From assembly GCA_902544065.1 (NCBI GenBank), contig CACCAS010000002.1:189517-253516 (forward strand): a DNA stretch of 64,000 bases. Reading direction: 5' to 3'. Shown here in pieces: positions 1 through 64,000 of the stretch. A program made the translations under genes and the position numbers. How positions within the stretch are numbered: the first letter of the stretch is position 1; the number at the start of each line of letters is the position of its first letter. The notes under the pieces were generated by a model. The model was given only the letters and a program-made list of their open reading frames with translations, was not told where the DNA came from and made no database searches. The stretch comes from an uncultured Pelagibacteraceae bacterium. GTDB lineage: Bacteria > Pseudomonadota > Alphaproteobacteria > Pelagibacterales > AG-422-B15.

Positions 1-1
1 C

Positions 2-1057
2 GAGATTTCCAAGCACTTTGGACAAGTAAAGGCAGTAGATAATGTATCCTTTGAAATCAAAGAGGGAGAGTTTTTCTCTCTACTTGGCCCGTCTGGTTGT
101 GGTAAAACAACCTTATTGAGATTATTAGCCGGCTTTGAGTATCCAACTAGTGGAAATCTATTACTTGATGGCAGTGATATTACCGCATTACCTCCTGATA
201 AAAGACCTACAAATATGGTTTTTCAGAACTACGCAATTTTTCCACACATAAACGTTGAGAAAAATGTTCAGTTTGGTCTTAGAAAACTTGGCTTAACAAA
301 CGATGAAATTATCAAAAGAGTCAAGGATGTTTTGTCGTTGGTTAAATTAGAAGGATATGAAGAACGCTATAGTAGCCAACTATCTGGAGGTCAAAGACAA
401 AGAGTGGCATTAGCAAGGGCTTTAGTAAGACAACCCAAAGTATTATTGTTGGATGAACCACTTGGTGCATTAGATAAAAAGTTACGTGACGAAATGCAAC
501 TCGAACTGAGAACTCTTCAAAAGGAGATTGGAATAACTTTTGTGTTTGTAACGCATGACCAGCAAGAGGCTATTAGTATGTCTGACCGAGTTGCAGTAAT
601 GAGTGAAGGGAAAATTCAGCAGATGTCATCTCCAAACGAATTATATAAAAATCCTCAAAATATATTTGTTAGTGACTTTATTGGTGAAACTAATTTTTTA
701 AAAGCTAAGACAGATTCTAAAGATGGAGAATATATTATTGTTAACATTGAAGATCTTGGTTCATTTAAAATAAAAAATAATCTCAATATAAGTGAAAATG
801 CCTCAGATGTTATTTGCAGTGTTCGTCCAGAGACAATGATGATTGACAAAGAAAAATCAGACTGGGATATTTGCTTAGAAGGTAAAATCAAGCAAACATC
901 ATATCTAGGTGAAATGACAAAATTTTACGTTGAAACTAAAGAAATTGAAAAAATTATAACCGTATCATCACAATATTTTGATAATCAGTCTTTTCAAGAT
1001 GGTAAATGCTTTATCAGCATAAATTTAAACGATATTTCCTTACTCAATAAAAAATAG
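2..1057 (+). CDS. potA: ABC transporter ATP-binding protein, PotA type (5' end cut off)
   Basis: ATPase subunit of a spermidine/putrescine-type importer, which powers uptake through inner-membrane permeases. The reading frame is open from base 2, so the gene enters from outside the window; only about 10-20 N-terminal residues are missing. Counting from base 2, the Walker A motif GPSGCGKT lies at residues 29-36, followed by the Q-loop (FQNYAIFPH), the signature LSGGQRQRVALARAL, Walker B VLLLDEP and the switch histidine in FVTHDQ. The last ~110 residues fit the TOBE substrate-regulation domain. The 351 visible residues match the family length (about 370). Assigning polyamine rather than iron or another cation substrate rests on similarity of the ATPase and the nearby binding protein. 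No permease gene is visible. Confidence 0.88.
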   Translation, partial: EISKHFGQVKAVDNVSFEIKEGEFFSLLGPSGCGKTTLLRLLAGFEYPTSGNLLLDGSDITALPPDKRPTNMVFQNYAIFPHINVEKNVQFGLRKLGLTNDEIIKRVKDVLSLVKLEGYEERYSSQLSGGQRQRVALARALVRQPKVLLLDEPLGALDKKLRDEMQLELRTLQKEIGITFVFVTHDQQEAISMSDRVAVMSEGKIQQMSSPNELYKNPQNIFVSDFIGETNFLKAKTDSKDGEYIIVNIEDLGSFKIKNNLNISENASDVICSVRPETMMIDKEKSDWDICLEGKIKQTSYLGEMTKFYVETKEIEKIITVSSQYFDNQSFQDGKCFISINLNDISLLNKK

Positions 1058-1086
1058 CCTGTTCTCTTTTGAGAACAGGCTATTTT
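1051..1086. terminator. Bidirectional intrinsic terminator
   Basis: A perfect 16-bp inverted repeat (1051-1066 and 1071-1086) with a TTTT loop. Its outer arms are AAAA/TTTT, so the hairpin ends in a T tract on either strand. It lies between the convergent ATPase and binding-protein genes, and the ATPase stop codon (TAG, 1055-1057) is inside the left arm. Confidence 0.9.
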
Positions 1087-1108
1087 AAATTAGTCTATTA
1101 GCAGTGAA

Positions 1109-2188
1109 TTAACCGCCAGCCACCATTTCAGCCCACTGAGCTTCCATGTAGTCGGTAACCTCGTCAGTTGGCATCACTGAGAACATTCCATTATTTAAAT
1201 GTTCTATAGGATTTGAAGCAACACCACGCTCAGCTAATTCATCAGCTGTAAGAGTGCTAAAGCCAGCTTTATTACTGTGTCCATAACCCCACTCACTTAA
1301 TAAGTAAGCAGACGTTTCAGCACTAGTAGCACCGTTAATCATTGCGTATGCTTTATCAAGATCTGCACCTTTAACAATTGCAAGACCACACGCCCAAGTC
1401 ATTGTGCCATTAGCAGGTTGCATCATTTTTGCTCCTGCACTCCATGCTATTTCGTTCCATCCTAGTGCTACGTCAATTTCTTCGTTTCCTAGGGCCTCTA
1501 TCATTGAAGATGTATCTCCGAAGAATGCACGAATTTGACCATTATCTCTCATTTCACGAAACTTATCGATACCTTGGTCAATAGCAGCTTTTGTTAACTG
1601 ATCTTGCTCTCTGATGTCAATTCCAAGATGGTGCATCATTAAAAACAGTGAATCTGCAGCTGAGTCTAAGATACCAACTTTACCTTTTACTCTTGGGTCT
1701 TCCATTAGCGCAAAGCTCTCGTTAGAGGCATCCATCCAATCAACTCTGTCTGCCATGTAAAACAATGTAGTATCTCCCCAGTCCACTGGTGCGAAATAAT
1801 GCTTGCCATCAACAATGCCACTTGGCAGGTCTCTAACCTCAGGGAACATCTCATCCCAGTTTTCAATCCTTGATGGATCAAGTGGTTCTAATACGCCTGC
1901 TCTCACCCATCTTTTTATTTCACCTTGACATGGCCATGCTAAGTCAACTTCAAAACCTGCTTTTAGTTTTTGCAATCCTTCTTCAGCATCACCAAAGATT
2001 GAGTATTCAGGGGAACCATGCTCTTCAGCGTATGTTCCAAATAGGCCATCATCATCATAGCCACCCCACAAGAAGACTGATCCAGGTCCTGGCTTAGACT
2101 GTGCAACTTCTTCTTCTTGTTGAGAACATGCAGCAATAAGAGCTATTAAAGCTGCTCCCAATAGAACTGTAAATATTGATTTTTTCAT
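1109..2188 (-). CDS. Extracellular solute-binding lipoprotein (PotD/PotF-like)
   Basis: Periplasmic substrate-binding component of an ABC importer of the spermidine/putrescine type, 359 aa. The N-terminus is a lipoprotein signal: two lysines, a hydrophobic stretch, and a lipobox ending at Cys21 (LIAAC), followed by an acidic linker. The body has the type 2 periplasmic-binding-protein pattern (WGGYDD near the start, GLQKLKAGFEVDLAWP, then an inter-lobe crossing). It is convergent with the ATPase gene and separated from it by a shared hairpin, so binding protein and ATPase have separate transcripts. It has its own good promoter. Substrate is inferred; iron, thiamine or another cation remain possible. 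Confidence 0.82.
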   Translation of the reverse strand: MKKSIFTVLLGAALIALIAACSQQEEEVAQSKPGPGSVFLWGGYDDDGLFGTYAEEHGSPEYSIFGDAEEGLQKLKAGFEVDLAWPCQGEIKRWVRAGVLEPLDPSRIENWDEMFPEVRDLPSGIVDGKHYFAPVDWGDTTLFYMADRVDWMDASNESFALMEDPRVKGKVGILDSAADSLFLMMHHLGIDIREQDQLTKAAIDQGIDKFREMRDNGQIRAFFGDTSSMIEALGNEEIDVALGWNEIAWSAGAKMMQPANGTMTWACGLAIVKGADLDKAYAMINGATSAETSAYLLSEWGYGHSNKAGFSTLTADELAERGVASNPIEHLNNGMFSVMPTDEVTDYMEAQWAEMVAGG

Positions 2189-2222
2189 TATTAATCATCC
2201 TTTTTATTTGTTTAGAAGAAAA

Positions 2223-2250
2223 ATTGTACACCTATAAGGTCGTTGGTCAA
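2223..2250 (-). promoter_or_regulatory. Sigma70-type promoter of the binding-protein gene
   Basis: Read on the minus strand, TTGACC (complement of 2245-2250) and TACAAT (complement of 2223-2228) are separated by 16 bp, close to the housekeeping consensus. The start codon at 2188 follows about 35 bases downstream, with AAGGA as a ribosome site. Confidence 0.65.
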
Positions 2251-2254
2251 TATA

Positions 2255-3751
2255 TTAAAGGTGAATCAAGGGGCGATTTTTGTTTGAATTAAGCCATGGA
2301 TCTAACATTTCGTAGTTGTACCCACCCTGGAATACCAATTCATCGCAGTAAGATCGCGAAATAATTTGGATTCCTGTTGGAATATTGTTAGAGCTTAATC
2401 CTGAAGGGACTGTTAGGACTGGTAATTTCCCCAACATATTAAATGGATGTGACATAACCCAAGAAAAATCATTACACTTCTGCTCTTTATTATTGATAAC
2501 GATATTTTCATTAACAATATCAATATCAGCCTTAATTGAAGGTAAAGAGTTTGTAGGACATATAAATAAATCGTAACTGTCTAATATTGGTCCAATTTCT
2601 GAATACATTCGGCCTGTGATTTCTGAGCTTTCAATAACATCGTATCCAACATAAGCCCCTATTTTATCATGATAGTACTTCTCATTATTTTGTATCGCTC
2701 TGATATGTAATTCAGGGACTTCAGCAAACATTTTTGCATAATCAGTTAATAGTCTTTTTTCATCGTTTGAAAATTTTGCAATGAGGCCATAAAATGAATT
2801 AGCGTAATGACTAAAGCAAACCGAATTTACTTCATCTCGACTCCAATTTAATTTTACTTCTGTAATTGATGCGCCAAGAGCCTCAAATTTTTTTAAGGCC
2901 TCTAATGTATTTTTTTCAACTTCTTCATCAACCTCAAAAAATCCAAGATCAAGTGAATAAGCAATTTTCCAGTTCTTAATATTCTCAAACTTAATAGGAA
3001 TAATTTTTTTAGGTCTTAGTGAGGCAATATCATTTTTATTTGGACCACTCATAACATTTTGCATAAGGGCACAATCACTAACAGTTCTCGCAAGGGGACC
3101 AACAACACAATACGGATCATGATTAAAAGGATAACCCATTGGATTTCTTCCATATGGAGGTTTGTAACCAACGACTCCGCAGGCCCCAGCAGGGATACGA
3201 ATTGATCCACCTATATCACTACCAGTTGCAAGTGATGCACAACCCGATGCTAGTGCGGCAGCACTCCCTCCACTTGAACCTCCCGGTGTCATATCTAAGT
3301 TCCAGGGATTTCTTGTGACGCCATTCACTTTGGAATGGCAGAATGATGTCAGTGAAAACTCTGGGTTAGTTGTGCGCGCATGAATTATTGCACCAGAGTT
3401 TACAAGGGACTCTACATCTACGTCAGTTCTTTCTGCTATTACGTCTTTATAGATTAAGCTTCCATTCTTATTAGGTTGTCCCTTTATATTAACTTCATCT
3501 TTAATTGCTAAAGGTAAACCTTCCAAAGGCAAAGTAGATTTATCTTCTGTATATTTTAATTCTGAATGTTTTGCTTCTTTCAATGCTTCTTCGAAGCGGA
3601 AAAAATTAAAAGCATTAATTTTTGGGTTTACATTTTCAATTCTTTTTATTGTCTCATTTAATAGCTCAACTGGAGACAAAGATTTATTTTTAAATTTTTC
3701 TAGGGCTTCAGAAGCTGATAAATAACAAATATCGAGGTCTAAACTGTTCAT
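2255..3751 (-). CDS. Amidase signature family protein
   Basis: Amide hydrolase of the amidase-signature family, 498 aa, a usual length. The Ser-cisSer-Lys triad is visible: Lys84 in LAIKDEVN, cis-Ser159 in the Gly/Ser-rich signature PGGSSGGSAAALASG, and nucleophile Ser183 in SDIGGSIRIPAG; the 24-residue Ser-Ser spacing is the normal one. It is divergently transcribed from an oxygenase/glutamine-synthetase operon with only 52 bases between, so the two units may share control. The substrate is not determinable; hydrolysis of a small amide or gamma-glutamyl amide would suit the neighbours. It is not GatA of the tRNA amidotransferase in any obvious way, since no gatB/gatC is nearby. Confidence 0.88.
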   Translation of the reverse strand: MNSLDLDICYLSASEALEKFKNKSLSPVELLNETIKRIENVNPKINAFNFFRFEEALKEAKHSELKYTEDKSTLPLEGLPLAIKDEVNIKGQPNKNGSLIYKDVIAERTDVDVESLVNSGAIIHARTTNPEFSLTSFCHSKVNGVTRNPWNLDMTPGGSSGGSAAALASGCASLATGSDIGGSIRIPAGACGVVGYKPPYGRNPMGYPFNHDPYCVVGPLARTVSDCALMQNVMSGPNKNDIASLRPKKIIPIKFENIKNWKIAYSLDLGFFEVDEEVEKNTLEALKKFEALGASITEVKLNWSRDEVNSVCFSHYANSFYGLIAKFSNDEKRLLTDYAKMFAEVPELHIRAIQNNEKYYHDKIGAYVGYDVIESSEITGRMYSEIGPILDSYDLFICPTNSLPSIKADIDIVNENIVINNKEQKCNDFSWVMSHPFNMLGKLPVLTVPSGLSSNNIPTGIQIISRSYCDELVFQGGYNYEMLDPWLNSNKNRPLIHL

Positions 3752-3803
3752 AAGATTATTTTATTTTAATTTATTAATTAATAAAATATATTGAATTCAC
3801 ACC

Positions 3804-4898
3804 ATGATTGATCAAAACATTAGAGACATTATTAAAAATCAAGACCCTAATACAGGAATGGATCAGCTTTTTTTCACCAACAAAGCATTGTTTGATCTAA
3901 GTTATGAGGCTGTTTTCAAGAAACAGTGGGTATTTCTTACTCATCTATCTTGTTTTAATGAAAACAATACATTCATTTATCAAATTAACGGAGGGTTTGT
4001 TGAAATAAAAAAGTCTAAAAATAATAATTTAGCTATCTCATCATCTTTACCTGATTTCAAATGTCATTTAAAAGTGTATGAAAGCTTAATTTTTGTCAAC
4101 TTTTCTGATGTACCATATTCATTTGAAGAATTCATAAAACCACTAGAACCATATATTAAAATTCATGGCCTTAATGATGGTAAGATCGCATTTCAAAAAG
4201 ACTTTATATTTAATGCTTCTCATCTTGCAACCATTCACAACTTCAAAGAATGCGCGCATTGTTGGGGAGGTGAGTTTACTCACAAAGATTATTTAAGTGT
4301 TCATGGGGAGGCGTATTGTAATTCTTATGGAGCTGGAGTTGGCTCAGGAATTGAATCTCCTGAATTCAATCAACGAATAAAAGATTGGACATTTGAAAGT
4401 CAAAATAAAGGTTTGTTTGTTGGCGAGTACAGTGAAGATACCAATAAATATTTTAGAATTGCAGAGCGCACTCCTTTACCTGAAGGCATTATGTCTGAGA
4501 CAATGGATGGTAGCTATTCATGCTCTTCACTGATGGGGGACTTTAAAACCATAGGACCGGATCATGGTTATACCGCTATTGGTTTTAGCCCATTCAATAG
4601 CTTTGTTGCCAATAATGAATTTGTAATTCTTTTTTTATTTACTCCTGTTAGTCAAAATAAAACAATCGTTACTCAATATTGGGTTACTCACAAAGATGCT
4701 GAAGTTGACATTGATAAAATGATTTTTCTTTGGGACCAAACATCAACAGAAGATTCTCAATTGTGTGAAATGAATCAAAAGGGCATTGAAAGTAGAGCTT
4801 ATCAGCCTGGAAAGTATGGTGAACTAGAGACAAGCTTGGTTCAGTATCAAAAGTTCTATCTAAGTCATTTACAAAATCACGTTAATGGACTGACTTAA
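3804..4898 (+). CDS. Ring-hydroxylating oxygenase alpha-subunit homologue lacking the Rieske domain
   Basis: 364 aa. The N-terminus (FFTNKALFDLSYEAVFKKQW) and the C-terminal part (LWDQTSTEDSQLCEMNQKG followed by ESRAYQPG) are typical of the glycine-betaine/carnitine-type Rieske oxygenase alpha subunits. Between residues about 50 and 95, where the Rieske CxH...CxxH cluster motifs belong, there is only a short linker with no such motif; the protein is about 50 residues short. Candidate catalytic iron ligands remain: His152 and His160 in the ECAHC region (the His-His spacing is three residues longer than usual) and Asp317. First gene of an operon with a glutamine-synthetase homologue 14 bp downstream. 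Either it takes electrons from a Rieske centre on another protein, or it is a non-oxygenase relic. Function unproven. Confidence 0.75.
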   Translation: MIDQNIRDIIKNQDPNTGMDQLFFTNKALFDLSYEAVFKKQWVFLTHLSCFNENNTFIYQINGGFVEIKKSKNNNLAISSSLPDFKCHLKVYESLIFVNFSDVPYSFEEFIKPLEPYIKIHGLNDGKIAFQKDFIFNASHLATIHNFKECAHCWGGEFTHKDYLSVHGEAYCNSYGAGVGSGIESPEFNQRIKDWTFESQNKGLFVGEYSEDTNKYFRIAERTPLPEGIMSETMDGSYSCSSLMGDFKTIGPDHGYTAIGFSPFNSFVANNEFVILFLFTPVSQNKTIVTQYWVTHKDAEVDIDKMIFLWDQTSTEDSQLCEMNQKGIESRAYQPGKYGELETSLVQYQKFYLSHLQNHVNGLT

Positions 4899-4912
4899 GT
4901 CAGGGATATAAA

Positions 4913-6283
4913 ATGGAAGTTGCTACACAAGCTGAATTTGATGAAATATTAAGTCAGTACAATAATATTCAATATGTCGATGCAATCTTCACAGATTTAT
5001 GTGGTTATGTAAGAGGAAAACGTTTCCCGGTCCTTGAAGCAAATAAAATATTCTCAGATGGAGTCCTACTGCCTTTTAGTGCTTTCTATTTGGACGTACT
5101 AGGGGGAGTTACAAATACTTTAAATTTAGGTTGGACAGACGGTGATCCTGACGGTGTTCTGGTACCTGTTAAAGGCAGTATTAAACCAGTTCCGTGGGAT
5201 GAACGTTTCTTACAAGTTCTTATCACAATGAGAAAAGAGCAGGAAAATTGGGGAGTGATACAAGACCCATCAGAGGTTGACCCTAGAAATATTCTTAAAA
5301 AAGTTATGAAGAATTTTAAGAACACCGGATTGAAACCTGTTGTTGCTTTTGAATTAGAATTTTATCTCTTGGACAAAAATAGGGATAAGTTTGGAAAACC
5401 AATACCCGCTGAAGGGGCTAATAAAACACATGTATACGGTATGCCAGATCTTGATCTCTTCGGTAAGTTATTTGACGACATTAATAAGAATTGCGAAATG
5501 CAAAATATACCAGCGACTACGGCTTCAAGTGAATTTGCCGCGGGACAGTATGAGATTAATCTAAAGCACACAGGAGATCTTCTAAAAGCCGCAGACGATG
5601 CAGCTTTATTAAGACGAATTATTAAAGAGACAAGTGAACGACATGGCTATGAAGCAACATTTATGGCAAAACCTTTTTTAGATCAAACGGGCAATGGAAT
5701 GCACCTTCATCTCTCTGTTTATGACGAGAATGAAAAAAATATATTTACAACTCCCAATCGTTATGGAAATAAAAAATTAAAAAGTGCTATAGCTGGTTTT
5801 CAGTCAATGTTTTATGATAGTTTCCCAATTTTTATTCCAAATCGCAATGGTTACAGAAGAATAGAAACAAGAAATTTTGTTCCTGTTAATACAAGCTGGT
5901 CGTGGAATCGAAGAGATGTTTCATTAAGAATACCAGCTGGATCAAATGACGCAAAAAGAATTGAACATCGTGTGGCTTCATCAGATGCCAATCCTTACTT
6001 AGTCCTAGCATGCTTGTTAGCAGGGCTGCATAACGGTTTAACTAATGAACTAACTCCATCAAATCAAGTTGACTTTGATAATAATGAAGGAGCGGATAAA
6101 GAAGCCGATATTGATATGCCAAAAAATATGGATCAAGCGTTGCGTCGGTTTCAATCTTCTAAACTGTTAAAAAAATATCTTGGAAAAGAATATCTTGATC
6201 TCTACACTGCTGCAAAACAAGGAGAAATTGATCATGTCGAGTCAAGTTTTGTTCCTCGAGAGGAATATGATCTTTATTTATAA
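4913..6283 (+). CDS. Glutamine synthetase family protein, gamma-glutamylputrescine-synthetase-like
   Basis: ATP-dependent ligase joining glutamate to an amine. 456 aa, close to PuuA (about 470) and shorter than nitrogen-assimilation GlnA type I. Family motifs in order: beta-grasp N-domain with DLCGYVRGKR, metal-binding glutamates in VVAFELEFYLLD and EFAAGQYEIN, the NGMHLHLS ATP/glutamate loop, RIETRNFVP and the IEHRVASSDANPYLVLA segment. Its neighbours (oxygenase homologue, amidase, polyamine-type ABC genes) suggest it activates an amine such as putrescine as a gamma-glutamyl amide for catabolism rather than assimilating ammonia. The exact amine cannot be read from sequence; methylamine or aromatic-amine ligases belong to the same superfamily. 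Confidence 0.85.
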   Translation: MEVATQAEFDEILSQYNNIQYVDAIFTDLCGYVRGKRFPVLEANKIFSDGVLLPFSAFYLDVLGGVTNTLNLGWTDGDPDGVLVPVKGSIKPVPWDERFLQVLITMRKEQENWGVIQDPSEVDPRNILKKVMKNFKNTGLKPVVAFELEFYLLDKNRDKFGKPIPAEGANKTHVYGMPDLDLFGKLFDDINKNCEMQNIPATTASSEFAAGQYEINLKHTGDLLKAADDAALLRRIIKETSERHGYEATFMAKPFLDQTGNGMHLHLSVYDENEKNIFTTPNRYGNKKLKSAIAGFQSMFYDSFPIFIPNRNGYRRIETRNFVPVNTSWSWNRRDVSLRIPAGSNDAKRIEHRVASSDANPYLVLACLLAGLHNGLTNELTPSNQVDFDNNEGADKEADIDMPKNMDQALRRFQSSKLLKKYLGKEYLDLYTAAKQGEIDHVESSFVPREEYDLYL

Positions 6284-6285
6284 TC

Positions 6286-6999
6286 ATGACTGAATTACTT
6301 TTTAACAATGACGCTTACCTCACTCAGTCAGAAGCAGTTGTTACAAATGTTGATCAAAACTCTATCCAATTAAATCGAACTATTTTCTATGCTGAGTCAG
6401 GTGGTCAGCCAGGCGATAAAGGAGAGATCATCTTAGGTGATCAAATTTATAAAGTTACTGACACTCAGAAAGGTAATTCTCCAAATGAAATTATTCATTT
6501 AGTCGATGGTGATATTGATCAGAGCATTGTTGGTAAAGAATGTGAGATCAAAATTGATTGGGAATTGAGACAGAGTCATATGAGAATGCATACCTCATGT
6601 CATATTCTGTGTAGTTTGATTGATGCTTTAATTACAGGTGCTTCAGTTAGTGCACAAAAAAGTAGAGTTGATTTTGATGTTGACCCGAGTTTACTTGACA
6701 AAGAGATAATGAACCAACAGATTGAAGAAATTATTAAAACTAATTTTCCTGTATTCACAAAACAAATTTCTGGAGATGAATTTAGAGATAATCCTCATTT
6801 AGCAAAAGGTGCTGCTGTTAGCCCTCCCATAATTGATAACAAAGTACAAATTGTTCAAATTGGTGAAGATAAAATTTTAGATATACAGGCGTGTGGAGGC
6901 ACTCATGTGAAATCAACGGGTGAGATTGAAGGATTAGAGATTGGAAAAATTGAAAATAAAGGTAAAAGAAACCGAAGAGTGAACATAAGGTTTAAATAA
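6286..6999 (+). CDS. AlaX-type alanyl-tRNA editing domain protein
   Basis: 237 aa free-standing homologue of the editing domain of alanyl-tRNA synthetase, which in known members hydrolyses Ser- or Gly-tRNA-Ala. Zinc/substrate residues are present as His102 and His106 (HTSCH) and Cys203 with His207 (CGGTHV). An N-terminal barrel-like segment (FYAESGGQPGDKGEI) makes it the medium-length class. It begins 2 bp after the glutamine-synthetase homologue and overlaps the next gene by one base (TAATG), so it is translated with a catabolic-looking operon. That context is unusual for a quality-control enzyme; a role in the amine pathway is possible but not supported by any sequence feature. Confidence 0.85.
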   Translation: MTELLFNNDAYLTQSEAVVTNVDQNSIQLNRTIFYAESGGQPGDKGEIILGDQIYKVTDTQKGNSPNEIIHLVDGDIDQSIVGKECEIKIDWELRQSHMRMHTSCHILCSLIDALITGASVSAQKSRVDFDVDPSLLDKEIMNQQIEEIIKTNFPVFTKQISGDEFRDNPHLAKGAAVSPPIIDNKVQIVQIGEDKILDIQACGGTHVKSTGEIEGLEIGKIENKGKRNRRVNIRFK

Positions 7000-7784
7000 T
7001 GACGAGTATTCTCATTAGAAGTGATAAAAATTCAGTTGCTACATTAAGTTTGAATGACCTTCCAGCAAATAGTCTAAGTATGCCTATGATGGAAGAAATT
7101 CAAAATCAACTAACAACTATTGATCATGATGACTCTATTCGAGTTATAATTATAAAATCTGAAAGTGATAAAATATTTTCCTCAGGACATAATTTAAAAG
7201 AGGTAAAAGGCTTTCTTGATAATAATGATACCGAATCTCAAGTTGAATTATTTTCAGCGTGTTCCTCAATGATGAAACAAATTCAGGCTTTAAGTAAGCC
7301 AGTCATTGCGCAGGTCAGAGGCATAGCAACTGCAGCTGGTGCCCAATTAGTCGCCTCATGTGATTTAGCTTATGGATCATTAGACTCAAAATACGCAACT
7401 CCAGGAGTAAATATTGGATTATTTTGTCATACACCTCAAGTTGCTGTCTCTAGGACAATTGGAAGAAAACCAATGATGGAAATGTTGTTAAGCGGAGAAC
7501 CTATCTCTTCTGAAAGGGCTGCACAAATAGGATTGATCAATGCTGCGGTTGATAGTGCAGATTTAGAAAAAGCAGTTGAGAAATCATGCAATGATATTTG
7601 TAATAAATCAGCTGCCGTTATTGCCATGGGAAAGAAAAGTTTCTACCGTCAAAGTGAAATGCCATTAACTGACGCTTATGACTTTACGAGTGCAGAGATG
7701 GTAAGGAATTTAACACTCAATGATGGCAACGAAGGAATATCTTCTTTTCTTGAAAAAAGAGATCCAAACTGGTCTAACGACTAA
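6999..7784 (+). CDS. Enoyl-CoA hydratase/isomerase family protein
   Basis: 261 aa crotonase-fold protein. The CoA/oxyanion-hole segments are visible: SGHNLKEVKGF near residue 60 and the IATAAGAQLVASCDLAYG block near residues 108-125, followed by the FCHTPQVAVSRTIGRK region and GEPISSERAAQIGLIN. The usual glutamate acid/base pair is not clearly in place (TPGVNIGLFCHT where many hydratases have PE), so it may be an isomerase, hydrolase or decarboxylase of the superfamily. Last gene of the four-gene operon; its end overlaps the convergent transporter gene by 4 bp. Substrate unknown. Confidence 0.88.
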   Translation: MTSILIRSDKNSVATLSLNDLPANSLSMPMMEEIQNQLTTIDHDDSIRVIIIKSESDKIFSSGHNLKEVKGFLDNNDTESQVELFSACSSMMKQIQALSKPVIAQVRGIATAAGAQLVASCDLAYGSLDSKYATPGVNIGLFCHTPQVAVSRTIGRKPMMEMLLSGEPISSERAAQIGLINAAVDSADLEKAVEKSCNDICNKSAAVIAMGKKSFYRQSEMPLTDAYDFTSAEMVRNLTLNDGNEGISSFLEKRDPNWSND

Positions 7785-8683
7785 CGTCTAATTACATATT
7801 TATCAGGTACAATTTCTTTTTTTAAAATTTTCTCTCTTCTCAGAATAGCTAGTGACGAAACAATAATGAAAAATGCACCAATGTATGTATTCCAAGCAGG
7901 AATTTCATTCCAAATAAAATAGCCAAAGATTATTCCATAAATCAAACTCAAATACTTTAAAGGTGTAACAATTGATACTTCAGCATTCTTGTATGCTTGA
8001 GTTAAAGCGAGGTTTCCAATACCTCCACTGATTCCAACTAACGCCAACATGCCAAAATCAAATAAAGACACAGGCCACCAATACCAGCCACCAAAAGGAA
8101 TTGTAAACAGAGAAGCAATTATTCCGAAAATTGTAAAGTATAAGGCTATTAAGTATGTAGGCTCTGTCTCACTTAACTTGCGTATCGAAATTGCAACTAT
8201 AGAAAAAAATATACAAAATAAAATTGGTAAGATCATATAAAAGTCAAATCCAGATGATGTTGGATTAACTATTACTAAAACTCCAATGAACCCAATTGCA
8301 ATTGCAGTCCATCTTCTGCTTCCAACTATTTCTCCAAGAATGAAAATTGATAATAATGTACTAAAAATAGGCGATGCAAACGTAAGAGATACGGTTGTTG
8401 CCAATGGCAAGAAATGTAAGCTTGCGTAGACACAAAATAAAGCAATTGTTCCAGCTAAACTTCTAATAAAATGAAGTCCAGGCTTTGAAGTTGTTAATAG
8501 GTGTGCCCATCGATTACGAGGTATTGTAAATACAAGAGGTATTAAGCCTCCTATCATTCGCCAAAATATAACGTAACCAATACTGTAATCTTCTGTAGTC
8601 CATTTTACTGCTAAATCCATTAATGCAAAGCCAGTCACACTAACTAGCATAAAAAAAGCACCAACTTTTATATTATTTTCCAT
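7781..8683 (-). CDS. DMT superfamily transporter, EamA family
   Basis: 300 aa inner-membrane protein with about ten hydrophobic segments arranged as two EamA repeats; the first runs from residue 8 (FFMLVSVTGFALMDLAVKW) and the second begins near residue 150. The WRMIGGLIPL and FCVYASLHFLPLATTVSLTF segments are characteristic. Family members export metabolites such as amino acids or take up small solutes. It is expressed alone from the minus strand, tail to tail with the enoyl-CoA hydratase gene. Substrate cannot be inferred. Confidence 0.85.
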   Translation of the reverse strand: MENNIKVGAFFMLVSVTGFALMDLAVKWTTEDYSIGYVIFWRMIGGLIPLVFTIPRNRWAHLLTTSKPGLHFIRSLAGTIALFCVYASLHFLPLATTVSLTFASPIFSTLLSIFILGEIVGSRRWTAIAIGFIGVLVIVNPTSSGFDFYMILPILFCIFFSIVAISIRKLSETEPTYLIALYFTIFGIIASLFTIPFGGWYWWPVSLFDFGMLALVGISGGIGNLALTQAYKNAEVSIVTPLKYLSLIYGIIFGYFIWNEIPAWNTYIGAFFIIVSSLAILRREKILKKEIVPDKYVIRR

Positions 8684-8742
8684 ATATAGAACGATCTAAG
8701 ATTGCGATTACAAATATTAAGAATTAGACTAGCATAAAAATT

Positions 8743-9477
8743 ATGAACGTTTGGAAATATTTACTCGCTGCTTCTCTTGGCAACATGATTGCAGGTCCTC
8801 TCGGAGCATTAGCTTTTACAGCTGGTGCATATTTTCTTGGAAAGAAAAATAACTTTAGAAATCCTGGTGAAAATTTTAATACGCAGCAAGGTGTATATGC
8901 TCTCGGCTTAGTTGTGTTGTGTGCAAAGTTAGCTAAAGCAGATGGGAGAGTCACAGATGACGAAATAAGAAAATTTAAAAAGATTTTTAAAATCCCTCAA
9001 GAAAACATGAAACAAGTTGGCGCTATCTGGAAGGAAGCTTCGCAAACAAGTGCTGGATTTGAACCATACGCACAGCAATTAAGGGATACTTTTAGTCGAT
9101 CACCTCAAATGTTAGAGCAAATAATCATAGGACTCTTTGAAATTGGCTATGCCGATCATGATTTATCTAATCCCGAACTTAAATATATAAAAAAAGTAAG
9201 TCATATATTTGGAATTGATCAGGCAACGTTTAACAGACTGAGAAATTCAAGACCTGAGTTTGTAAAGGAAGACCCATACAAAGTATTGGGGGTCAATAAA
9301 TCACAATCGACAGCTGAGATTAAAAAGATTTATCGAAACTTGGCTAGAAAAAATCACCCTGATATTGTTAGGGCTAAGGGCATTACTGATAAGAGTTTAA
9401 TAACTAAAGCTAAAGAAAATTTTCAACGTATTAATGATGCCTACGAACAAATTCTAAAAATAAGAGGTGAAAAATAG
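8743..9477 (+). CDS. djlA: DjlA-like membrane co-chaperone (TerB + J domain)
   Basis: 244 aa. An N-terminal hydrophobic segment (residues about 5-30) anchors the protein, a TerB-like helical region follows (ALGLVVLCAKLAKADGRVTDDEI), and a C-terminal J domain begins at about residue 183 with DPYKVLGV and carries the essential HPD tripeptide in KNHPDIV. This order is that of E. coli DjlA, a type III DnaK partner in the inner membrane. The start follows an AT-rich divergent region shared with the EamA transporter. Client proteins unknown. Confidence 0.88.
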   Translation: MNVWKYLLAASLGNMIAGPLGALAFTAGAYFLGKKNNFRNPGENFNTQQGVYALGLVVLCAKLAKADGRVTDDEIRKFKKIFKIPQENMKQVGAIWKEASQTSAGFEPYAQQLRDTFSRSPQMLEQIIIGLFEIGYADHDLSNPELKYIKKVSHIFGIDQATFNRLRNSRPEFVKEDPYKVLGVNKSQSTAEIKKIYRNLARKNHPDIVRAKGITDKSLITKAKENFQRINDAYEQILKIRGEK

Positions 9478-9534
9478 GTATATTTTTAATTTTTTTATCA
9501 GTTTAAATTAAATGATCAAAGGATATACTTAAAT

Positions 9535-9684
9535 ATGGAATTTTTTATATTCATCGCGGTTTGTATCTTAATCTATCTTGTATATTTAATCCGTCAGGAT
9601 TTTAAGGACCATTCAGTACGTATTGAAAGTCAAATGCAGAGAGTTACTGAAGTAGTCATCAAAAGCCAAGATAAAGACGAATAA
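9535..9684 (+). CDS. Small single-pass membrane protein, 49 aa
   Basis: A complete short frame from ATG 9535 to TAA 9682-9684. The N-terminal two fifths are strongly hydrophobic (FFIFIAVCILIYLVYLI, residues 3-19), a charged break follows (RQDFKDH), and the C-terminal half is a polar helix-like tail (SQMQRVTEVVIKSQ). An AAGGA-like ribosome site lies 10-14 bases upstream (TCAAAGGAT). Length, a single membrane span and a clean stop favour a real gene, but no family is recognised. Confidence 0.5.
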   Translation: MEFFIFIAVCILIYLVYLIRQDFKDHSVRIESQMQRVTEVVIKSQDKDE

Positions 9685-9687
9685 TAT

Positions 9688-9813
9688 CTATTTTTTTTTA
9701 CCCCAACTATTTCTTTTTCTATTTCTAATTAATGGTGGATAAGTACCAGTCGATAGGAAGATCTTGATAAATCTCCACTGTAAGAACCATATTTTTTTTA
9801 AAACTTGAAACAT
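9688..9813 (-). CDS. Small basic aromatic protein, 41 aa (candidate)
   Basis: Minus-strand frame from ATG (complement of 9811-9813) to TAG, ending 3 bases from the end of the convergent 49-aa gene. The product is rich in Trp, Phe, Lys and Arg: WFLQWRFIKIFL near the start, then TGTYPPLIRNRKR and a lysine-rich tail. It could be an amphipathic membrane-surface peptide. Base composition at codon positions looks coding, but nothing else supports it. With the 49-aa gene it fills most of the 400-base gap between djlA and pdxH; the remainder (9814-9879) is AT-rich with no further feature seen. Confidence 0.4.
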   Translation of the reverse strand: MFQVLKKIWFLQWRFIKIFLSTGTYPPLIRNRKRNSWGKKK

Positions 9814-9879
9814 TCTTAGGACTTTTTTAATTAATTATTTTAATTCAATATTTTGGCAAATTCATTATAAATAATCTCT

Positions 9880-10485
9880 ATGAATACTGAAATATCATCC
9901 TTTAATCAGTGGATAGAGGCTTGGAAACATTTTTATGATAAAGAGAAAGAGCTGGTTGACTTAGATCCCAATGCTGCACTGGTATCATCTGTGAGTAGTG
10001 ATGGTAAGCCAAATGCTAGAGTTATACTTATCAAAGATGTCAGCCATAAAGGCTTCATTTTTTATACGAATTATGAATCACAAAAAGGAAAAGAACTTTT
10101 TCATAATTCAGAAGGGCACCTAACATGGTACAGCCGTGCACAAGGGGTTTCAATTAGAGTTCAAGGAAAGGTAGAAAAAATAAAAACTAATGTATCAGAT
10201 GAGTATTTTTCCTCGCGTGATCGAAACGCTCAAATTTCAGCGAGTATTTCAAAACAATCTTATGAAGTTGAAAGTCGAGAGATTCTTGATAAAGAATTTC
10301 AGGAGTTCGCAGATGCAAATGAAGGAAAAGAAATAAAAAGACCCGATCACTGGGGGGGAATAATCATTATGCCTTCAAGAGTAGAAGTATGGAAAAGTAG
10401 AGATGATTATAAAACGCGACTGCATGATAGAATTGTTTTCACGCAATCAAATGAAGCATGGATAAAGACCAGACTTTACCCATAG
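9880..10485 (+). CDS. pdxH: Pyridoxamine 5'-phosphate oxidase
   Basis: FMN enzyme oxidising pyridoxamine/pyridoxine 5'-phosphate to pyridoxal 5'-phosphate, the last step of vitamin B6 synthesis and salvage. 201 aa against a usual 200-220. Recognisable segments: MNTEISSFNQWIEAWKHF, the substrate/FMN region PNARVILIKDV, FIFYTNYESQKGKEL, and the C-terminal signature KSRDDYKTRLHDRIVF plus W...RLYP end. The motif around WGGIIIMPSRVEVWK is intact. It precedes an SH3 protein by 12 bp and is probably cotranscribed with it. Confidence 0.95.
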   Translation: MNTEISSFNQWIEAWKHFYDKEKELVDLDPNAALVSSVSSDGKPNARVILIKDVSHKGFIFYTNYESQKGKELFHNSEGHLTWYSRAQGVSIRVQGKVEKIKTNVSDEYFSSRDRNAQISASISKQSYEVESREILDKEFQEFADANEGKEIKRPDHWGGIIIMPSRVEVWKSRDDYKTRLHDRIVFTQSNEAWIKTRLYP

Positions 10486-10497
10486 AGTCTTTGTAAA

Positions 10498-11004
10498 ATG
10501 ATAAAAATATTTTTAATATTTTCTCTCTTTATTCTCTGGTTGCCTAATGTATCTGCAAATGACTTACCAACACCTCGATGGGTGACTTCGAAAAATACTA
10601 TTAATTGTCGGGCTTCATATATCACTGATGTAGAAGGAAAAGCTATGGGTTCAATAAAATATCAATATGTAAAAAAATATTTCCCTTGGGAAGTTTTAAG
10701 GAATATTGATGATCTTTGGGTACAGGCCAGAGATCCTCTAACTGACGATTTATGTTTTCTTTTTAGACCCATTCTTTCACCCAAAAGAGCAGCTATTACA
10801 AAAGAAGCTGTATTGGGTTATAATAATCCAATAGAAAAGAAGGTTGTGGCCAGAGTTGAAAAAAATGTGCATGGTATGATTCTCAAAGCTGACTCAGCCT
10901 TTATTCTCTTCGAGGTGTATTTGGAAGAAGAGGATAGAAAAAGTAAATTTTATATTCCAAAAAATAAAGTTTTTGGCATCTACCCAAACGAAATTATCAA
11001 TTGA
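10498..11004 (+). CDS. Exported bacterial SH3-domain protein
   Basis: 168 aa. Residues 1-20 form a signal peptide (IFLIFSLFILWLPNVSANDLP, probable cleavage after ...SAN). The body matches the exported SH3-like family of alphaproteobacteria: PRWVTSKNTINCRASY, YQYVKKYFPWEVLRNIDDLWVQARD, then a region starting WVQARDPLTDDLCF. Three cysteines may form a periplasmic disulfide. Related proteins are thought to bind cell wall or partner proteins; no enzymatic role is known. It follows pdxH closely. Confidence 0.75.
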   Translation: MIKIFLIFSLFILWLPNVSANDLPTPRWVTSKNTINCRASYITDVEGKAMGSIKYQYVKKYFPWEVLRNIDDLWVQARDPLTDDLCFLFRPILSPKRAAITKEAVLGYNNPIEKKVVARVEKNVHGMILKADSAFILFEVYLEEEDRKSKFYIPKNKVFGIYPNEIIN

Positions 11005-11026
11005 GTGAATCTAAGAAAGCTTAATT

Positions 11027-11299
11027 ATGTCTAGTAAACTTGAAAAAGATATCTCAAAACTTGATTATTTATTCAATCAAATCAATGAGCCAATAGTTTG
11101 TGTTAAATGCTCATATGAATTAACTCAAGGCCTAACAGATTCAAAATCTATTCAAGATTATTCAAGAATCGATGTAGGTTTTACTGATCGAGGGCTTCAA
11201 ATTTGGTGTCTAAGGCATCAATTAAATATTTGTCATATTAATTTTGAAGGAAAAATGCCTGAAGCAGATTTCAGGTGCTTAGAAAAAAAGAATAAATAA
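11027..11299 (+). CDS. Uncharacterised 90-aa cysteine-containing protein
   Basis: Not recognised as a named family. A CxxC pair (IVCVKCSYEL, residues about 24-27) is followed by a segment rich in His and Cys, TDRGLQIWCLRHQLNICHIN, that could complete a metal site (CxxC ... CxxH ... C.H). It sits one base before sbcB (stop TAA at 11297-11299, next ATG at 11300) and is presumably translated with it. The arrangement hints at a link with the exonuclease, but no function should be assigned. Confidence 0.7.
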   Translation: MSSKLEKDISKLDYLFNQINEPIVCVKCSYELTQGLTDSKSIQDYSRIDVGFTDRGLQIWCLRHQLNICHINFEGKMPEADFRCLEKKNK

Positions 11300-12724
11300 A
11301 TGAAATATATTTTTTGGGATTTAGAGACATCAACATTGAACGCAGCTTATGGATCCATTGTTCAGGCAGCTGCTATATGCACGGATGAAGACTTTAATAT
11401 CATTGACCAATTTGATTTGAGAGGTCGAATGAAGAGGGAATATCCTGTTCCTTCAGCAAAGGCTTTGTTAGTTAATGGTGTTTCCATTGATCAATTAAAG
11501 AATCATGAAAATTCAAACTTTAGTTTAATTGCTCAAATACAAAGTAAATTATTATCTTGGGGTGAGTGCCTTTTCATAGGATATAATTCAATTTCATTTG
11601 ATGACATGCATCTAAGGCAATCTCTTTACCAATCAGCTCTGCCACCCTACATAACAAATACGAATGGTAATAAAAGAGGAGACGCAATGAAACTACTTCA
11701 TTCTGCAGCAGCAGTTTATCCAAACGCTTTTGTGAGACCGCTTGATGATAATACAGGTAAAATTACTTTTAGATTAGAAAAGTTTGCTGCAGCTAATGGT
11801 ATAGAACATTCTAAGGCCCATGACGCTCTATCAGATGTTGAAGCAACATTGGGTGTTTGCAAGCTTATAAAAGACCGATGCAACGATGTATGGGAAAGTT
11901 CATTAAAAACTGCATCAAAACAAGACCTCTATAAATATGTTGATCAAGAAAAAGTATTTTGTGCGAGTAGGTTCTTTAGAGGAAAAGAATATACACACGG
12001 CCTTGCCTACATTACTAAGGATCCTTCATATGAAAATCATGTTTACTGTTTTGATTTGTCAATCGACCCAGATTATGTTTTTGATTTAGATAGGGCAGAG
12101 CTTAAGGAAATGTTTAAGGGTAAAAATAAGTGCTTTCATATGATCAAAGCAAATGAACAGCCGATTTTATTAGATGAAGATTACCTCTTTAGGTCAGAAG
12201 ATTATAAAGATCTTTCACCAGAAATCGTAAATGAGCGTATGAAAAAAATAAGAGGTAACAAAAATTTTATAGAAAAATTTACTAACCTTCTTTTAGACAA
12301 AGGCGAAGATAGAGAACTTACTCAGGACCAAACCGAAAAACCTGTTGAAGAGCAAATTTATAATGGTTTTCCTAGTTCAAAAGACAATTATTTGATGTCT
12401 GATTTTCATGCCGCTGAGTGGGATAAGAAGTATGAAATTGCGCAAAAAATAACTGACAATCGCTCAAAGGAATTTGCAAAAAGAGTAATTTATAATGAAA
12501 AACCTGAGTTTTTACCAGAACAAGAAGTTAAGAATCGCGATAAAATAATAGCTGAGAAAGTGCTTTCAATGGACAAATGTTCATGGAATACAATTCCAGA
12601 AGCGATGAGTGAAATTGATGATCTAAGAGAAAGTGAAGATGAAATTGATATGGATCGTTTGGAAGAAATTGACACTTATATTCAAGAACTGGATACATAT
12701 CATAGGGAAAAGTTAGATGGATAA
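11300..12724 (+). CDS. sbcB: Exodeoxyribonuclease I
   Basis: 3'-5' single-strand DNA exonuclease of the DnaQ (DEDDh) superfamily used in mismatch repair and end processing. 474 aa, as in E. coli (475). The four acidic residues are in FWDLETST (residues 5-12), FIGYNSISFDD and AHDALSDVEAT, with the histidine in the last. The SH3-like and helical C-terminal region is present (FRGKEYTHGLAYI). Unlike in most alphaproteobacteria where ExoI is often absent, it is intact here. It overlaps rmuC by 8 bp, so the two are cotranslated. Confidence 0.93.
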   Translation: MKYIFWDLETSTLNAAYGSIVQAAAICTDEDFNIIDQFDLRGRMKREYPVPSAKALLVNGVSIDQLKNHENSNFSLIAQIQSKLLSWGECLFIGYNSISFDDMHLRQSLYQSALPPYITNTNGNKRGDAMKLLHSAAAVYPNAFVRPLDDNTGKITFRLEKFAAANGIEHSKAHDALSDVEATLGVCKLIKDRCNDVWESSLKTASKQDLYKYVDQEKVFCASRFFRGKEYTHGLAYITKDPSYENHVYCFDLSIDPDYVFDLDRAELKEMFKGKNKCFHMIKANEQPILLDEDYLFRSEDYKDLSPEIVNERMKKIRGNKNFIEKFTNLLLDKGEDRELTQDQTEKPVEEQIYNGFPSSKDNYLMSDFHAAEWDKKYEIAQKITDNRSKEFAKRVIYNEKPEFLPEQEVKNRDKIIAEKVLSMDKCSWNTIPEAMSEIDDLRESEDEIDMDRLEEIDTYIQELDTYHREKLDG

Positions 12725-13715
12725 TTTAATAGGTCTTATTTTATTTATTTGCGGTCTAATCATTGGTGCAGCAATTACCTATTTTTTATTACAACGGAAA
12801 AGATCAGATGATGACAACGATAAAAGTCTATCTGATGTAAAAGAATTGGTTAAAGATCTCAGCAATCAAATCTCTCTTAAAGAAGGAAAAGACGAAGAGC
12901 GCTATGATTTGATTAATAAGCTTACAGCAGCATTTACGGGAGGTTCAAAGAAGCAAGGAATTGCAGGTGAGATTTTATTATTAAATATTTTACAGCAGTC
13001 AGGCTTTAGAGAAGGCAAAGATTTTGAAGTACAAAAAAAATATGATGATGAAATAGATGGAGAGCACAAAAAAAAATATCCAGATATTATTTTGCACTTA
13101 CCAGATGATAGAGATTTAGTTATTGATTCAAAAATATCATTGAGTGCATGGCAAGATTATTGTAATGCAGATAATGAAATTACAAAGATTGATGCACACA
13201 AAAGACATATTCAATCAATAAGAACACATATTAAGAAATTAAGTGAAGCAAATTATCAAAAACTTTATGAAATCAAAACACTTGACGCAGTAGTGATGTT
13301 TATGCCTTACGAAAGTGCTTTTGAATCAATGTTAGATAAAGTTGAGGAGGTAATTCTTGAAGCTAATAAATTTAAAATTATTTTAGCAAGCCCTTCAACA
13401 TTGATCTCAGTCATAAAAATAATTGATAACATGTGGTCTATTAATGAGAGAAACAGGAATGCCGACTCTATTGCAAGCACCGCATTAGAAATTTACGCGC
13501 AAGTTGAAAAAGTTTATTCTGCCTTCGAAAATGCTGGACATGAACTTAATAAATCCATGGGTTCAATTGAGACAGCCAAATCAAGATTGAGGGATGGAAA
13601 GGGGAGCTTGGTATCAAGAGTTAAGAAAATGCTCAAATTAGGTGGCTTGAAACCAGATAAGGAAATTCCTGACTTTGAAGAAAATGAAGTTACAAAAATA
13701 AAAAAAATTAAGTAA
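12717..13715 (+). CDS. rmuC: DNA recombination protein RmuC
   Basis: 332 aa protein of the RmuC family, which limits inversions at short inverted repeats; it has a nuclease-like core. An N-terminal membrane segment (LIGLILFICGLIIGAAITYFLL) is followed by a short linker and the conserved core (GIAGEILLLNILQQSGFREG, DIILHLPDDRDLVIDSKISLSAW, VVMFMPYESAFE). It is shorter than E. coli RmuC (475 aa) because the long coiled coil between membrane anchor and core is nearly absent. It overlaps sbcB, making a small DNA-end-processing operon with the 90-aa gene before it. Confidence 0.92.
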   Translation: MDNLIGLILFICGLIIGAAITYFLLQRKRSDDDNDKSLSDVKELVKDLSNQISLKEGKDEERYDLINKLTAAFTGGSKKQGIAGEILLLNILQQSGFREGKDFEVQKKYDDEIDGEHKKKYPDIILHLPDDRDLVIDSKISLSAWQDYCNADNEITKIDAHKRHIQSIRTHIKKLSEANYQKLYEIKTLDAVVMFMPYESAFESMLDKVEEVILEANKFKIILASPSTLISVIKIIDNMWSINERNRNADSIASTALEIYAQVEKVYSAFENAGHELNKSMGSIETAKSRLRDGKGSLVSRVKKMLKLGGLKPDKEIPDFEENEVTKIKKIK

Positions 13716-13753
13716 ATTCAATAGTTTAATCACGTTTTTTGCGGCCTTTAACC

Positions 13754-13782
13754 TTGACTTTAGGCTTCTCCGTACTTACATT
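13754..13782 (+). promoter_or_regulatory. Promoter of trxA
   Basis: TTGACT (13754-13759) and TACATT (13777-13782) are separated by 17 bp. A strong purine-rich ribosome site (AAGGAAGGA, 13794-13802) follows just before the trxA start at 13809. Confidence 0.6.
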
Positions 13783-13808
13783 ACAATCAACTTAAGGAAG
13801 GAATCACT

Positions 13809-14132
13809 ATGGCTACGAAAAATATTACAGACGCAACTTTTGAGGAAGAAGTTTTAAAATCTGATAAACCTGTTGTACTTGATTTTTGGGCACCATGGTG
13901 TGGTCCTTGTAAAATGATTGGTCCATCTTTAGAAGAAATCTCAGACGAAATGGCTGATAAAATTACTGTTGCTAAAGTTAACATTGATGAGAATCCAGAA
14001 ACGCCAACTAAATATGGTGTAAGAGGGATCCCAACAATGCTTGTATTTAAAAATGGTGAAGCTGCAGCAACTAAAGTTGGAGCAGTATCGAAGACAGCTA
14101 TTGTTGAGTGGATTGAAGATTCAATCGCTTAA
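13809..14132 (+). CDS. trxA: Thioredoxin
   Basis: Small cytoplasmic disulfide reductant, 107 aa, the standard length. The redox site WCGPC has its cysteines at residues 31 and 34, inside the usual VLDFWAPWCGPCKMIGP segment; the cis-proline region GIPTMLVFKNGE is intact. It has its own promoter and faces folC, overlapping it by 4 bp at the 3' end. Thioredoxin beside folC-accD-trp is a common alphaproteobacterial order. Confidence 0.97.
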   Translation: MATKNITDATFEEEVLKSDKPVVLDFWAPWCGPCKMIGPSLEEISDEMADKITVAKVNIDENPETPTKYGVRGIPTMLVFKNGEAAATKVGAVSKTAIVEWIEDSIA

Positions 14133-15415
14133 TTAACTTCTAAAACTTTTCCAGCAAGATAGAGTGAACCACAAATTAATATGCGTGCATTATCATTTGC
14201 TTCATTAACACTTTTTACTGCTTCAGAAATTGAACTTGAAACTGCAACTTTTGTACATTGATCTTCAAGTTTATTTTTGAGCTCTTTTGCTGGGATTGCA
14301 TTTTCCTCATTCGGAATCGTTATTGTTGTAATTGAGAAGCAATTGCTAAATTGTCTGATATAGGCTGCAGGATCTTTTGTATTAATCATTCCAATGATAA
14401 TGCATAATTTTTTTTCTGGCAAATTCTTGAGTGTCTTATTCAAATTAAATGCAGCATCAATATTATGTGATCCATCTAAGTAAAGTTCATTTGATGGCTT
14501 CATTTTTGAACTTAACTTACCGTCCTCTATTTTTTGCATTCGGCCAGGGAAATAAATAGATTTATATTTTTGTTCTTTCAAGAACTCTTTTACTTCTATA
14601 TTTGGCAACTGAGACGTTGCAGCAATTGCAAGTCCAATATTTTTTTTTTGAAATTCATTTTGATCATCAAAATTAGAAAATTCTATTGTACTTATATCAT
14701 CTTCATAAATGAGGGAGCCATTTTGTTCCGTTATGTTCCAGTGTATTCCATGAGCAAAAACAGGAGCTTCATTATGCTCTGCTTGATTTATCAATATTTC
14801 TTTTGCTTCTGGAAAGGGTTGATACCCAATAATTGTTGGAGTCTTTGGTTTAATAATACCAGATTTTTCAAATGTAATTTTCTCAATACTACTTCCCAGA
14901 AAATCCTGGTGATCATAAGATATTGAGGAAATTATTGAGATTAATGGGTCTATTACATTACTGCTATCAAGTCTTCCACCAAGCCCTACCTCTAGTAGAG
15001 TATAATCAGTATGTGAATTTGATGCCGCCTCAAAAAATGCTCCAGAAGTACTTTCAAAAAATGTTATTTCTGAACCTTCATTTATGTTTTTAATTTTGTT
15101 TAAAAGATCAAATAAGTCTTCATTTGTTATTTGTTTATCATTTAATTCAAAACGTTCATTAAATCTAACCAGATGAGGAGATATGTAGGCATTGGTAGAC
15201 TTATTATTGTACCTAAGTATTTCTTGGATAAATCTTAATGTAGAGTATTTTCCGTTAGTACCTGCTATATGCAATATATTTTTAATTTTGTTTTGTGGAT
15301 TTCCTAATTTATTTAAAAGTATTTTAATTCGATCTAAAGAAAGATCGATTTTTTTAGGGTGTAGTTTTAATAATTCTTCTAAAAGATTATCGATTTGATC
15401 ATTAGAGATACTCAA
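14129..15415 (-). CDS. folC: Folylpolyglutamate synthase / dihydrofolate synthase
   Basis: Mur-ligase-type enzyme adding glutamate to dihydropteroate and folates, 428 aa. The ATP loop appears as HIAGTNGKYSTL (Gly-Lys variant with Tyr rather than Gly after Lys), followed by the folate-binding SPHLVRFNERF segment and LLEVGLGGRLDSSN, and later YLDGSHNIDA. Length and order are normal. It follows accD with no gap on the minus strand and is the last gene of the pyrF-trp-accD-folC transcript. Confidence 0.93.
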   Translation of the reverse strand: MSISNDQIDNLLEELLKLHPKKIDLSLDRIKILLNKLGNPQNKIKNILHIAGTNGKYSTLRFIQEILRYNNKSTNAYISPHLVRFNERFELNDKQITNEDLFDLLNKIKNINEGSEITFFESTSGAFFEAASNSHTDYTLLEVGLGGRLDSSNVIDPLISIISSISYDHQDFLGSSIEKITFEKSGIIKPKTPTIIGYQPFPEAKEILINQAEHNEAPVFAHGIHWNITEQNGSLIYEDDISTIEFSNFDDQNEFQKKNIGLAIAATSQLPNIEVKEFLKEQKYKSIYFPGRMQKIEDGKLSSKMKPSNELYLDGSHNIDAAFNLNKTLKNLPEKKLCIIIGMINTKDPAAYIRQFSNCFSITTITIPNEENAIPAKELKNKLEDQCTKVAVSSSISEAVKSVNEANDNARILICGSLYLAGKVLEVN

Positions 15416-16270
15416 TTACGCAACTCGTTTTAATAAAAGTGAGATAATTTGAGATAATTTATCTTTTAAATCTTTTCTATGTACTACTTGATCTATAAAT
15501 CCATGATCAAGCAAATATTCAGATCGCTGGAAACCATCAGGAAGAGTTTCACCTACAGTATTAGATATAACTCTGGGTCCAGCAAAACAAATCAGTGCAT
15601 TTGGTTCAGCTAATGTCACAGATCCAAGAGATCCAAACGAAGCAGTCACACCACCGCTTGTTGGATTTGTATTCACTACTACATAAGGCAGCTTAGCGTC
15701 TTTAACCATTTGACAGGCAATTGTTGTTTTTGGAAGCGACTGAAGTGAGTGTTGATTTTCATCCATTCTTGCTCCACCTGAGCAAGTAAAAACTATTAAC
15801 GGTGTATGATTTGTTACTGAATGTTCTGCAGCTTTTATCATAGCTTCTGCTGCTGAAGCCCCAACAGACCCTCCCATAAAATGAAAATTCTGAGCAGCTA
15901 TAGTTACATTCATATTATCTATTTTACCAAACCCGATCAAAAAGCAATCGTCCATGTCTGTCTTAGAGCGAGCCTCATTGAATCTTTCTTTGTAAGTTTT
16001 TAGGGCTTTGAAATTTAATGGATCACTAAAACCTGATGGATATTTTATTTCCTCAAAAACCCCACCATCAAAGAGACTTTTAAATCTTGCACGGGGGTGT
16101 ATTTGCAGATGCTCGTCGCAATTGGGACATACAAATAATGTTGATTCAAGATCACTTGAGTAAAGCATAGTTTGGCATTGAGGACATTTAATCCAGGAAT
16201 TCTCTGCGATATCTAAACTTTTTTTCTTTCGTGGAAAAACCTTTGATATTGTTCTGGTAAGCCAATTCAT
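15416..16270 (-). CDS. accD: Acetyl-CoA carboxylase carboxyltransferase beta subunit
   Basis: Beta half of the carboxyltransferase that makes malonyl-CoA for fatty acid synthesis, 284 aa. A four-cysteine zinc ribbon lies at residues about 29-50 (CPQCQ and CPNCDEHL). The crotonase-like catalytic core has GGSVGASAAEAMIKAAEHS, VFTCSGGARMDE and NPTSGGVTASFGSLGSV. The start overlaps the trpA stop by 4 bp. The partner accA is not in the window; the separate large carboxyltransferase at 55.3-56.8 kb is a different enzyme class. Confidence 0.96.
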   Translation of the reverse strand: MNWLTRTISKVFPRKKKSLDIAENSWIKCPQCQTMLYSSDLESTLFVCPNCDEHLQIHPRARFKSLFDGGVFEEIKYPSGFSDPLNFKALKTYKERFNEARSKTDMDDCFLIGFGKIDNMNVTIAAQNFHFMGGSVGASAAEAMIKAAEHSVTNHTPLIVFTCSGGARMDENQHSLQSLPKTTIACQMVKDAKLPYVVVNTNPTSGGVTASFGSLGSVTLAEPNALICFAGPRVISNTVGETLPDGFQRSEYLLDHGFIDQVVHRKDLKDKLSQIISLLLKRVA

Positions 16271-17061
16271 GATTTTAATTTATTTATAAGTTTTTTAACC
16301 ATTGCACCAATATTGGAAGCTGGACTCTTTCCCTCATTCACTGACTTAGATATTTCCCTGCAAAGAGCAGAACCTACAACACAAGCATCGGTGTCTTTAA
16401 AGTCAGCAATTGTCTCTTCGGTGATACCGAATCCAATAATACATTTTTTTTCAGGTGCTATTGCCTTAATTAAATTAAATCTGTTCTTGATTTCAGTTGG
16501 ACTCACTTTTAATTTTTGCCCAGTGGTAGAAAGCATAGAAATATAATAAACGACATCATGAGCATCGTTCAAAATCAATTTTAGCCTCTCCTCATTTGTT
16601 GTAGGACAAAGTAGTTGAATGAAATCTATATTATTTTTTTTACATTTGGCAGCAAAATCAAGATTAAGAGGCCATGGCCAATCCACACAAATAATTCCTG
16701 CCACCTTACTTTCCGCACACTTACTTAAAAAACTGTCTTCACCGCATGACATTATTTTATTTTGATAAGTCATTATGATTACGTTCGTATCAAACTCATC
16801 TCTTAATGTTTTAATTATATCAAATACATCGTCTGTTTTTATACCACTAGAAAGAGCTCTATATGTACCATCTTGAATTGCGCCACCATCACCAATGTTT
16901 GCTCCATGGCCCAAGCCACATTCAATAATATCTGCTCCCGAGCGAGCTATTGCTCTAAAGATTTCAAGAGAAGTTTCTTTGTTTGGGTCTCCGCCAACTG
17001 TATAAGTTAAGAAAGCTGCATTGTTTTGATCAAACGCATTTAATAATGGTGAGTTAGTCAT
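16267..17061 (-). CDS. trpA: Tryptophan synthase alpha chain, divergent
   Basis: 264 aa TIM-barrel homologue of TrpA, which cleaves indole-3-glycerol phosphate to indole. Equivalents of catalytic Glu49 and Asp60 are Glu47 (ADIIECGL) and Asp58 (NIGDGGAIQ). Phosphate-site segments GFGI and VVGSA are retained. However the normally near-invariant PFSDPxADGP stretch reads GHGANIGDGG, and the loop usually VxDxPxEE reads CVDWPWPLN. Position directly after trpB, overlapping it by 4 bp, argues for a tryptophan-synthase partner; the altered loops may change subunit contact or substrate. Confidence 0.8.
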   Translation of the reverse strand: MTNSPLLNAFDQNNAAFLTYTVGGDPNKETSLEIFRAIARSGADIIECGLGHGANIGDGGAIQDGTYRALSSGIKTDDVFDIIKTLRDEFDTNVIIMTYQNKIMSCGEDSFLSKCAESKVAGIICVDWPWPLNLDFAAKCKKNNIDFIQLLCPTTNEERLKLILNDAHDVVYYISMLSTTGQKLKVSPTEIKNRFNLIKAIAPEKKCIIGFGITEETIADFKDTDACVVGSALCREISKSVNEGKSPASNIGAMVKKLINKLKS

Positions 17062-18290
17062 ATCTTATATCCTAGACGTTCAGCTATTATTCTAGAGTCC
17101 TTCGCCGAGTCTCCACAAGAGTCAACTACAATAATAGTATCCTTACTTAATGATGGGGCAGTTTTTATTGCTTCAGCAAAAGCATGAGAAGGCTCTAGCG
17201 AAGGACTCACAAAACCTTCCATTCTACTTACCAATTGAAAAGCACTAATCGCTTCCTCATCAGTTGCAGAGGTATATCTTGCTCTACCAGACTCTTTAAG
17301 AAAACAGTGAAGTGGTGAAACGCCTGGATAGTCTAAACCAGCACTAATAGACGCCGTTTCCTCAATCTCTCCCTGATTATCTTGAATAACATATTGTGTT
17401 GCTCCGTGAAGCACACCTAAAGGAGAATTATTGGTAAGAGGGGCTGCATGCATTGACGACTTTTCAGGTCCACCAGCTTCTACTCCAATTAATTCAACAT
17501 TATCATGATCTATCCATTCATTCCAAAACCCAGCCGCAGAGGATCCTCCTCCAACACAGTTAATCAGTTTCATGTCTTTAGGGATATCTCCAAACTCATC
17601 AATCACCTGTTTTTTCATTTCCCGAGAAATTTGTGCTGTAGACCATGCACAGATTTTTACAAATATTGTTGGTCCAACTGTACTGCCTACGCACATATGC
17701 GCCTGCTCGTTTTCACTAGTCCACCATCTCATACATTCTGAAACAGCATCTACAAGTGTTTGAGATCCTGAGTCAACAGGAATAACTTCTGCACCATAAC
17801 TTCTCATTGAAAATACATTAATGGATTGTCGCTCGATATCCTTAGAGCCCATAAATATTTTACATTTCAAATTGAATTTGGCAGCAGCCATACTCAACAT
17901 CTTTCCCGCATAGCCCGCACCTGTATCTCCACCGATATAAGTTTTTCCTAATCTCTTACAAATAAGACTATGAACTACCGCGTTATATGCTTTATGTGCT
18001 CCTCCAGTTGCTTTTGAAACAAGCTTGCAATAAATTTGTGCTCCTCCAAGGTGTTTAGTAAGGTTTTCTAGTTTTATGAAAGGAGTAGGAGCTCCTATAA
18101 AGTTTTTAAAATAGAAATCTCTCTCTGCAATGAAGGTTTCGTCATTTCTAAGTTTCTCAAACTCTCTCGTTAATTCTTCAATAGGGTGATTTAAACTCTC
18201 TGCAATCTGATTTCCACCAAACTTTCCTCCCCAGTAACCATTTTCATCATGCTGATCAATAAGTGGAATGCCCTTTTGTAATTCGATCAT
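17058..18290 (-). CDS. trpB: Tryptophan synthase beta chain, divergent active site
   Basis: 410 aa PLP enzyme aligning with TrpB over its whole length. Kept: Schiff-base Lys100 (GGAHKAYN; Lys87 in Salmonella numbering), the MGSKDIERQSINVF block, SAGLDYPGV with Asp320 (Asp305) and LEPSHAFAEA. Changed: KREDLxHTG reads KLVSKATGG; the catalytic Glu109 is Asp122 and the following GAGQHG is GAGYAG; GPHPYP reads GPTIFV; GGGSNA is GGGSSA; the cofactor-nitrogen and salt-bridge segment LSGRGDKD reads SCGDSAKD (391-398). TrpF upstream is normal, so a tryptophan role is likely, but the chemistry or substrate may differ. No frameshift; the gene is intact. Confidence 0.8.
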   Translation of the reverse strand: MIELQKGIPLIDQHDENGYWGGKFGGNQIAESLNHPIEELTREFEKLRNDETFIAERDFYFKNFIGAPTPFIKLENLTKHLGGAQIYCKLVSKATGGAHKAYNAVVHSLICKRLGKTYIGGDTGAGYAGKMLSMAAAKFNLKCKIFMGSKDIERQSINVFSMRSYGAEVIPVDSGSQTLVDAVSECMRWWTSENEQAHMCVGSTVGPTIFVKICAWSTAQISREMKKQVIDEFGDIPKDMKLINCVGGGSSAAGFWNEWIDHDNVELIGVEAGGPEKSSMHAAPLTNNSPLGVLHGATQYVIQDNQGEIEETASISAGLDYPGVSPLHCFLKESGRARYTSATDEEAISAFQLVSRMEGFVSPSLEPSHAFAEAIKTAPSLSKDTIIVVDSCGDSAKDSRIIAERLGYKI

Positions 18291-18925
18291 ATAATATTTT
18301 TTGCTTTATCAATAAACTCAGTAATTAATTTTTTATCTTTTATACCCTCTGAATTCTCAACACCAGAACTAACATCAAAATAACTTGTTTTTTTAAGGTT
18401 TATTGCTGACATAATATTGTCTTTATTAAGTCCTCCTGACAGAAAAAAATTCTTAGTTATCGACGAATTTTCAATTATGCTCCAATCAAATTTATGTCCT
18501 GTTCCTCCTTTAACATCAGCTCGAGGAGGTGAGTCAAGCAAGAAGTATTCAACAAATGGCTCATATTTAACTAATTCATTTAAATCTTTAGAGGATGATA
18601 TTCCAAATGCTTTAATAATCTTAAAATTATATTTAAACTTTATTTTTTCCACAGTCTCTGGAGTTTCTTGACCATGTAATTGAATATATTTAAATCCAAT
18701 TCGTAATAAATTATCTAATAAATTTTTGTCAGGATTAACAGTAACTGCAACAGGTATGATTAGATTTTTTATTTCAGATAAAATTTGTTCGCAATTCTCA
18801 ATAGTAATATTTCTGTGGGAGTTTTCATAAAAAATAAATCCTATAAAGTTTGCACCAGCATTAATTGCGTGTTTTGCAATTTCATTATTTTTTACACCAC
18901 AAATTTTAATTTGTAGATCACTCAC
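18287..18925 (-). CDS. trpF: Phosphoribosylanthranilate isomerase
   Basis: 212 aa TIM-barrel isomerase of tryptophan synthesis. Catalytic Cys9 in KICGV and the acidic residue in YFLLDSPP are present, as are LHGQE, GGTGHKFDW, FLSGGL and the C-terminal DVSSGVEN...GIKD signature. It starts with GTG inside a GTGA overlap with pyrF and ends in a 4-bp overlap with trpB. Its ordinary active site contrasts with the changed TrpB/TrpA and implies that the tryptophan pathway is in use. Confidence 0.95.
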   Translation of the reverse strand: MSDLQIKICGVKNNEIAKHAINAGANFIGFIFYENSHRNITIENCEQILSEIKNLIIPVAVTVNPDKNLLDNLLRIGFKYIQLHGQETPETVEKIKFKYNFKIIKAFGISSSKDLNELVKYEPFVEYFLLDSPPRADVKGGTGHKFDWSIIENSSITKNFFLSGGLNKDNIMSAINLKKTSYFDVSSGVENSEGIKDKKLITEFIDKAKNII

Positions 18926-19614
18926 GTTATTTCTGAATATATGTGTTCAGCTGCTTCTGTAGGATTGTTAGCATTCGTTATTGGTCTACCTACAACTAAA
19001 ATATCAGCCCCAGCATCGATAGCTTCTTTAGCAGTAAGTATTCTTTTTTGGTCATGGGGTAAATTATTACTACCTCTGATGCCTGGAGAAATTATTTGAA
19101 GCTTATTTCCATAAGTATTTTTTACTTTAGAAATTTCTAGTGGACTGCAAACAATGCCATCTATTTCACAATCGATAGCAAGCTCAGTTAAGTTATTTAC
19201 ATTTTCATCGATAGTCATATTGAAACCAATTTCTGATATGTTTGCATCATTAAAACTAGTTAGCATTGTCACTCCAATCAATTTTGTTTTACTATGCAGC
19301 TCTTTTTTTGTGTTTACACATTCAATAAGCATTTCTGAACCGCCTGAAAGGTGTAATGTAGTATATGCCGGTTCAAATTGTAATATGTTGATAAGCGCTT
19401 GTTTCACGGTATTAGGGATGTCATATAATTTTAAATCAATGAATATCGGTAGCTCAAATTTCTTTACCTTTTCAAGACCCTCAAGACCACATGAAGTAAA
19501 AAATTCTAATCCTAATTTGATGCCACCAATATGAGGAGAAATTTTATCAATTAATTCAATTGCCTTATCAATATTACTCGTATCGATGGCACAGAAAATA
19601 GGGTTCTTTGTCAA
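18922..19614 (-). CDS. pyrF: Orotidine 5'-phosphate decarboxylase
   Basis: Last step of UMP synthesis, 230 aa. The catalytic Asp-Lys-x-x-Asp array is in PIFIDLKLYDIPNTV, with the N-terminal CAIDTSN and C-terminal phosphate-binding ISPGIRG and ILVVGRPIT. The start is a TTG (complement of 19612-19614); no in-frame ATG lies nearby. First gene of the overlapping pyrF-trpFBA-accD-folC string, 14 bp after ihfB. Confidence 0.95.
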   Translation of the reverse strand: MTKNPIFCAIDTSNIDKAIELIDKISPHIGGIKLGLEFFTSCGLEGLEKVKKFELPIFIDLKLYDIPNTVKQALINILQFEPAYTTLHLSGGSEMLIECVNTKKELHSKTKLIGVTMLTSFNDANISEIGFNMTIDENVNNLTELAIDCEIDGIVCSPLEISKVKNTYGNKLQIISPGIRGSNNLPHDQKRILTAKEAIDAGADILVVGRPITNANNPTEAAEHIYSEIT

Positions 19615-19628
19615 AACAAAATTATAAA

Positions 19629-19949
19629 TTAATTTTCTTCTTCTTGTGAAATAGAATTATTATTTCTAGAATTTAATTTTAACCTTAATTCTTTTCCAGT
19701 TTTAAATCTTGGAATAAATTTTTCTCCAACTTGAACTGCTTCTCCAGTTCTAGGATTCCTGCCTGTTCTTTGTTTTCTATGTTGTACTGAAAATGCCCCG
19801 AACCCTCTTAACTCTACCCTTTTACCTTCTGCTAAAGAGTGGGTTATTTCATTGAATATAGTATTAACTATTCTTTCTACATCTCTAACAAATAAGTGGG
19901 GATTCGCTTCAGTAATATTTTGTATTAACTTTGATTTTATTAAGCTCAT
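19629..19949 (-). CDS. ihfB: Integration host factor beta subunit
   Basis: DNA-bending nucleoid protein of the HU/IHF family, 106 aa. The DNA-contacting beta arm contains [17 protein letters not shown] with the intercalating proline, and [11 protein letters not shown] precedes it. An N-terminal helical dimerisation part ([18 protein letters not shown]) and a short acidic tail complete it. The usual rpsA-ihfB neighbourhood is kept. The IHF alpha partner is not in the window. Confidence 0.95.
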
Positions 19950-20004
19950 GCATATAATTATATGATATTGAGTCTTATTGTAAATAATTGAATGTAAAGA
20001 ATAT

Positions 20005-21702
20005 TTAGTCTTCTTTATTATCTCTGCCCAAAGCCTTGCCTAAAATAGCTCCTAAAGAGGCTCCGGAGTCTTTTGAACCATATTTTTCCATAGCTTCACG
20101 CTCAGTGGTTTCTTCCATTATTTTCACAGATAAAGTAACTTTGTAATTTGAGTAATCTATATTGATTATTGATGCATCAAGCTTATCATTTTTTGCCCAT
20201 CTTTCAGGACGAGCATCAGACTTTCTCAAGGCTAATTCATTTCTTTTTATTATTGTTAGAGGACCCTTTTCCCCAACTCGAACTTTAAGACCAAAATCTC
20301 CAGTTTCAACTACATTACAAGTGACAATATCACCCTTAACCTTGTCTTTTATCTCATTAAATGGGTTGCCATGAAGTTCCCTAATAGAAAGTGAGACCTT
20401 ATCATTTTCATTAGAAATAATTTTAGCCTTTATTTTATCGCCAACTTTATATTTCTTAATTTCTTCCTTAGGATCAGACTCCCAGGATAGGTCTTTGTTA
20501 AATATTGCTCCATCAATTTCACCGTCGAGATTGCCGAATATAATACCATCCTTTATATTTGTAATAGTTGTTTCTAATATACTGCCTACAGGATAATTTT
20601 CGTTAAATATTTGCCAAGGGTTGGGAGAAAGCTGTTTTATTCCTAAACTTAACCTTCTCTTTTCGTGGTCAATTTCTAAGATTTGACAATCAACTGACTG
20701 TGATCGAGCGTAGAGGTTTCCAGGTTTAGAATTTTGTTTTTGGCTCCATGTTAACATATCTTTATGACACAAACCTTCAACACCATTTTCAATTTCGATA
20801 AATATACCATAATCAGTTACATTTGTTACTACACCTGTAACCTTATCATTAACATTAAATTTTTCCTTTACTTTGAGCCATGGGTCATCTTCTAACTGTT
20901 TCATTCCTACTGAAACGCGATTCTTATCGGGATCAACTTTTATTATTTTAACCTTAACATGCTGATCTATTTTAAGAACCTCTGAGGGATGACCAATTCT
21001 TTTATATGTTATATCACTGCTATGTAGCAAAGAGTCATATCCACCTAAATCAACGAAAGCGCCGTAGTCTGTAATAGCTTTTATTTTTCCTTCAACTACA
21101 TCTTCAAGTTTAAGTTGCAAGAATCTCTCTTCTCTTACTTCTTTATGCATTTCTTCTAATACTGCCCTGCGGCTTACTACAATGTTATTTCTTTTAAGAT
21201 CCATTTTTAATATCTTAAATTTTTGCGGTACATCAATTAAATGGGTAACGTCCCTCACAGGTCTTGTGTCAATTTGACTTCCAGGTAAAAAAGCTGTTAC
21301 ACCAATCTCACATGACAAGCCACCTTTGACTTTGCCTGTTATAACACCTTCAACTAATTCACCTGCTTCAAAAGATTTTTCAATCTCTCCCCATATTTCT
21401 TTTGACTTTGCTTTAGACCTCGAGAGTATGCAATCACCATTGTGATTTTCTATTTTGTCTAAATAAACATCAATCTTGTCACCAACCTCAAGTTTCTTTT
21501 GGTCTTTTTGAAAAGCAAATTCTCTTTTTGATATCCTGCCCTCAACTTTTGCACCAATATCAACGATAACCGCCTCATCTTCAATTTCAGCAACTATTCC
21601 CTCAATTATTGTTCCCTCTTTTAATTTTGAATTACTTATCGACTCGGAAAGTATTGATTCAAACTCAGTCAATTGGTCATTATTTATTGTCTCTTGATCC
21701 AT
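20005..21702 (-). CDS. rpsA: 30S ribosomal protein S1
   Basis: 565 aa RNA-binding protein that brings mRNA to the 30S subunit. Six S1 (OB-fold) repeats can be followed, for example [41 protein letters not shown] and [20 protein letters not shown] (each shown here in part). Length equals that of E. coli (557). The start is 7 bp after the cmk stop on the minus strand, the usual cmk-rpsA order. Confidence 0.97.
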
Positions 21703-21708
21703 AAATAT

Positions 21709-22344
21709 TTAGCGATTAGAAATAATATTTTTAATTGCGTTAAAAACCTGTTCTATATCAAGATAACTGGTATCTAGCAATACCGAATTTACAGCAGGCA
21801 TTAAGGGGGCTATTTTTCTCGTCAAATCTTTTCGATCTCGCTTATTTATTTCATTATAAATAGTCCTATAGCTGATTTTTCTTTTGTTTTTTAAGTGCTG
21901 ATCATACCTCCTTTTTGCTCGTATTTCTGGATTCGCCCATAAAAAAATTTTATAATCTGCATTTGGAAAGATTATTGATCCTATATCTCTACCCTCAATA
22001 ATAGCAAAATCACATTTTTTAGCGTGCTCAATTGGAAAGTTTCTTTGTAACCTAATTAATTTATTTCTTAGCTCTTTTCTTGTTGAAATTATAGAAGATA
22101 CATAATCAATTTCTTTTGAATATAATTCTTCATTGCTTATATTATCTATTTTTACTAATGAAGCACACTTTAAAAGTTCTCTTATGTCTTGAGGGTTAAT
22201 TTTTCTTTTTATTGTTTCTATTGCAACAGCTCTGTAAAGCTTTCCACTATATAATACTGGAGATTTATACTTTTTAGATATTTTTTTTGCAATCATTGTT
22301 TTGCCTACTGCCGCTGGACCATCAATAGCAATTATTTTTGTCAT
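21709..22344 (-). CDS. cmk: Cytidylate kinase
   Basis: Phosphorylates CMP and dCMP, 211 aa. The P-loop is GPAAVGKT at residues 8-15, a variant of the usual GPAASGKG, and the nucleotide monophosphate site has YSGKLYRAVA where most have YLDTGALYRA. EGRDIGSIIFPNAD and the lid-like RAKRRYDQ follow. One base overlap with aroA. Somewhat divergent but complete. Confidence 0.92.
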   Translation of the reverse strand: MTKIIAIDGPAAVGKTMIAKKISKKYKSPVLYSGKLYRAVAIETIKRKINPQDIRELLKCASLVKIDNISNEELYSKEIDYVSSIISTRKELRNKLIRLQRNFPIEHAKKCDFAIIEGRDIGSIIFPNADYKIFLWANPEIRAKRRYDQHLKNKRKISYRTIYNEINKRDRKDLTRKIAPLMPAVNSVLLDTSYLDIEQVFNAIKNIISNR

Positions 22345-23636
22345 TAATTAATTCTTGAAAGCTTTTTTAAATGTTTTTCAAAATCAGGATAGCTTATCGA
22401 AATACACGATGAATTATCAATTATTAACTTATCTTTATGTAACAAGCCTAGAATTGTAAAAGACATTGCAATTCTGTGATCGCTATAAGTTTTTATTTTT
22501 TTTTGTTTATCAATTTTTAATTTCTTAGAACCTTGCACAATGATATTATCATGTTTTGATTTTACTTTGAAACCAAGGTTAGAAAGATTTTTTATTATAC
22601 TATTTATTCGGTCACTTTCTTTATGTCTGAGTTCGGATAATCCATTCATTATTGTTAAACCGCTAGCTTGGGAAGCAGCTATAGATAATATTGGATACTC
22701 ATCAATTAACAATGCTGATAAAGAAGCATTTATTTTAATGCCTTTAAGTGGGCTATAAGATACTTTTATTTCACCCACTTCCTCTCCGCTTACTGTATTA
22801 GTTTTTTTTATTTTGATATTACCTCCCATTTTTTTTAGAACAGAAATAAAAGCAATTCTCGTTTTATTTAATGCTATATTTTTCAGTACAATTTTTGATC
22901 CTGGTAGAATTAGAGCCCCAACTATAAAGAAGGCTGCGCTTGAGGGATCGCTTGCAATTTTTATATTCTTTGGCTTAATTTCACATGGACCATCGATTTC
23001 AATCAAGGTTGATTTATCCTTTAAACTAGTTTTATTATATTTTATATTTAAGTAATCCATTAGTCTTTCAGTGTGATCACGAGTATTTTTTTTTTCGATA
23101 ATTGAAGTTTTTCCATGTAAGTTCAGTGCTGAAAGTATTAAGGCAGATTTAACTTGAGCAGAAGCTTTTTCCATTATATGTTCCATTGGAATTAAATGAC
23201 TTCCACCCTTGATATAAGCTGGAAGAAAATCTTTTTTTGTTAGTTTAATTTCTGCCCCCATTCGCTCAAGAAATACCGTTAATCTTGACATTGGGCGTTT
23301 ACTTAATGAATTGTCACCAATAAAAGTACAGTTAATTGGATTAGATGATACTGCTCCAATCATTAAACGAGAAGTTGTACCGCTATTTCCGCAATCAAGA
23401 GCATGCGAAGGTTGTATGTAGCCGCATGTTCCATTTCCATATACAATCCACTTTTGTTTTTTCTTCACAATCTTTATTCCAAGCCTTTTTAGGATATTAA
23501 GAGTTCTCAATACATCATCTGATTCAAGTAGATTAGAAATAGTTACTTTACCAACAGAAAGAGAAGCGAAAATTAGAGCCCTATGAGAAATCGACTTATC
23601 GCCAGAAATTGTTATTGAACCTTTTAATTTTAACAC
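22344..23636 (-). CDS. aroA: 3-phosphoshikimate 1-carboxyvinyltransferase (EPSP synthase)
   Basis: Sixth enzyme of the shikimate pathway, 430 aa. Family motifs: GDKSISHRALIFASLS near the start, GNSGTTSRLMIGAV, KASAQVKSALILSAL, SDPSSAAFFIV, RHKESDRI and the C-terminal TYSDHRIAMSF. The N-terminal SISHR form resembles the class II type. It starts with GTG and leads the aroA-cmk-rpsA-ihfB string. Unusually lysine- and isoleucine-rich, in line with the AT-rich genome. Confidence 0.95.
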   Translation of the reverse strand: MLKLKGSITISGDKSISHRALIFASLSVGKVTISNLLESDDVLRTLNILKRLGIKIVKKKQKWIVYGNGTCGYIQPSHALDCGNSGTTSRLMIGAVSSNPINCTFIGDNSLSKRPMSRLTVFLERMGAEIKLTKKDFLPAYIKGGSHLIPMEHIMEKASAQVKSALILSALNLHGKTSIIEKKNTRDHTERLMDYLNIKYNKTSLKDKSTLIEIDGPCEIKPKNIKIASDPSSAAFFIVGALILPGSKIVLKNIALNKTRIAFISVLKKMGGNIKIKKTNTVSGEEVGEIKVSYSPLKGIKINASLSALLIDEYPILSIAASQASGLTIMNGLSELRHKESDRINSIIKNLSNLGFKVKSKHDNIIVQGSKKLKIDKQKKIKTYSDHRIAMSFTILGLLHKDKLIIDNSSCISISYPDFEKHLKKLSRIN

Positions 23637-23733
23637 TTTTTTATTGTTAATTTAATACGTTAGGATATTGTATACACTATATAAGATATTTAAATTATCA
23701 AAATTTTAAACCAATATTATCTAGAGATTCATA

Positions 23734-24099
23734 ATGCCAAAGCCAGAATTTGGAAAAAAAGTAGTTTGCAGCAATTGTGAAAATAAATTTTACGACTTAA
23801 ACAGGAAACCTGCTGTATGTCCGCACTGTGGAACAGAATATATTGAGCCAATTCTAGAAGTGAAGGCCAGCAGTGCAAAACAAGTTTTTAATGACGATGT
23901 GGATACAGTTACTGATGACAATTTAGTTGGAAGCGACGCAACGGAATCAATTGCTGATGTCCAAGAAATAGAAATTGATGATGCAATGGCTGATGATACG
24001 ATCAGCATTGAAGACACTGAAAGTGACGAAGCAATTTCAAGTGATGTAGGTATGGACCTGAATGATAATTCGTCAGAAGAAAATATTGATCAAGATTAA
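23734..24099 (+). CDS. TIGR02300-type zinc-ribbon acidic protein
   Basis: 121 aa. An N-terminal zinc ribbon (VVCSNCENKFYDLNRKP then AVCPHCGTEYIEP, residues 11-41) is followed by a long, very acidic and probably disordered tail rich in Asp and Glu. This layout is that of a protein family found almost only in Alphaproteobacteria, function unknown. It lies 4 bases upstream of tRNA-Ala and divergent from aroA, a typical position. Confidence 0.85.
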   Translation: MPKPEFGKKVVCSNCENKFYDLNRKPAVCPHCGTEYIEPILEVKASSAKQVFNDDVDTVTDDNLVGSDATESIADVQEIEIDDAMADDTISIEDTESDEAISSDVGMDLNDNSSEENIDQD

Positions 24100-24103
24100 T
24101 TTT

Positions 24104-24179
24104 GGGGCTGTAGCTCAGCTGGGAGAGCATCAGCATGGCATGTTGAGGGTCACCGGTTCGATCCCGGTCAGCTCCACCA
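24104..24179 (+). tRNA. tRNA-Ala(GGC)
   Basis: A 76-base cloverleaf including the encoded CCA. Acceptor arms GGGGCTG/CAGCTCC, D stem GCTC/GAGC, anticodon loop ATGGCAT with anticodon GGC, T loop TTCGATC. Its last base abuts the end of the convergent lptB gene. Confidence 0.97.
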
Positions 24180-24932
24180 TTAAAACTTAAATTTATCACC
24201 CAAATAAAATTTTCTTGCTTCCTTATTATCTAGTATTTTACTACTTGTACCATGAGCAATAATTTCTCCATTGAAGAGAAGATAACTATAATCACTTATA
24301 TCAAGAACTTCTCTCACCTGGTGATCAGTTATGATAACAGAAATACCTTTTTCCTTGAGTCTATTAATTTCAGATTTAATATCGTTAATTGAAATCGGAT
24401 CAAGCGCTGAAAAGGGCTCATCAAACAATACATATGATGGATTCGTACCTAATAATCTTGCGCACTCACATTTGCGTCTTTCGCCGCCAGATAATTGATG
24501 AGGCATTGCTTTTCGAAGATGTGTTAGGTTAAATTCAGCGAGTAATTCTTCTAGTCTATTTGCTCTTTGATCAAAATTAAGATTAGTAGTTTCTAATATT
24601 GCCATTATGTTATTCTCAACACTCAACCCCCTAAATATACTGGGTTGTTGAGGCAGATATCCAAGTCCTGATTTAGCTCTTTTCCACATGGGAAGAGTGG
24701 TAATATCTTTATTATTTAATTTAATTTCTCCACTATCACAAACCATAAGTCCAATAATACAGTATAGGGCTGTGCTCTTACCTGCTCCATTAGGTCCAAG
24801 TAATCCTATGACCTTCCCTCTTTCAACTTTAATTGATATATCTCTTACTATCTGCTTGCCAGAGAGGGATTTCCTCAAATTATTTACTTCAAGTCCTGTA
24901 TTAGTAGAAATTAATTTTGGTTTTGTAATCAT
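24180..24932 (-). CDS. lptB: LPS export ABC transporter ATPase LptB
   Basis: 250 aa cytoplasmic ATPase that drives lipopolysaccharide extraction through LptFG. Walker A GPNGAGKST, the Q-loop GYLPQQPSIFRGLSV, signature LSGGERRKCECARLL, Walker B YVLFDEPFSALDP and switch ITDHQVRE are all present, and the PSIFRGL context is specific for LptB. Last gene of the rnd-kdsD-lptC-lptA-lptB string. Its stop codon directly touches tRNA-Ala on the opposite strand. Confidence 0.96.
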   Translation of the reverse strand: MITKPKLISTNTGLEVNNLRKSLSGKQIVRDISIKVERGKVIGLLGPNGAGKSTALYCIIGLMVCDSGEIKLNNKDITTLPMWKRAKSGLGYLPQQPSIFRGLSVENNIMAILETTNLNFDQRANRLEELLAEFNLTHLRKAMPHQLSGGERRKCECARLLGTNPSYVLFDEPFSALDPISINDIKSEINRLKEKGISVIITDHQVREVLDISDYSYLLFNGEIIAHGTSSKILDNKEARKFYLGDKFKF

Positions 24933-24938
24933 CTAATT

Positions 24939-25388
24939 TTAATCTTCAGATATTATTATTGCCTCAACTCTTCTTGTAGTCTCGCTTTTCATAATACTAG
25001 ATGAGTTTTCTAGGTCTATTATAATTTCATCACATAATATTATATTATCATTTTCACTCACTTTAACTTCTCCAATAACAGTTAATTCATTTTTAAGAGG
25101 ATCATATACAGCTTCATCTCCAATAATAGATAATTGTTCTCTTAATATCTTTACATTATTTTTAGCATTTATTCTTTTGATCGTTTTTTCGTCTTTACTG
25201 GAAGTAAGTATTAACTCATCAGACCATATTTTCATATTATCTTCTAAAGCATAGACCTTCCCAGAAAAAATGGAAACGTTTTTTGACCTTACAATCTCTA
25301 ATTTGTCAGAAATTATTTTAATATTATTTGCTAATGATGATTTAGAATATAACAAAACTAGAAAAATGAATAAAATATTTTTAATCAT
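24939..25388 (-). CDS. lptA: LPS transport periplasmic protein LptA
   Basis: 149 aa. A signal peptide (residues 1-20, IKNILFIFLVLLYSKSSLAN) precedes an OstA-like beta-jellyroll with repeated short beta segments (VSIFSGKVYALEDNMKIWSD, NVKILREQLSIIGDEAVYD). It bridges LptC and LptD across the periplasm. Assignment rests on fold pattern and position between lptC and lptB rather than on strong motifs. Confidence 0.88.
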   Translation of the reverse strand: MIKNILFIFLVLLYSKSSLANNIKIISDKLEIVRSKNVSIFSGKVYALEDNMKIWSDELILTSSKDEKTIKRINAKNNVKILREQLSIIGDEAVYDPLKNELTVIGEVKVSENDNIILCDEIIIDLENSSSIMKSETTRRVEAIIISED

Positions 25389-25392
25389 AAAT

Positions 25393-25902
25393 TTACTCTA
25401 AGATGTATAAGGTGCTTACGTTTCCTTCGTAAATAATATGTTCAAAACTATTTTTTATTCTTGACTCGTCAGATGTTATAATACTACTTCCTTTTACATG
25501 TTTAACATTCTTATTAAATTTAATTAAATCGCTATCGATGGAAAATAATGCATAGTCTGAATAAAATCTATCGTTCTCATCTGTGTAGAAGGTAATTTCA
25601 CCGCTAAGTTCTATCTCATTTTTTATTTGATCAAAGTTTCCTTTTTTTGCATTTAAATATACCCAAATACCTGCAGCAGATCTTAATTTTCCCTCAACAA
25701 TGAATAATTCGAGAGAGTTCTCTCTTTGAATGCCTCTATCAGCTTTGATCTCGTAAAGCCTATTATCAAGACCCTTTTCAGAAAATTTTGGTTTATCAAT
25801 TTCAATTTCTAAATCAGCGTTTCCAAGAGATAATGAATAAAATGAAAGTATTGTATAGATTACTATAAGCTTAACTAAGCTATCAACTAATCTAATTAAC
25901 AT
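25393..25902 (-). CDS. lptC: LPS export protein LptC
   Basis: 169 aa bitopic protein: an N-terminal transmembrane helix (residues about 9-26) and a periplasmic jellyroll (DNRLYEIKADRGIQREN, IELSGEITFYTDENDRFYSD). It hands LPS from LptBFG to LptA. The start lies inside the end of kdsD (11-bp overlap). Sequence conservation in this family is weak, so identity depends mainly on gene order. Confidence 0.86.
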   Translation of the reverse strand: MLIRLVDSLVKLIVIYTILSFYSLSLGNADLEIEIDKPKFSEKGLDNRLYEIKADRGIQRENSLELFIVEGKLRSAAGIWVYLNAKKGNFDQIKNEIELSGEITFYTDENDRFYSDYALFSIDSDLIKFNKNVKHVKGSSIITSDESRIKNSFEHIIYEGNVSTLYILE

Positions 25903-26857
25903 ACCGAATACAATCGTGAATATGAATAATGCCTATAGGCCTCTTTTCTTTGAAATTATTTACTACAAATAAACACGTGATTTTATTGGCGTTCATCATT
26001 TTTAATGTATTAGTTACTAATTCTTCTTTACTAATTAGCATAGGTTTTGAGGACATAATTTCTCTTGCATTTAAATCTAATATTCCTTTTCTAACATGCC
26101 TTCTTATATCTCCATCAGTAATAATTCCAGATATTCTATTACTACTATTTTTTACTGCAACATGACCGAGTGATTTTTTTGTCATTTCAACGATAACAGT
26201 TTTCATTGACGAATTTTCGAAAACAATAGGAATTCTTTTTCCAGTGTGCATTATATCTTCAACTTGTAGCATATTAGCTCCTAGCGCGCCACCTGGATGT
26301 ATTTTTTTATAGTCGGCCAATTTAAAATTTTTAACTTTCATAAGCGATACGCAAATAGCATCTCCCAAAATTAATGACAGTGTAGTTGATGTTGTTGGCG
26401 CTAAACCAATAGAACACGCTTCTTTTGAATTCGGAATTAATAATGGAATATTGCATAATTTGAAAAGACTACTTTTTGCGTTGGACGTGATCCCAATTAT
26501 AAGAACTGCATTTTTTTTTGCAAAATCTAGTAATGATTTAAATTCTTCACTCTTACCGGAATTAGATATTATTATAATCGCATCACTTTTTGTAATTATA
26601 CCTAAGTCACCGTGGCTCATATCCGTTGGAGAACAATACTGTGATGGAGTGCCAGTTGAACTCATTGTACTTGAAATTTTACTAGCAATATGACCCGATT
26701 TCCCTACACCTGTAACTACAACTTTCCCTTTAATCTTTGATAATTTGTCAATAGCTTTAACAAAATTCAAATTTATTGTTTTAAAAAGTTTCTTAGCCTC
26801 TGATATCTCGGTTTCTATGACTGATTTTCCATAACTTTTGATCCTATTAGCACTCAT
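25892..26857 (-). CDS. kdsD: Arabinose-5-phosphate isomerase (KdsD/KpsF)
   Basis: Makes D-arabinose 5-phosphate for Kdo, the inner sugar of LPS. 321 aa with an N-terminal SIS sugar-isomerase domain (VVVTGVGKSGHIASKISSTM, TDMSHGDLGIITKSD, IIISNSGKSEE) and a C-terminal pair of CBS domains (ILDLNAREIMSSKPM). The GALGANML and HPGG motifs near residue 190 are characteristic. Second gene of the LPS-transport operon. Confidence 0.95.
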   Translation of the reverse strand: MSANRIKSYGKSVIETEISEAKKLFKTINLNFVKAIDKLSKIKGKVVVTGVGKSGHIASKISSTMSSTGTPSQYCSPTDMSHGDLGIITKSDAIIIISNSGKSEEFKSLLDFAKKNAVLIIGITSNAKSSLFKLCNIPLLIPNSKEACSIGLAPTTSTTLSLILGDAICVSLMKVKNFKLADYKKIHPGGALGANMLQVEDIMHTGKRIPIVFENSSMKTVIVEMTKKSLGHVAVKNSSNRISGIITDGDIRRHVRKGILDLNAREIMSSKPMLISKEELVTNTLKMMNANKITCLFVVNNFKEKRPIGIIHIHDCIRYVN

Positions 26858-26862
26858 ATTAA

Positions 26863-27474
26863 TTAGTTTGAATGAGAAAAAATATCATTTTCCCATCCCC
26901 TTAAATCAAGTTCAACTCTGATTGGAAGAAATTTAATGCATGAGTCAACAAGCTGCTCTCTGTTTTGTCTCTTAAGAATTTTATCTAGTTTAGCCTTTAT
27001 TTCATGCAGGTGCATTACATCAGTCGCAGCATAATTAATTTGTTCTTTAGTTAAGTCAGGGTTGGACCAATCACTTGATTGCTGTTTCTTAGAAACATCT
27101 ATATTTAAAAGTTCCTTACATAAATCCTTGTATCCGTGACTCTGGGAGTAAGTTCGTGCAATTTTTGAGCTTAGTTTCGTGCAATACACATTTTTAACCA
27201 TTACTCCTAGGTCATGTTTTATTGCTGCAAGATCGTGTCGTGCATAATGAAAAATGAAAGTCTTATTACTGCTCAGTAACTTTTTAAGATTGGGTGCATT
27301 AAATATTTTATCAATAAAATGAACTAAATGACAATCACCTTTACCATCGTATAATTGAATTAAGCACAGCGGATCTCTATCAGGCTGTAACCCCATCATT
27401 TCACAATCAGCGGCTATCAGATCTGAAAACTCCACATCATCTTCTAAATCGTTTTTATGTAAAATTATTTGCAT
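26863..27474 (-). CDS. rnd: Ribonuclease D (single-domain)
   Basis: 203 aa 3'-5' exoribonuclease of the DEDDy type, involved in tRNA and other RNA trimming. Acidic residues are in IAADCEMMGL, HYARHDLAAI and the C-terminal YAATDVMHLHEI, the last with the tyrosine. Only the nuclease domain is present; the HRDC domains of the E. coli enzyme (375 aa) are absent, as is usual in this lineage. First gene of the kdsD-lpt string. Confidence 0.92.
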   Translation of the reverse strand: MQIILHKNDLEDDVEFSDLIAADCEMMGLQPDRDPLCLIQLYDGKGDCHLVHFIDKIFNAPNLKKLLSSNKTFIFHYARHDLAAIKHDLGVMVKNVYCTKLSSKIARTYSQSHGYKDLCKELLNIDVSKKQQSSDWSNPDLTKEQINYAATDVMHLHEIKAKLDKILKRQNREQLVDSCIKFLPIRVELDLRGWENDIFSHSN

Positions 27475-27526
27475 TGTATGAAAATTAACTTATTTCAAAG
27501 AAGTACATAAGGTATATTTATCAAAT

Positions 27527-28432
27527 ATGAAGAAAAAAAAAATTACTATACTTGGAGGTTCAGGCTTTTTAGCCAAATACTGTATTGCAGAATTATTAAA
27601 TCATGGACATAAAATAAAGATTATATGCCGAAATACCCATCTCGCCGGCCATATTAGAATGATGGGTCCAATAGACCAATTAGATTTGATAAAGGGAAAT
27701 ATTAGGTTAAAGCACTCTATCGAGCCCTATATAATTGGATCTGATATTGTCATTAATTTTGTCGGTATACTCAATGAATCTACAGGGGATCAGACCTTTA
27801 ATAATTGCCACGCAGTTGGAGCAAAAAATATCGCAGAACTATGCTCTGAACACAACATTGAGCGATTAATTCACTTTTCATCCATAGGTGCCGATGTTGA
27901 TAGTGATGCAAAATACCAAGTCTCTAAAGGCTTAGGTGAAAAGAATATTTTAAATAATTTTTCAAAATCAACAATAATAAGGCCATCAATTGTTTTTGGG
28001 CCTGGTGACGGTTTTTTCACTTTGCAATCAAAACTGGTAAAGCTTCTTCCAATTGTTCCTTTGTTTAGCAACAATAAGTTTCAATGCGTGTATGTAAAGG
28101 ATATTGCCAAGGGGTTAGTGAAACTTTTAGATGATAAAGAAACAGAAGGAAAGATTTATGAATTTGGGGGACCTGATGTCATGACACTTAAAGAAATTTA
28201 TCAATTAATTTTAAACACATTAAAAATTAAAAGAATAATTCTTCCTCTGCCTCTATCTTTTGCAAATGCCTCTGCATTATTAATGAAGTTATCACCGACT
28301 CCTATGATTACCTTTGATCAAGTCAAGATGCTAAAGAAAGACAATATAGTATCTGATACTCCCTACAATCTCACTTCGTTAGGGATAACCGCGAAATCAT
28401 CAAGAGATATCATAGGTAATTATATTTCTTAA
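27527..28432 (+). CDS. Complex I NDUFA9-family NAD(P)-binding epimerase
   Basis: 301 aa short-chain dehydrogenase/epimerase-like protein. The dinucleotide-binding glycine motif is ILGGSGFLAKY at residues 8-18, with ICRN and VINFVGIL next, and the family-specific RPSIVFGPGDGFF region near residue 150. Alphaproteobacterial members resemble the mitochondrial complex I accessory subunit NDUFA9, but their role in bacteria is not established. Commonly found beside uppP, as here (convergent, 3 bp apart). Confidence 0.88.
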   Translation: MKKKKITILGGSGFLAKYCIAELLNHGHKIKIICRNTHLAGHIRMMGPIDQLDLIKGNIRLKHSIEPYIIGSDIVINFVGILNESTGDQTFNNCHAVGAKNIAELCSEHNIERLIHFSSIGADVDSDAKYQVSKGLGEKNILNNFSKSTIIRPSIVFGPGDGFFTLQSKLVKLLPIVPLFSNNKFQCVYVKDIAKGLVKLLDDKETEGKIYEFGGPDVMTLKEIYQLILNTLKIKRIILPLPLSFANASALLMKLSPTPMITFDQVKMLKKDNIVSDTPYNLTSLGITAKSSRDIIGNYIS

Positions 28433-28435
28433 TTT

Positions 28436-29230
28436 CTAAAAATAAATTAAGATAAGTGTTCCCATAACAATTCGGTAGATTACAAATGGTTTCATAGTAT
28501 TTTTTTTCAACCATTTAAGTAAATAGTCGATTGAAATATAAGCCACAAAAAATGAGATTAGAAATCCAAAAAAACTAGAAGAAATATTAGCACTTGTTGG
28601 CGATTCTATTAGTCTAAGAATTGGTATTGCTGAAGAAATTAGAATTACTGGTATTGACAGTAAAATTGAGAGCTTTGCTGCTTCAATTCTATTTAAACCA
28701 ACTATTCTTGAACCTGAATACACAACTCCCGCTCTACTTGCCCCAGGAATAATTGCTAGTATTTGAAAAAGACCAATGATGAATGCTTTTTTTATTGATA
28801 ATCCCTCAATGTTTTTAGTATCGGCTTTAATGAACGTATCGGAATAATATAGAATAAGACCAAAAACTATTGTGGCTAATCCAACAATTTTTATATTTCT
28901 TAGAATGTCGGCATAGCCCGTTAGAAATAGTAAGCCTCCAACAATTACGACTGGCAATGTTCCAAGAATGAGACAGAAAGCTAAATTTTTCTCATCTTTA
29001 TTTAATTTAATGCTGAATGGTAAAAGTAGAAAAATTAATACTTTAATATCTTTTCTAAAATAGACGATAACAGCCAAGAGAGAACCAAGATGCAGGCTTA
29101 CATCCAACATTAGACTGTCGGGAATATTCATTATTTCAGCGGCAATTAACAAATGTCCAGAACTAGAAATAGGTAAAAACTCAGTAATACCTTGTATAAT
29201 TGCTAATAGTAGTATTGGTAATAAGGTCAT
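28436..29230 (-). CDS. uppP: Undecaprenyl-diphosphatase
   Basis: 264 aa integral membrane phosphatase recycling the lipid carrier for peptidoglycan and other polymers; overproduction gives bacitracin resistance. The glutamate-rich motif GITEFLPISSSGHLL is at residues 14-28, and the second motif IPGASRAGVVYSGS near residue 165. About eight hydrophobic segments are visible. Transcribed alone, divergent from the gltD leader. Confidence 0.96.
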   Translation of the reverse strand: MTLLPILLLAIIQGITEFLPISSSGHLLIAAEIMNIPDSLMLDVSLHLGSLLAVIVYFRKDIKVLIFLLLPFSIKLNKDEKNLAFCLILGTLPVVIVGGLLFLTGYADILRNIKIVGLATIVFGLILYYSDTFIKADTKNIEGLSIKKAFIIGLFQILAIIPGASRAGVVYSGSRIVGLNRIEAAKLSILLSIPVILISSAIPILRLIESPTSANISSSFFGFLISFFVAYISIDYLLKWLKKNTMKPFVIYRIVMGTLILIYF

Positions 29231-29284
29231 AAGAATTAAAAAAATACTGTTTTACGCCATTTAGGCAAGAAAAACTTAAACTGT

Positions 29285-29299
29285 GTCATACTTTATGAC
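29285..29299. promoter_or_regulatory. Palindrome 1 upstream of gltD
   Basis: GTCAT-ACTTT-ATGAC, a perfect 5-bp inverted repeat with a 5-bp spacer. The same half-sites and spacer recur 74 bp downstream (centre to centre), about seven helical turns away, which suggests a pair of operators for one dimeric regulator of glutamate synthase. Confidence 0.5.
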
Positions 29300-29353
29300 T
29301 ATTATTATTTGTTTTAAATGCTATAAAAAGTTCAGTTAAATGAGAGGAATCCA

Positions 29354-29395
29354 TATATGTCATCTATTATGACATATAAATTATGTAATGCTTAA
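29354..29395 (+). promoter_or_regulatory. gltD leader: palindrome 2 and 12-codon upstream ORF
   Basis: A perfect 10-bp inverted repeat with a 5-base loop occupies 29354-29378 and contains GTCAT-N5-ATGAC. An upstream ORF begins inside its left arm: ATG at 29357, product MSSIMTYKLCNA, stop TAA at 29393-29395. The only good ribosome site (AGAGGA, 29343-29348) is placed for this ORF, not for gltD, whose ATG (29388) overlaps the ORF's end. As RNA, the hairpin would bury the upstream AUG, so gltD translation may be coupled to it. Confidence 0.45.
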
Positions 29396-30827
29396 ATTTA
29401 CTAATTTAAATCAAGAATATCCTGAAAAAAGGTCCTCCAAAAATAGAAAAAAAGATTTTGGAGAGATTTATGAGAACTTTATAAAAAATACCGCTAAAGA
29501 GCAATCAAGTCGTTGTTCTCAGTGCGGTGTGCCTTATTGCACTGTTCATTGCCCCTTACATAATCATATTCCTGATTGGCTTAAACTTGCAGCAGAGGAC
29601 CGACTTGAAGAGGCTTTCCAAATATCATCGAGCACAAATAATATGCCAGAGATATGTGGAAGAATTTGCCCGCAAGATCGATTATGTGAAGGAAACTGTG
29701 TTATTGAACAATCGGGTCATGGCTCTGTCACTATTGGATCTGTAGAAAAATACTTAACTGACAATGCATTTGAAAAGGGATGGATTAAACCGATCGAAGT
29801 TCCTGAATACTTAGAAAAAGAAAATAGTGTTGGCATTATCGGCGCTGGTCCTGCAGGCCTTGCCGCCGCAGAGGAATTAAGAAAAAGGGGTTATAAAATT
29901 GATGTGTATGATCGCTATGACCGTGCTGGTGGCTTACTGATCTATGGAATTCCGAATTTCAAACTTGAAAAAGATATTGTTCAAAGGAGAATGAAATATC
30001 TCGAGGACTCAGATATTAAAATTCATCTAAATACTGAAATTGGAAAAGATATTCATTTTGCCGATCTTCAAAAAAAACATGATGCTGTTTTAATCGCAAC
30101 GGGAGTTTATAAAGCGCGAGAAATTTCTCTAGAGGGTGATTCATCTAAAGTGGTTCCTGCTCTGGATTTTCTAATCGCATCGAACCGAAAAGGCTTGGGA
30201 GATAATGTAGAGAATTTTGACAATGGATCGCTGAACGCTAAAGGTAAGAATGTAGTTGTAATCGGTGGAGGAGATACAGCTATGGACTGCGTAAGAACAG
30301 CGATTAGACAGGAGGCAAAATCTGTTAAGTGTCTCTATAGAAGAGATAAAGAGAATATGCCTGGGTCAGCAAGAGAAGTTAACAATGCTGAGGAAGAGGG
30401 TGTGGAATTTTTATGGCAATCTCTACCGAAAAAAATTAAAAGTAATAATAAAGGTAACCTCTTAAATTGCATAAAAATGAAGTTAAGTGAACCAGACTCC
30501 GATGGCAGAAGAATACCTCAAGAAATTACTGGTTCCGATTTTGATTTAGAGTCTGATTTAGTAATTGCTGCTCTGGGCTTTTCCCCAGAAAATTTGCCAA
30601 AAATATTTGAAGTTGAAGAACTTCCAGTCACCAAGTGGGGTACAGTTCGTGTAGGATTTAATACTATGATGACAAGTCTTGAGGGCGTCTTTGCTGCAGG
30701 AGATATCGTCAGAGGAGCTTCTTTGGTAGTTTGGGGGATCAGAGATGGACGAGATGTAGCAAATTCTATTCATGAATATATTGAAGAAAAAAATAATGCG
30801 AAAAATATTAACACTAAAGCATCATGA
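29388..30827 (+). CDS. gltD: Glutamate synthase (NADPH) small subunit
   Basis: 479 aa electron-entry subunit of GOGAT, taking electrons from NADPH to the large subunit. N-terminal cysteine clusters for 4Fe-4S centres (RCSQCGVPYCTVHCPLHNHIP, residues about 42-62, and CGRICPQDRLCEGNCV) precede two dinucleotide folds, GIIGAGPAGLAAAEELRKRG and VVVIGGGDTAMD (parts shown). The start has no ribosome site of its own and overlaps a short upstream ORF. It overlaps gltB by 4 bp. Order gltD-gltB is the reverse of that in E. coli. Confidence 0.96.
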   Translation: MLKFTNLNQEYPEKRSSKNRKKDFGEIYENFIKNTAKEQSSRCSQCGVPYCTVHCPLHNHIPDWLKLAAEDRLEEAFQISSSTNNMPEICGRICPQDRLCEGNCVIEQSGHGSVTIGSVEKYLTDNAFEKGWIKPIEVPEYLEKENSVGIIGAGPAGLAAAEELRKRGYKIDVYDRYDRAGGLLIYGIPNFKLEKDIVQRRMKYLEDSDIKIHLNTEIGKDIHFADLQKKHDAVLIATGVYKAREISLEGDSSKVVPALDFLIASNRKGLGDNVENFDNGSLNAKGKNVVVIGGGDTAMDCVRTAIRQEAKSVKCLYRRDKENMPGSAREVNNAEEEGVEFLWQSLPKKIKSNNKGNLLNCIKMKLSEPDSDGRRIPQEITGSDFDLESDLVIAALGFSPENLPKIFEVEELPVTKWGTVRVGFNTMMTSLEGVFAAGDIVRGASLVVWGIRDGRDVANSIHEYIEEKNNAKNINTKAS

Positions 30828-33800
30828 CAAATGAATTAAAAAGATATTTAAAAAATAAAAAAAATCTTGAAGATGCCTTTCTTTATAATCCGGGACATGA
30901 ACATGACTCTTGTGGTGTAGGTTTTGTAGCCTCTACGGATGGAAAACAAAGACGTGAGGTTGTCCAAGGGGGGATTGATGCCCTTAAGGCTGTGTGGCAT
31001 CGGGGTGCAGTTGATGCTGATGGAAAGACTGGTGACGGAGCAGGTATACTTACCCAGATACCGTATAATTTTTTTGACGATGAGATCGCAAAGACTGGTC
31101 ATGAAAAAAGGAATGATCCTCTTGGGATTGGTATGATGTTTCTTCCAAGAAATGATTATGCGGCTCTCGAAAAATGTAGAACTATTATTGAGTCAGAATT
31201 ATTAGATCATGGTTACTACATCTATGGCTGGAGGCAGGTTCCTATAAATAATAGTGTAATTGGGGAAAAAGCAAACTCTACTCGCCCTGAGATTGAACAG
31301 GTCATGTTCGTAAATAATATAGAAAGAGATAAAGACTTTGATTTTGCAAAAGAGTTATATCTTGTGAGAAGAAGACTTGAAAAAAGAATAGCTAAACAGC
31401 AGATTAGTGGTTTCTATGTCTGCTCATTGAGTTTCGAGTCAATTATTTACAAAGGACTTTTCTTAGCCGAACAACTATCAATTTTTTATCCTGACTTAGC
31501 GAATGAAGAATTTATTTCATCCTTTGCTGTATTTCATCAGAGGTACTCGACAAATACTTTTCCATCTTGGGGCTTAGCGCAACCTTTTAGAATGTTAGCT
31601 CATAACGGTGAAATTAATACAATATCAGGAAATACTAACTGGATGAGGAATCACCAAACACGAATTACCACTGAAATTTTTGGAGATGACAGTGAGCAAG
31701 TTAAGCCAATTATTGAAAAAAACGTTTCAGACTCCTCAGCACTAGACGCAGCTTTTGAGTTGTATGTAAGAGCAGGAAGATCAGTCCCTCTTGTAAAAAC
31801 CCTTTTAATACCTGAAGCCTGGTCAAAAAGAAGCGAACTTATGCCGATTGAGCATAGAAATATGTATGAATTTTCAAACGCTATTGTTGAACCTTGGGAT
31901 GGTCCTGCAGCAATAGCAGCAGTTGATGGAGAGTGGATCGTTGGAGGTATGGACAGAAATGGATTACGGCCTATGAGATTCTCAATTTCAAGAGATAATC
32001 TTATCTATGTAGGTTCTGAAACAGGAATGGTGACAGTAGATGAATCTAAAATCATTGAAAAAGGTAAATTAGGACCAGGTGAAATTATTGGCATTAATCT
32101 TAAAGAAGGTAAAATATTTAGAGATCATGAAATGAAGGATCGTTTGGCATCTGAAGCACCATATGAAGAGTATGTCAAAAAAATAATACGATTAGATAAG
32201 CGAGTTAAAATTTCAAAGGAAATAACCGTTACTAATAAAGCTAAATTAAGAAAGAAAATGATTGCTGCAGGGTATACGATGGAAGAACTCGAACTCATCC
32301 TTCACCCAATGGTTTCGGATGCGAAAGAGTCTACTGGCAGCATGGGCGATGATACACCGATAGCGGTATTGTCGGATAAGTACAGACCGTTGTCACACTT
32401 TTTTAGACAAAAATTTAGCCAGGTAACAAATCCTCCCATTGATAGCCTGAGAGAGCAAAGTAGAATGAGTTTGAAAACGAGATTTGGAAATCTCCAAGAC
32501 ATTTTGAGTCCAAATCCATATGAAGAGAATGTTTTTGTAATAGATAGTCCTTTTATTACTAATGGCTTCTTTAAAAAAATTTCATCACGCGGTCAACAGA
32601 CAACAACAAATATTGATTGCACTGTAGAAAAAAAGTCATTTGATTTAAAGAGAGAAATTAAGCGTATTCAATTAGAGGCTGAAACTGCAGTACTAAGTGG
32701 AAAGTCTCACATAGTCTTATCAGATATTAATGCTGATGAAGAAAAAATTGCTTTACCATTAATTCTCATTACTGCTGCAGTTCATACAGATCTTACTCGG
32801 AAAGGAATAAGATCATTTGTCTCGTTACATGTCAGATCTTCAGAATGTATTGATACTCATTACTTCGCTGTATTAATTGGCGTTGGTGCAACAACTGTAA
32901 ATCCTTATTTGGCGCAAGATTGTATTTATGAGAGGCATCAAAAGGGTTTATTTGGTGACATGTCCTACGAAGAATGTGTTGATCGATATAAAAAAGCTAT
33001 CGATCAAGGACTCTTAAAAGTAATGTCTAAGTTGGGTATATCCGTCATTAGTGCGTATCGAGGGGGTTTTAATTTTGAAGCAGTAGGTCTTAGTCGTTCT
33101 ACAGTAAATGAATATTTCCTTGGTGTGCAAAGCCGAATGTCAGGAATAGGTCTTACTGGAATTGAAAAAAAACTTACTGAATTACATGATTACGCTTATT
33201 CAGACACTGTTCAAACACTTCCTATAGGGGGAATATACCGATATCGAAGTGGAGGAGAAACACATGCTTATGAAGGCAAATTAATACACCTTCTTCAAAC
33301 GGCAGTAGCTGAGGATTCTTATGATATGTATAAAAAGTATTCTAGCTCAATGGGGAATTTTGCGCCAATCAACATAAGAGACCTTCTTGAATTTAAGGAA
33401 GCAGAGAATGATTTAGATCTTTCTGAAGTTGAATCTATTACATCAATTAGAAAAAGGTTTGGAACAGGAAGTATGTCACATGGCGCTTTATCAAAAGAAG
33501 CCCATGAAACTCTTGCAATTGCAATGAACAGAATTGGAGGAGCGTCTTGCTCGGGTGAAGGTGGTGAGTCGATTGAACGATCATTCCCACTTGAGAACGG
33601 AGATAGTGCAAATTCAAAAGTTAAACAAGTAGCCTCTGCAAGATTTGGGGTTACTACTGAATATCTTAACAATTGTGAAGAAATTGAAATTAAAATTGCA
33701 CAAGGGGCAAAGCCTGGAGAAGGAGGCCAATTACCAGGTTTTAAAGTCACAGCGGAAATTGCTAAATTAAGACATTCAACTCAAGGAGTAACATTAATTA

Positions 33801-35344
33801 GTCCTCCTCCACACCACGATATCTACTCAATCGAAGATCTTGCACAGCTTATCTATGACTTGAAACAAGTAAACTCAAATGCAAGGGTATGTGTAAAATT
33901 AGTTGCTTCTTCTGGAATAGGAACAATTGCTGCGGGGGTTGCTAAGGCAAAAGCTGATGTAATTCTAATTTCTGGTCACAATGGGGGCACTGGAGCGAGC
34001 CCACAAACAAGTATTAAATATGCAGGCATCCCTTGGGAAATGGGCCTGACCGAAGTAAATCAAGTACTAACATTAAATGGTTTGCGTCAGAATGTAGTAC
34101 TCCGAACGGATGGTGGAATTAAGACTGGTCGAGATGTAGTAATCGCTGCGATGATGGGAGCAGAAGAGTTTGGAGTTGGCACAACATCTTTAGTGGCTAT
34201 GGGATGCATTATGGTCAGGCAATGCCATTCAAACACATGTCCAGTAGGTGTTTGTACACAAGATGATGATTTGAGAGCAAGGTTTTCAGGCAGCCCAGAA
34301 AAAGTAGTTAATCTTTTTAGTTTTATAGCAGAAGAGGTTAGAGAAATTTTAGCGGACTTGGGTGTGAAAAGCTTAAATGATGTAATTGGAAGAACAGATT
34401 TATTGTATCAAATATCAAGGGGATCAACTCATTTAGATGATTTAGATTTGAATTCACTTTTAATTCAAGCTGAGAAGGATCCAGATGTTGAGTACTTCAA
34501 TCACTCTATAATTAATGACGTAGGCTCTACGCTTGATGAAAAAATTATCCAAGATGCCTCGAAATTTTTACAGACCGGACAGAAAACTGAATTAAATTAT
34601 CCAATCAAAAATACTGATAGAGCGGTAGGTACTAGACTATCATCAACTATTTATAGAACATTCAAAAACACTGAAGTTAATAAGGAGCACTTAACTATCA
34701 ATCTCACAGGATCAGCTGGACAATCACTTGGCGCTTTTGGAATAAAAGGATTAAAGATAGACCTTTTTGGGGATTCAAATGACTATGTTGGAAAAGGGTT
34801 ATCAGGTGCTACAATTTCAATAAGGCCTCATAAAAATAGTTCATTAATTAGTAATGAAAATACAATCATTGGAAACACTGTGCTTTACGGTGCAACTTCA
34901 GGTGAATTGTATGCTGCTGGTGAAGCGGGTGAGAGGTTTGCTGTTAGAAACTCTGGCGCAACAACTGTAGTTGAAGGATGTGGTTCAAATGGATGCGAAT
35001 ACATGACTGGTGGTACTGTTGTGATATTAGGCAAAACAGGAGACAATTTTGGAGCTGGAATGACTGGTGGCATGGCGTTTATATATGATGAAGATCAAAA
35101 TTTTAACTTAAGAGTAAATCCAGAGACCTTAATCTTTGATACAATTTCATCGGATTATTGGACAAATGAGCTTTACCAAATTATTCTTAGTCACCATCAA
35201 AATACATTAAGCTTGCATGCCAAAAATATATTAGATAACTGGGAAACGGAAAAATTAAAATTTATTCATGTATGTCCGAAAGAGATAGCCAATATATTAG
35301 TTCAACCCCTGGGATTCGAAAAAAAATTAAAGCAGGCCAATTAA
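30824..35344 (+). CDS. gltB: Glutamate synthase large subunit
   Basis: 1506 aa ferredoxin/NADPH-type GOGAT alpha subunit, converting glutamine plus 2-oxoglutarate to two glutamates. The N-terminal amidotransferase nucleophile is Cys30 (HDSCGVGF), implying removal of a 29-residue propeptide. Then come the central domain, the FMN-binding synthase barrel (ISGHNGGTGASPQTSIKYAG, EFGVGTTSLVAMGC, CHSNTCPVGVCTQDD cluster) and the C-terminal GXGXG beta-helix (AGQSLGAFG, EYMTGGTVVILG). Complete, with gltD it is the main ammonia-assimilation route here together with GlnA, which is not in the window. Confidence 0.98.
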   Translation: MTNELKRYLKNKKNLEDAFLYNPGHEHDSCGVGFVASTDGKQRREVVQGGIDALKAVWHRGAVDADGKTGDGAGILTQIPYNFFDDEIAKTGHEKRNDPLGIGMMFLPRNDYAALEKCRTIIESELLDHGYYIYGWRQVPINNSVIGEKANSTRPEIEQVMFVNNIERDKDFDFAKELYLVRRRLEKRIAKQQISGFYVCSLSFESIIYKGLFLAEQLSIFYPDLANEEFISSFAVFHQRYSTNTFPSWGLAQPFRMLAHNGEINTISGNTNWMRNHQTRITTEIFGDDSEQVKPIIEKNVSDSSALDAAFELYVRAGRSVPLVKTLLIPEAWSKRSELMPIEHRNMYEFSNAIVEPWDGPAAIAAVDGEWIVGGMDRNGLRPMRFSISRDNLIYVGSETGMVTVDESKIIEKGKLGPGEIIGINLKEGKIFRDHEMKDRLASEAPYEEYVKKIIRLDKRVKISKEITVTNKAKLRKKMIAAGYTMEELELILHPMVSDAKESTGSMGDDTPIAVLSDKYRPLSHFFRQKFSQVTNPPIDSLREQSRMSLKTRFGNLQDILSPNPYEENVFVIDSPFITNGFFKKISSRGQQTTTNIDCTVEKKSFDLKREIKRIQLEAETAVLSGKSHIVLSDINADEEKIALPLILITAAVHTDLTRKGIRSFVSLHVRSSECIDTHYFAVLIGVGATTVNPYLAQDCIYERHQKGLFGDMSYEECVDRYKKAIDQGLLKVMSKLGISVISAYRGGFNFEAVGLSRSTVNEYFLGVQSRMSGIGLTGIEKKLTELHDYAYSDTVQTLPIGGIYRYRSGGETHAYEGKLIHLLQTAVAEDSYDMYKKYSSSMGNFAPINIRDLLEFKEAENDLDLSEVESITSIRKRFGTGSMSHGALSKEAHETLAIAMNRIGGASCSGEGGESIERSFPLENGDSANSKVKQVASARFGVTTEYLNNCEEIEIKIAQGAKPGEGGQLPGFKVTAEIAKLRHSTQGVTLISPPPHHDIYSIEDLAQLIYDLKQVNSNARVCVKLVASSGIGTIAAGVAKAKADVILISGHNGGTGASPQTSIKYAGIPWEMGLTEVNQVLTLNGLRQNVVLRTDGGIKTGRDVVIAAMMGAEEFGVGTTSLVAMGCIMVRQCHSNTCPVGVCTQDDDLRARFSGSPEKVVNLFSFIAEEVREILADLGVKSLNDVIGRTDLLYQISRGSTHLDDLDLNSLLIQAEKDPDVEYFNHSIINDVGSTLDEKIIQDASKFLQTGQKTELNYPIKNTDRAVGTRLSSTIYRTFKNTEVNKEHLTINLTGSAGQSLGAFGIKGLKIDLFGDSNDYVGKGLSGATISIRPHKNSSLISNENTIIGNTVLYGATSGELYAAGEAGERFAVRNSGATTVVEGCGSNGCEYMTGGTVVILGKTGDNFGAGMTGGMAFIYDEDQNFNLRVNPETLIFDTISSDYWTNELYQIILSHHQNTLSLHAKNILDNWETEKLKFIHVCPKEIANILVQPLGFEKKLKQAN

Positions 35345-36456
35345 TAACAGAGAATAATTATCAAAAGCTTGATCAATTAATCAAAGAAAATGGTTTTGAT
35401 ATATTTGGAGTTGTATCAGCAAGATCAAAATTAGATTTTAAGAATCAGCTTGATGAATTTCTAGCTAACAACCACCATGGTGATATGAAGTGGATGTATG
35501 AAAGATCACATCTGAGATCTAATCCAAAATCACTTTGGGATAAAACAAAATCAATAATAGTACTTGGGGTTAATTATAATTTTGATTGTAATTCGCTTGA
35601 GCTTTTATCAAATAAAGAAAAAGGAATTGTATCGGTATACTCAAGAAACAATGATTACCATAAAGTTATCAAAAAAAAATTGAAACATTTATCACTGCAA
35701 ATTTCAGATTTGTATGATTGTGATTTTAAATATTTCATTGATACAGCACCGGTAATGGAAAAACCTATCGGTATGTTAGGAGGAATTGGCTGGCAAGGAA
35801 AGCATACAAATCTAGTTTCAAAAGACTTTGGATCATGGCTATTCCTTTCAACAATATTTGTTGATAAAGAAATTGTATTTTCAGAACCTGAAGTAAACCA
35901 TTGTGGTTCTTGTTCGGATTGTATAGATATATGTCCTACTGGCGCAATAATTGAACCTTATAAGTTAGATGCAAGAAAATGTATTTCATACCTAACTATA
36001 GAACATAAAGGTAAAATTGATAAAAACTTAAGACCTCTGTTAGGGAATAGAATTTATGGATGTGATGACTGTTTAGCTGTATGTCCATGGAATAAATTCG
36101 CAAAATTATCAAACGAAACTAATTTTCATCCGAAAGCAGAACTAATAGAACCTGACCTTAAATCTTTTATTAATCTTAATGATGAACGATTTAGGAAGAA
36201 ATTTAGTGGATCGAGTATAAAAAGAATTGGAAGAGATCGCTTTATTAGAAATGTATTAATTGCAGTGGGTAATAGTAAAAATAAGATATTTATTGAGGAC
36301 GTAAAAGATCTTCTTCATGATGAATCAAGTTTAGTTAGGTCAATGGCTGTATGGGCCCTAAAACAAATAGTTGATACTCATGATTTTGAAAAATTCAAAA
36401 AAGATTACGTATCTGTTGAAGTTGATGAAGATGTAAAAGCAGAATGGTTAGACTAG
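35272..36456 (+). CDS. queG: Epoxyqueuosine reductase
   Basis: Final step of queuosine synthesis in tRNA, reducing epoxyqueuosine with cobalamin and two 4Fe-4S clusters. 394 aa. Cluster ligands are in HCGSCSDCIDICPTGAI and YGCDDCLAVCPWN; the cobalamin-binding half contains DTAPVMEKPIGMLGGIGWQGKHTN (in part). A C-terminal HEAT-like repeat follows (HDESSLVRSMAVWALKQI). The only canonical in-frame start is ATG 35272, inside gltB, giving a 73-bp overlap and a ~30-residue N-terminal extension relative to the family; a non-AUG start near 35341 is possible. Confidence 0.94.
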   Translation: MSERDSQYISSTPGIRKKIKAGQLITENNYQKLDQLIKENGFDIFGVVSARSKLDFKNQLDEFLANNHHGDMKWMYERSHLRSNPKSLWDKTKSIIVLGVNYNFDCNSLELLSNKEKGIVSVYSRNNDYHKVIKKKLKHLSLQISDLYDCDFKYFIDTAPVMEKPIGMLGGIGWQGKHTNLVSKDFGSWLFLSTIFVDKEIVFSEPEVNHCGSCSDCIDICPTGAIIEPYKLDARKCISYLTIEHKGKIDKNLRPLLGNRIYGCDDCLAVCPWNKFAKLSNETNFHPKAELIEPDLKSFINLNDERFRKKFSGSSIKRIGRDRFIRNVLIAVGNSKNKIFIEDVKDLLHDESSLVRSMAVWALKQIVDTHDFEKFKKDYVSVEVDEDVKAEWLD

Positions 36457-36460
36457 TGTT

Positions 36461-37303
36461 ATGATTTTTATTTATGGATATGGTTATACTTCGCAACATT
36501 TGTGTAAGCTGCTTACCAGTTGTAAGATAATCGCAACTTCAAGGACTCGTGAAGAAAAAAAATTAATCAATGATAATGTTGAACTTATTTTGCCAAGTGA
36601 ATCTAACTTGATAATAGAGAAATATGGTGACAAGATAACTCATCTACTGATATCAGCCCCACCCATCGATGATGGAGATCTTTTTCTATTTAATTTCAAT
36701 AAGAATTTAAAATCTCTTAAAAATTTAAAGTGGGTAGGGTATTTATCAGCTACAAGTGTGTATGGAGATCATAAGGGTGAATTTGTAAATGAGAATTCTG
36801 AACTTCTTACTAAGTCTGTAAGAGGTATCAATAGAAAACTTGCTGAAGATCAATGGATTGATATTTCAAGTAAAAATAATCTTCCTCTGCATATATTTAG
36901 GATTGCTGGCATATATGGACCAAAAAGAAACATTATAGACAGGATGAGTTCAGGAAATTTTATTAATATAATTAAAGATAATCATTTTTTTTCGAGAATT
37001 TATATTGATGACTTGGTGAATATAATTAATGCTTCAATGAATAAACCAAATCCTATTAGTATTTATAATGTTGCTGATGATCTTCCATCATCTTTAAATG
37101 ATGTTATTCGATATATATCTGAGAAAACAGGAATGATAATTGATCGAGAAGTACAATTCTCTGAATTGAGTGAAGATAAAAAAAATGAAAGTTTCTTCAG
37201 TGAAAATAAAAAAGTTAATAATAAACTAATAAAGGAGGAATTAGGCGTAATATTAAAGTACCCAACATATATTGAAGGTTATAACAAACTTATAAATTGT
37301 TGA
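36461..37303 (+). CDS. NAD(P)-dependent epimerase/dehydratase family protein
   Basis: 280 aa extended-SDR-like protein. The cofactor motif is reduced to FIYGYGYTSQHL, and the region YLSATSVYGDHKGEFVNE plus FRIAGIYGPKRN fits the YeeZ-like epimerases often found after queG in alphaproteobacteria. It begins 4 bp after queG and is likely cotranscribed. Substrate unknown; the weak glycine motif makes activity uncertain. Confidence 0.8.
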   Translation: MIFIYGYGYTSQHLCKLLTSCKIIATSRTREEKKLINDNVELILPSESNLIIEKYGDKITHLLISAPPIDDGDLFLFNFNKNLKSLKNLKWVGYLSATSVYGDHKGEFVNENSELLTKSVRGINRKLAEDQWIDISSKNNLPLHIFRIAGIYGPKRNIIDRMSSGNFINIIKDNHFFSRIYIDDLVNIINASMNKPNPISIYNVADDLPSSLNDVIRYISEKTGMIIDREVQFSELSEDKKNESFFSENKKVNNKLIKEELGVILKYPTYIEGYNKLINC

Positions 37304-37307
37304 TTTC

Positions 37308-38198
37308 TTAAATTCCAGAATTTGTTTCAACCTGTAAACGGCTTATTGCAATACCAATTACGACTAAAATAACCCCAATTAATAGTGAAAATTTCAAAGG
37401 CTCATTCATCAACACCCACCCGTAAAATATCCCAAAAATAGGTATTAAATAAGCAACTTGCATCATGAATGTAGTTCCTGCAGAGCGAATTAAAACTTGC
37501 CTTAAACTAAAAGCTAAACCAGTGGGAATAATTCCTAAATAAATCACAGCAGTTATTGCTGCAGTGTTTACTTCATAACTCATTGGCTGTGCATAAATGA
37601 ACATAAACGGAATAAGCCATATGCTACCCCACGCTAGCGTATTCATTGTCACCATGTCAGATGGCAAGTCCGAGACTTTTCTGATAATTAAATTTGATAC
37701 AACATATGAACAGCCTGCAAGATATATAGCAAGGGCACCAATAAAACTTGACATATCTGTAACAAAAACCTGCACACCTACAGCAAATACGACTCCTGAA
37801 AAGCCTATAATCGTTCCAATTGTTTTTCTCAAATTGAGTTTTTCATCTTCAGTAAAGTAGTGTGCGAGTACAAGAGCTAAGAAAGGATTAGCAGACATGA
37901 TTATCACTCCAATATTACTTGGCAGCGACATAAGTCCATATGGAATTAGTGTAAATGGTATTGCTGCATTAAATAATCCTATGATTGCATAAGTAAATGA
38001 ATTTTTTTGAAAAAGTTCTAATTTTCCTGAACGAAAAAGAACAGCCAATAATAATATTAAAGCACCAATAAAAGTTCTAAAAAAACCAACTTCAAATGGG
38101 TTGAACATTAAATTACAAAATTTTATTGCAACAAATGATGCGCCCCATACAGCACCAAGAAAGATTAGAAGAAAATAATTATTTAATGTGGAATTCAC
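37308..38198 (-). CDS. DMT superfamily transporter, EamA family
   Basis: 296 aa inner-membrane protein with ten hydrophobic segments in two EamA halves (FLGAVWGASFVAIKFCNLMF at the start; YLAGCSYVVSNLIIRKVSDL opens the second). The PFEVGFFRTFIGALILL segment is a family hallmark. It starts with GTG in a GTGA overlap with the hydrolase upstream on the minus strand, so the two are cotranslated. Not closely similar to the other EamA protein at 7.8 kb. Substrate unknown. Confidence 0.87.
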   Translation of the reverse strand: MNSTLNNYFLLIFLGAVWGASFVAIKFCNLMFNPFEVGFFRTFIGALILLLAVLFRSGKLELFQKNSFTYAIIGLFNAAIPFTLIPYGLMSLPSNIGVIIMSANPFLALVLAHYFTEDEKLNLRKTIGTIIGFSGVVFAVGVQVFVTDMSSFIGALAIYLAGCSYVVSNLIIRKVSDLPSDMVTMNTLAWGSIWLIPFMFIYAQPMSYEVNTAAITAVIYLGIIPTGLAFSLRQVLIRSAGTTFMMQVAYLIPIFGIFYGWVLMNEPLKFSLLIGVILVVIGIAISRLQVETNSGI

Positions 38199-38944
38199 AG
38201 AGCTAACTCTGTGATTGTTTGGAATAACATTTTTAGATCCTGATCTCTAGACAAACTATGATCACCATCTTCAATTATTTTCAATTGTTTATCATCACTT
38301 TCTATCTTATTAATAATTTTTTCAGAAGTCTCAAAACTTACAACTTGGTCTAGTCGCCCATGAAGCAATCTAATAGGACACTTTATTTTAATTGGTTCGT
38401 GTAATATCATATTCTTCTTACCGTCTTCTAAGAATTTATAAGTTATCGTATAATCTTCTGAATATTTGTCCCAATTGATAATGATTTTTCCATCTTTTTT
38501 AATTTGAGTTTTTTGTTCATCACTCAATCTATTCCACTCTCCAACTACAAAGTCAGGAGCTGATGCGATGCCTATTAATCCATTGATCGTTGAGGGATTT
38601 CTCTTAGCTACTATTAAAGAAATCCAACCCCCCATACTTGACCCAATAATTATATTAATCTTTGATTTACATAAATTGAAAATTTCATGAGCTTCCTCTG
38701 ACCACTTGCTTATACCCCCATCTTCAAACTCACCAGCTGACGATCCATGACCTGAATAATCAAATCTTATGAAATTTAAATTATTTGTTTTACACCATGC
38801 ACTTAAAGCTGTTGCTTTTGTTCCAGTCATACTGGAGCTGTAGCCTCCAAAAAAAAATATTGAAATCTCTGAATTCTGATTCTCATGCAAATATGCTATT
38901 TGATCGTTTAGAGATGATTTATGATATTTTATATTATTGAGCAT
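38195..38944 (-). CDS. Alpha/beta hydrolase
   Basis: 249 aa serine hydrolase fold. The nucleophile elbow is GSSMGGW with Ser103; the oxyanion region is FFFGGYSSSMTG; the strand FIRFDYSGHGSSAGE resembles the DYRGHG element of acyl/peptidase-type members; the catalytic His is likely in DGDHSLSR and the Asp in LHGRLDQVV. It has the overall look of palmitoyl-thioesterase-like ABHD10 relatives. Overlaps the transporter gene. Substrate not predictable. Confidence 0.86.
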   Translation of the reverse strand: MLNNIKYHKSSLNDQIAYLHENQNSEISIFFFGGYSSSMTGTKATALSAWCKTNNLNFIRFDYSGHGSSAGEFEDGGISKWSEEAHEIFNLCKSKINIIIGSSMGGWISLIVAKRNPSTINGLIGIASAPDFVVGEWNRLSDEQKTQIKKDGKIIINWDKYSEDYTITYKFLEDGKKNMILHEPIKIKCPIRLLHGRLDQVVSFETSEKIINKIESDDKQLKIIEDGDHSLSRDQDLKMLFQTITELAL

Positions 38945-38984
38945 AATGATTTACTATTAAGCATTTAACTATTAGAAATACTAT

Positions 38985-40124
38985 ATGCAATCAAAAATTT
39001 GTGTATTGCAAGTTATACCTAATCTTGACGTTAGTGGGGCTTCACAAGGTTGTGTAGATGTTGCAAATTATTTGACAGAAAAAAATTATAATTCCTACAT
39101 TGCAACAAATTCAGGACAAAATATAAAGAAAGTTAATGAACATGAAACTAAAGTCATAAAAGTTCCCGTACATTCAAAGAACCCTTTAATCATAATTTTG
39201 AATATCTTCAGGCTTGCAAGGATTATAAAATTATTTGGTATAAATATTCTTCATGTACGAAGTAGGGCGCCTGCATGGAGTTCGTATTTTGCTTGTTTAA
39301 TAACGCATACTAAATATGTCTCTACTTTTCATGGAACCTATAATTTTAATAATGTTTTGAAAAAATATTATAATTCAATCATGTTAATGACTGATGGTAC
39401 TATTGCGATTTCCAAATTTATATATGACGAGATCAAAACCAAATATCAAAAAATGCCAAAAGTAATTAAAATAATTCCAAGAGGCATTGACTTAGAATTT
39501 TTCAATGTGGCATCTATAAATCAACAGATCAAAAACGATATTTTAACAGAGTTTAAAATAAATAAAGATGCCATCAAAATAATGTTGCCTGGGAGAATGA
39601 CAGAATGGAAAGGTCATTTACTATTACTAAAAGCGTTTAAGCAAGTAAGCCAGCAGACAGACAAAAAACTTGAATTACTATTAGTAGGGCCTGAGAATAA
39701 TACTTCGCTTAGAAATAGATTAACGTCTTTTGTTCATGAAAAAGATATTGAAGGTAATGTGCATTTTATTAGTACAAGAAATGATATTAATAACTTTTAC
39801 AGCATTGCAGATATAGTTGTCTCACCATCTACAGATCCCGAGGCTTTTGGTAGAATTTCTGTTGAAGCGCAAGCTATGGGTAAATTTGTTATAGCCTCTA
39901 ATCATGGAGGTTCAGCTGAAACTATTATTAATAATGAAACAGGTTACTTATTTAATAATGCCGATGAGAACGATTTATCTGCTAAAATATTAAAAGCAAT
40001 TAACGAAGGTAAGTACAGCTCAGAATCAGTTAGGCAAGCATGCATAGTGAATGCTCGAAATAATTATTCAGATAAAAAAATGTGTGATTTAACTTTAAAT
40101 TTTTATAGTGAAATAATTGAATAA
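38985..40124 (+). CDS. Glycosyltransferase, GT4 family
   Basis: 379 aa GT-B enzyme. N-terminal glycine-poor acceptor domain begins VLQVIPNLDVSGASQGCVDV; the C-terminal nucleotide-sugar domain has MLPGRMTEWKGHLLLLKAF and the EX7E segment SPSTDPEAFGRISVEAQAMG followed by VIASNHGGSAETI. Probably adds a sugar to LPS core or another glycolipid at the cytoplasmic face. Ends immediately before the heptosyltransferase-like gene. Linkage and sugar are unknown. Confidence 0.9.
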   Translation: MQSKICVLQVIPNLDVSGASQGCVDVANYLTEKNYNSYIATNSGQNIKKVNEHETKVIKVPVHSKNPLIIILNIFRLARIIKLFGINILHVRSRAPAWSSYFACLITHTKYVSTFHGTYNFNNVLKKYYNSIMLMTDGTIAISKFIYDEIKTKYQKMPKVIKIIPRGIDLEFFNVASINQQIKNDILTEFKINKDAIKIMLPGRMTEWKGHLLLLKAFKQVSQQTDKKLELLLVGPENNTSLRNRLTSFVHEKDIEGNVHFISTRNDINNFYSIADIVVSPSTDPEAFGRISVEAQAMGKFVIASNHGGSAETIINNETGYLFNNADENDLSAKILKAINEGKYSSESVRQACIVNARNNYSDKKMCDLTLNFYSEIIE

Positions 40125-41051
40125 ATGACCAATAAAATTTTAGTGATAAAACATGGATCATTTGGTGATATTATTCAAATCAATGGGTGCCTGAGAGATA
40201 TACGAGAAAACTACGAAGGTAATGAAATTTATATTCTTACTACACCTTCGTTTAGACCTTATTTTGAAAGATGTCCTTACATTGATAAAGTTATAGTCGA
40301 TGAAAGAAAATCTAGGTGGAATGTTTTTTATTTGCTTAAGATTAGAGATATAATTAATAACTTAAAATTTCAAAAAGTATTTGATTTACAAAATTCAAGT
40401 AGAACAGAATTCTATAGAAAATATTTGGTGAATTCGGTTGAATGGATTTCTTCAAGAACAATATTAAATCCAAATGAAAGTAAAGAAGAGTTTGATAAAA
40501 AAAGTATACTTGAGAGATTTAACATTCAATTATCAAGGTCTAATGTGAATGTACAATTTACACATAAACCTCAAGTTACATGGATGATTGATAAGGAATT
40601 TGCTATACCCTCATCAATAAAGAAAAATTATATTATACTTTTTCCATTTTGTTCCATTAAGCATCGTCAGAAACTATGGCCTCATTACCAGGATTTGGTT
40701 GCTAAATTAAATACAAAATATCCAGACATAGATATTATTATTGTACCTGGACCAGGTGAGTATGAAAAAGCAAAAGCCTATAACGTTAAAATTCTGATGA
40801 ACAATGGAGACCATACCAATTTTTTTCAATTATCAAAGATATTAGCTGGCTCAAAATATGTAATCTCAAACGATACAGGACCTGCACACCTTGCAGCTCA
40901 TTTGGGCTGTAAAGGCTTAGCTATATTTGGAAGTCATATATCTCCAGAGAAAGTAAGCATTCAGACAGATAATTTTCATAGTATTTCCAGTAAAAATCTA
41001 CACGAACTTTCTCCTGAAGCGGTCATTGAGAAAATAGATTCTCATTTGTAG
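40125..41051 (+). CDS. Glycosyltransferase family 9 (heptosyltransferase-like)
   Basis: 308 aa GT-B enzyme of the ADP-heptose:LPS heptosyltransferase family. The start ILVIKHGSFGDIIQINGCL is diagnostic, with the acceptor-binding GDI; the C-terminal donor site is YVISNDTGPAHLAAHLGCKGLAIFG (in part). It follows the GT4 gene without a gap, forming a two-gene LPS-core unit upstream of thrS. Which heptose it transfers cannot be told. Confidence 0.92.
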   Translation: MTNKILVIKHGSFGDIIQINGCLRDIRENYEGNEIYILTTPSFRPYFERCPYIDKVIVDERKSRWNVFYLLKIRDIINNLKFQKVFDLQNSSRTEFYRKYLVNSVEWISSRTILNPNESKEEFDKKSILERFNIQLSRSNVNVQFTHKPQVTWMIDKEFAIPSSIKKNYIILFPFCSIKHRQKLWPHYQDLVAKLNTKYPDIDIIIVPGPGEYEKAKAYNVKILMNNGDHTNFFQLSKILAGSKYVISNDTGPAHLAAHLGCKGLAIFGSHISPEKVSIQTDNFHSISSKNLHELSPEAVIEKIDSHL

Positions 41052-41077
41052 ATAGATGATATATTAGTAATCCTTCT

Positions 41078-42817
41078 ATGGAAAATAATGAAAAGTTTAT
41101 AGACACATTGCGTCACGATACAGCCCATGTTCTTGCTATGGCTGTTCAAGAGCTATTTCCCGAAACGCAAGTTACCATTGGCCCTGTAATAGAGAATGGT
41201 TTTTATTACGACTTTGATCGCAAAGATCCTTTTACTGATAAAGACTTAGGTGTTATTGAAAAGAAGATGAAAGAAATTGTTAACCGAGACGAAAAAACAT
41301 CTTTTAAAATTATGAATAGAGATGATGCAATTAAATTATTTTCAGATAAAGGTGAAAAATACAAAGTTGAAATCATTAAAGACTTGCCTGAAAGCGAGGA
41401 ATTAAAAGTTTATTATCACGGTGATTGGTTTGATTTATGTAAGGGTCCTCACTTAGAGTCTACAGGACAAATAGGTAAGGCTTTTAAATTAACTAAAGTT
41501 GCAGGAGCTTACTGGAGAGGAGACTCTAATAATCCAATGCTCCAAAGAATATATGGAACTGCATGGGAAACTGAAGAACAATTAAAAAACTACCTGATAC
41601 TTTTGGAAGAAGCTGAAAAAAGAGATCATAGGAAACTTGGTAAGCAACTCGATTTATTTCATTTTCAAGAAGAAGCTCCAGGATCTGTTTTTTGGCATGC
41701 AAAAGGCTGGACTTTATTCAGCACGTTGATTGATTACATGAGGCGTCGCCAAGAAGAAGCTGGCTATGAAGAGATAAACACGCCAGATATCATGGATAAG
41801 TCTTTATGGGTAAAGTCAGGACACCTTGAAAAATTTGGAGACAATATGTTTACAACTGAAGCAAGGGATGATCGAGTATATGCTCTTAAACCAATGAATT
41901 GTCCAGGTGGTGTTCAAGTATTCAAGCAAGGACTAAAAAGTTACAGAGATCTTCCATTGAAAATTGCAGAATTTGGTAAAGTACACAGATATGAACCATC
42001 TGGCGCTCTGCACGGCTTAATGAGGGTGCGTGCTTTTACGCAAGATGATGCACACATATATTGTACTGAAGATCAAATTACTGAAGAGAGTAAAAAGGTG
42101 TGCGATTTGGTTTTAAGTATTTATAAAGATTTTGGATTTGAGGACGTATCAATTAAGTTTTCAGATCGTCCTGAAAAGAGAGTCGGTAATGATGAGGTAT
42201 GGGATAAATCAGAGGCTGCATTACGAGACGCAATGGAAGCAACTGGATTAGAGTATTCATTAAATCCTGGGGAAGGTGCATTTTATGGACCCAAGTTAGA
42301 ATTTATTCTTAAGGATGCAATAGGTAGAGAGTGGCAATGTGGAACACTGCAGGTAGATCTTAATATGCCCGAAAGACTTGAAGCACATTATGTAGGTGAA
42401 GATGGTCAAAAATATAATCCAGTAATGCTTCACAGAGCGCTATTTGGATCTTTAGAACGGTTTACAGGCATACTAATTGAACACTACGCAGGCGCACTTC
42501 CACTTTGGTTATCTCCTGTGCAAGCGATCGTTACACCGATAACTTCAGAAATCAATGAATATGGTGAAGAAGTTTATAAGAGTTTAAAGAAAGCTGGCAT
42601 AAGAGTTGAAAAAGATCTGCGCAATGAAAAAATTAGTTATAAAATAAGAGAGAATTCTCTAAAAAAAATTCCATTTCAATTAATTCTTGGAAAGAAGGAA
42701 ATTGAAGAACGTTCTATAACAATGAGAGTATTTGGAAGCGATAAGCAAGAAAAAATAAAGTTTGAAAATTTAAATGATTTTTTTATAAAAAAATGTATGA
42801 TGCCTTCACAACAATAG
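41078..42817 (+). CDS. thrS: Threonyl-tRNA synthetase lacking the TGS domain
   Basis: 579 aa class II synthetase. It begins directly in the N2 editing domain ([20 protein letters not shown]) with HxxxH and the Cys/His pair in [10 protein letters not shown], so the ~60-residue N-terminal TGS domain of the E. coli type enzyme (642 aa) is absent; no in-frame extension fits in the 26 bases before the start. Catalytic motifs follow: [47 protein letters not shown] and motif 3 in [12 protein letters not shown], then the anticodon domain. Leads the infC-rpmI-rplT-pheST group. Confidence 0.96.
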
Positions 42818-42832
42818 ATATAGGAGATTAAA

Positions 42833-43381
42833 ATAGCACTTCAAAAGAAAAATAATAGATACAATCAATCTACTAAAGGCCCAAAATTCCGAATTAACGA
42901 GTTCATAACCACTTCCACAGTTAGACTAATTGATGAAAAAGGTAACAACCTAGGAGTTGTTAATACCGATGAAGCTGTAAAAAAAGCTATTGAGGTAGGA
43001 TTAGATCTTGTTGAAGTATCCCCACAAGTTGACCCTCCGGTATGCAAAATACTAGACTTTGGAAAATTCAAATATGAGGCCCAAAAAAAAGCAAGTACTT
43101 CAAAGAAAAAACAAAAAGAAGTTACAATAAAAGAAATAAAAATGCGTCCAGGGATAGATGTTCACGATTATGATTTTAAAGTAAGAGCGGCACAAAAGTT
43201 TATTACTGCTGGAGACAAAGTAAAATTTACCATTAGGTTTAAAGGGCGTGAATTTGAGCATCATGATATTGCAGAGAATTTAATGGAAAGAATAAGGGAG
43301 ACTATGGGATCAACCAGTAAAATTGAGCAAGAGCCCAAACTAGAAGGCAGACAATTTACAATGATTTTTACTCCTAACTAG
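42833..43381 (+). CDS. infC: Translation initiation factor IF-3 with non-AUG start
   Basis: 182 aa. The frame extends well upstream of the first in-frame ATG (43142), and the upstream part is clearly IF-3 N-domain: FRINEFITTSTVRLIDEKG, VVNTDEAVKKAIEVGLDLV, VCKILDFGKFKYE. A strong ribosome site AGGAG (42822-42826) is 6 bases before ATA at 42833; an ATT at 42827 touches it directly and is too close. A rare start (AUA here, AUU in E. coli) is the known device by which IF-3 represses its own synthesis. The C-domain (KVKFTIRFKGREFEHHD) is complete. Confidence 0.93.
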   Translation: MALQKKNNRYNQSTKGPKFRINEFITTSTVRLIDEKGNNLGVVNTDEAVKKAIEVGLDLVEVSPQVDPPVCKILDFGKFKYEAQKKASTSKKKQKEVTIKEIKMRPGIDVHDYDFKVRAAQKFITAGDKVKFTIRFKGREFEHHDIAENLMERIRETMGSTSKIEQEPKLEGRQFTMIFTPN

Positions 43382-43433
43382 GCTATTTTTTCATATTCTT
43401 TTCAATTATAAAAACCTTTGATTTTTTCCTATC

Positions 43434-43450
43434 CAGGGGATATAACCCTG
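43434..43450 (+). other. Small hairpin before rpmI
   Basis: CAGGG/CCCTG arms with a 7-base loop, 11 bases before the rpmI start. It contains the only SD-like AGGGG in the spacer. It could take part in L20 autocontrol of rpmI-rplT, but this is a guess from position. Confidence 0.3.
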
Positions 43451-43460
43451 CTCATTCATT

Positions 43461-43658
43461 ATGACAAAACTCAAAACAAAAAAGGGCGCTAACAAAAGGT
43501 TCAGAGTTACTGCATCTGGTAAAGTTAAATCTTATCAAAGTGGGAAAAAGCACGGCATGATTAAAAGGACTAATAAGCAGATAAGGAATCAGAGAGGGTC
43601 AACTATTCTGTCTGATCAAGATGCCCGCATTGTTAAAAAGTTTTTACCGTACGCATAG
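43461..43658 (+). CDS. rpmI: 50S ribosomal protein L35
   Basis: 65 aa, basic. Starts [22 protein letters not shown] (in part) and contains [18 protein letters not shown]; ends KKFLPYA, typical of the family. Lies between infC and rplT as in nearly all proteobacteria. Confidence 0.97.
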
Positions 43659-43671
43659 ATAGGTTATTATT

Positions 43672-44028
43672 ATGGCAAGAGTTAAAAGAGGAGTTACTGC
43701 ACACGCAAGACACAAGAAGGTGATCAAGCAAGCTAAAGGTTACAGAGGTCGACGAAAAAATACTTTTAAAGTAGCAAAGCAGGCAGTCGAAAAATCTCTA
43801 CAATATGCATATCGTGATCGCCGAGCCAAAAAGAGAGACTTCAGGTCTCTATGGACTCAAAGGATAAATGCTGGGGCAAGAGAGTACGGTATATCATACT
43901 CAGTTTTTATAAGTGGATTGAAAAAATTGAATATCTCACTTGATAGAAAGATCCTAGCTGATTTAGCAATGAATGAACCATCGTCGTTTAAGCATTTAGC
44001 CGAACAAGTTCAATCAGCCGCTAAATAA
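43672..44028 (+). CDS. rplT: 50S ribosomal protein L20
   Basis: 118 aa assembly protein and, in many bacteria, translational repressor of its own operon. N-terminal [20 protein letters not shown] and [21 protein letters not shown] are textbook L20 (parts shown), with the C-terminal domain [20 protein letters not shown]. It lies 13 bp after rpmI. A 71-base AT-rich gap without a recognisable terminator separates it from pheS. Confidence 0.97.
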
Positions 44029-44099
44029 CTAGCTAATTATCTTTTACACAAATATATTCTTATTACGGAAAAAACTAAATCTGATATTGTTGTATTGTT

Positions 44100-45170
44100 A
44101 TGGTTGATTTTACAAAACTAGAGCAAGAAATTACAAATTCTTTATCTAAAGTTACAGATTTAGAAAGCTTGAATGAATGCCGTATAAAATATCTTGGTAA
44201 AAAAGGAGAGATTTCTCTTTTAATGAAGGAGCTTGCTAATCTCTTAGGCGAGGATAGAAAAAAACAAGCTGAAATACTAAATACTCTTAAAAATAAAATA
44301 TTGATTCTTATAGAAGACAAGACAGAAGAACTAAACGATAGGAATTTAAATGAAAAACTATCCTCTGAGACACTCGATGTAACATTACCAGTATCAAGTT
44401 CTTTGGGATCAATTCACCCTATAACTCAAGTCATTGAGGAAGTAGTCACAATATTTGGCGACTTAGATTTTTATGTTGCAGAGGGGCCAGAAGTCGAAAC
44501 GGACTATAATAATTTCACGGCACTAAATACATCAGAACATCATCCGGCAAGACAAATGCATGATACATTTTATGTAGAAACGCAAACAGACAATATGCAG
44601 AATGTATTAAGAACGCATACATCACCTGTACAAATCAGGAGTATGCTTGAGCATAAACCTCCTATTAGACTGATTGCTCCTGGGAAAACATTTAGGTGCG
44701 ATAATGACCAAACACATTCTCCAATGTTTCATCAAGTTGAGGGATTAGTAATCGATCAAGAAAGCAATATGAGTCATCTCAAGGGATGTCTTGAAATATT
44801 TCTTAAAACTTTTTTTGAAACAGATAAACTTAAAATGAGATTTCGACCAAGTCATTTTCCGTTCACAGAGCCGTCAGCAGAAGTTGATATAGGTTATACA
44901 AAAAAAGGGAATCAATTAGTTATTGGTGAAGGTGATGACTGGCTAGAAATATTAGGCTGCGGGATGGTGCATCCAAAAGTTCTACAAAATGTAAATATTG
45001 ATCCAAGTAGTTTTCAAGGGTATGCCTTCGGCATGGGCATAGAACGCCTTGCAATGCTTAAGTACGGTATAAGTGATTTAAGGACTTTTTTTGAGTGCGA
45101 TTTAAGATGGAATAAGCATTATGGCTTTTCTCCACTGAACTTTCCTTCTCTCATCAGGGACTTAAGCTAA
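44100..45170 (+). CDS. pheS: Phenylalanyl-tRNA synthetase alpha chain
   Basis: 356 aa class II catalytic subunit. An N-terminal coiled coil (residues 1-90) that contacts tRNA precedes the catalytic domain: LGSIHPITQVIEEVVTIFGD, ARQMHDTFYVE, LLRTHTSP-type segment NVLRTHTSPVQIRSM, and motif 3 GFGMGIERLAMLKYG (here AFGMGIERL). Overlaps pheT by one base (TAATG). Confidence 0.97.
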   Translation: MVDFTKLEQEITNSLSKVTDLESLNECRIKYLGKKGEISLLMKELANLLGEDRKKQAEILNTLKNKILILIEDKTEELNDRNLNEKLSSETLDVTLPVSSSLGSIHPITQVIEEVVTIFGDLDFYVAEGPEVETDYNNFTALNTSEHHPARQMHDTFYVETQTDNMQNVLRTHTSPVQIRSMLEHKPPIRLIAPGKTFRCDNDQTHSPMFHQVEGLVIDQESNMSHLKGCLEIFLKTFFETDKLKMRFRPSHFPFTEPSAEVDIGYTKKGNQLVIGEGDDWLEILGCGMVHPKVLQNVNIDPSSFQGYAFGMGIERLAMLKYGISDLRTFFECDLRWNKHYGFSPLNFPSLIRDLS

Positions 45171-47557
45171 TGAAGTTCACTTACTCATGGCTAAAAGAGC
45201 ATCTAGAAACAGAGCATCAATATAATGAAGTAGTTGATAAATTAACGTCAATTGGATTGGAGGTAGAGAGTGTTCAAGATGCAGACCTAGCCTATAAAGA
45301 CTTTATTGTTGGACAGGTTTTGGAAGAAGAAAAACACCCTAATGCAGATAAACTAAAATTATGTAAAGTTGATATCGGTAGAGAAAAAGTTGATGTAGTA
45401 TGCGGAGCTCCCAATGTTACAAAAGGGATGAAAGTTGTTTATGCACCTGTTGGATCCGTCATTCCTGTAAATCAAATGAAAATAAAAGCAGCCAAGATCC
45501 GTGGCGTTGAGTCTTATGGAATGATGTGTTCAGAGTATGAGCTTGGAATTTCAAATGAGCACGACGGTATTATCAGTTTAGAACAAGATAAAGAGGTTGG
45601 CAGCTCATTTGCAGACTCGTCTGGAATGAATGATATTTTAATTGAAATAGGTATTACTCCCAACCGTCAAGACTGTTTGGGTGTTCTAGGAATTGCACGT
45701 GATTTAGCTGCAGCAGGTCTTGGAAAGTTAAAAAACCGAGAGTACAAGACAGAAAAAGGTTCATTTGAGTCCCCAATTAAAATTGAAATACAAGATAATG
45801 ACATGTGCCCAGCATTCGCAGGAGTCTATATTAAGAATGTAAAAAATGTAGCAAGTCCTGACTGGTTAAAGAAAAAATTAAAGTCAATTGGCTTAAGACC
45901 CATTTCCGCTTTAGTCGATATAACAAATTATGTGATGTTTGACCAAAATAGACCATTGCATGTCTATGATGCTGATAAAATTAAAGGAAAAATTATAGTT
46001 CGATCAGCTCAAGACGGTGAAAGTTTTAAGGCTCTAGATGAAAAGACCTATAACTTAAAAAATGGTATGTGTACAATTTCAGATGAAGAAAAAGTATTAG
46101 GTTTGGGAGGCATTATGGGCGGTGAAAGCACGGGGTGTAATTTTGATACAATTAATGTCCTTTTAGAGTCTGCACTTTTTGATAACGTAAACACAGCAAG
46201 AACAGGGAGAGATTTATCAATATTAAGCGATGCAAGATACAGATTTGAAAGAGGAATTGATCCAAGGTCAACTTTAGAGGGGATTCACTATGCAACTCAA
46301 CTAATACTTGAAATATGCGGAGGTGAATGTAGTGAACTTGTATTAGCCGGACAAATATCTGAAACTCTAAATACAATTCATATTTCAGGTAAAAATATAG
46401 TTAAAAGGTTGGGATTAGAGATCACAGATGATGAAATTGTTTTAATTTTGAATTCTTTAGGCTTTGGAGCAAAGAAAAGTGGTGAGAGTATTCACTGCAC
46501 AATTCCATCATGGCGGCAAGATATTCATGGAGAAGCAGATATAAGTGAGGAAATTATTCGTATCAAAGGGTATGAAAATATTCCAACTTCAAATATTAGA
46601 GCTATCAGTAAGGTCAACAAAGATATACTAAATAATACTCAAAAGATTATTTCAAAGGCAAAGCATTTCATAGCGTCAGAGGGATATAATGAATTTATTA
46701 CATTCTCTTTTTCAGACTCTAAGAAAAGTATTTTTTTTGGCGAAGTTGAAAAATTAAAAATAGTCAATCCGATTTCAGAGGATTTAGATATATTAAGACC
46801 TAGCCTTGTTCCTAACTTATTAGCATCAATTAAAAAAAATACAGCACGTGGAATTGATTCTTTGTCTATTTTTGAAGCTGGCAGTCAGTACAGTTCAACC
46901 ACTCCTGAAGATCAAATAAATTCAATATGCGGTGTGAAATATGGCTTAAGCAATAGTAAGACTTGGAGAAGTGAAAAAAAACAATTTGATATTTTTGATG
47001 TTAAAAATGATCTATTAAACGTTGTAAATTATTTAGTACCAGGAAATAAGAAAATTTCAATCTCTGATGAAGCCCCTTCATGGTATCATCCAGGACGCTC
47101 AGGTAAGATTATCCTTAACAAGAAAATAGAGATTGGTTACTTTGGCGAATTACATCCAAGAATTGCAAATAAGTTTAAAATAAAAACAAGAGTAAACTTA
47201 TTCGAGTTACTGATTGATAATATTCCCCTAACTGAAAAGAAGACTACGAACAAACCTCAACTAATTCTGAGTGATTTTCAAAGTGTAACGAGAGATTTTG
47301 CGTTTATACTTGATAAGGATGTTAAAAGTAGTGATTTAATTAAAGCAGCATTAAATGTTGATACAAAAATAATAAAGAGTGCAGAAATATTTGACTTATT
47401 TGAGGACAAAAGTTTGGGACACGATAAAAAATCAATGGCAATCAAAGTTATTTTACAATCTGAAGAAAAAACATTAGATGAAAATGATATTAATAGCTTG
47501 AGTTCAAAAATTGTTGACGCTATTGAAAAATCTACTTCTGGAACTGTTCGATCATAA
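45170..47557 (+). CDS. pheT: Phenylalanyl-tRNA synthetase beta chain
   Basis: 795 aa non-catalytic, editing subunit. Domain order: N-terminal OB tRNA-binding domain (VEEKHPNADKLKLCKVDIG-like segment near residue 50), B3/B4 editing domain, B5, catalytic-like core and the C-terminal ferredoxin-fold anticodon domain (FQSVTRDFAFILDKDVKSSD). Length matches E. coli (795). Ends 12 bp before lepA. Confidence 0.97.
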   Translation: MKFTYSWLKEHLETEHQYNEVVDKLTSIGLEVESVQDADLAYKDFIVGQVLEEEKHPNADKLKLCKVDIGREKVDVVCGAPNVTKGMKVVYAPVGSVIPVNQMKIKAAKIRGVESYGMMCSEYELGISNEHDGIISLEQDKEVGSSFADSSGMNDILIEIGITPNRQDCLGVLGIARDLAAAGLGKLKNREYKTEKGSFESPIKIEIQDNDMCPAFAGVYIKNVKNVASPDWLKKKLKSIGLRPISALVDITNYVMFDQNRPLHVYDADKIKGKIIVRSAQDGESFKALDEKTYNLKNGMCTISDEEKVLGLGGIMGGESTGCNFDTINVLLESALFDNVNTARTGRDLSILSDARYRFERGIDPRSTLEGIHYATQLILEICGGECSELVLAGQISETLNTIHISGKNIVKRLGLEITDDEIVLILNSLGFGAKKSGESIHCTIPSWRQDIHGEADISEEIIRIKGYENIPTSNIRAISKVNKDILNNTQKIISKAKHFIASEGYNEFITFSFSDSKKSIFFGEVEKLKIVNPISEDLDILRPSLVPNLLASIKKNTARGIDSLSIFEAGSQYSSTTPEDQINSICGVKYGLSNSKTWRSEKKQFDIFDVKNDLLNVVNYLVPGNKKISISDEAPSWYHPGRSGKIILNKKIEIGYFGELHPRIANKFKIKTRVNLFELLIDNIPLTEKKTTNKPQLILSDFQSVTRDFAFILDKDVKSSDLIKAALNVDTKIIKSAEIFDLFEDKSLGHDKKSMAIKVILQSEEKTLDENDINSLSSKIVDAIEKSTSGTVRS

Positions 47558-47569
47558 AAAATATTCTCA

Positions 47570-49369
47570 ATGACTGGAACCAAAAATATCAGAAACTTTT
47601 CAATTATTGCGCACATTGATCATGGTAAATCTACACTTGCAGATAGATTAATACAATTTTGTGGCGGTCTGACAGAACGAGAGATGAAGTCGCAAGTACT
47701 TGACTCAATGGATATTGAACGAGAAAGAGGGATTACTATTAAAGCACAGACAGTTCAATTAAAGTATAAGGCTAAAGATGGTGAAATCTATACATTAAAT
47801 ATCATAGACACTCCGGGGCATGTTGATTTCAGCTATGAAGTTAACCGCTCACTCTCAGCTTGTGAAGGCTCACTTCTTGTTGTTGACGCGAGTCAAGGCG
47901 TGGAAGCTCAAACGCTAGCAAATTTATACCAAGCCGTTGAGAATGATCATGTTATTATTCCTGTCTTAAATAAGATTGATTTACCTGCAGCAGATCCTGA
48001 GAGAGTAAAAGGACAAATTGATGATATTCTTGGAATCGATACAAGTAATGTTTTAGAAATTTCGGCAAAATCTGGAATAGGCATAGAAGATGTTCTCGAA
48101 ACTATTGTAAATGATCTCCCAGCTCCTGTTGGGAGTACAACGGAACCTTTAAAAGCATTACTCGTTGATAGTTGGTACGACGCTTACTTAGGTGTTGTAG
48201 TTTTGGTAAGAGTTATTAATGGCATATTGAAAAAAGGCATGGAAGTAAGATTTCATCAAACTGACACTAAGCATTTAATTGAAAGAATTGGATGCTTTAC
48301 TCCAAAAATGATTGTCAATGAAGAGATCAAGACAGGTGAACTCGGATTTATTACTGCTGCAATTAAAGAGGTTTCTCAAACCAAAGTCGGAGATACTATT
48401 ATTTTATCAAATGATAAGAAAACTCAGCCATTGCCTGGCTTCAAACCCAGTCAACCAGTAGTATTTTGTGGTCTTTTTCCAACCAATGCAGCAGACTTTA
48501 AATTCCTAAAAGATGCTCTTGCAAAATTAAAGCTTAATGATTCAAGTTTTCATTATGAGCAAGAAACCTCAGCTGCATTAGGCATGGGCTTTAGGTGTGG
48601 TTTCTTAGGATTACTTCACCTTGAAATTATTGTTGAAAGATTGGACAGAGAATTTGATTTAGATTTGATCACAACAGCTCCGAGTGTAATTTATGACATC
48701 TTACTTACTGATGAGAGTAAGATAGAGCTTCATAATCCAGCAGACATGCCTGAGATAATGAAAATCAAAACAATTTCTGAGCCTTGGATCAAAGCAACTA
48801 TAATATGTCCAGATGAGTATTTAGGCAGTATCATTTCACTTTGTGAGGACAAAAGAGGTATTCAAAACGAACTGACGTATTCAGGATCAAGAGTAATACT
48901 TACTTATAAGCTACCACTTAATGAAATTGTTTTTGATTTTTATGACAAACTAAAATCAATATCAAGTGGATATGCAAGTTTCGATTATGAAATTGACCAG
49001 TATATGGAAAGTGATCTTGTTCGTTTAAGCATTCTAGTTAATGATGAGCCTGTTGACGCTTTATCAATAATTGTTCACCGAAACTTTTCTGAAAAGAAAG
49101 GTAGAGCCGTATGTGAAAAACTCAAGGAATTAATTCCAAGACATCAGTTTCATATACCCATTCAAGCAGCTATAGGTGGTAAAATAATTGCTCGAGAAAC
49201 AGTGCGTGGGTATAGAAAAAATGTTATTGATCGGATTCATGGTGGCGGAGCTACAGATAGAAAAAGAAAGTTGCTTGATAAGCAAAAGAAGGGCAAGCAA
49301 AGACTTAGAACTTACGGAAAAGTTGATATTCCTCAAGAGGCATTTATTGCTGCTTTGAAGGTTGAATAA
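47570..49369 (+). CDS. lepA: Elongation factor 4 (LepA)
   Basis: 599 aa translational GTPase that back-translocates or rescues stalled ribosomes and affects initiation. GTPase motifs: G1 [15 protein letters not shown]2 [16 protein letters not shown]3 DTPGHVDF, G4 NKIDLP. The LepA-specific C-terminal domain contains the basic tail ([20 protein letters not shown]). The stop codon is followed with no gap by tRNA-Ser. Confidence 0.97.
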
Positions 49370-49459
49370 GGAAAGGTGGCCGAGTGGTTGAAGGCGCACG
49401 CTTGGAAAGCGTGTATGCGGGTGACCGTATCGTGGGTTCGAATCCCATCCTTTCCGCCA
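49370..49459 (+). tRNA. tRNA-Ser(GGA), integration site of the pilin element
   Basis: A 90-base class II tRNA with encoded CCA. Acceptor arms GGAAAGG/CCTTTCC, anticodon arm CACGC/GCGTG with loop TTGGAAA (anticodon GGA), long variable arm TATGCGGGTGACCGTATC, T loop TTCGAAT. It starts the base after the lepA stop. The 58 bases from 49402 to the end plus the next base are repeated exactly at 51324-51382. Confidence 0.97.
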
Positions 49460-49460
49460 T
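49402..49460 (+). repeat. attL: 59-bp direct repeat, copy 1 (in tRNA-Ser)
   Basis: From the anticodon loop to one base past CCA. Identical over 59 bp to 51324-51382. This is the form expected when an element integrates by site-specific recombination into a tRNA 3' end and restores the gene. Confidence 0.9.
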
Positions 49461-49503
49461 TTTCTTGAATCTTAAAGGTTAAAATTTCAAAGCTTTGATA
49501 TTT

Positions 49504-49525
49504 TGATCACAATCTGATCACACTC
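49504..49525 (+). repeat. Left pair of 11-bp tandem repeats
   Basis: TGATCACAATC followed directly by TGATCACACTC, 10 of 11 bases identical, 44 bp inside the left edge of the element. They may be recombinase arm sites or an operator for the first pilin gene, whose start is 46 bp downstream. Confidence 0.55.
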
Positions 49526-49571
49526 AATATTTAAAATTTTAAATGGCCTCGATCTAGTTTAAGCTTCTTCC

Positions 49572-50126
49572 ATGACTCAAAAAGGCTTCACCCTCATTGA
49601 ACTTCTCGTCGTGGTTGCAATCATTGGAGTATTGGCGGCGGTTGGGGTGGTAGCATTTAATGGATTTATTAATAATGCAAAGATTAATACTGTTAAAGCA
49701 AATCATAAATCAGTCGTCAAATATATACAAACTGAGTTTATGAAATGTGATTACGGTGGCGAGATTGATTTTCATGAAAGATGGAAAAGGGGAGAAATTG
49801 AAGGACATTCCTATCTCGAAGATGTGAACTGTCAAAGAATTAATACTACAATTAATCAGTCTAGTAAGATGACATTCATGATTGATTACATAATGGGTTT
49901 CTTGTCACATTATGATGTAATGGGCTTTACCAATCCCTTCAATCCCAATTGGGATAATGGCACAGGAGTTCAAGGAAATCATGATTGTGCAGAACCTAAC
50001 TCTGAGACCGTTGGTGAAGTAAATTGTGGATGGGAACCAGGCACTACGACAATTCACTGTTGTACAAGATTTGGCAATGATCCTGATGATATACTTCAAA
50101 CATATATTCAAGATCCTTTTATATAA
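49572..50126 (+). CDS. Type IV prepilin-like protein 1
   Basis: 184 aa. Prepilin leader MTQKG is cut before Phe6; the mature N-terminus FTLIELLVVVAIIGVLAAVG has Glu5 and the hydrophobic alpha1 helix used for pilus assembly. The globular head (KSVVKYIQTEFMKCDYGG onward) contains several cysteines, including a Cys-Cys near the C-terminus, so disulfide loops are likely. Exported to the membrane and processed by a PilD-type peptidase not encoded here. First of three tandem pilins; it is unclear whether it is a major pilin, minor pilin or pseudopilin. Confidence 0.85.
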   Translation: MTQKGFTLIELLVVVAIIGVLAAVGVVAFNGFINNAKINTVKANHKSVVKYIQTEFMKCDYGGEIDFHERWKRGEIEGHSYLEDVNCQRINTTINQSSKMTFMIDYIMGFLSHYDVMGFTNPFNPNWDNGTGVQGNHDCAEPNSETVGEVNCGWEPGTTTIHCCTRFGNDPDDILQTYIQDPFI

Positions 50127-50130
50127 ATAT

Positions 50131-50661
50131 ATGCAGAAACAAAAAGGCTTCACCCTCATTGAACTCCTCGTTGTTGTTGCAATTATTGGAGTTCTGGCTG
50201 CTGTTGGGGTAGTAGCGTTTAATGGATTTATAAAAAGTGCACGTATCTCAGTTATAAAATCTAACCATGAAATAGTTGAAAAAAAAATACATCTTCTAGT
50301 TCAAGAGTGTAACGTAAATTCATCAGCGAAGATGATGAATATAAGAAATGATACTCAATTGAATGAAGTTGACTGTTATGGAAATCCAGTCTGGTTTTTT
50401 GGTGAGTATTTAAAAAATCACTTTAATAATGAAATAGGTTGGACGAACCCACTTAATTTAACTTCCATGGGTGTGTCAAATATGGGAACGATGCAAGAAG
50501 GCTCTTGTTATGGCGCCACTCAAGATCAATACCAAGGATTTGTATGGGTGAGGTCCCTGACAGCTTCAACACCAGGTGACAAAAGAGTAAGTGTTTGCAC
50601 TTGCTTTGAAAAACCTTGCTCTTCAATAAATAATAGACTTGAAAACTATATTAGATTTTAA
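50131..50661 (+). CDS. Type IV prepilin-like protein 2
   Basis: 176 aa starting at ATG 50131, 4 bp after the previous stop. An in-frame ATG at 50026 lies inside the first pilin and would destroy the leader, so it is rejected. The leader MQKQKG precedes FTLIELLVVVAIIGVLAAVG. The first ~30 residues are nearly identical to pilin 1, also at DNA level, but the head is unrelated in detail (VEKKIHLLVQECNVNSS onward; Cys-rich end VSVCTCFEKPCSS). Same assembly route as pilin 1. Confidence 0.85.
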   Translation: MQKQKGFTLIELLVVVAIIGVLAAVGVVAFNGFIKSARISVIKSNHEIVEKKIHLLVQECNVNSSAKMMNIRNDTQLNEVDCYGNPVWFFGEYLKNHFNNEIGWTNPLNLTSMGVSNMGTMQEGSCYGATQDQYQGFVWVRSLTASTPGDKRVSVCTCFEKPCSSINNRLENYIRF

Positions 50662-50671
50662 TACCTAATCT

Positions 50672-51205
50672 ATGGATCAAAAAGGCTTCACGCTCATTGA
50701 ACTTCTCGTCGTGGTTGCGATCATTGGAGTTCTGGCCGCTGTGGGTGCAGTAGCTTTTTCTGGTTTTATGAAAAATTCTAAAAAAACTGTTGCTGATAGA
50801 CAATGCCATCAAGTTATTAAGGAAATAAGAACTTTGTGGCAAGGTTGTGATGCAGGTATTCCTCTATACTTAAGAAATGATTGGGGTGATTTAGACACAA
50901 ATTCTGATTGGTGTACACATACTCAAAATAACTTTACAATGGTTCAGGAATGGGAGTCTCACTTTAGAGATGTCTATCTAAATCCTTATTTTGCCAATGA
51001 AACAGGAGATGTAAGACAAGCTCTTAGAGAATCTTGTTCACGTCCTGACGATATGAAGCCTGGGTGTATTCAAATTCAAGTCTCAAATTCCTACCAATCT
51101 GCAGTTCAGGGATCAGATCCTTACTGGTATTTTACATGCTATAATTTAGATCAGAATGACAACTTAACTACTTATGAAGATAAAATATTAGGCATAGTGC
51201 ATTAA
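50672..51205 (+). CDS. Type IV prepilin-like protein 3
   Basis: 177 aa, 10 bp after pilin 2. Leader MDQKG, then FTLIELLVVVAIIGVLAAVG with a slightly different helix end (AVAFSGFMKNSKK). The head again differs from both others (HQVIKEIRTLWQGCDAGIPL onward) and has six or more cysteines. Three pilins with one shared anchor and three distinct heads suggest a set of surface variants or a multi-pilin fibre tip. Confidence 0.85.
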   Translation: MDQKGFTLIELLVVVAIIGVLAAVGAVAFSGFMKNSKKTVADRQCHQVIKEIRTLWQGCDAGIPLYLRNDWGDLDTNSDWCTHTQNNFTMVQEWESHFRDVYLNPYFANETGDVRQALRESCSRPDDMKPGCIQIQVSNSYQSAVQGSDPYWYFTCYNLDQNDNLTTYEDKILGIVH

Positions 51206-51221
51206 AAATATGAAACAATTG

Positions 51222-51243
51222 CTGACACACTCTTGTCACACTC
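51222..51243 (+). repeat. Right pair of 11-bp tandem repeats
   Basis: CTGACACACTC followed directly by TTGTCACACTC, 9 of 11 identical. The second copy shares 9 of 11 bases with the left-end unit TGATCACACTC. A further TGACACA is at 51313-51319, next to attR. Confidence 0.5.
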
Positions 51244-51323
51244 ACTCAAAATAATTCACTCCTTCCCTAAAAAGAATTCCCAGTTTACTTAGAAATATTA
51301 TCCTCTAATTTGTGACACATAGA

Positions 51324-51382
51324 TTGGAAAGCGTGTATGCGGGTGACCGTATCGTGGGTTCGAATCCCATCCTTTCCGCCAT
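51324..51382 (+). repeat. attR: 59-bp direct repeat, copy 2 (tRNA-Ser 3' fragment)
   Basis: Exact copy of 49402-49460. The sequence upstream of it does not complete an acceptor, D or 5' anticodon stem, so it is a tRNA remnant, not a gene. Confidence 0.9.
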
Positions 51383-51399
51383 AAATCTTACTTTACTCG

Positions 51400-52173
51400 T
51401 CAAAAGTTAACTTTTCTTTGCTTAAAAATCTTATCAGAAATAAAGATCAAATCTGTATGGTGCCAATTTACAAATTTATAGTTTTTTTCATACATGAATT
51501 TATAAATTTCAGATTTCATAACATTTTCAATTTTTTGGTATTGAAATTCAAATGAAACTAATTCTGGGTCATTGTATTCAATTACAATAAGTTTTGGATC
51601 ATATTTTTTAAAATCAAAATCTTTTAAAGCTATTAACTCGTGACCTTCAATGTCTATTGATAAGAAATCAATCTTCATATTTTTGAAGCATGAGTCTTGA
51701 ATAATATTATTTAGTGTATCACATTTTACCTCAATTTTTTTTAGATTATCGTTATTCATTTTTTTTGCTGTATCAGAGCTTACAGTTTGATTAGCAGATC
51801 TCTGGTGATAACGATAAAGATTTATATTTCCCTTATAATTTGAAACTGCTATTTGCTTATTATAATCATTAGTTCTAAAATATTTGAACATTTCTATTGA
51901 ACTTTCGTCTAGATCAATATTAATCCCACTCCATCCTTTTTTATACAAAAGATATGTGTTTGACCATTTAATAGGATGGTATGCTCCTATATCTAAATAA
52001 ATTCCATTTTTTTGATTTTTAAAAAATTTATTGACCAATAAATCAACACCACCTTGCGAATATGATTTATAGTAATATAATTTTATGTAGTGAAAAAAAA
52101 AATATAGTTTTTTTATTATGCTACTTTTCTTTGTGTAGATAAACTTATTTTTAATTAATTTATCTAATCTCAT
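51400..52173 (-). CDS. FkbM family methyltransferase
   Basis: 257 aa SAM-dependent O-methyltransferase fold. Motif I is GIYLDIGAYHPIKWSNTYLL near residue 75, followed by GINIDLDESSIEMF, and the FkbM element IDFLSIDIEGHELIALKDFDF near residue 165. Members methylate sugars or polyketides, often in surface polysaccharide. It lies just outside attR, reads towards it, and is far from the glycosyltransferases at 39-41 kb; the very lysine/tyrosine-rich N-terminus and isolation suggest it also belongs to a variable region. Confidence 0.87.
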   Translation of the reverse strand: MRLDKLIKNKFIYTKKSSIIKKLYFFFHYIKLYYYKSYSQGGVDLLVNKFFKNQKNGIYLDIGAYHPIKWSNTYLLYKKGWSGINIDLDESSIEMFKYFRTNDYNKQIAVSNYKGNINLYRYHQRSANQTVSSDTAKKMNNDNLKKIEVKCDTLNNIIQDSCFKNMKIDFLSIDIEGHELIALKDFDFKKYDPKLIVIEYNDPELVSFEFQYQKIENVMKSEIYKFMYEKNYKFVNWHHTDLIFISDKIFKQRKVNF

Positions 52174-52234
52174 TCAAAAACAATATTAGTTGTCAATAAA
52201 AATATCAAATAGAAACTATTTCAATTAATAATAT

Positions 52235-52399
52235 TTACAATCCACCGGTGATAAGCCCTACCATCCCAAGAATTAGCCATAAAACAAGCATTGCTTTTTC
52301 ATCAAATTTCTTAGAGCTTTCTAAACCTTTGATTTGCTTTCTCGCAAACAAGGCCAGTAGCAATACGAGGACTATCAGATATACAATAGTAAATGCCAT
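52235..52399 (-). CDS. Small two-pass membrane protein, 54 aa
   Basis: Minus-strand frame from ATG (complement of 52397-52399) to TAA. Two hydrophobic segments, FTIVYLIVLVLLLALFA and MLVLWLILGMVGLITGGL, flank a charged loop (RKQIKGLESSKKFDEK). The strict span-loop-span layout makes a real gene likely. No family recognised. It is divergent from the MFS gene, with a 49-base spacer. Confidence 0.6.
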   Translation of the reverse strand: MAFTIVYLIVLVLLLALFARKQIKGLESSKKFDEKAMLVLWLILGMVGLITGGL

Positions 52400-52448
52400 A
52401 AGTTATTAGTGTAGCAAGTAAGAAATAATTGTATATAAAATATATATA

Positions 52449-53651
52449 ATGAAATTTTTTAAACATTCTTCCTCTCTATTAGTAATAGTAGGTGGATGTG
52501 TTTTATTATTAGTATCGTTTGGGATAAGACACTCATCCGGATTATATTTAATTCCTATTTCAGACCACATACAAACTGGAAGAGAAGTTTTTGGTTTTGC
52601 CATTGCGATTCAATTCCTTATGATTGGGATCGGATCACCAATCTTTGGTGCAATTGCTGATAAGTATGGATCATCCATTGCGGGTCTATACGGAGCAATC
52701 TTTTTTTTAATTGGTCTTTATACGATGTCTCTTGTTGAGGGATCAGGTCTCCTAATAGTTTCACAAGTAGTTTTTGGTTTTGGTTGCGCTGGATGTGGAA
52801 CAGCAGTGATTCTTGGAGCTGTAGGTAAAGCAGTTACAGGCAAATATCAGACACTATCACTAGGGATTGTAATGGCAGCAGGTTCTCTTGGACAATTTTT
52901 AATTGTCCCACTTACAGGATTTATGATTGAAGCAACTGATTGGCAGAAGTCAATTATATATCTTTGTTTTACATCTTTGATAATGATTTTGTTTGCACTT
53001 ACTCTTACAAAGTCTACCTTTAATTCAGGAAAGGATGATCAAGCCGCTCAATCATTAGCGTCTGTACTCAATGAAGCTTTTGCAAATAAAAGCTATGTGC
53101 TACTGACAGTTGGTTTTTTTGTATGTGGCTTTCATGTATCATTTGTAGCGACACATTTGCCGGCTTACTTAACTGATCTATCATTGCCTTTATGGATTGG
53201 TTCATGGTCTCTTGCTTTGATTGGTTTATTCAATGTGTTTGGTACATTATATTTTGGTCATTTGGGTGATCAAAATTCAAAAAAAAATCTTCTGGTCATT
53301 TTATACACGCTTCGTGCACTTTTATTCTTGGTATTTATTTTTCTTCCTAAAACTGAAGTCACGGTATTAATTTTTGCTGCATTGCTTGGTATTCTTTGGC
53401 TTTCAACTGTTCCTCTTACCAGTGGGATTATTTCTGTAATTTTTGGGACAAAATATATGTCAATGTTATATGGCTTCGCATTCCTTTCTCATCAAGTCGG
53501 TTCATTTATGGGTTCTTGGTTTGGAGGTCGTTTTTATGATTTTTATGGTTCATACGATATCATGTGGTGGGTATGCGTAATTCTTGGTTTTGTTTCCGCG
53601 TTAATGCATTTTCCAATCACTGAAAAACCACTTAAAAAAAAGATCGCTTAA
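52449..53651 (+). CDS. MFS transporter
   Basis: 400 aa with about 12 hydrophobic segments. The loop 2-3 motif reads GAIADKYGSS, close to the MFS A-motif, and the second half repeats it as GHLGDQNSKKN. The N-terminal RHSSGLYLIPISDHIQTGRE resembles the oxalate/formate-nitrate-like subgroup of monocarboxylate-type carriers. Substrate unknown. Followed by a 275-base stretch with a structured RNA and then an exporter gene in the same direction. Confidence 0.9.
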   Translation: MKFFKHSSSLLVIVGGCVLLLVSFGIRHSSGLYLIPISDHIQTGREVFGFAIAIQFLMIGIGSPIFGAIADKYGSSIAGLYGAIFFLIGLYTMSLVEGSGLLIVSQVVFGFGCAGCGTAVILGAVGKAVTGKYQTLSLGIVMAAGSLGQFLIVPLTGFMIEATDWQKSIIYLCFTSLIMILFALTLTKSTFNSGKDDQAAQSLASVLNEAFANKSYVLLTVGFFVCGFHVSFVATHLPAYLTDLSLPLWIGSWSLALIGLFNVFGTLYFGHLGDQNSKKNLLVILYTLRALLFLVFIFLPKTEVTVLIFAALLGILWLSTVPLTSGIISVIFGTKYMSMLYGFAFLSHQVGSFMGSWFGGRFYDFYGSYDIMWWVCVILGFVSALMHFPITEKPLKKKIA

Positions 53652-53700
53652 ACATATAGTAAATTTATTAAATATTTTATTGATTTTATTGCTAAATAAG

Positions 53701-53717
53701 TTTTCCACTTATCCACA
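53701..53717 (+). other. DnaA-box pair next to a highly AT-rich stretch
   Basis: TTTTCCACT (53701-53709) partly shares its last base with a perfect consensus box TTATCCACA (53709-53717). The following ~50 bases are almost only A and T. Two boxes are few for an origin, and no further box was found nearby; it may just be a DnaA-regulated promoter region. Confidence 0.35.
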
Positions 53718-53777
53718 AGTTAACAAATGAAAATTATTTTTTTTTAATTTAAAAATTTTTTTAATCGACTAAGCTTT

Positions 53778-53891
53778 AATTATCGGAACAACAAAGAGCC
53801 AAAGCCTTTCGGGGAGTTTGTTCGGAGTTAGTCCGTAATTTCGGGGCGAGATGGAGACCTTTCGGGGTATTTGTCGCGCCCCGTTTTTTTT
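53778..53891 (+). ncRNA. Structured terminator-ended leader RNA (riboswitch-like)
   Basis: A G+C-rich island in AT-rich surroundings. P1 pairs AATTA(T)CGGA (53778-53787) with TCCGTAATT (53832-53840); inside, AACAAA (53790-53795) pairs with TTTGTT (53817-53822) around a small CCTTTCGGGG hairpin. P1 is followed at once by a terminator. TTTCGGGG occurs three times (53807, 53839, 53860), and each CGGGG could pair with the CCCCG of the terminator, so alternative folds are possible. It ends 35 bases before the LysE-type gene. It is either a regulatory leader of that gene or a free small RNA; no known class is recognised. Confidence 0.6.
53842..53891 (+). terminator. Intrinsic terminator of the leader RNA
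   Basis: CGGGGCG (53842-53848) pairs with CGCCCCG (53877-53883), followed by eight T residues (53884-53891). A smaller GAC/GTC hairpin with CCTTTCGGGG fills the loop. Confidence 0.8.
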
Positions 53892-53926
53892 GTGCTTTGT
53901 GTCTAAAAATCGGATACAAATTTCTT

Positions 53927-54553
53927 ATGTTTTTAGACTTTACCCTTCTTTATTTTTTTATTCCTTTGTTTTTTGTTATTTCTATAACCCCAGGTCTTTG
54001 CATGACACTTGCTTTAACTATGGGTATTACCATTGGGCTTAAAAATACAATGAAAATGATGGTTGGGGAACTCATGGGCGTACTAATAGTTGCCGGAAGC
54101 GCAGTTATTGGAGGTGGTGCAATTATTTCATCATATCCAATGACATTTCTCTTTTTTAAATACGGAGGGGGAATTTACTTGATGTTTGTTGGCTATCAAA
54201 TGTTTAATTCTAAAGGATCATTAGCACTAAATTTAGACGGAACACATTCTTTTGAAATTAATTTTTTAAAGCTCGCAAGTCAGGGATTTATTACAGCAGT
54301 TGCCAACCCTAAAGGATGGGCTTTTTTTATTGCTATGGTACCTGCGTTCATCAATTATGAATTAGCACTCGTGCCTCAGATGTCGGCATTGGTCGTCATC
54401 ATATTGATAATAGAATTCATATCTTTGATGATTTATGCAGCTGGAGGACAGATGCTTGGAATTATCTTGAAGAAACAAAAAAATATTAAATTAATAAATC
54501 GTTTAGCTGGCCTACTAATGGGAGGCGTTGGAATTTGGCTAGCTCTTAGTTAG
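53927..54553 (+). CDS. LysE/RhtB family exporter
   Basis: 208 aa inner-membrane amino-acid or metabolite exporter with about six hydrophobic segments. The N-terminus VISITPGLCMTLALTMGITIGLKN (in part) carries the family's TPG motif, and ANPKGWAFFIAMVPAFI is the second hallmark. The start is taken at ATG 53927; a TTG at 53897 would overlap the terminator and add an unlikely cysteine/lysine segment. A structured leader RNA lies just upstream. It is convergent with, and overlaps by 15 bp, the racemase-like gene. Confidence 0.9.
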   Translation: MFLDFTLLYFFIPLFFVISITPGLCMTLALTMGITIGLKNTMKMMVGELMGVLIVAGSAVIGGGAIISSYPMTFLFFKYGGGIYLMFVGYQMFNSKGSLALNLDGTHSFEINFLKLASQGFITAVANPKGWAFFIAMVPAFINYELALVPQMSALVVIILIIEFISLMIYAAGGQMLGIILKKQKNIKLINRLAGLLMGGVGIWLALS

Positions 54554-55285
54554 ACTCTGCTTAAAAAGCATCCCCGGTCCTTTTGTTGAATCATGCCCAG
54601 AACCACGAAACATATGCCATATCATTGCCTGGTTTGAGGATACAACAGGTTTTCTCAGTACGCGTTCTGCTTCATCTATTATTTTAAATGTTTTCAAATT
54701 TGTGCACGAAATAAATACTGCATCACAATCATTTTCCCCAATTTCTAATATCGCTCTCAAACTATCTCTTTCAGATATTCTTGCCACTACTGTGTCATCT
54801 GACTCATTAAATGATTTTTCGTTTGATATATTAAAATTATCACTCCGAAGATTTTGTTTGAGTTTTTGAGTTACAGATTGTTCATAAGGAGAAACAAACG
54901 CAATATTCTTACATCCAAAGCTATTAAGCGCTTCCTTAACTGCTCTTATAGGATCTGTTATAAAAGCATTTGTATGCTGCTCATTAATTAATTTATTTAT
55001 TTTTTCAGAGCCAATTACCGCTGCACCTGAGGTACACGCATATCCGATACTGTTAAAGTTGATTTTTGGAAGCAGTCCCACCGCAATTGGTAAATCATTT
55101 TTCATTTTTGCAAGATTTTCATTATTTACAGCTTGGTCACATGGAATCCTTGAGTGATAAATGGCCATACTTTCATCAAGTGCGCTTCTAATTTCTTGCT
55201 CAATTGTCTCATCACTTTGCAGTACGATTAATCCAAATTTCATACTGTAATAGTTTGGATCATCTAGCTCAAAATTCGTCTCCAT
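54539..55285 (-). CDS. Asp/Glu racemase superfamily protein (maleate isomerase / decarboxylase-like)
   Basis: 248 aa. Two cysteines in the usual places, YACTSGAAVIG and VFISCTNLKT, act as catalytic pair in maleate cis-trans isomerases and related enzymes; IAFVSPYEQSV and RKPVVSSNQAMIWHM are further family features. The start could also be Met15 (MKFGLIVLQSDE), where homologues usually begin. It lies 5 bp after the carboxyltransferase gene on the same strand and is probably cotranscribed with it, suggesting degradation of a short dicarboxylic or related acid. Exact reaction unknown. Confidence 0.82.
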   Translation of the reverse strand: METNFELDDPNYYSMKFGLIVLQSDETIEQEIRSALDESMAIYHSRIPCDQAVNNENLAKMKNDLPIAVGLLPKINFNSIGYACTSGAAVIGSEKINKLINEQHTNAFITDPIRAVKEALNSFGCKNIAFVSPYEQSVTQKLKQNLRSDNFNISNEKSFNESDDTVVARISERDSLRAILEIGENDCDAVFISCTNLKTFKIIDEAERVLRKPVVSSNQAMIWHMFRGSGHDSTKGPGMLFKQSLTKS

Positions 55286-55290
55286 TAAAC

Positions 55291-56799
55291 TTATCTCGCT
55301 GCTTTTAATATTACACTTCTAGTTTCTGCAGGATCAATTACCGCATCAATCTCAAGGTGAGCTGCGGCTTCAATTGCTTTTCCTTTTTCGTACAATTGAT
55401 CGACTAACTTATTAAACAGCTCTTCTTTCTTTTTTTCATCTTTTATTTTATCAAGTTCTTTTTTGAATCCAAGCTTGATGGCACCTTCTAATCCCATCGC
55501 TCCAAATTCTCCAGTAGGCCATGCAGCTGAGTATACTGGTTGATGAAAGCTTCCCCCAGCTAACGCTTGTGCACCTAGTCCGTAACCTTTTCTTAAAAAA
55601 ATTGTGATCATGGGTATTTTTATTTGCGAACCTACTTTAAAAAGAGTGGACATTCTTCTAACTGCCCCTTCTTCTTCACTATCGGGTCCAACCATAAAAC
55701 CAGGGGTATCGACTAAAGAAATGATAGGAAGATTTTGAAGATTGCAAAGCTCAATAAAATTAGAAGCTTTATCAGCGGACTCTGAATCGATTGCTCCACC
55801 TAAATGTTGGCTGTCGCTCGCCATCAATCCAAACGCTTTTCCTTCAATGCGTATAAGTCCTGTTACGATACTTTTTCCATATATCTGTTTGAGTTCTATA
55901 AAGGTATCTTTATCGGAAATGATATTAATAATATTTCTGATTGGATATGACCACTTTCTATTTTTAGGCATGATATCTTTTAATTGAGTTTGATCTTCAA
56001 CTTTCCAATCAACTAAATCACCTTGAAAGTAAGAAAGTATTTTCTTTGCAAAATCCGTAGCTTCAGCTTCATCTTTCGCCACTAAATCAATGACGCCATT
56101 TTTTTCATTTACCTCTGATGGACCTATTTCTTTTGGACCATACGATCCGAGTCCCCCCCCCTCAATCATTGCAGGGCCTGCCATACCGATCCATGAATTT
56201 TTAGTGGCTATTCTAATATCGGCACATCCAAATAGAGCAGCATTGCCTGCAAAACAGAAACCATTATTTATGGCAATGCGTAAGCACCTTCCAGTGAGAC
56301 CTCCCCATAAAGCAAAAGTAGGGACATGCAATCCAGCAATGCTTGTAGTGATGTCTGTATCTCCCGGTCTACCACCTCCACCCTCGGTAAATATAACAAT
56401 AGGTAGTTTATATTTTTTTGCTTTCCCACAAATCCGATCAAGCTTCATGTGATGAAAATAACCTTGTGTACCCGCTAAGACAGAATAATCGTACACAATA
56501 GCAACGGCATCGGTTGCCTCATTGTCTATTATATTACTATTAATCTTACAGAACCCGGTGATAACACCATCACCAGAAGTTTCCATCAAAAGTTCTTCTT
56601 GGCTTTTACGACTTTTTTGAGCCGCTACAGCAAATGCTCCGTACTCAAGAAAGCTGTCTTTATCAACAAGATCATAAAGATTTTCTCTAGCAGTTCTTAA
56701 ATTAAGTTTATGTCGTTTATTTTTTGCATTTTCTCTAAAATTATCAGTTGTTTTATTGAGCCGTTCAATAAACTCAGCAAAGTGTTTTTTTTCTTCCAT
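55291..56799 (-). CDS. Acyl-CoA carboxylase carboxyltransferase subunit
   Basis: 502 aa if begun at ATG (complement of 56797-56799); a TTG two codons earlier is less likely. Two crotonase-like halves: the first with TEGGGGRPGDTD and GCADIRIATKNSWIGMAGP, the second with VDTPGFMVGPDSEEEGAVRR and ALAGGSFHQPVYSAAWPTGEFGAMG (in part). This is the large carboxyltransferase type of propionyl-, methylcrotonyl- or other acyl-CoA carboxylases. No biotin carboxylase/carrier gene is next to it, so the partner must lie elsewhere. The acyl substrate cannot be named. Confidence 0.88.
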   Translation of the reverse strand: MEEKKHFAEFIERLNKTTDNFRENAKNKRHKLNLRTARENLYDLVDKDSFLEYGAFAVAAQKSRKSQEELLMETSGDGVITGFCKINSNIIDNEATDAVAIVYDYSVLAGTQGYFHHMKLDRICGKAKKYKLPIVIFTEGGGGRPGDTDITTSIAGLHVPTFALWGGLTGRCLRIAINNGFCFAGNAALFGCADIRIATKNSWIGMAGPAMIEGGGLGSYGPKEIGPSEVNEKNGVIDLVAKDEAEATDFAKKILSYFQGDLVDWKVEDQTQLKDIMPKNRKWSYPIRNIINIISDKDTFIELKQIYGKSIVTGLIRIEGKAFGLMASDSQHLGGAIDSESADKASNFIELCNLQNLPIISLVDTPGFMVGPDSEEEGAVRRMSTLFKVGSQIKIPMITIFLRKGYGLGAQALAGGSFHQPVYSAAWPTGEFGAMGLEGAIKLGFKKELDKIKDEKKKEELFNKLVDQLYEKGKAIEAAAHLEIDAVIDPAETRSVILKAAR

Positions 56800-56807
56800 A
56801 TTCAACT

Positions 56808-57338
56808 CTATAGCATTTTTCTCAAAATCCTATCCTTTTGAAAAGCATGATGATATATGACGGCACTCAAATGGACAGAGAAAAGAATTAAAAGAAAATA
56901 AGCTGAAACTGCGTGAATTGAATAAAATATATCAGCGAGATCAAAGTTGTAGTAATCAATTGATGCTTTCATAATGATAAAATTGATTTCCTCACCGGAT
57001 AATAAAAGTTTACCTATGCCGCTTATAGTGATGACTAATAAAGTCATATAGAAAAGTCCATGCACAATCTGAGAGGCAATAATCTGGATTTTGCTCATTG
57101 ATATATTATCAATTGGCTTTGTATTAATTGATTTCCATATTAATCTTAGAAGAGTTAAGTAAAAAATAGTCATGCCAATGATTGTATGAATATTTTCAAT
57201 AGAAAGTTTAAATTCTGAAAATTCAAGATTATCTAAATATATTCCTAAAGGGAGTTGTAATAATAATATAACAAAAGTAATCCAGTGAAAAAAACGTGCA
57301 AGAAATCCATAAGAATTAGTGTCATTTGTAATTTTCAT
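56808..57338 (-). CDS. Cytochrome b561 family protein
   Basis: 176 aa with four hydrophobic helices. Candidate haem-ligating histidines occur in the first helix region (ARFFHWITFVILLL), the second (IENIHTIIGMTIF), the third (IVHGLFYMTLLVI) and the last (FYSIHAVSAYFLLILFSVHL). It probably passes electrons between quinol and a periplasmic carrier. Divergent from a cytochrome c'-like gene only 17 bp away, a frequent partner. Confidence 0.88.
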   Translation of the reverse strand: MKITNDTNSYGFLARFFHWITFVILLLQLPLGIYLDNLEFSEFKLSIENIHTIIGMTIFYLTLLRLIWKSINTKPIDNISMSKIQIIASQIVHGLFYMTLLVITISGIGKLLLSGEEINFIIMKASIDYYNFDLADIFYSIHAVSAYFLLILFSVHLSAVIYHHAFQKDRILRKML

Positions 57339-57355
57339 ATTATATAATTAAGTAC

Positions 57356-57808
57356 ATGATTAACTTTTTTCAATTTTTCGCCTCCGCAATTCTATCGATA
57401 TTACTCTTAATTGTAATTGCTTTTGCAGACGATCATGGAAATATTATTAAAGAGAGGAAATCACTATTTAAGCAGAATTATAGCCATGCTAAGAGAATGA
57501 GCGCTGAAATTACCAAAGGGAATAATGAGAAAGTGATTGAGCTATCACAAAAAATGAGCACAAATTATGACAGGCTTTTAGATTTATTTCCAGATAACAC
57601 CAAAACAGGCTACGATACAGAGGCCTTGCCAACGATATGGCTTCAAAAAGAAGAATTTAATACTCTAATGATAGAGACTTCAAATAAAGTTAAAGAGTTT
57701 ACAGTTCTTGCATCCGAACTAACTGGAGATGAGTTAAAAGATGCCCAAAAGAAACTAATCTGGTCAAGTTGTAAGACTTGTCATGATAAGTTTAGAATGC
57801 CTCATTAA
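57356..57808 (+). CDS. Cytochrome c'-like periplasmic haem protein
   Basis: 150 aa. Signal peptide (residues 1-24, ending ...IAFA), a four-helix-bundle-like body, and a C-terminal haem site CKTCH (Cys139, Cys142, His143), the position typical of cytochrome c'. Members bind NO or CO or serve as electron carriers. Divergent from the cytochrome b561 gene. Redox role inferred. Confidence 0.88.
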   Translation: MINFFQFFASAILSILLLIVIAFADDHGNIIKERKSLFKQNYSHAKRMSAEITKGNNEKVIELSQKMSTNYDRLLDLFPDNTKTGYDTEALPTIWLQKEEFNTLMIETSNKVKEFTVLASELTGDELKDAQKKLIWSSCKTCHDKFRMPH

Positions 57809-57810
57809 AC

Positions 57811-58233
57811 TTAAGCTACAATTGTCATACTAATTATTCTTCTTATGCCCGGATCATTATTTTTATAACGATGTTCAAAAATAAAAACTCCTTGCCATGT
57901 TCCTAAATCAAGCTTCTTCTCTTTAATAGGCAAATTAATGCTTGTGTTTGTTAAAGCTGACTTGATATGAGCTGGCATATCGTCAGGCCCTTCTTCCCTG
58001 TGAGCATAATTTTCAGATTCAGGGACTACACGATCAAAAAAATCTAATATGTCCTTCAGAACATTTGGATCAGCATTTTCTTGAATAATAAGTGATGCTG
58101 AAGTGTGCTTTATAAATAATGTACACAAACCCTTTGCTATTCTGTGTTTTGCAATAGCCTGGTTTATTATTTCAGTAATATTATAAAGACCTTTGCCATC
58201 AATGGTTATTTCGAGTTCTTTTTGGATTAACAT
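57811..58233 (-). CDS. YjbQ family protein (UPF0047)
   Basis: 140 aa starting at ATG (complement of 58231-58233); a TTG four codons upstream is less probable. The signature GLCTLFIKHTSASLIIQENADP and the C-terminal TWQGVFIFEHR (parts shown) identify the family, whose members have thiamin-phosphate-synthase-like activity in vitro with uncertain physiological role. The conserved His and acidic cluster in FDRVVPESENYAHREEG is present. Ends 3 bp from the convergent cytochrome gene. Confidence 0.93.
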   Translation of the reverse strand: MLIQKELEITIDGKGLYNITEIINQAIAKHRIAKGLCTLFIKHTSASLIIQENADPNVLKDILDFFDRVVPESENYAHREEGPDDMPAHIKSALTNTSINLPIKEKKLDLGTWQGVFIFEHRYKNNDPGIRRIISMTIVA

Positions 58234-58275
58234 TTTAGATATCAATAATTAGGAATTTAAATTAAATTTAGAATA

Positions 58276-59739
58276 ATGATAAATCATAATGAGTCATTTT
58301 CAAATATTGGATTAAAGCTTAGGGCAACTTATACCCAATTGCCTGAGATTCTTTTTTCTAAACTAATGCCCATAAGTGTTAAAGACCCCAAAACTGTAGT
58401 TCTCAATGAAGCATTATCTACTGAATTGGGAATTGATTTTTCAAAACTTTCTAGTGAGGACCTCTCTAATTTTTTATCTGGTAATATAATACCCAGTGGA
58501 ATCAATCCTTTCGCACAAGCATATGCTGGTCATCAATTTGGAAATTTCACAATTCTTGGTGATGGAAGAGCTCTAACCATAGGAGAACAAAGCACTCCTA
58601 AAGGTGAAATTTATGATATTCAGTTTAAAGGGTCTGGGAGAACACCATACTCAAGGGGAGGTGATGGAAGAGCGGCTCTTGGCCCTATGCTTCGTGAATA
58701 TTTAATTAGTGAAGCCATGTTCTATTTAAATATTCCTACCACAAGAAGTCTTGCTGTTGTTGAAACAGGAGAAAAAGTTTTAAGAGAGACTCCTTTGAAA
58801 GGAGCAATCTTAACAAGAGTTGCAGCTAGTCATATTAGGTTTGGCACATTTCAATTCTTAGCAGCACACAAAGACATCGATGCTATGTCAAAGTTACTTG
58901 ATTACTGTATCAAAAGGCACTTCCCAGAAATTTTAGATAGTCCAAATAGAGTAATTAAATTTATAAAGATAGTGATGGCAAAACAAATTGATCTAATAGT
59001 AAACTGGATGCGGGTTGGATTTATTCATGGTGTTATGAATACTGATAATTCAACCATTTGTGGAGAATCTATAGACTACGGTCCATGTGCCTTTATGGAT
59101 CAGTACGATCATAAAGCAGTGTTCAGTTCTATCGATTTTCAAGGAAGGTACGCCTATGGTAATCAACCTGCGACAATTCATTGGAATTTAATTAGACTTG
59201 CTGAAAGCTTGCTTCCTTTAATCGATAAGGATGAGACAAAATCATTAGAAATTGCACAGAAAACAATCGATTCTTTCAGTGAAATATTTAACGAAAAATG
59301 GCAAATCATGATGAGATCAAAACTTGGAATAACTGATAGAAGTAGAGAGGATGAAGTTTTAATTAAGGATTTGCTGACATGGATGCAATCAAAAAAACCA
59401 GACTTCACAAATACTTTTTGCAACTTGATGGACAGCAATCATGCAAATGATGAGGAGTTTGAAGATACTGAATTTCTAGTATGGAAAAAAAATTGGGAAG
59501 AAAGGGTTAATAATTGTGATCACCTAAATATTATGAAAAAAACTAATCCCATTTTAATTCCTAGAAATTATTTAGTTGAAGAAGCTTTAGCTGAAGCTGA
59601 AATAGAAGGCAAATTCTCTAAATTGAATGAACTACTTGTAGTTTTGTCAAAGCCATACGAGCAATTAGACATTGATGAGAAATATTCGAAAACTCCTCAA
59701 ATTCAAGCTGAGCCTTATAAAACATTCTGCGGAACATAG
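58276..59739 (+). CDS. selO: Protein adenylyltransferase SelO
   Basis: 487 aa pseudokinase-fold enzyme that AMPylates proteins and is linked to oxidative-stress responses. Nucleotide-site segments are AYAGHQFGNFTILGDGRA, QFKGSGRTPYSRGGDGRAALG (in part) and HGVMNTDNSTICGESIDYGP. The C-terminus ends TFCGT with a cysteine where animal SelO has selenocysteine. Length is normal (E. coli 478). Divergent from the YjbQ gene by 42 bp. Confidence 0.95.
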   Translation: MINHNESFSNIGLKLRATYTQLPEILFSKLMPISVKDPKTVVLNEALSTELGIDFSKLSSEDLSNFLSGNIIPSGINPFAQAYAGHQFGNFTILGDGRALTIGEQSTPKGEIYDIQFKGSGRTPYSRGGDGRAALGPMLREYLISEAMFYLNIPTTRSLAVVETGEKVLRETPLKGAILTRVAASHIRFGTFQFLAAHKDIDAMSKLLDYCIKRHFPEILDSPNRVIKFIKIVMAKQIDLIVNWMRVGFIHGVMNTDNSTICGESIDYGPCAFMDQYDHKAVFSSIDFQGRYAYGNQPATIHWNLIRLAESLLPLIDKDETKSLEIAQKTIDSFSEIFNEKWQIMMRSKLGITDRSREDEVLIKDLLTWMQSKKPDFTNTFCNLMDSNHANDEEFEDTEFLVWKKNWEERVNNCDHLNIMKKTNPILIPRNYLVEEALAEAEIEGKFSKLNELLVVLSKPYEQLDIDEKYSKTPQIQAEPYKTFCGT

Positions 59740-59846
59740 ACAAAAATTGCTATAAATTGTTACAATATCGCAAGTAAATAAAATTTGCTTTTTTATTAGA
59801 TATCACTATAAGATCTTTTTAAAGATTGAGTGCTTGTTCCTAATTG

Positions 59847-59867
59847 GACTTGAACGAAGTCTATAAT
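59847..59867 (+). promoter_or_regulatory. cspA leader hairpin and TATAAT box
   Basis: GACTT/AAGTC inverted repeat with a 5-base loop (59847-59861) directly followed by a perfect -10-like TATAAT (59862-59867), 22 bases before the cspA start. Either a promoter with an overlapping operator and very short leader, or a hairpin in the cold-shock 5' UTR. Confidence 0.4.
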
Positions 59868-59889
59868 TAAAAAAAGGAATAAGAATAAT

Positions 59890-60096
59890 ATGGCTACTGG
59901 TACTGTTAAATGGTTTAATCCAAAAAAAGGTTATGGCTTTGTTGCGCCTGATGAAGGCGATAAAGACATTTTTGTTCATATCACAGCTGTACAAGCAGCT
60001 GGTATCAACAGATTGGATGAAGGCCAAAAAATAAGCTACGAAGCTGAAGAAAAAAATGGAAAAGTATCTGCAGTTAATTTGCAGATTTCAGAATAA
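59890..60096 (+). CDS. cspA: Cold-shock domain protein
   Basis: 68 aa single-stranded nucleic acid-binding OB fold. RNP1 is [11 protein letters not shown] and RNP2 is DIFVHIT, near residues 16-35; the [14 protein letters not shown] start is standard. Acts as an RNA chaperone. The ribosome site AAAGGAAT is 10-13 bases upstream of the ATG. Convergent with the next gene (2-bp spacer). Confidence 0.97.
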
Positions 60097-60098
60097 AT

Positions 60099-60476
60099 TT
60101 AAGCAGCTTTATAAATCATATCTAGCCACATAGTGAATTCATCTATTAATTCACTTGAAGGCTGGATAATTTTAACTCTTTTATCTTTTGTACTGACTTG
60201 AGTAGTCAGAGACCCTTTACTTATCTCATCATTGATGAAATTTATGATTGTAGCTCTTGAAGCTAACTCAGCCATGTTTTTAGTTAAATATTCTTTAGTA
60301 CATTCAATTTTATTTACATCTTCATCGAAGTGGAATTTCATTATTTCAAAACAAATTCTAATACCATAGACAGAACGCCTAAAATGGCTAAGTCTTACAA
60401 AAATTTTTTTGTCGCCGGCTGAATCAAATACCTTAATTTGTTGGTTGACGCCTTTAAAAATCTGTTCTGTTTCCAT
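60099..60476 (-). CDS. Winged-helix protein, MarR-like (uncharacterised)
   Basis: 125 aa. The C-terminal half looks like a winged helix: a helix-turn-helix-like ELASRATIINFINDEISKGS, a wing with charged tip (VSTKDKRVKIIQPS) and a final helix (ELIDEFTMWLDMIY). The DKR-containing wing resembles MarR regulators. The N-terminal half (RRSVYGIRICFEIMKFHF) could be for dimerisation. Upstream, a 7-bp palindrome lies midway to the divergent 75-aa gene. Target unknown. Confidence 0.6.
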   Translation of the reverse strand: METEQIFKGVNQQIKVFDSAGDKKIFVRLSHFRRSVYGIRICFEIMKFHFDEDVNKIECTKEYLTKNMAELASRATIINFINDEISKGSLTTQVSTKDKRVKIIQPSSELIDEFTMWLDMIYKAA

Positions 60477-60542
60477 CTTTGTTTTTTTAGATTAATCACA
60501 ATAATCATATTATTTTTTATTGATAATTATTAACTATAATTA

Positions 60543-60559
60543 GTTGCCACATTGGCGAC
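60543..60559. promoter_or_regulatory. Palindrome between divergent genes
   Basis: GTTGCCA-CAT-TGGCGAC, a 7-bp inverted repeat with one mismatch (G-T at RNA level) and a 3-base centre, in the AT-rich 161-base spacer between the winged-helix gene and the 75-aa gene. A plausible operator of the winged-helix protein. Confidence 0.4.
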
Positions 60560-60637
60560 TTATATTAAAACTAGAATAACTATTGAATTGATTAATAAAT
60601 AATAACTAAATTAGAAAATAAAAAATATATACTAGCT

Positions 60638-60865
60638 TTGAATAAAGAAAACTCATCTATAATATGGAAAATTATTCAAGAAACTGGCAACTTCCTTAAA
60701 GGTAGACTTCAACCACATCCTAACCATCCGAAAGGTAGGAACCCATATGCTCATGTGGCCCTCATGGTTAAAAATCATTTTGGAATGTCTTATAAAGATG
60801 TCTCTGATGATCGGATAGAAGAGATTATAAAATATTTAAAATATTTGAGAGATAATCCAGAATAA
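60638..60865 (+). CDS. Uncharacterised 75-aa protein
   Basis: Frame opened by TTG at 60638; no upstream ATG is in frame. It contains KGRLQPHPNHPKGRNPYAHV, rich in His and Pro, and a helical C-terminus (SDDRIEEIIKYLKYLRDNPE). The composition and clean end suggest a real small cytoplasmic protein. Not recognised. Divergent from the winged-helix gene. Confidence 0.6.
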   Translation: MNKENSSIIWKIIQETGNFLKGRLQPHPNHPKGRNPYAHVALMVKNHFGMSYKDVSDDRIEEIIKYLKYLRDNPE

Positions 60866-60875
60866 ATAATTTTCT

Positions 60876-61700
60876 TTATGGTTTCCATTCAGGTGTTCCA
60901 AAGAAAGATAATACTTTATTTTTAAAATTCTTTGATTTCCTAAAATCCTTATACATTGAATACCAGAACATAAAGGTAATTTTTAGAGGATTGAAGGTAT
61001 TCACATTTTCTCGAATACCATAAGTGACCTCTTCTTTCTCTGCAGCAAAAGTTCCAAATATTTTGTCCCATATAATTAAAAGATTTCCATAATTCTTATC
61101 AATATAGATTTCATTGCTGCCATGGTGCACACGGTGATGTGAGGGAGTTATGAATATATATTCGAGTATTCCAAGTTTATTTACCCATTTAGTGTGTGTA
61201 AGCAAACCATAAAGAGTAGATACAGCGCCCGCTATGGCAGTTATAATTGGATCAAAGCCAATAAGAGGCATTACTGCAAAAAAGGGAACTTTAGTTAGAG
61301 GACCAAACCATGCTTGTCTCAGAGCCACAGTAAAATTCATTTCTTCACTTGAGTGGTGATTCATGTGTACAGCCCATAAAAGTCTAATTCTATGTGAGCA
61401 TCGATGATACCAATAATATACGAAGTCGATGATTATAAATGTCATAATCCAAACTAACCATGTAGGTAAAAGTTCGTTAACCGTGAATACTTTGTATTGA
61501 TATAGAAAAAGTGAAAAAAAGAAGATAGAGCTTTTTGTTAGAAGTGAAATCGTGACATTGCCAAACAAAAGACCAAAACCCGCAAGAGAATCTTTTAGCT
61601 TATAATAGCCAAGATTATTAATCGCAGAATAAGCCACTTCCGCCACAATAAGGGTTAAAACGATAGGTATTCCGTACAAATATATATCTAATTCATTCAT
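60876..61700 (-). CDS. Sterol desaturase / fatty acid hydroxylase family protein
   Basis: 274 aa from ATG (complement of 61698-61700); a GTG nine codons earlier is possible. Integral membrane di-iron enzyme with the three histidine boxes: YYWYHRCSHRIRLLWAVH (HxxxH), HMNHHSSE, and SHHRVHHGSNE, plus a further FMFW segment. Members hydroxylate or desaturate lipids such as hopanoids, carotenoids or fatty acids. No partner gene gives the substrate. Divergent from the TPR gene. Confidence 0.9.
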   Translation of the reverse strand: MNELDIYLYGIPIVLTLIVAEVAYSAINNLGYYKLKDSLAGFGLLFGNVTISLLTKSSIFFFSLFLYQYKVFTVNELLPTWLVWIMTFIIIDFVYYWYHRCSHRIRLLWAVHMNHHSSEEMNFTVALRQAWFGPLTKVPFFAVMPLIGFDPIITAIAGAVSTLYGLLTHTKWVNKLGILEYIFITPSHHRVHHGSNEIYIDKNYGNLLIIWDKIFGTFAAEKEEVTYGIRENVNTFNPLKITFMFWYSMYKDFRKSKNFKNKVLSFFGTPEWKP

Positions 61701-61747
61701 ATTTATTTCTATTGAAATATATATCACTAGAATTAAATGATGAAAGT

Positions 61748-62308
61748 ATGAAAAATATATTATTTGTTATTATAGTGTCTTTTACCCTTGTTTTCGCTGC
61801 ATTTGCAGCAGGTTCAGGTGGCTCTGGCGGTTCAGGAGGTAGCTCCGGTGGTTCAGGAGGTAGCTCCGGTGGTTCAGGAGGTAGCTCTGGCGGTTCAGGA
61901 GGTAGCTCTGGCGGTTCAGGAGGTAGCTCAGGAAGTGGCTCTTCAGGCCCAAGTGGAAATTATGGCGGGTCAATGGGGTATGATTCTCAACTTAAAAAGA
62001 TTGTATTTGAAATTGAAAAAAAAGAAAATTTTGAAGTTGCTTTGAAGGATCTTGAAGTTTACGTATATGAAAATCCACAAAATGCCAATGGTTGGAATTA
62101 TATAGGCTTCACTTCACGGAAACTTGGTAAATATGATGATGCGGAAGTATATTACAAAACAGGACTTGAAATATCACCTAATCATGAAGGAATATTGTCG
62201 TATCAAGGCGAACTTTTTTTACAAACAGGAAGATATGAGTTAGCGGTTGAGAATTTAGAGAAACTTACTGATTTGTGCAAATTTAATTGTACTGAAAAAA
62301 AGCATTAA
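61748..62308 (+). CDS. Secreted protein with Gly/Ser repeat linker and TPR domain
   Basis: 186 aa from ATG 61748 (an upstream in-frame start at 61712 would precede the signal peptide). Signal peptide ILFVIIVSFTLVFAAFA (residues 3-19) is followed by a low-complexity linker of GSGGSSG units, then two to three tetratricopeptide repeats (WNYIGFTSRKLGKYDDAEVYY; YQGELFLQTGRYELAVENLE, shown in part). Probably periplasmic, with the TPR part as a protein-interaction module held away from its attachment by a flexible linker. No catalytic site. Confidence 0.75.
   Translation: MKNILFVIIVSFTLVFAAFAAGSGGSGGSGGSSGGSGGSSGGSGGSSGGSGGSSGGSGGSSGSGSSGPSGNYGGSMGYDSQLKKIVFEIEKKENFEVALKDLEVYVYENPQNANGWNYIGFTSRKLGKYDDAEVYYKTGLEISPNHEGILSYQGELFLQTGRYELAVENLEKLTDLCKFNCTEKKH
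61811..61933 (+). repeat. Coding tandem repeat (21-bp units)
   Basis: One 18-bp unit (61811-61828) then five near-identical 21-bp units, each encoding GSGGSSG or a close variant; differences are mostly synonymous (TCC/TCT, GGT/GGC). Copy number could vary between strains by slippage. Confidence 0.85.
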
Positions 62309-62398
62309 GTGATGCCATTGTGCAATATGAAAGTGAAAATAATCTCTAATAAGTTGATTTCTTTAAAAACCTAATTAAGCTCTAATAGGTTCATTGTA

Positions 62399-62617
62399 AT
62401 GATTAAGTTTTTGGTGTTTTTTGTATTAGGTGCAGCTACTCTATATTTCATAATACGTGCATTTGTAAACAGTGAACCTGGTAAAGTTGGAAGATTTTTA
62501 AAAGTAATTTTTATTGCAGCAATTATTTTTGGGATTATTTATTTTTTATTTAGAGGCAATTTAGGTTTCCTTGCTCCACTACTTGGTTTAGCCAGAAGAT
62601 TATTGGTGGGCTTTTAG
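62399..62617 (+). CDS. Small membrane protein, 72 aa
   Basis: Two hydrophobic helices (FLVFFVLGAATLYFIIRAF and VIFIAAIIFGIIYFLF) joined by NSEPGKVGRFLK. This resembles the N-terminal membrane segment that precedes the J domain in some alphaproteobacterial DnaJ-like proteins, but no J domain follows. It ends 2 bp before the lipoprotein gene and may be cotranscribed with it. Confidence 0.6.
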   Translation: MIKFLVFFVLGAATLYFIIRAFVNSEPGKVGRFLKVIFIAAIIFGIIYFLFRGNLGFLAPLLGLARRLLVGF

Positions 62618-62619
62618 AA

Positions 62620-64000
62620 ATGGAACCCATTCTAAAAAAATTATTCATAACTATTTTCTTCTTTTTTACATCAATTGTTTTTTTTACATCCTGTGATAAT
62701 GACTCGGAACAGTCTGCGGCTTTTACTGGAGTAAGAGTTATAGATAATTCTTATTCTCCACCTGTTGTACGTATAAATCCTGGTGGTAAAGTTAGATTTA
62801 ATAATTGGGGTAATAACCCTCACAACGTGATCGCCGTTGATGAAAGTTGGGGCTCTTTAGAAGAAATCCCAAAGGGAGACTATCTGGATATAAATTATGA
62901 AAATGAAGGACTTTACAAATATTTATGTTCATTTCATGCTTCCCCTGACGGAAAATGGGGAATGGTCGGCTCTGTTGTTGTGGGAGATATAAATTATGAA
63001 GATTATACAAACTTTTCAAAAAAAGACGTGGTTTCCAGGTTTACAGGAAACGTTAGACATGTTCCCGATCGTTATGAAACAATTCAAGACGCTGTAAATG
63101 CCTCAAATCCAGGTGATCTTGTTTTAGTAAAACCAGGTATTTATTACGAAGAAGTTGTTGTAAACGTTCCCTCCATCACAATTAGGGGTTGGGATAGAAA
63201 TACAACAATAATAGATGGAGAGTTTGAAAGAGGTAATGGTATTTTAGTAGCGGGTGTTGATGGAGTAGTTATCGAAAATATAACTGCAAGAAATGCATTA
63301 CTAAATGGTTTTTATTGGGCAACAGTAAAAGGCTATAGAGGATCTTATTTAACTGCATATAATAATGGTGATTATGGAGTCTATGCTTTTGATGCTGTCG
63401 ATGGTGTCTTAGATCATTCTTATGCTTCTGGATCACCAGACGCAGGTTTTTATATTGGCCAATGTTATCCATGTGATGCAATTGTTAATGATGTTATTTC
63501 TGAAAACAATGGGCTCGGTTACTCTGGAACAAATTCGGGTGGATCTCTCTACATTATAAGTTCAGTTTTTAAAAATAATAAAGGTGGATTAGCACCTAAT
63601 ACTCTAGACTCTGAGCTTCTGCCTCCTGAAAGAGAGACTTTTATTATTGGTAATCTTATTGAAAATAATAACAACATAGATGCCCCTGCTACTCAAGCAA
63701 CTAATTTATCACTTGGAAATGGAGTTGTCATTGCTGGAGGAAATAATAATATTATTAAAAATAATGTTATTGCTAATCATAATCTTTACGGTGTAATTAT
63801 AACGGCTACAGCAGATGTGAATTACTGGCCTGCTCACGGCAATCGAGTTGAAAGTAATTTTATCATAAATTCTAAAAGAGCTGATATCGCATCTAGTGGC
63901 CTTTCAAATTTAGGTAACTGTTTTGAAAAAAACTATTTCAACACGTCCATTCCACCTGGTTTACAAACATTGAACAAATGTGATTCTTCATTCTATCCCT
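62620..64000 (+). CDS. Lipoprotein with cupredoxin domain and NosD-like beta-helix (3' end cut off)
   Basis: Open from ATG 62620 to the window edge (460 codons). A hydrophobic signal ends at Cys25 (FFTSC), a lipoprotein candidate. Residues about 38-125 are a cupredoxin-like domain with potential type 1 copper ligands His68 (NPHNV), Cys103 and His106 (YLCSFHA) and Met115 (GMVGSVVV); the His-Met gap of nine is longer than in plastocyanin. From residue ~140 (RYETIQDAVNASNPGDLVLV) a right-handed parallel beta-helix of the NosD/CASH type follows, with asparagine ladders (IENNNNI, IIKNNVIANH). It may deliver or hold copper, or bind polysaccharide. The fusion is notable. Confidence 0.85.
   Translation, partial: MEPILKKLFITIFFFFTSIVFFTSCDNDSEQSAAFTGVRVIDNSYSPPVVRINPGGKVRFNNWGNNPHNVIAVDESWGSLEEIPKGDYLDINYENEGLYKYLCSFHASPDGKWGMVGSVVVGDINYEDYTNFSKKDVVSRFTGNVRHVPDRYETIQDAVNASNPGDLVLVKPGIYYEEVVVNVPSITIRGWDRNTTIIDGEFERGNGILVAGVDGVVIENITARNALLNGFYWATVKGYRGSYLTAYNNGDYGVYAFDAVDGVLDHSYASGSPDAGFYIGQCYPCDAIVNDVISENNGLGYSGTNSGGSLYIISSVFKNNKGGLAPNTLDSELLPPERETFIIGNLIENNNNIDAPATQATNLSLGNGVVIAGGNNNIIKNNVIANHNLYGVIITATADVNYWPAHGNRVESNFIINSKRADIASSGLSNLGNCFEKNYFNTSIPPGLQTLNKCDSSFYP

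Follow-up and report, generated by a model that had tools for sequence, protein, structure and literature searches.

The question raised by this locus is whether tryptophan synthase, the enzyme on which allostery and substrate channelling are classically studied, has been rebuilt here under selection or is simply decaying. The window, a stretch of 64,000 nucleotides from an uncultured Pelagibacteraceae bacterium, encodes on the reverse strand a tryptophan synthase beta chain of 410 amino acids (trpB, 17058–18290), with the extent and strand given in a preliminary description made from the DNA letters. The gene overlaps by 4 nucleotides each with trpF (18287–18925, reverse strand), encoding an ordinary phosphoribosylanthranilate isomerase, and with trpA (16267–17061, reverse strand), encoding the partner alpha chain of 264 amino acids. 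The preliminary description read this full-length frame beside a normal TrpF as a sign of selection for a changed enzyme, and both observations were confirmed.

A search with TIGR00263 assigned the window TrpB a score of 395.3 bits, narrowly above the equivalog cut-off of 392.45, and other proteins of the same SAR11-type class, designated class II, scored on both sides of this cut-off. Full-length main TrpB of other alphaproteobacteria reached about 550–658 bits in a class-wide sample, which makes the window protein an outlier by about 200 bits. It does not belong to TrpB2, as the model TIGR01415 gave 103 bits against a cut-off of 518.85. Identity to the E. coli proteins was about 41% for TrpB and 24% for TrpA. 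Structure prediction, proposed earlier as a check, yielded an AlphaFold2 model (pLDDT 94.4) matching TrpB structures of the PDB with TM values of 0.91/0.96; the class II protein is thus predicted to have an ordinary TrpB fold, that of a fold type II PLP enzyme.

Residues were compared with those of 61 ordinary TrpB (E. coli and 60 others; E. coli numbering is used throughout). The PLP lysine Lys87 (K100) and Asp305 (D320) are kept, as previously noted, together with His86 (H99) and Glu350 (E366). The replacement of the indole-activating carboxylate Glu109 by Asp (D122; codon 17925–17927, reverse strand), the change of GAGQHG to GAGYAG (Gln114 to Tyr, Y127; His115 to Ala, A128) and the loss of GPHPYP (His195 to Thr, T208; Pro198 to Val, V211; HPYP is absent) also proved correct. 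Two motifs had been read partly wrongly. In KLVSKATGG, described as an altered KREDLxHTG, the changes of His82 to Thr (T95) and Asn89 to Tyr (Y102) hold, but 'HGG' in place of 'HTG' is found in E. coli TrpB too; in SCGDSAKD, described as an altered LSGRGDKD, Arg379 is indeed Asp (D394), but Cys377 is ancestral and ordinary for alphaproteobacteria (Cys in 44 of the 61 ordinary TrpB). Asn236 is changed to Ser (S251) as well. At each site given here with its window residue, kept or changed, the ordinary residue occurs in 61/61 ordinary TrpB, with the exception of Gln114 (59/61). Such a motif-by-motif loss is not a chance effect. In addition, the TrpB1-specific Lys167 at the alpha-beta contact is replaced by Val180 (codon 17751–17753, reverse strand).

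An alignment of 110 distinct class II TrpB with the 61 ordinary TrpB from Pseudomonadota placed these changes in a wider frame. Ordinary TrpB share 168 sites that are conserved to at least 95%. Class II has lost 53 of them and carries a single uniform substitute at 23, including E109D, K167V, N89Y, N171S, T190S, V201C, F204S, N236S, N282A and G310S, while Q114, H115, R148, H195, P196, P198, R379 and D381 are replaced by several different residues. Glu109 (61/61 ordinary TrpB) is Asp in 110/110 class II proteins, which retains a carboxylate, and Lys167 is Val or Ile in 110/110. Class II everywhere retains H86, K87, R141, D305, E350 and the GGGS loop (His86-Lys87 in 109/109, the Arg141-Asp305 pair in 109/109, GGGS in 110/110, followed by Ser in place of Asn236). 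Outside Pelagibacterales, 399 Pseudomonadota yielded no match near 50% identity, and the best 80 TrpB matches in GTDB were all SAR11-like, with about 500 weaker matches beyond those. The TrpB changes are no peculiarity of a single gene; they are fixed across a large and old clade that includes P. ubique. For this reason the suspicion that such substitutions might be common in functional TrpB came half true, and the term 'rebuilt', fair in itself, had been framed too locally: it belongs to the whole clade and to its TrpA.

That 53 out of 168 conserved sites are gone might point to a gene decaying under relaxed selection, but the genomic evidence leaves this explanation practically no probability. 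The window genome contains one trpA and one trpB, and the second, ordinary trpAB that the preliminary description suggested looking for was found neither there nor in 356 relatives at E ≤ 1e-40, each of these Pelagibacterales genomes having a single TrpB match. The genes trpE, trpG, trpD and trpC lie next to one another, each of them intact, the relatives' frames are open, and dN/dS of trpB (0.017–0.040) is as low as that of rpsA and accD and below that of trpA (0.07–0.20). One trpB per genome, intact trpEGDC and this low dN/dS exclude decay, as had been supposed. P. ubique can be grown in a defined medium to which no tryptophan is added. That its TrpB must function was argued before from its single copy (Kagan et al., PMC2395257).

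Several further loci were inspected. Seven nearly complete genomes seemed to have lost trpBA; these cases were rejected as assembly gaps, because accD, an essential gene, is missing as well from five of the seven and lies at the edge of a contig in another, and the last one has trpA. A phage origin was rejected, as no encoding contig was present in IMG/VR. In AG-904-D18 (G018; L040:7227-7910, L027), trpA breaks off after codon 50 and runs on into unrelated sequence; an assembly chimera is probable, a rearrangement the alternative. The P. ubique-type TrpF (L109:5355-5993) does not contain the GGTG phosphate-binding motif (FDSKGYEKSQSFDHD) that the window TrpF keeps. Another alphaproteobacterium (G143; L236:292-2830) carries, besides an ordinary trpB elsewhere in its genome, a degenerate trpB-trpA pair whose TrpB is devoid of the PLP lysine and the GGGSN loop and whose TrpA-like protein has a long acidic tail. 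The two resemble a pseudoenzyme pair; the divergent TrpB was rejected as a relative of the SAR11 proteins, as it is not close to any of their classes.

The partner TrpA is changed as well, which the preliminary description overlooked: ELGIPFSDPLADGP has become ECGLGHGANIGDGG. The window protein (TIGR00262, 174 bits; cut-off 102.35) retains the catalytic Glu47 (E49) and Asp58 (D60), while Asp56, the partner of beta Lys167, is Ala54 (codon 16900–16902, reverse strand) and loop 2 is remodelled. Throughout class II, TrpA keeps E49 (111/111), D60 (109/111), Y175 and T183 (EDYT at 49-60-175-183 in 107/109), and with Glu49, Asp60 and Tyr175 it has the residues expected of a TrpA; D56, F54 and G181 are lost. 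In 45/45 ordinary pairs, the contact between alpha56 and beta167, which we take to be a salt bridge, consists of D-K; 108/109 class II pairs have T/A/C-V/I at these positions, and the sole exception has a chimeric trpA. Both residues touch beta Tyr279 (PMC8187860), and Lys167 (K162 in P. furiosus) was described as an active-site residue conserved in TrpB1 alone (PMC1854888). The closed state owes its stability to the interactions Gln114-Asn145-Arg148 and Arg141-Asp305 (PMC9512447); the three positions of the former set read YNA or YNS in 101/109 class II proteins. Furthermore, three of the six LBCA-Res6 residues, which make the TrpB of LBCA and P. luteolum active without TrpA (PMC11917138), occur in 101/110 class II proteins, and 0–1 of them in 59/61 ordinary TrpB. 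The class II change is a two-subunit matter, much of it within the alpha-beta communication network, and the earlier notion of a rebuilt active site, with its possibly altered chemistry, understates it. The network losses together with the Res6 residues suggest a weaker or different subunit coupling.

Within Pelagibacterales, four kinds of TrpB, ordinary and of classes II, III and IV, occupy one genomic place between pyrF upstream (18922–19614, reverse strand; vertically inherited) and accD downstream (15416–16270, reverse strand; mostly vertically inherited). Ordinary TrpB is found there in three relatives (G206, G211, G153). Class III, assigned by identity in 12 of the 356 genomes with a match, keeps E109 and K167 and has lost D305 (Q/N/T); in its TrpA, alpha56 is Glu, giving E-K at alpha56-beta167 in 8/8 pairs, and alpha60 is often Glu. 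The remaining TrpB among the matches listed for the 356 genomes have at most 41% identity to class III, within the range of class II. Class IV (G198, L175; DSSHK, ETGAS, T-L at alpha56-beta167) forms a very long branch known from one genome.

The distribution of these classes does not follow that of the families f1, the window's own, and f2, the Pelagibacter family. Family f1 is probably AEGEAN-169/HIMB59, whose placement in SAR11 is disputed (PMC10308909). In the TrpB and TrpA trees, the supported clades class II (100/100), obtained in the phylogeny that had been proposed as a check, and class III (100/99) each mix f1 and f2, the starred branches require at least four changes of the f1 label, and support for joining class II to class III is weak (82/97); ordinary f1 TrpB fall among other alphaproteobacteria in the TrpB tree. 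The two families separate cleanly in the rpsA and pyrF trees (support 99–100), with a support of 85 in the accD tree. Window and P. ubique share 69% identity in TrpB and just 35% in rpsA, whereas window and sister genus share 79% in rpsA and 41% in TrpB. P. ubique AAA797-I19 (class II) and G283 (class III) are 94.8% identical in rpsA and 91.6% in accD but 37% in TrpB and 28% in TrpA, and their DNA similarity ends near the trpF end and returns at the last bases of trpA. The exchanged unit is therefore the trpBA pair, swapped exactly between lineages at one locus. As the pair moves together and co-varies, TrpB and TrpA very probably still form a complex.

Larger replacements were observed too. 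In G015 (L154), a member of the window's own genus, a block reaching from about trpF as far as trx is of foreign origin, with identities to its congeners of 43–44% for accD and 51–54% for trx, compared with 81–100% for ihfB and rpsA. Between the window and G016 (L227-L229), synonymous difference rises from about 0.1–0.4 to 0.5–0.75 from trpF to about 28 kb (18300–28400) and then drops; recombination has replaced a block of about 10 kb, with one border at trpF/trpB, in either the window genome or G016. A selective sweep, considered for the low synonymous divergence from trpB to trx, was rejected, as background divergence is just as low in other regions and the departure from it is the raised level on the 18.3–28 kb side. 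One may tentatively speculate that the two genes of trpBA form an exchange cassette of SAR11 and AEGEAN-169-like bacteria, in which at least three radically different co-adapted tryptophan synthases, two with different network breaks, replace one another at one site and are perhaps kept diverse by selection, for example by an enzyme inhibitor.

The analysis shows directly that SAR11-type TrpB is conserved, present once per genome, held by purifying selection and accompanied by a complete pathway, that both subunits changed together, that the pair was exchanged in place and, by a model, that the fold is kept. These findings are best explained, with a probability of roughly 0.7, by SAR11-type TrpBA being a working tryptophan synthase with rebuilt subunit communication; that it still makes tryptophan is very probable. 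TrpA would still split indole-3-glycerol phosphate via Glu49 and Asp60, and indole would be transferred to TrpB, where PLP on Lys87 and Asp305 would form the aminoacrylate, presumably from L-serine, and the shorter carboxylate, Asp for Glu109, would stabilise the indole nitrogen. Control would be altered with the alpha Asp56-beta Lys167 contact and the hydrogen-bond set Gln114-Asn145-Arg148, which favours the closed state, gone, and with Arg141-Asp305 and three of the six 'stand-alone TrpB' residues present. Closing of TrpB might then depend less on TrpA or be coupled via other contacts. Some points speak against this explanation. Asp at position 109 should be slower than Glu, and a Salmonella E109D mutant is reportedly much slower. 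Glu109 was described as essential for indole activation (PMC9512447), and just three of six Res6 residues match.

Other readings of these data have to be weighed. The enzyme may have kept ordinary allostery, with substitute contacts coupling the subunits and the changes representing old neutral or compensated drift; the single, long stem branch of class II (1.24–1.39 changes per site), the retained core catalytic residues of both chains and the predicted ordinary fold are in line with this. Yet 23 sites were fixed to one other residue and then held at dN/dS 0.02–0.04, and class III disrupted this network elsewhere, losing Asp305 and keeping alpha56-beta167, which renders drift rather unlikely. 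A shift to another product or donor, for example another beta-substituted serine, with tryptophan being taken up, is improbable: most substrate-pocket loops are altered and oligotrophs do take up amino acids, but trpEGDCF are intact and linked and the chemistry residues of TrpA are retained. Asp305, where TrpB2 has Arg (PMC1854888), is kept as well. Still more improbable is a TrpB pseudoenzyme which merely switches on TrpA so that indole is released, as in eudicot TSB-like proteins. Glu109 is one of the two residues whose change made these proteins pseudoenzymes (PMC12727527), but in them Ala replaced the Glu, and Glu the equivalent of Asp305; here Asp109 is found, Asp305 stays, Lys87 is retained in all class II proteins, and a complete pathway has no second TrpB for tryptophan synthesis.

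A working class II enzyme would mean that a bacterial group which ranks among the most abundant depends on a TrpAB devoid of residues thought essential for coupling. Two different breaks and an ordinary control at the same locus of close relatives constitute a natural experiment on the two halves of the enzyme, and motif loss is no safe ground for calling auxotrophy. The TrpB cluster itself has been known since 2008. Among open-licence papers, we found no description of the residue-level network loss, the two-subunit co-change, the second type with a complementary break or the exact trpBA exchange.

Compared with TrpB1/TrpA of Salmonella and P. furiosus (TIGR00263, TIGR00262), the SAR11-type pair shares the predicted fold (TM 0.91/0.96), the trpB-trpA linkage, PLP Lys87, His86, GGGS, Arg141, Asp305 and Glu350 as well as alpha Glu49, Asp60, Tyr175 and Thr183. 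It differs by Asp for Glu109, Val for Lys167, the loss of Gln114, His115, HPYP, Arg148, Asn236 and Arg379, and altered alpha Asp56, Phe54 and Gly181. The distinct marine TrpB1 cluster containing P. ubique (Kagan et al., PMC2395257) has the single copy in common; the available part of that report placed it by distance and contains no residue analysis, TrpA co-change, second remodelled type or gene-pair exchange. Like TrpB2 (TrpB-like, TIGR01415), SAR11-type TrpB is devoid of Lys167, but it keeps Asp305 where TrpB2 has Arg (PMC1854888). With the stand-alone TrpB of LBCA and P. luteolum (PMC11917138) it shares, at the sequence level, Thr53, Ser187 and Ala279; these are three of the six Res6 residues in the window TrpB, which has no Glu36, Glu42 or Met280 and is encoded beside its own TrpA. 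The eudicot TSB-like pseudoenzyme (PMC12727527), which combines Ala for Glu109 and Glu for Asp305 with a separate catalytic TrpB, likewise has an altered Glu109 position, whereas the SAR11-type protein carries Asp there, keeps Asp305 and is the only TrpB of its genome.

Follow-up and report, generated by a model that had tools for sequence, protein, structure and literature searches.

Gene cassettes bounded by repeats of a tRNA end, as well as integrase-less islands that keep their attachment sites (CIMEs), are already in print. In the available sections of the respective reports, tRNA-targeted gene cassettes are described for flexible genomic island 1 of 'Ca. Actinomarinales' (PMC7771536), and 15 ssrA islands without an integration module for Dehalococcoides (PMC3146451). 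For the hypervariable regions of SAR11, the accessible part of the text reports no attC sites; tRNA genes flank HVR4, and the gene table includes pilins (PMC2217521). The anticodon loop is one known crossover place in tRNA genes (Islander, available text of PMC4383910).

Here we describe a segment of this general kind in a 64,000-nucleotide stretch of Pelagibacteraceae DNA (the window), which belongs to a genome of 1.26 Mb on 18 contigs (93.8% complete); the lepA relatives of the window are Pelagibacteraceae or Pelagibacterales, mostly single-cell genomes. The lepA gene ends at 49369 and is followed directly by an intact tRNA-Ser(GGA) gene. The 3' part of this gene, from the first base of the anticodon loop (TTGGAAA) to the CCA and one further base, is repeated perfectly over 59 bp at a start-to-start distance of 1922 bp (Table 1). 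The origin of such a repeat by chance is far beyond expectation. Elsewhere in the genome there are two weaker, partial matches, which are other tRNA-Ser genes, and the full fragment is found only at the two sites in the window. The locus has the arrangement of an occupied attachment site, with a core inside the tRNA, the tRNA restored and its old 3' part displaced. A preliminary description of this DNA had reported that a perfect repeat encloses 1.92 kb in which three prepilin genes, but no recombinase, are encoded. The repeat coordinates confirm this, as do the searches of the cargo, which consists of three pilin genes only: all three proteins exceed the Pfam N_methyl cut-off, and their PHROGs families are pilin or unknown.

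Table 1. Features of the tRNA-Ser(GGA) segment (positions in the window)
Feature	Position	Strand	Basis
tRNA-Ser(GGA), target gene, intact	49370..49459	+	ARAGORN
Repeat copy 1, attL core, within tRNA-Ser	49402..49460	+	59-bp repeat
Left arm pair TTTGATCACA / TCTGATCACA, 11-bp spacing	49502..49523	+	9/10 matches, p=0.027
Prepilin-like gene 1, 184 aa	49572..50126	+	N_methyl; 77% identity to G012 pilin
Prepilin-like gene 2, 175 aa from the start used	50134..50661	+	N_methyl
Prepilin-like gene 3, 177 aa	50672..51205	+	N_methyl
Right arm pair TGACACACTC / TGTCACACTC, 11-bp spacing	51223..51243	+	9/10 matches, p=0.007
Conserved right end, common to nine cassettes (27-base search piece, 51284-51310)	51274..51323	+	
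Repeat copy 2, displaced, attR core	51324..51382	+	59-bp repeat

The locus was then compared with that of related genomes (designated by G numbers; L numbers designate sequence stretches and phage records). The eight relatives with the highest lepA identity to the window (92.8-94.7%) have a single core copy, that is, empty sites, and other cassettes are present in G039 (92.7%, over 674 bases) and G003 (91.4%). Past its second repeat copy the window carries genes for an FkbM methyltransferase, a small ORF and an MFS transporter. In G038 the same block begins about 47 bp past a single tRNA-Ser gene and is 82% identical to the window over 2.2 kb; by this sequence comparison, the G038 locus is the unoccupied form of the window site. 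In G036 (L130 1900-2900) there is one copy, a 793-bp insert with a methyltransferase-like gene (recognised by eye) lies between lepA and tRNA-Ser, and the 5' end of the tRNA differs by one base. The first genes past tRNA-Ser (L035-L061) vary widely even at single-copy sites, so the tRNA-Ser locus is a wider hotspot of gene turnover.

A 58-base tRNA-Ser core was searched with up to 3 mismatches in 53 genomes of the family and 44 of the neighbouring family; it was matched in 43 of the former and in none of the latter. We inspected the locus in the window, in 39 relatives and in three more genomes with a core match (G043, G051 and G052), the ten genomes without a match being set aside. Each of these three has one core copy in the stretch inspected, the contig of G043 ending 68 bp after the tRNA. 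Altogether 11 of the 43 genomes contain at least two core copies (10 at ≤3 mismatches; G040 was added at 5 mismatches). Fourteen segments close at a displaced core copy, with core-to-core lengths of 214-3152 bp; the first segment of G030 is truncated by the contig end. Segments stand in tandem in G003, G030 and G046. Their cargo varies and is mostly not pilins: in G030 four pilins are followed by a GIY-YIG protein and then by the left end of another four-pilin set, and other cassettes encode mostly short, membrane- or secreted-looking proteins without a Pfam family. The GIY-YIG protein matches the PADLOC candidate PDC-S57 (E 4e-71); in total, PADLOC returned one defence candidate and one weak match among ten proteins taken from the cargo and the window. 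In G039 (L118 1544-1617), 16 extra bases of the tRNA 5' part precede the displaced copy and replace the usual right end. Empty sites and other cargo between the same repeats, which the preliminary description had suggested looking for, thus do occur in relatives, G030 with its two different four-pilin sets being one case. It had also named a pattern under which its reading would fall, with all relatives carrying the same three genes and both repeats; the family does not follow this pattern, as sites without a cassette and sites with different cargo are both found at these repeats.

Among nine cassettes chosen for likeness (leaving aside G039 and G047, whose ends are altered, G049 and G050, which have another end type, and G046_c1, which has a third), the last 50 bp have a mean pairwise identity of 0.79 (minimum 0.62), and in the same nine the identity is 0.33 for the first 50 bp and 0.28 for an interior stretch. 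A 27-base piece of the right end, searched with ≤3 mismatches, has seven occurrences in 6 of the 53 genomes, all of them with their start 40 bp ahead of a displaced copy, and the reversed control pattern has no match in the 53 genomes. The conserved right end may be a promoter or a site for an accessory protein; the standard promoter scan gave no site in it, and weak HMM matches elsewhere are at chance level.

Both ends of the cassettes contain direct repeats spaced by 11 bp. In left ends they usually lie 43-58 bp after the tRNA (at 73 in G020), in right ends 94-111 bp before the displaced copy. For each end, flank and single-copy site, those of G043, G051 and G052 apart, we compared the best 10-mer match at +11 with 300 first-order Markov resamples. 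A P-value ≤0.05 was obtained for 8 of 13 left ends and 9 of 14 right ends, for 0 of 11 flanks past the last copy (two of which, in G030 and G047, themselves resemble left ends of further cassettes) and for 0 of 29 single-copy sites. Over spacings of 7-16, 11 alone stands out, and it does so in cassette ends only. The arms are also more alike within than between cassettes: with G046_c2, whose ends overlap, left out, the summed left-right score is 135 vs a permuted mean of 121.5 (sd 3.0), a value that none of 20,000 permutations reached. The corresponding match in inverted orientation has p=0.15. The own partner ranks first in 8 of 13 cassettes. Lower ranks, which speak against this reading, are those of the window (5th of 13), G030_c2 (6th), and G003_c2 and G040 (10th). 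We explain the rank of the window by a mosaic origin: its left end is that of the first pilin cassette of G030 and its right end is that of the second cassette of G030, so that, from the sequences, the window cassette is likely a mosaic.

The attP of a lambda-type integrase has this layout, with pairs of direct repeats on either side of a core. The paired repeats on both sides of the tRNA core would fit arm-type sites of this kind, and five of the 13 left ends and five of the 14 right ends, which miss p≤0.05, count against such an assignment. The preliminary description had proposed a non-autonomous cassette moved in trans. Site-specific integration without a recombinase of its own stands and is strengthened by the arm repeats at the ends; movement in trans would be the inference from it. 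We consider it probable that the segment is a non-autonomous integrative cassette, an attP-type element plus cargo, which is served in trans by a tyrosine integrase. Its attachment site would be the 58-bp tRNA core between two pairs of 11-bp-spaced arm repeats, joined to cargo without any enzyme. A lambda-type integrase supplied in trans, whether from a temperate phage or from a small autonomous element like the one at tRNA-Met (see below), would recognise the arms and carry out recombination between the core and the tRNA-Ser(GGA) anticodon loop. Such recombination would restore the tRNA and displace its old 3' end, and repeated insertion at the restored tRNA would build up arrays; the cassettes may still be mobile today. 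An improbable alternative is that ordinary homologous recombination between tRNA copies and conserved right ends exchanges the segments, with no integrase acting today. The identical ends would supply the substrate, and the mosaic look of the window cassette would be its product, but such exchange leaves unexplained both the origin in the anticodon loop and the presence, at both ends, of arm pairs which match within cassettes and differ between them.

We next looked for the enzyme. No PHROGs integrase family was matched by the three pilins of the window or by ten further cargo proteins; the Pfam and PHROGs scans covered cargo other than the two ORFs of G003_c2, those of G049 and G050, and the G030 pilins. 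A custom integrase HMM, which also misses the divergent tRNA-Met integrase described below, found none in the window or in the stretches of 39 relatives, and tblastn with the tRNA-Met and tRNA-Gly integrases found no relative in these tRNA-Ser stretches. By this HMM and by tblastn with these two divergent integrases, no adjacent autonomous element is recognised at tRNA-Ser in the window or the 39 relatives.

The own genome was searched for tyrosine recombinases, the class of enzyme to which the preliminary description had pointed. PF00589 matched two Xer-type recombinases, neither of which reaches its XerC or XerD equivalog cut-off. Two phage-type integrases, of 459 and 401 aa, were found in elements at tRNA-Met and tRNA-Leu. 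The 5.6-kb element at tRNA-Met (contig 3, L278 5985-11692) is closed by a perfect 45-nt displaced 3' part. Its 459-aa integrase matches phrog_1 (E 4.6e-25) and exceeds the cut-off of Arm-DNA-bind_3, and TTGGTACA pairs with 11-bp spacing are present at both ends. Four neighbouring short ORFs of this element encode proteins with like starts (MKHLLSI). Of all the sites compared, this element comes closest to the cassettes. It is like them in that the tRNA 3' part is displaced from the anticodon loop, 11-bp-spaced pairs stand at both ends and the cargo resembles small secreted proteins; it differs in that it encodes an integrase, uses another tRNA core and has its right arms about 160 bp from the core vs about 100. 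The 6.8-kb element at tRNA-Leu(CAA) (contig 5, L328 4553-11419) belongs to the 5' type: a 40-nt 5' part of the tRNA is displaced without mismatch. Its genes include one for a 401-aa integrase, which matches phrog_1 (E 4.2e-19), and one for a resolvase-type protein; no arm pair was detected in the 300 bp before this tRNA-Leu. Displaced tRNA parts are therefore not unique to the tRNA-Ser locus of this genome, in contrast to the first reading. The 45-nt tRNA-Met and 40-nt tRNA-Leu parts rule out that no other tRNA is affected, and the integrases of these two elements rule out that the genome holds Xer recombinases only. That the host XerC/XerD move the cassette is very improbable: two recombinases of this type are indeed encoded, but the cassette targets the anticodon loop of a tRNA and has arm pairs, unlike the dif-like site that would be expected for Xer, and the genome has other integrases, of phage type.

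The elements at tRNA-Met and tRNA-Leu also bear on the possibility that the cassettes are decayed, CIME-like remnants, that is, formerly autonomous islands or prophages which lost their integrase, kept attL, attR and some genes, and move, if at all, with a neighbouring element. Autonomous 5.6- and 6.8-kb elements at other tRNAs of the same genome could represent the starting point of such decay, the term CIME already covers islands that have att sites but no integrase (available sections of PMC5704250), and eroded displaced copies or ends are seen in G040, in the third copy of G046 and at the G039 boundary. Yet many other displaced copies have remained perfect, many cassettes are compact and retain intact cargo, arms and ends, and no integrase remnant was recognised in the scanned cargo. 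Several independent decays, each leaving one to four genes between intact arms, would be a less simple history, and we regard this origin as unlikely, though deserving serious attention.

In the relatives, PF00589 has two matches in each of G020 and G040, the most complete cassette-bearing ones (99 and 100%). Across the 53 family genomes, clear extra matches are present in G007, G032, G049 and G050, with a further fragment at a contig end in G032, and the stretches around these matches contain no tRNA-Ser fragment. Two of these genomes have elements at other tRNAs. G007 (L184 3195-9230) carries a 5.9-kb element of the 5' type at tRNA-Gly(GCC), which holds two genes resembling those of tyrosine recombinases and weakly matches, below cut-off, a replication protein of the filamentous-phage type; G049 (L191 1134-7826) carries a 6.6-kb segment with an integrase between tRNA-Lys and a displaced tRNA-Lys part. 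Since the tRNA-Met, tRNA-Leu and tRNA-Gly integrases are all missed by PF00589, a search with this model cannot establish the absence of a tRNA-Ser-specific integrase in the family.

Phages were examined as the other candidate source. IMG/VR contains no exact match to the tRNA core or the right end of the window. A pattern search gave 50 tRNA-Ser stretches, and ten records were checked: seven in which, by eye, a core follows non-tRNA sequence (L219, L221, L239, L243, L251, L258 and L267), and L252, L222 and L242. PF00589 was matched in 6 of the ten, namely in each of the core-bearing phage records L219, L221, L239, L243, L251 and L267; L258 has none and was not counted. In L243 and L251 the core starts at the same tRNA-Ser base after non-tRNA sequence, with pairs on both sides matching at 9-10 of 10 positions; L267 scores 7 and 8, L219 has an upstream pair only, nearer the core, L221 a downstream pair only, and L239 none. 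By these raw match counts, clear pairs flank the core on both sides in 2 of the 6 core-bearing phage contigs. L243 and L251 are thus like the cassettes in having an attP in tRNA-Ser(GGA), a core beginning at the anticodon loop and flanked on either side by 11-bp-spaced pairs, and unlike them in carrying phage genes with an integrase, other arm letters and a diverged tRNA sequence. Among the matches listed by blastn of tRNA-Ser against phage records, most are ordinary phage tRNA genes. The integrase of L267 has no relative in the phage records and matches only itself in IMG/VR. The arm motif occurs in 15 IMG/VR stretches, 5 of them with T-loop-like sequence within 260 bp. An integrase-like ORF lies ≤42 bp from the motif in 3 of the 15 (L323, and L320 and L325, which are the same sequence) and 6.7 kb away in L267; the other 11 have none. 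No integrase specific for the tRNA-Ser core was found, nor any circle or excision read, and this counts against the attP reading. Our conclusion is limited to two points: the cassette does not bring its own enzyme, and enzymes of a suitable type occur both in its own genome and in phages. The own-genome elements with integrases at tRNA-Met and tRNA-Leu lower the odds that a phage is the specific source.

The cargo of the window cassette raises a question of its own. Pilin 1 is related to one of six pilins of G012, which adjoin genes for T2SSF, T2SSE and secretin; within the sets compared, pilins 2 and 3 reach 35-36% at best. The starts of the three genes have about 113 bp in common at 81% identity (49569-50781), the remainder being different, and look as if homogenised. 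Pilin 1 has no relative in phage records or in IMG/VR. N_methyl was matched in 6 of 45 family genomes searched; in the neighbouring family, G070 (L302) has 17 matches in one genome, many of them as a tandem row on contig 3. T2SSF and the prepilin peptidase (Peptidase_A24) had no match in any of six genomes searched, which included the own genome (G000) and G030 (54% complete); the T2SSE model found nothing in G030 and, in the own genome, no more than a match below threshold (21.9 bits). The same models do score the pilus genes of relatives G012 and G050. At 93.8% completeness, the own genome does not show the T2SSF, T2SSE and prepilin peptidase set of a Type IV pilus, although such a locus may lie in an unassembled part. 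The suggestion that a mobile pilin cassette serves to swap surface identity is weak, because the only N_methyl matches of the genome are the three prepilins of the window and none of the three pilus-machine markers was found above threshold; most cassette cargo, moreover, is not pilins. The presence of pilin genes in a genome where no pilus machine was found is a testable question.

SAR11-type bacteria are among the most abundant cells of the sea, and gene gain in their streamlined genomes is poorly understood. An element made of an attachment site plus cargo makes one route of gene gain testable, as the arm letters would point to the integrases able to act on a given cassette, and in any genome of the family one would search at the tRNA-Ser locus. 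As a tentative extension, the cassettes might form a population-wide SAR11-type system, in which enzyme-less elements of one to four genes plus an attP share the tRNA-Ser landing site, are collected, stacked and reshuffled like integron cassettes, and depend on borrowed integrases, with several arm specificities, that temperate phages or small autonomous elements encode. If so, a helper would spread genes relevant to the contest with phages, the pool including pilins and a phage-defence candidate.

In the titles and abstract openings of the open-licence literature that were listed, neither arm repeats on cassettes of this kind nor the present tRNA-Ser system were reported. The 'Ca. Actinomarinales' cassettes belong to another phylum and use other tRNAs, and the available sections describe neither arm repeats nor a conserved end (PMC7771536). 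The tRNA-Ser locus has variable cassettes at one tRNA, each closed by a partial tRNA repeat, as does the additive island fGI-2 of 'Ca. Methylopumilus', with recurring repeats of the tRNA-Lys end (last 20 nt) and variable content of 330 bp to 42 kb; the repeat of fGI-2 is shorter, the tRNA is another one, and arm repeats are not described in the sections available (PMC10872708). Tycheposons, according to the same sections, are 4-200 kb long and have a tyrosine recombinase, whereas the window cassette measures 1.9 kb and has none (PMC10872708). An integron would have attC sites and an integron integrase; the ends of the cassettes here consist of tRNA cores with arm pairs. CIMEs (PMC5704250) and the Dehalococcoides ssrA islands (PMC3146451), in the accessible texts, keep attL and attR, lack integration genes and have tandem neighbours; the window cassette likewise keeps attL and attR and has no integration or transfer genes. 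These islands, however, share their arrays with autonomous islands that have the same target, and no autonomous island was found at tRNA-Ser here. The Dehalococcoides integrase is a serine recombinase. What is new at the tRNA-Ser locus is the paired 11-bp-spaced direct repeats, which are present at cassette ends and absent from empty sites.
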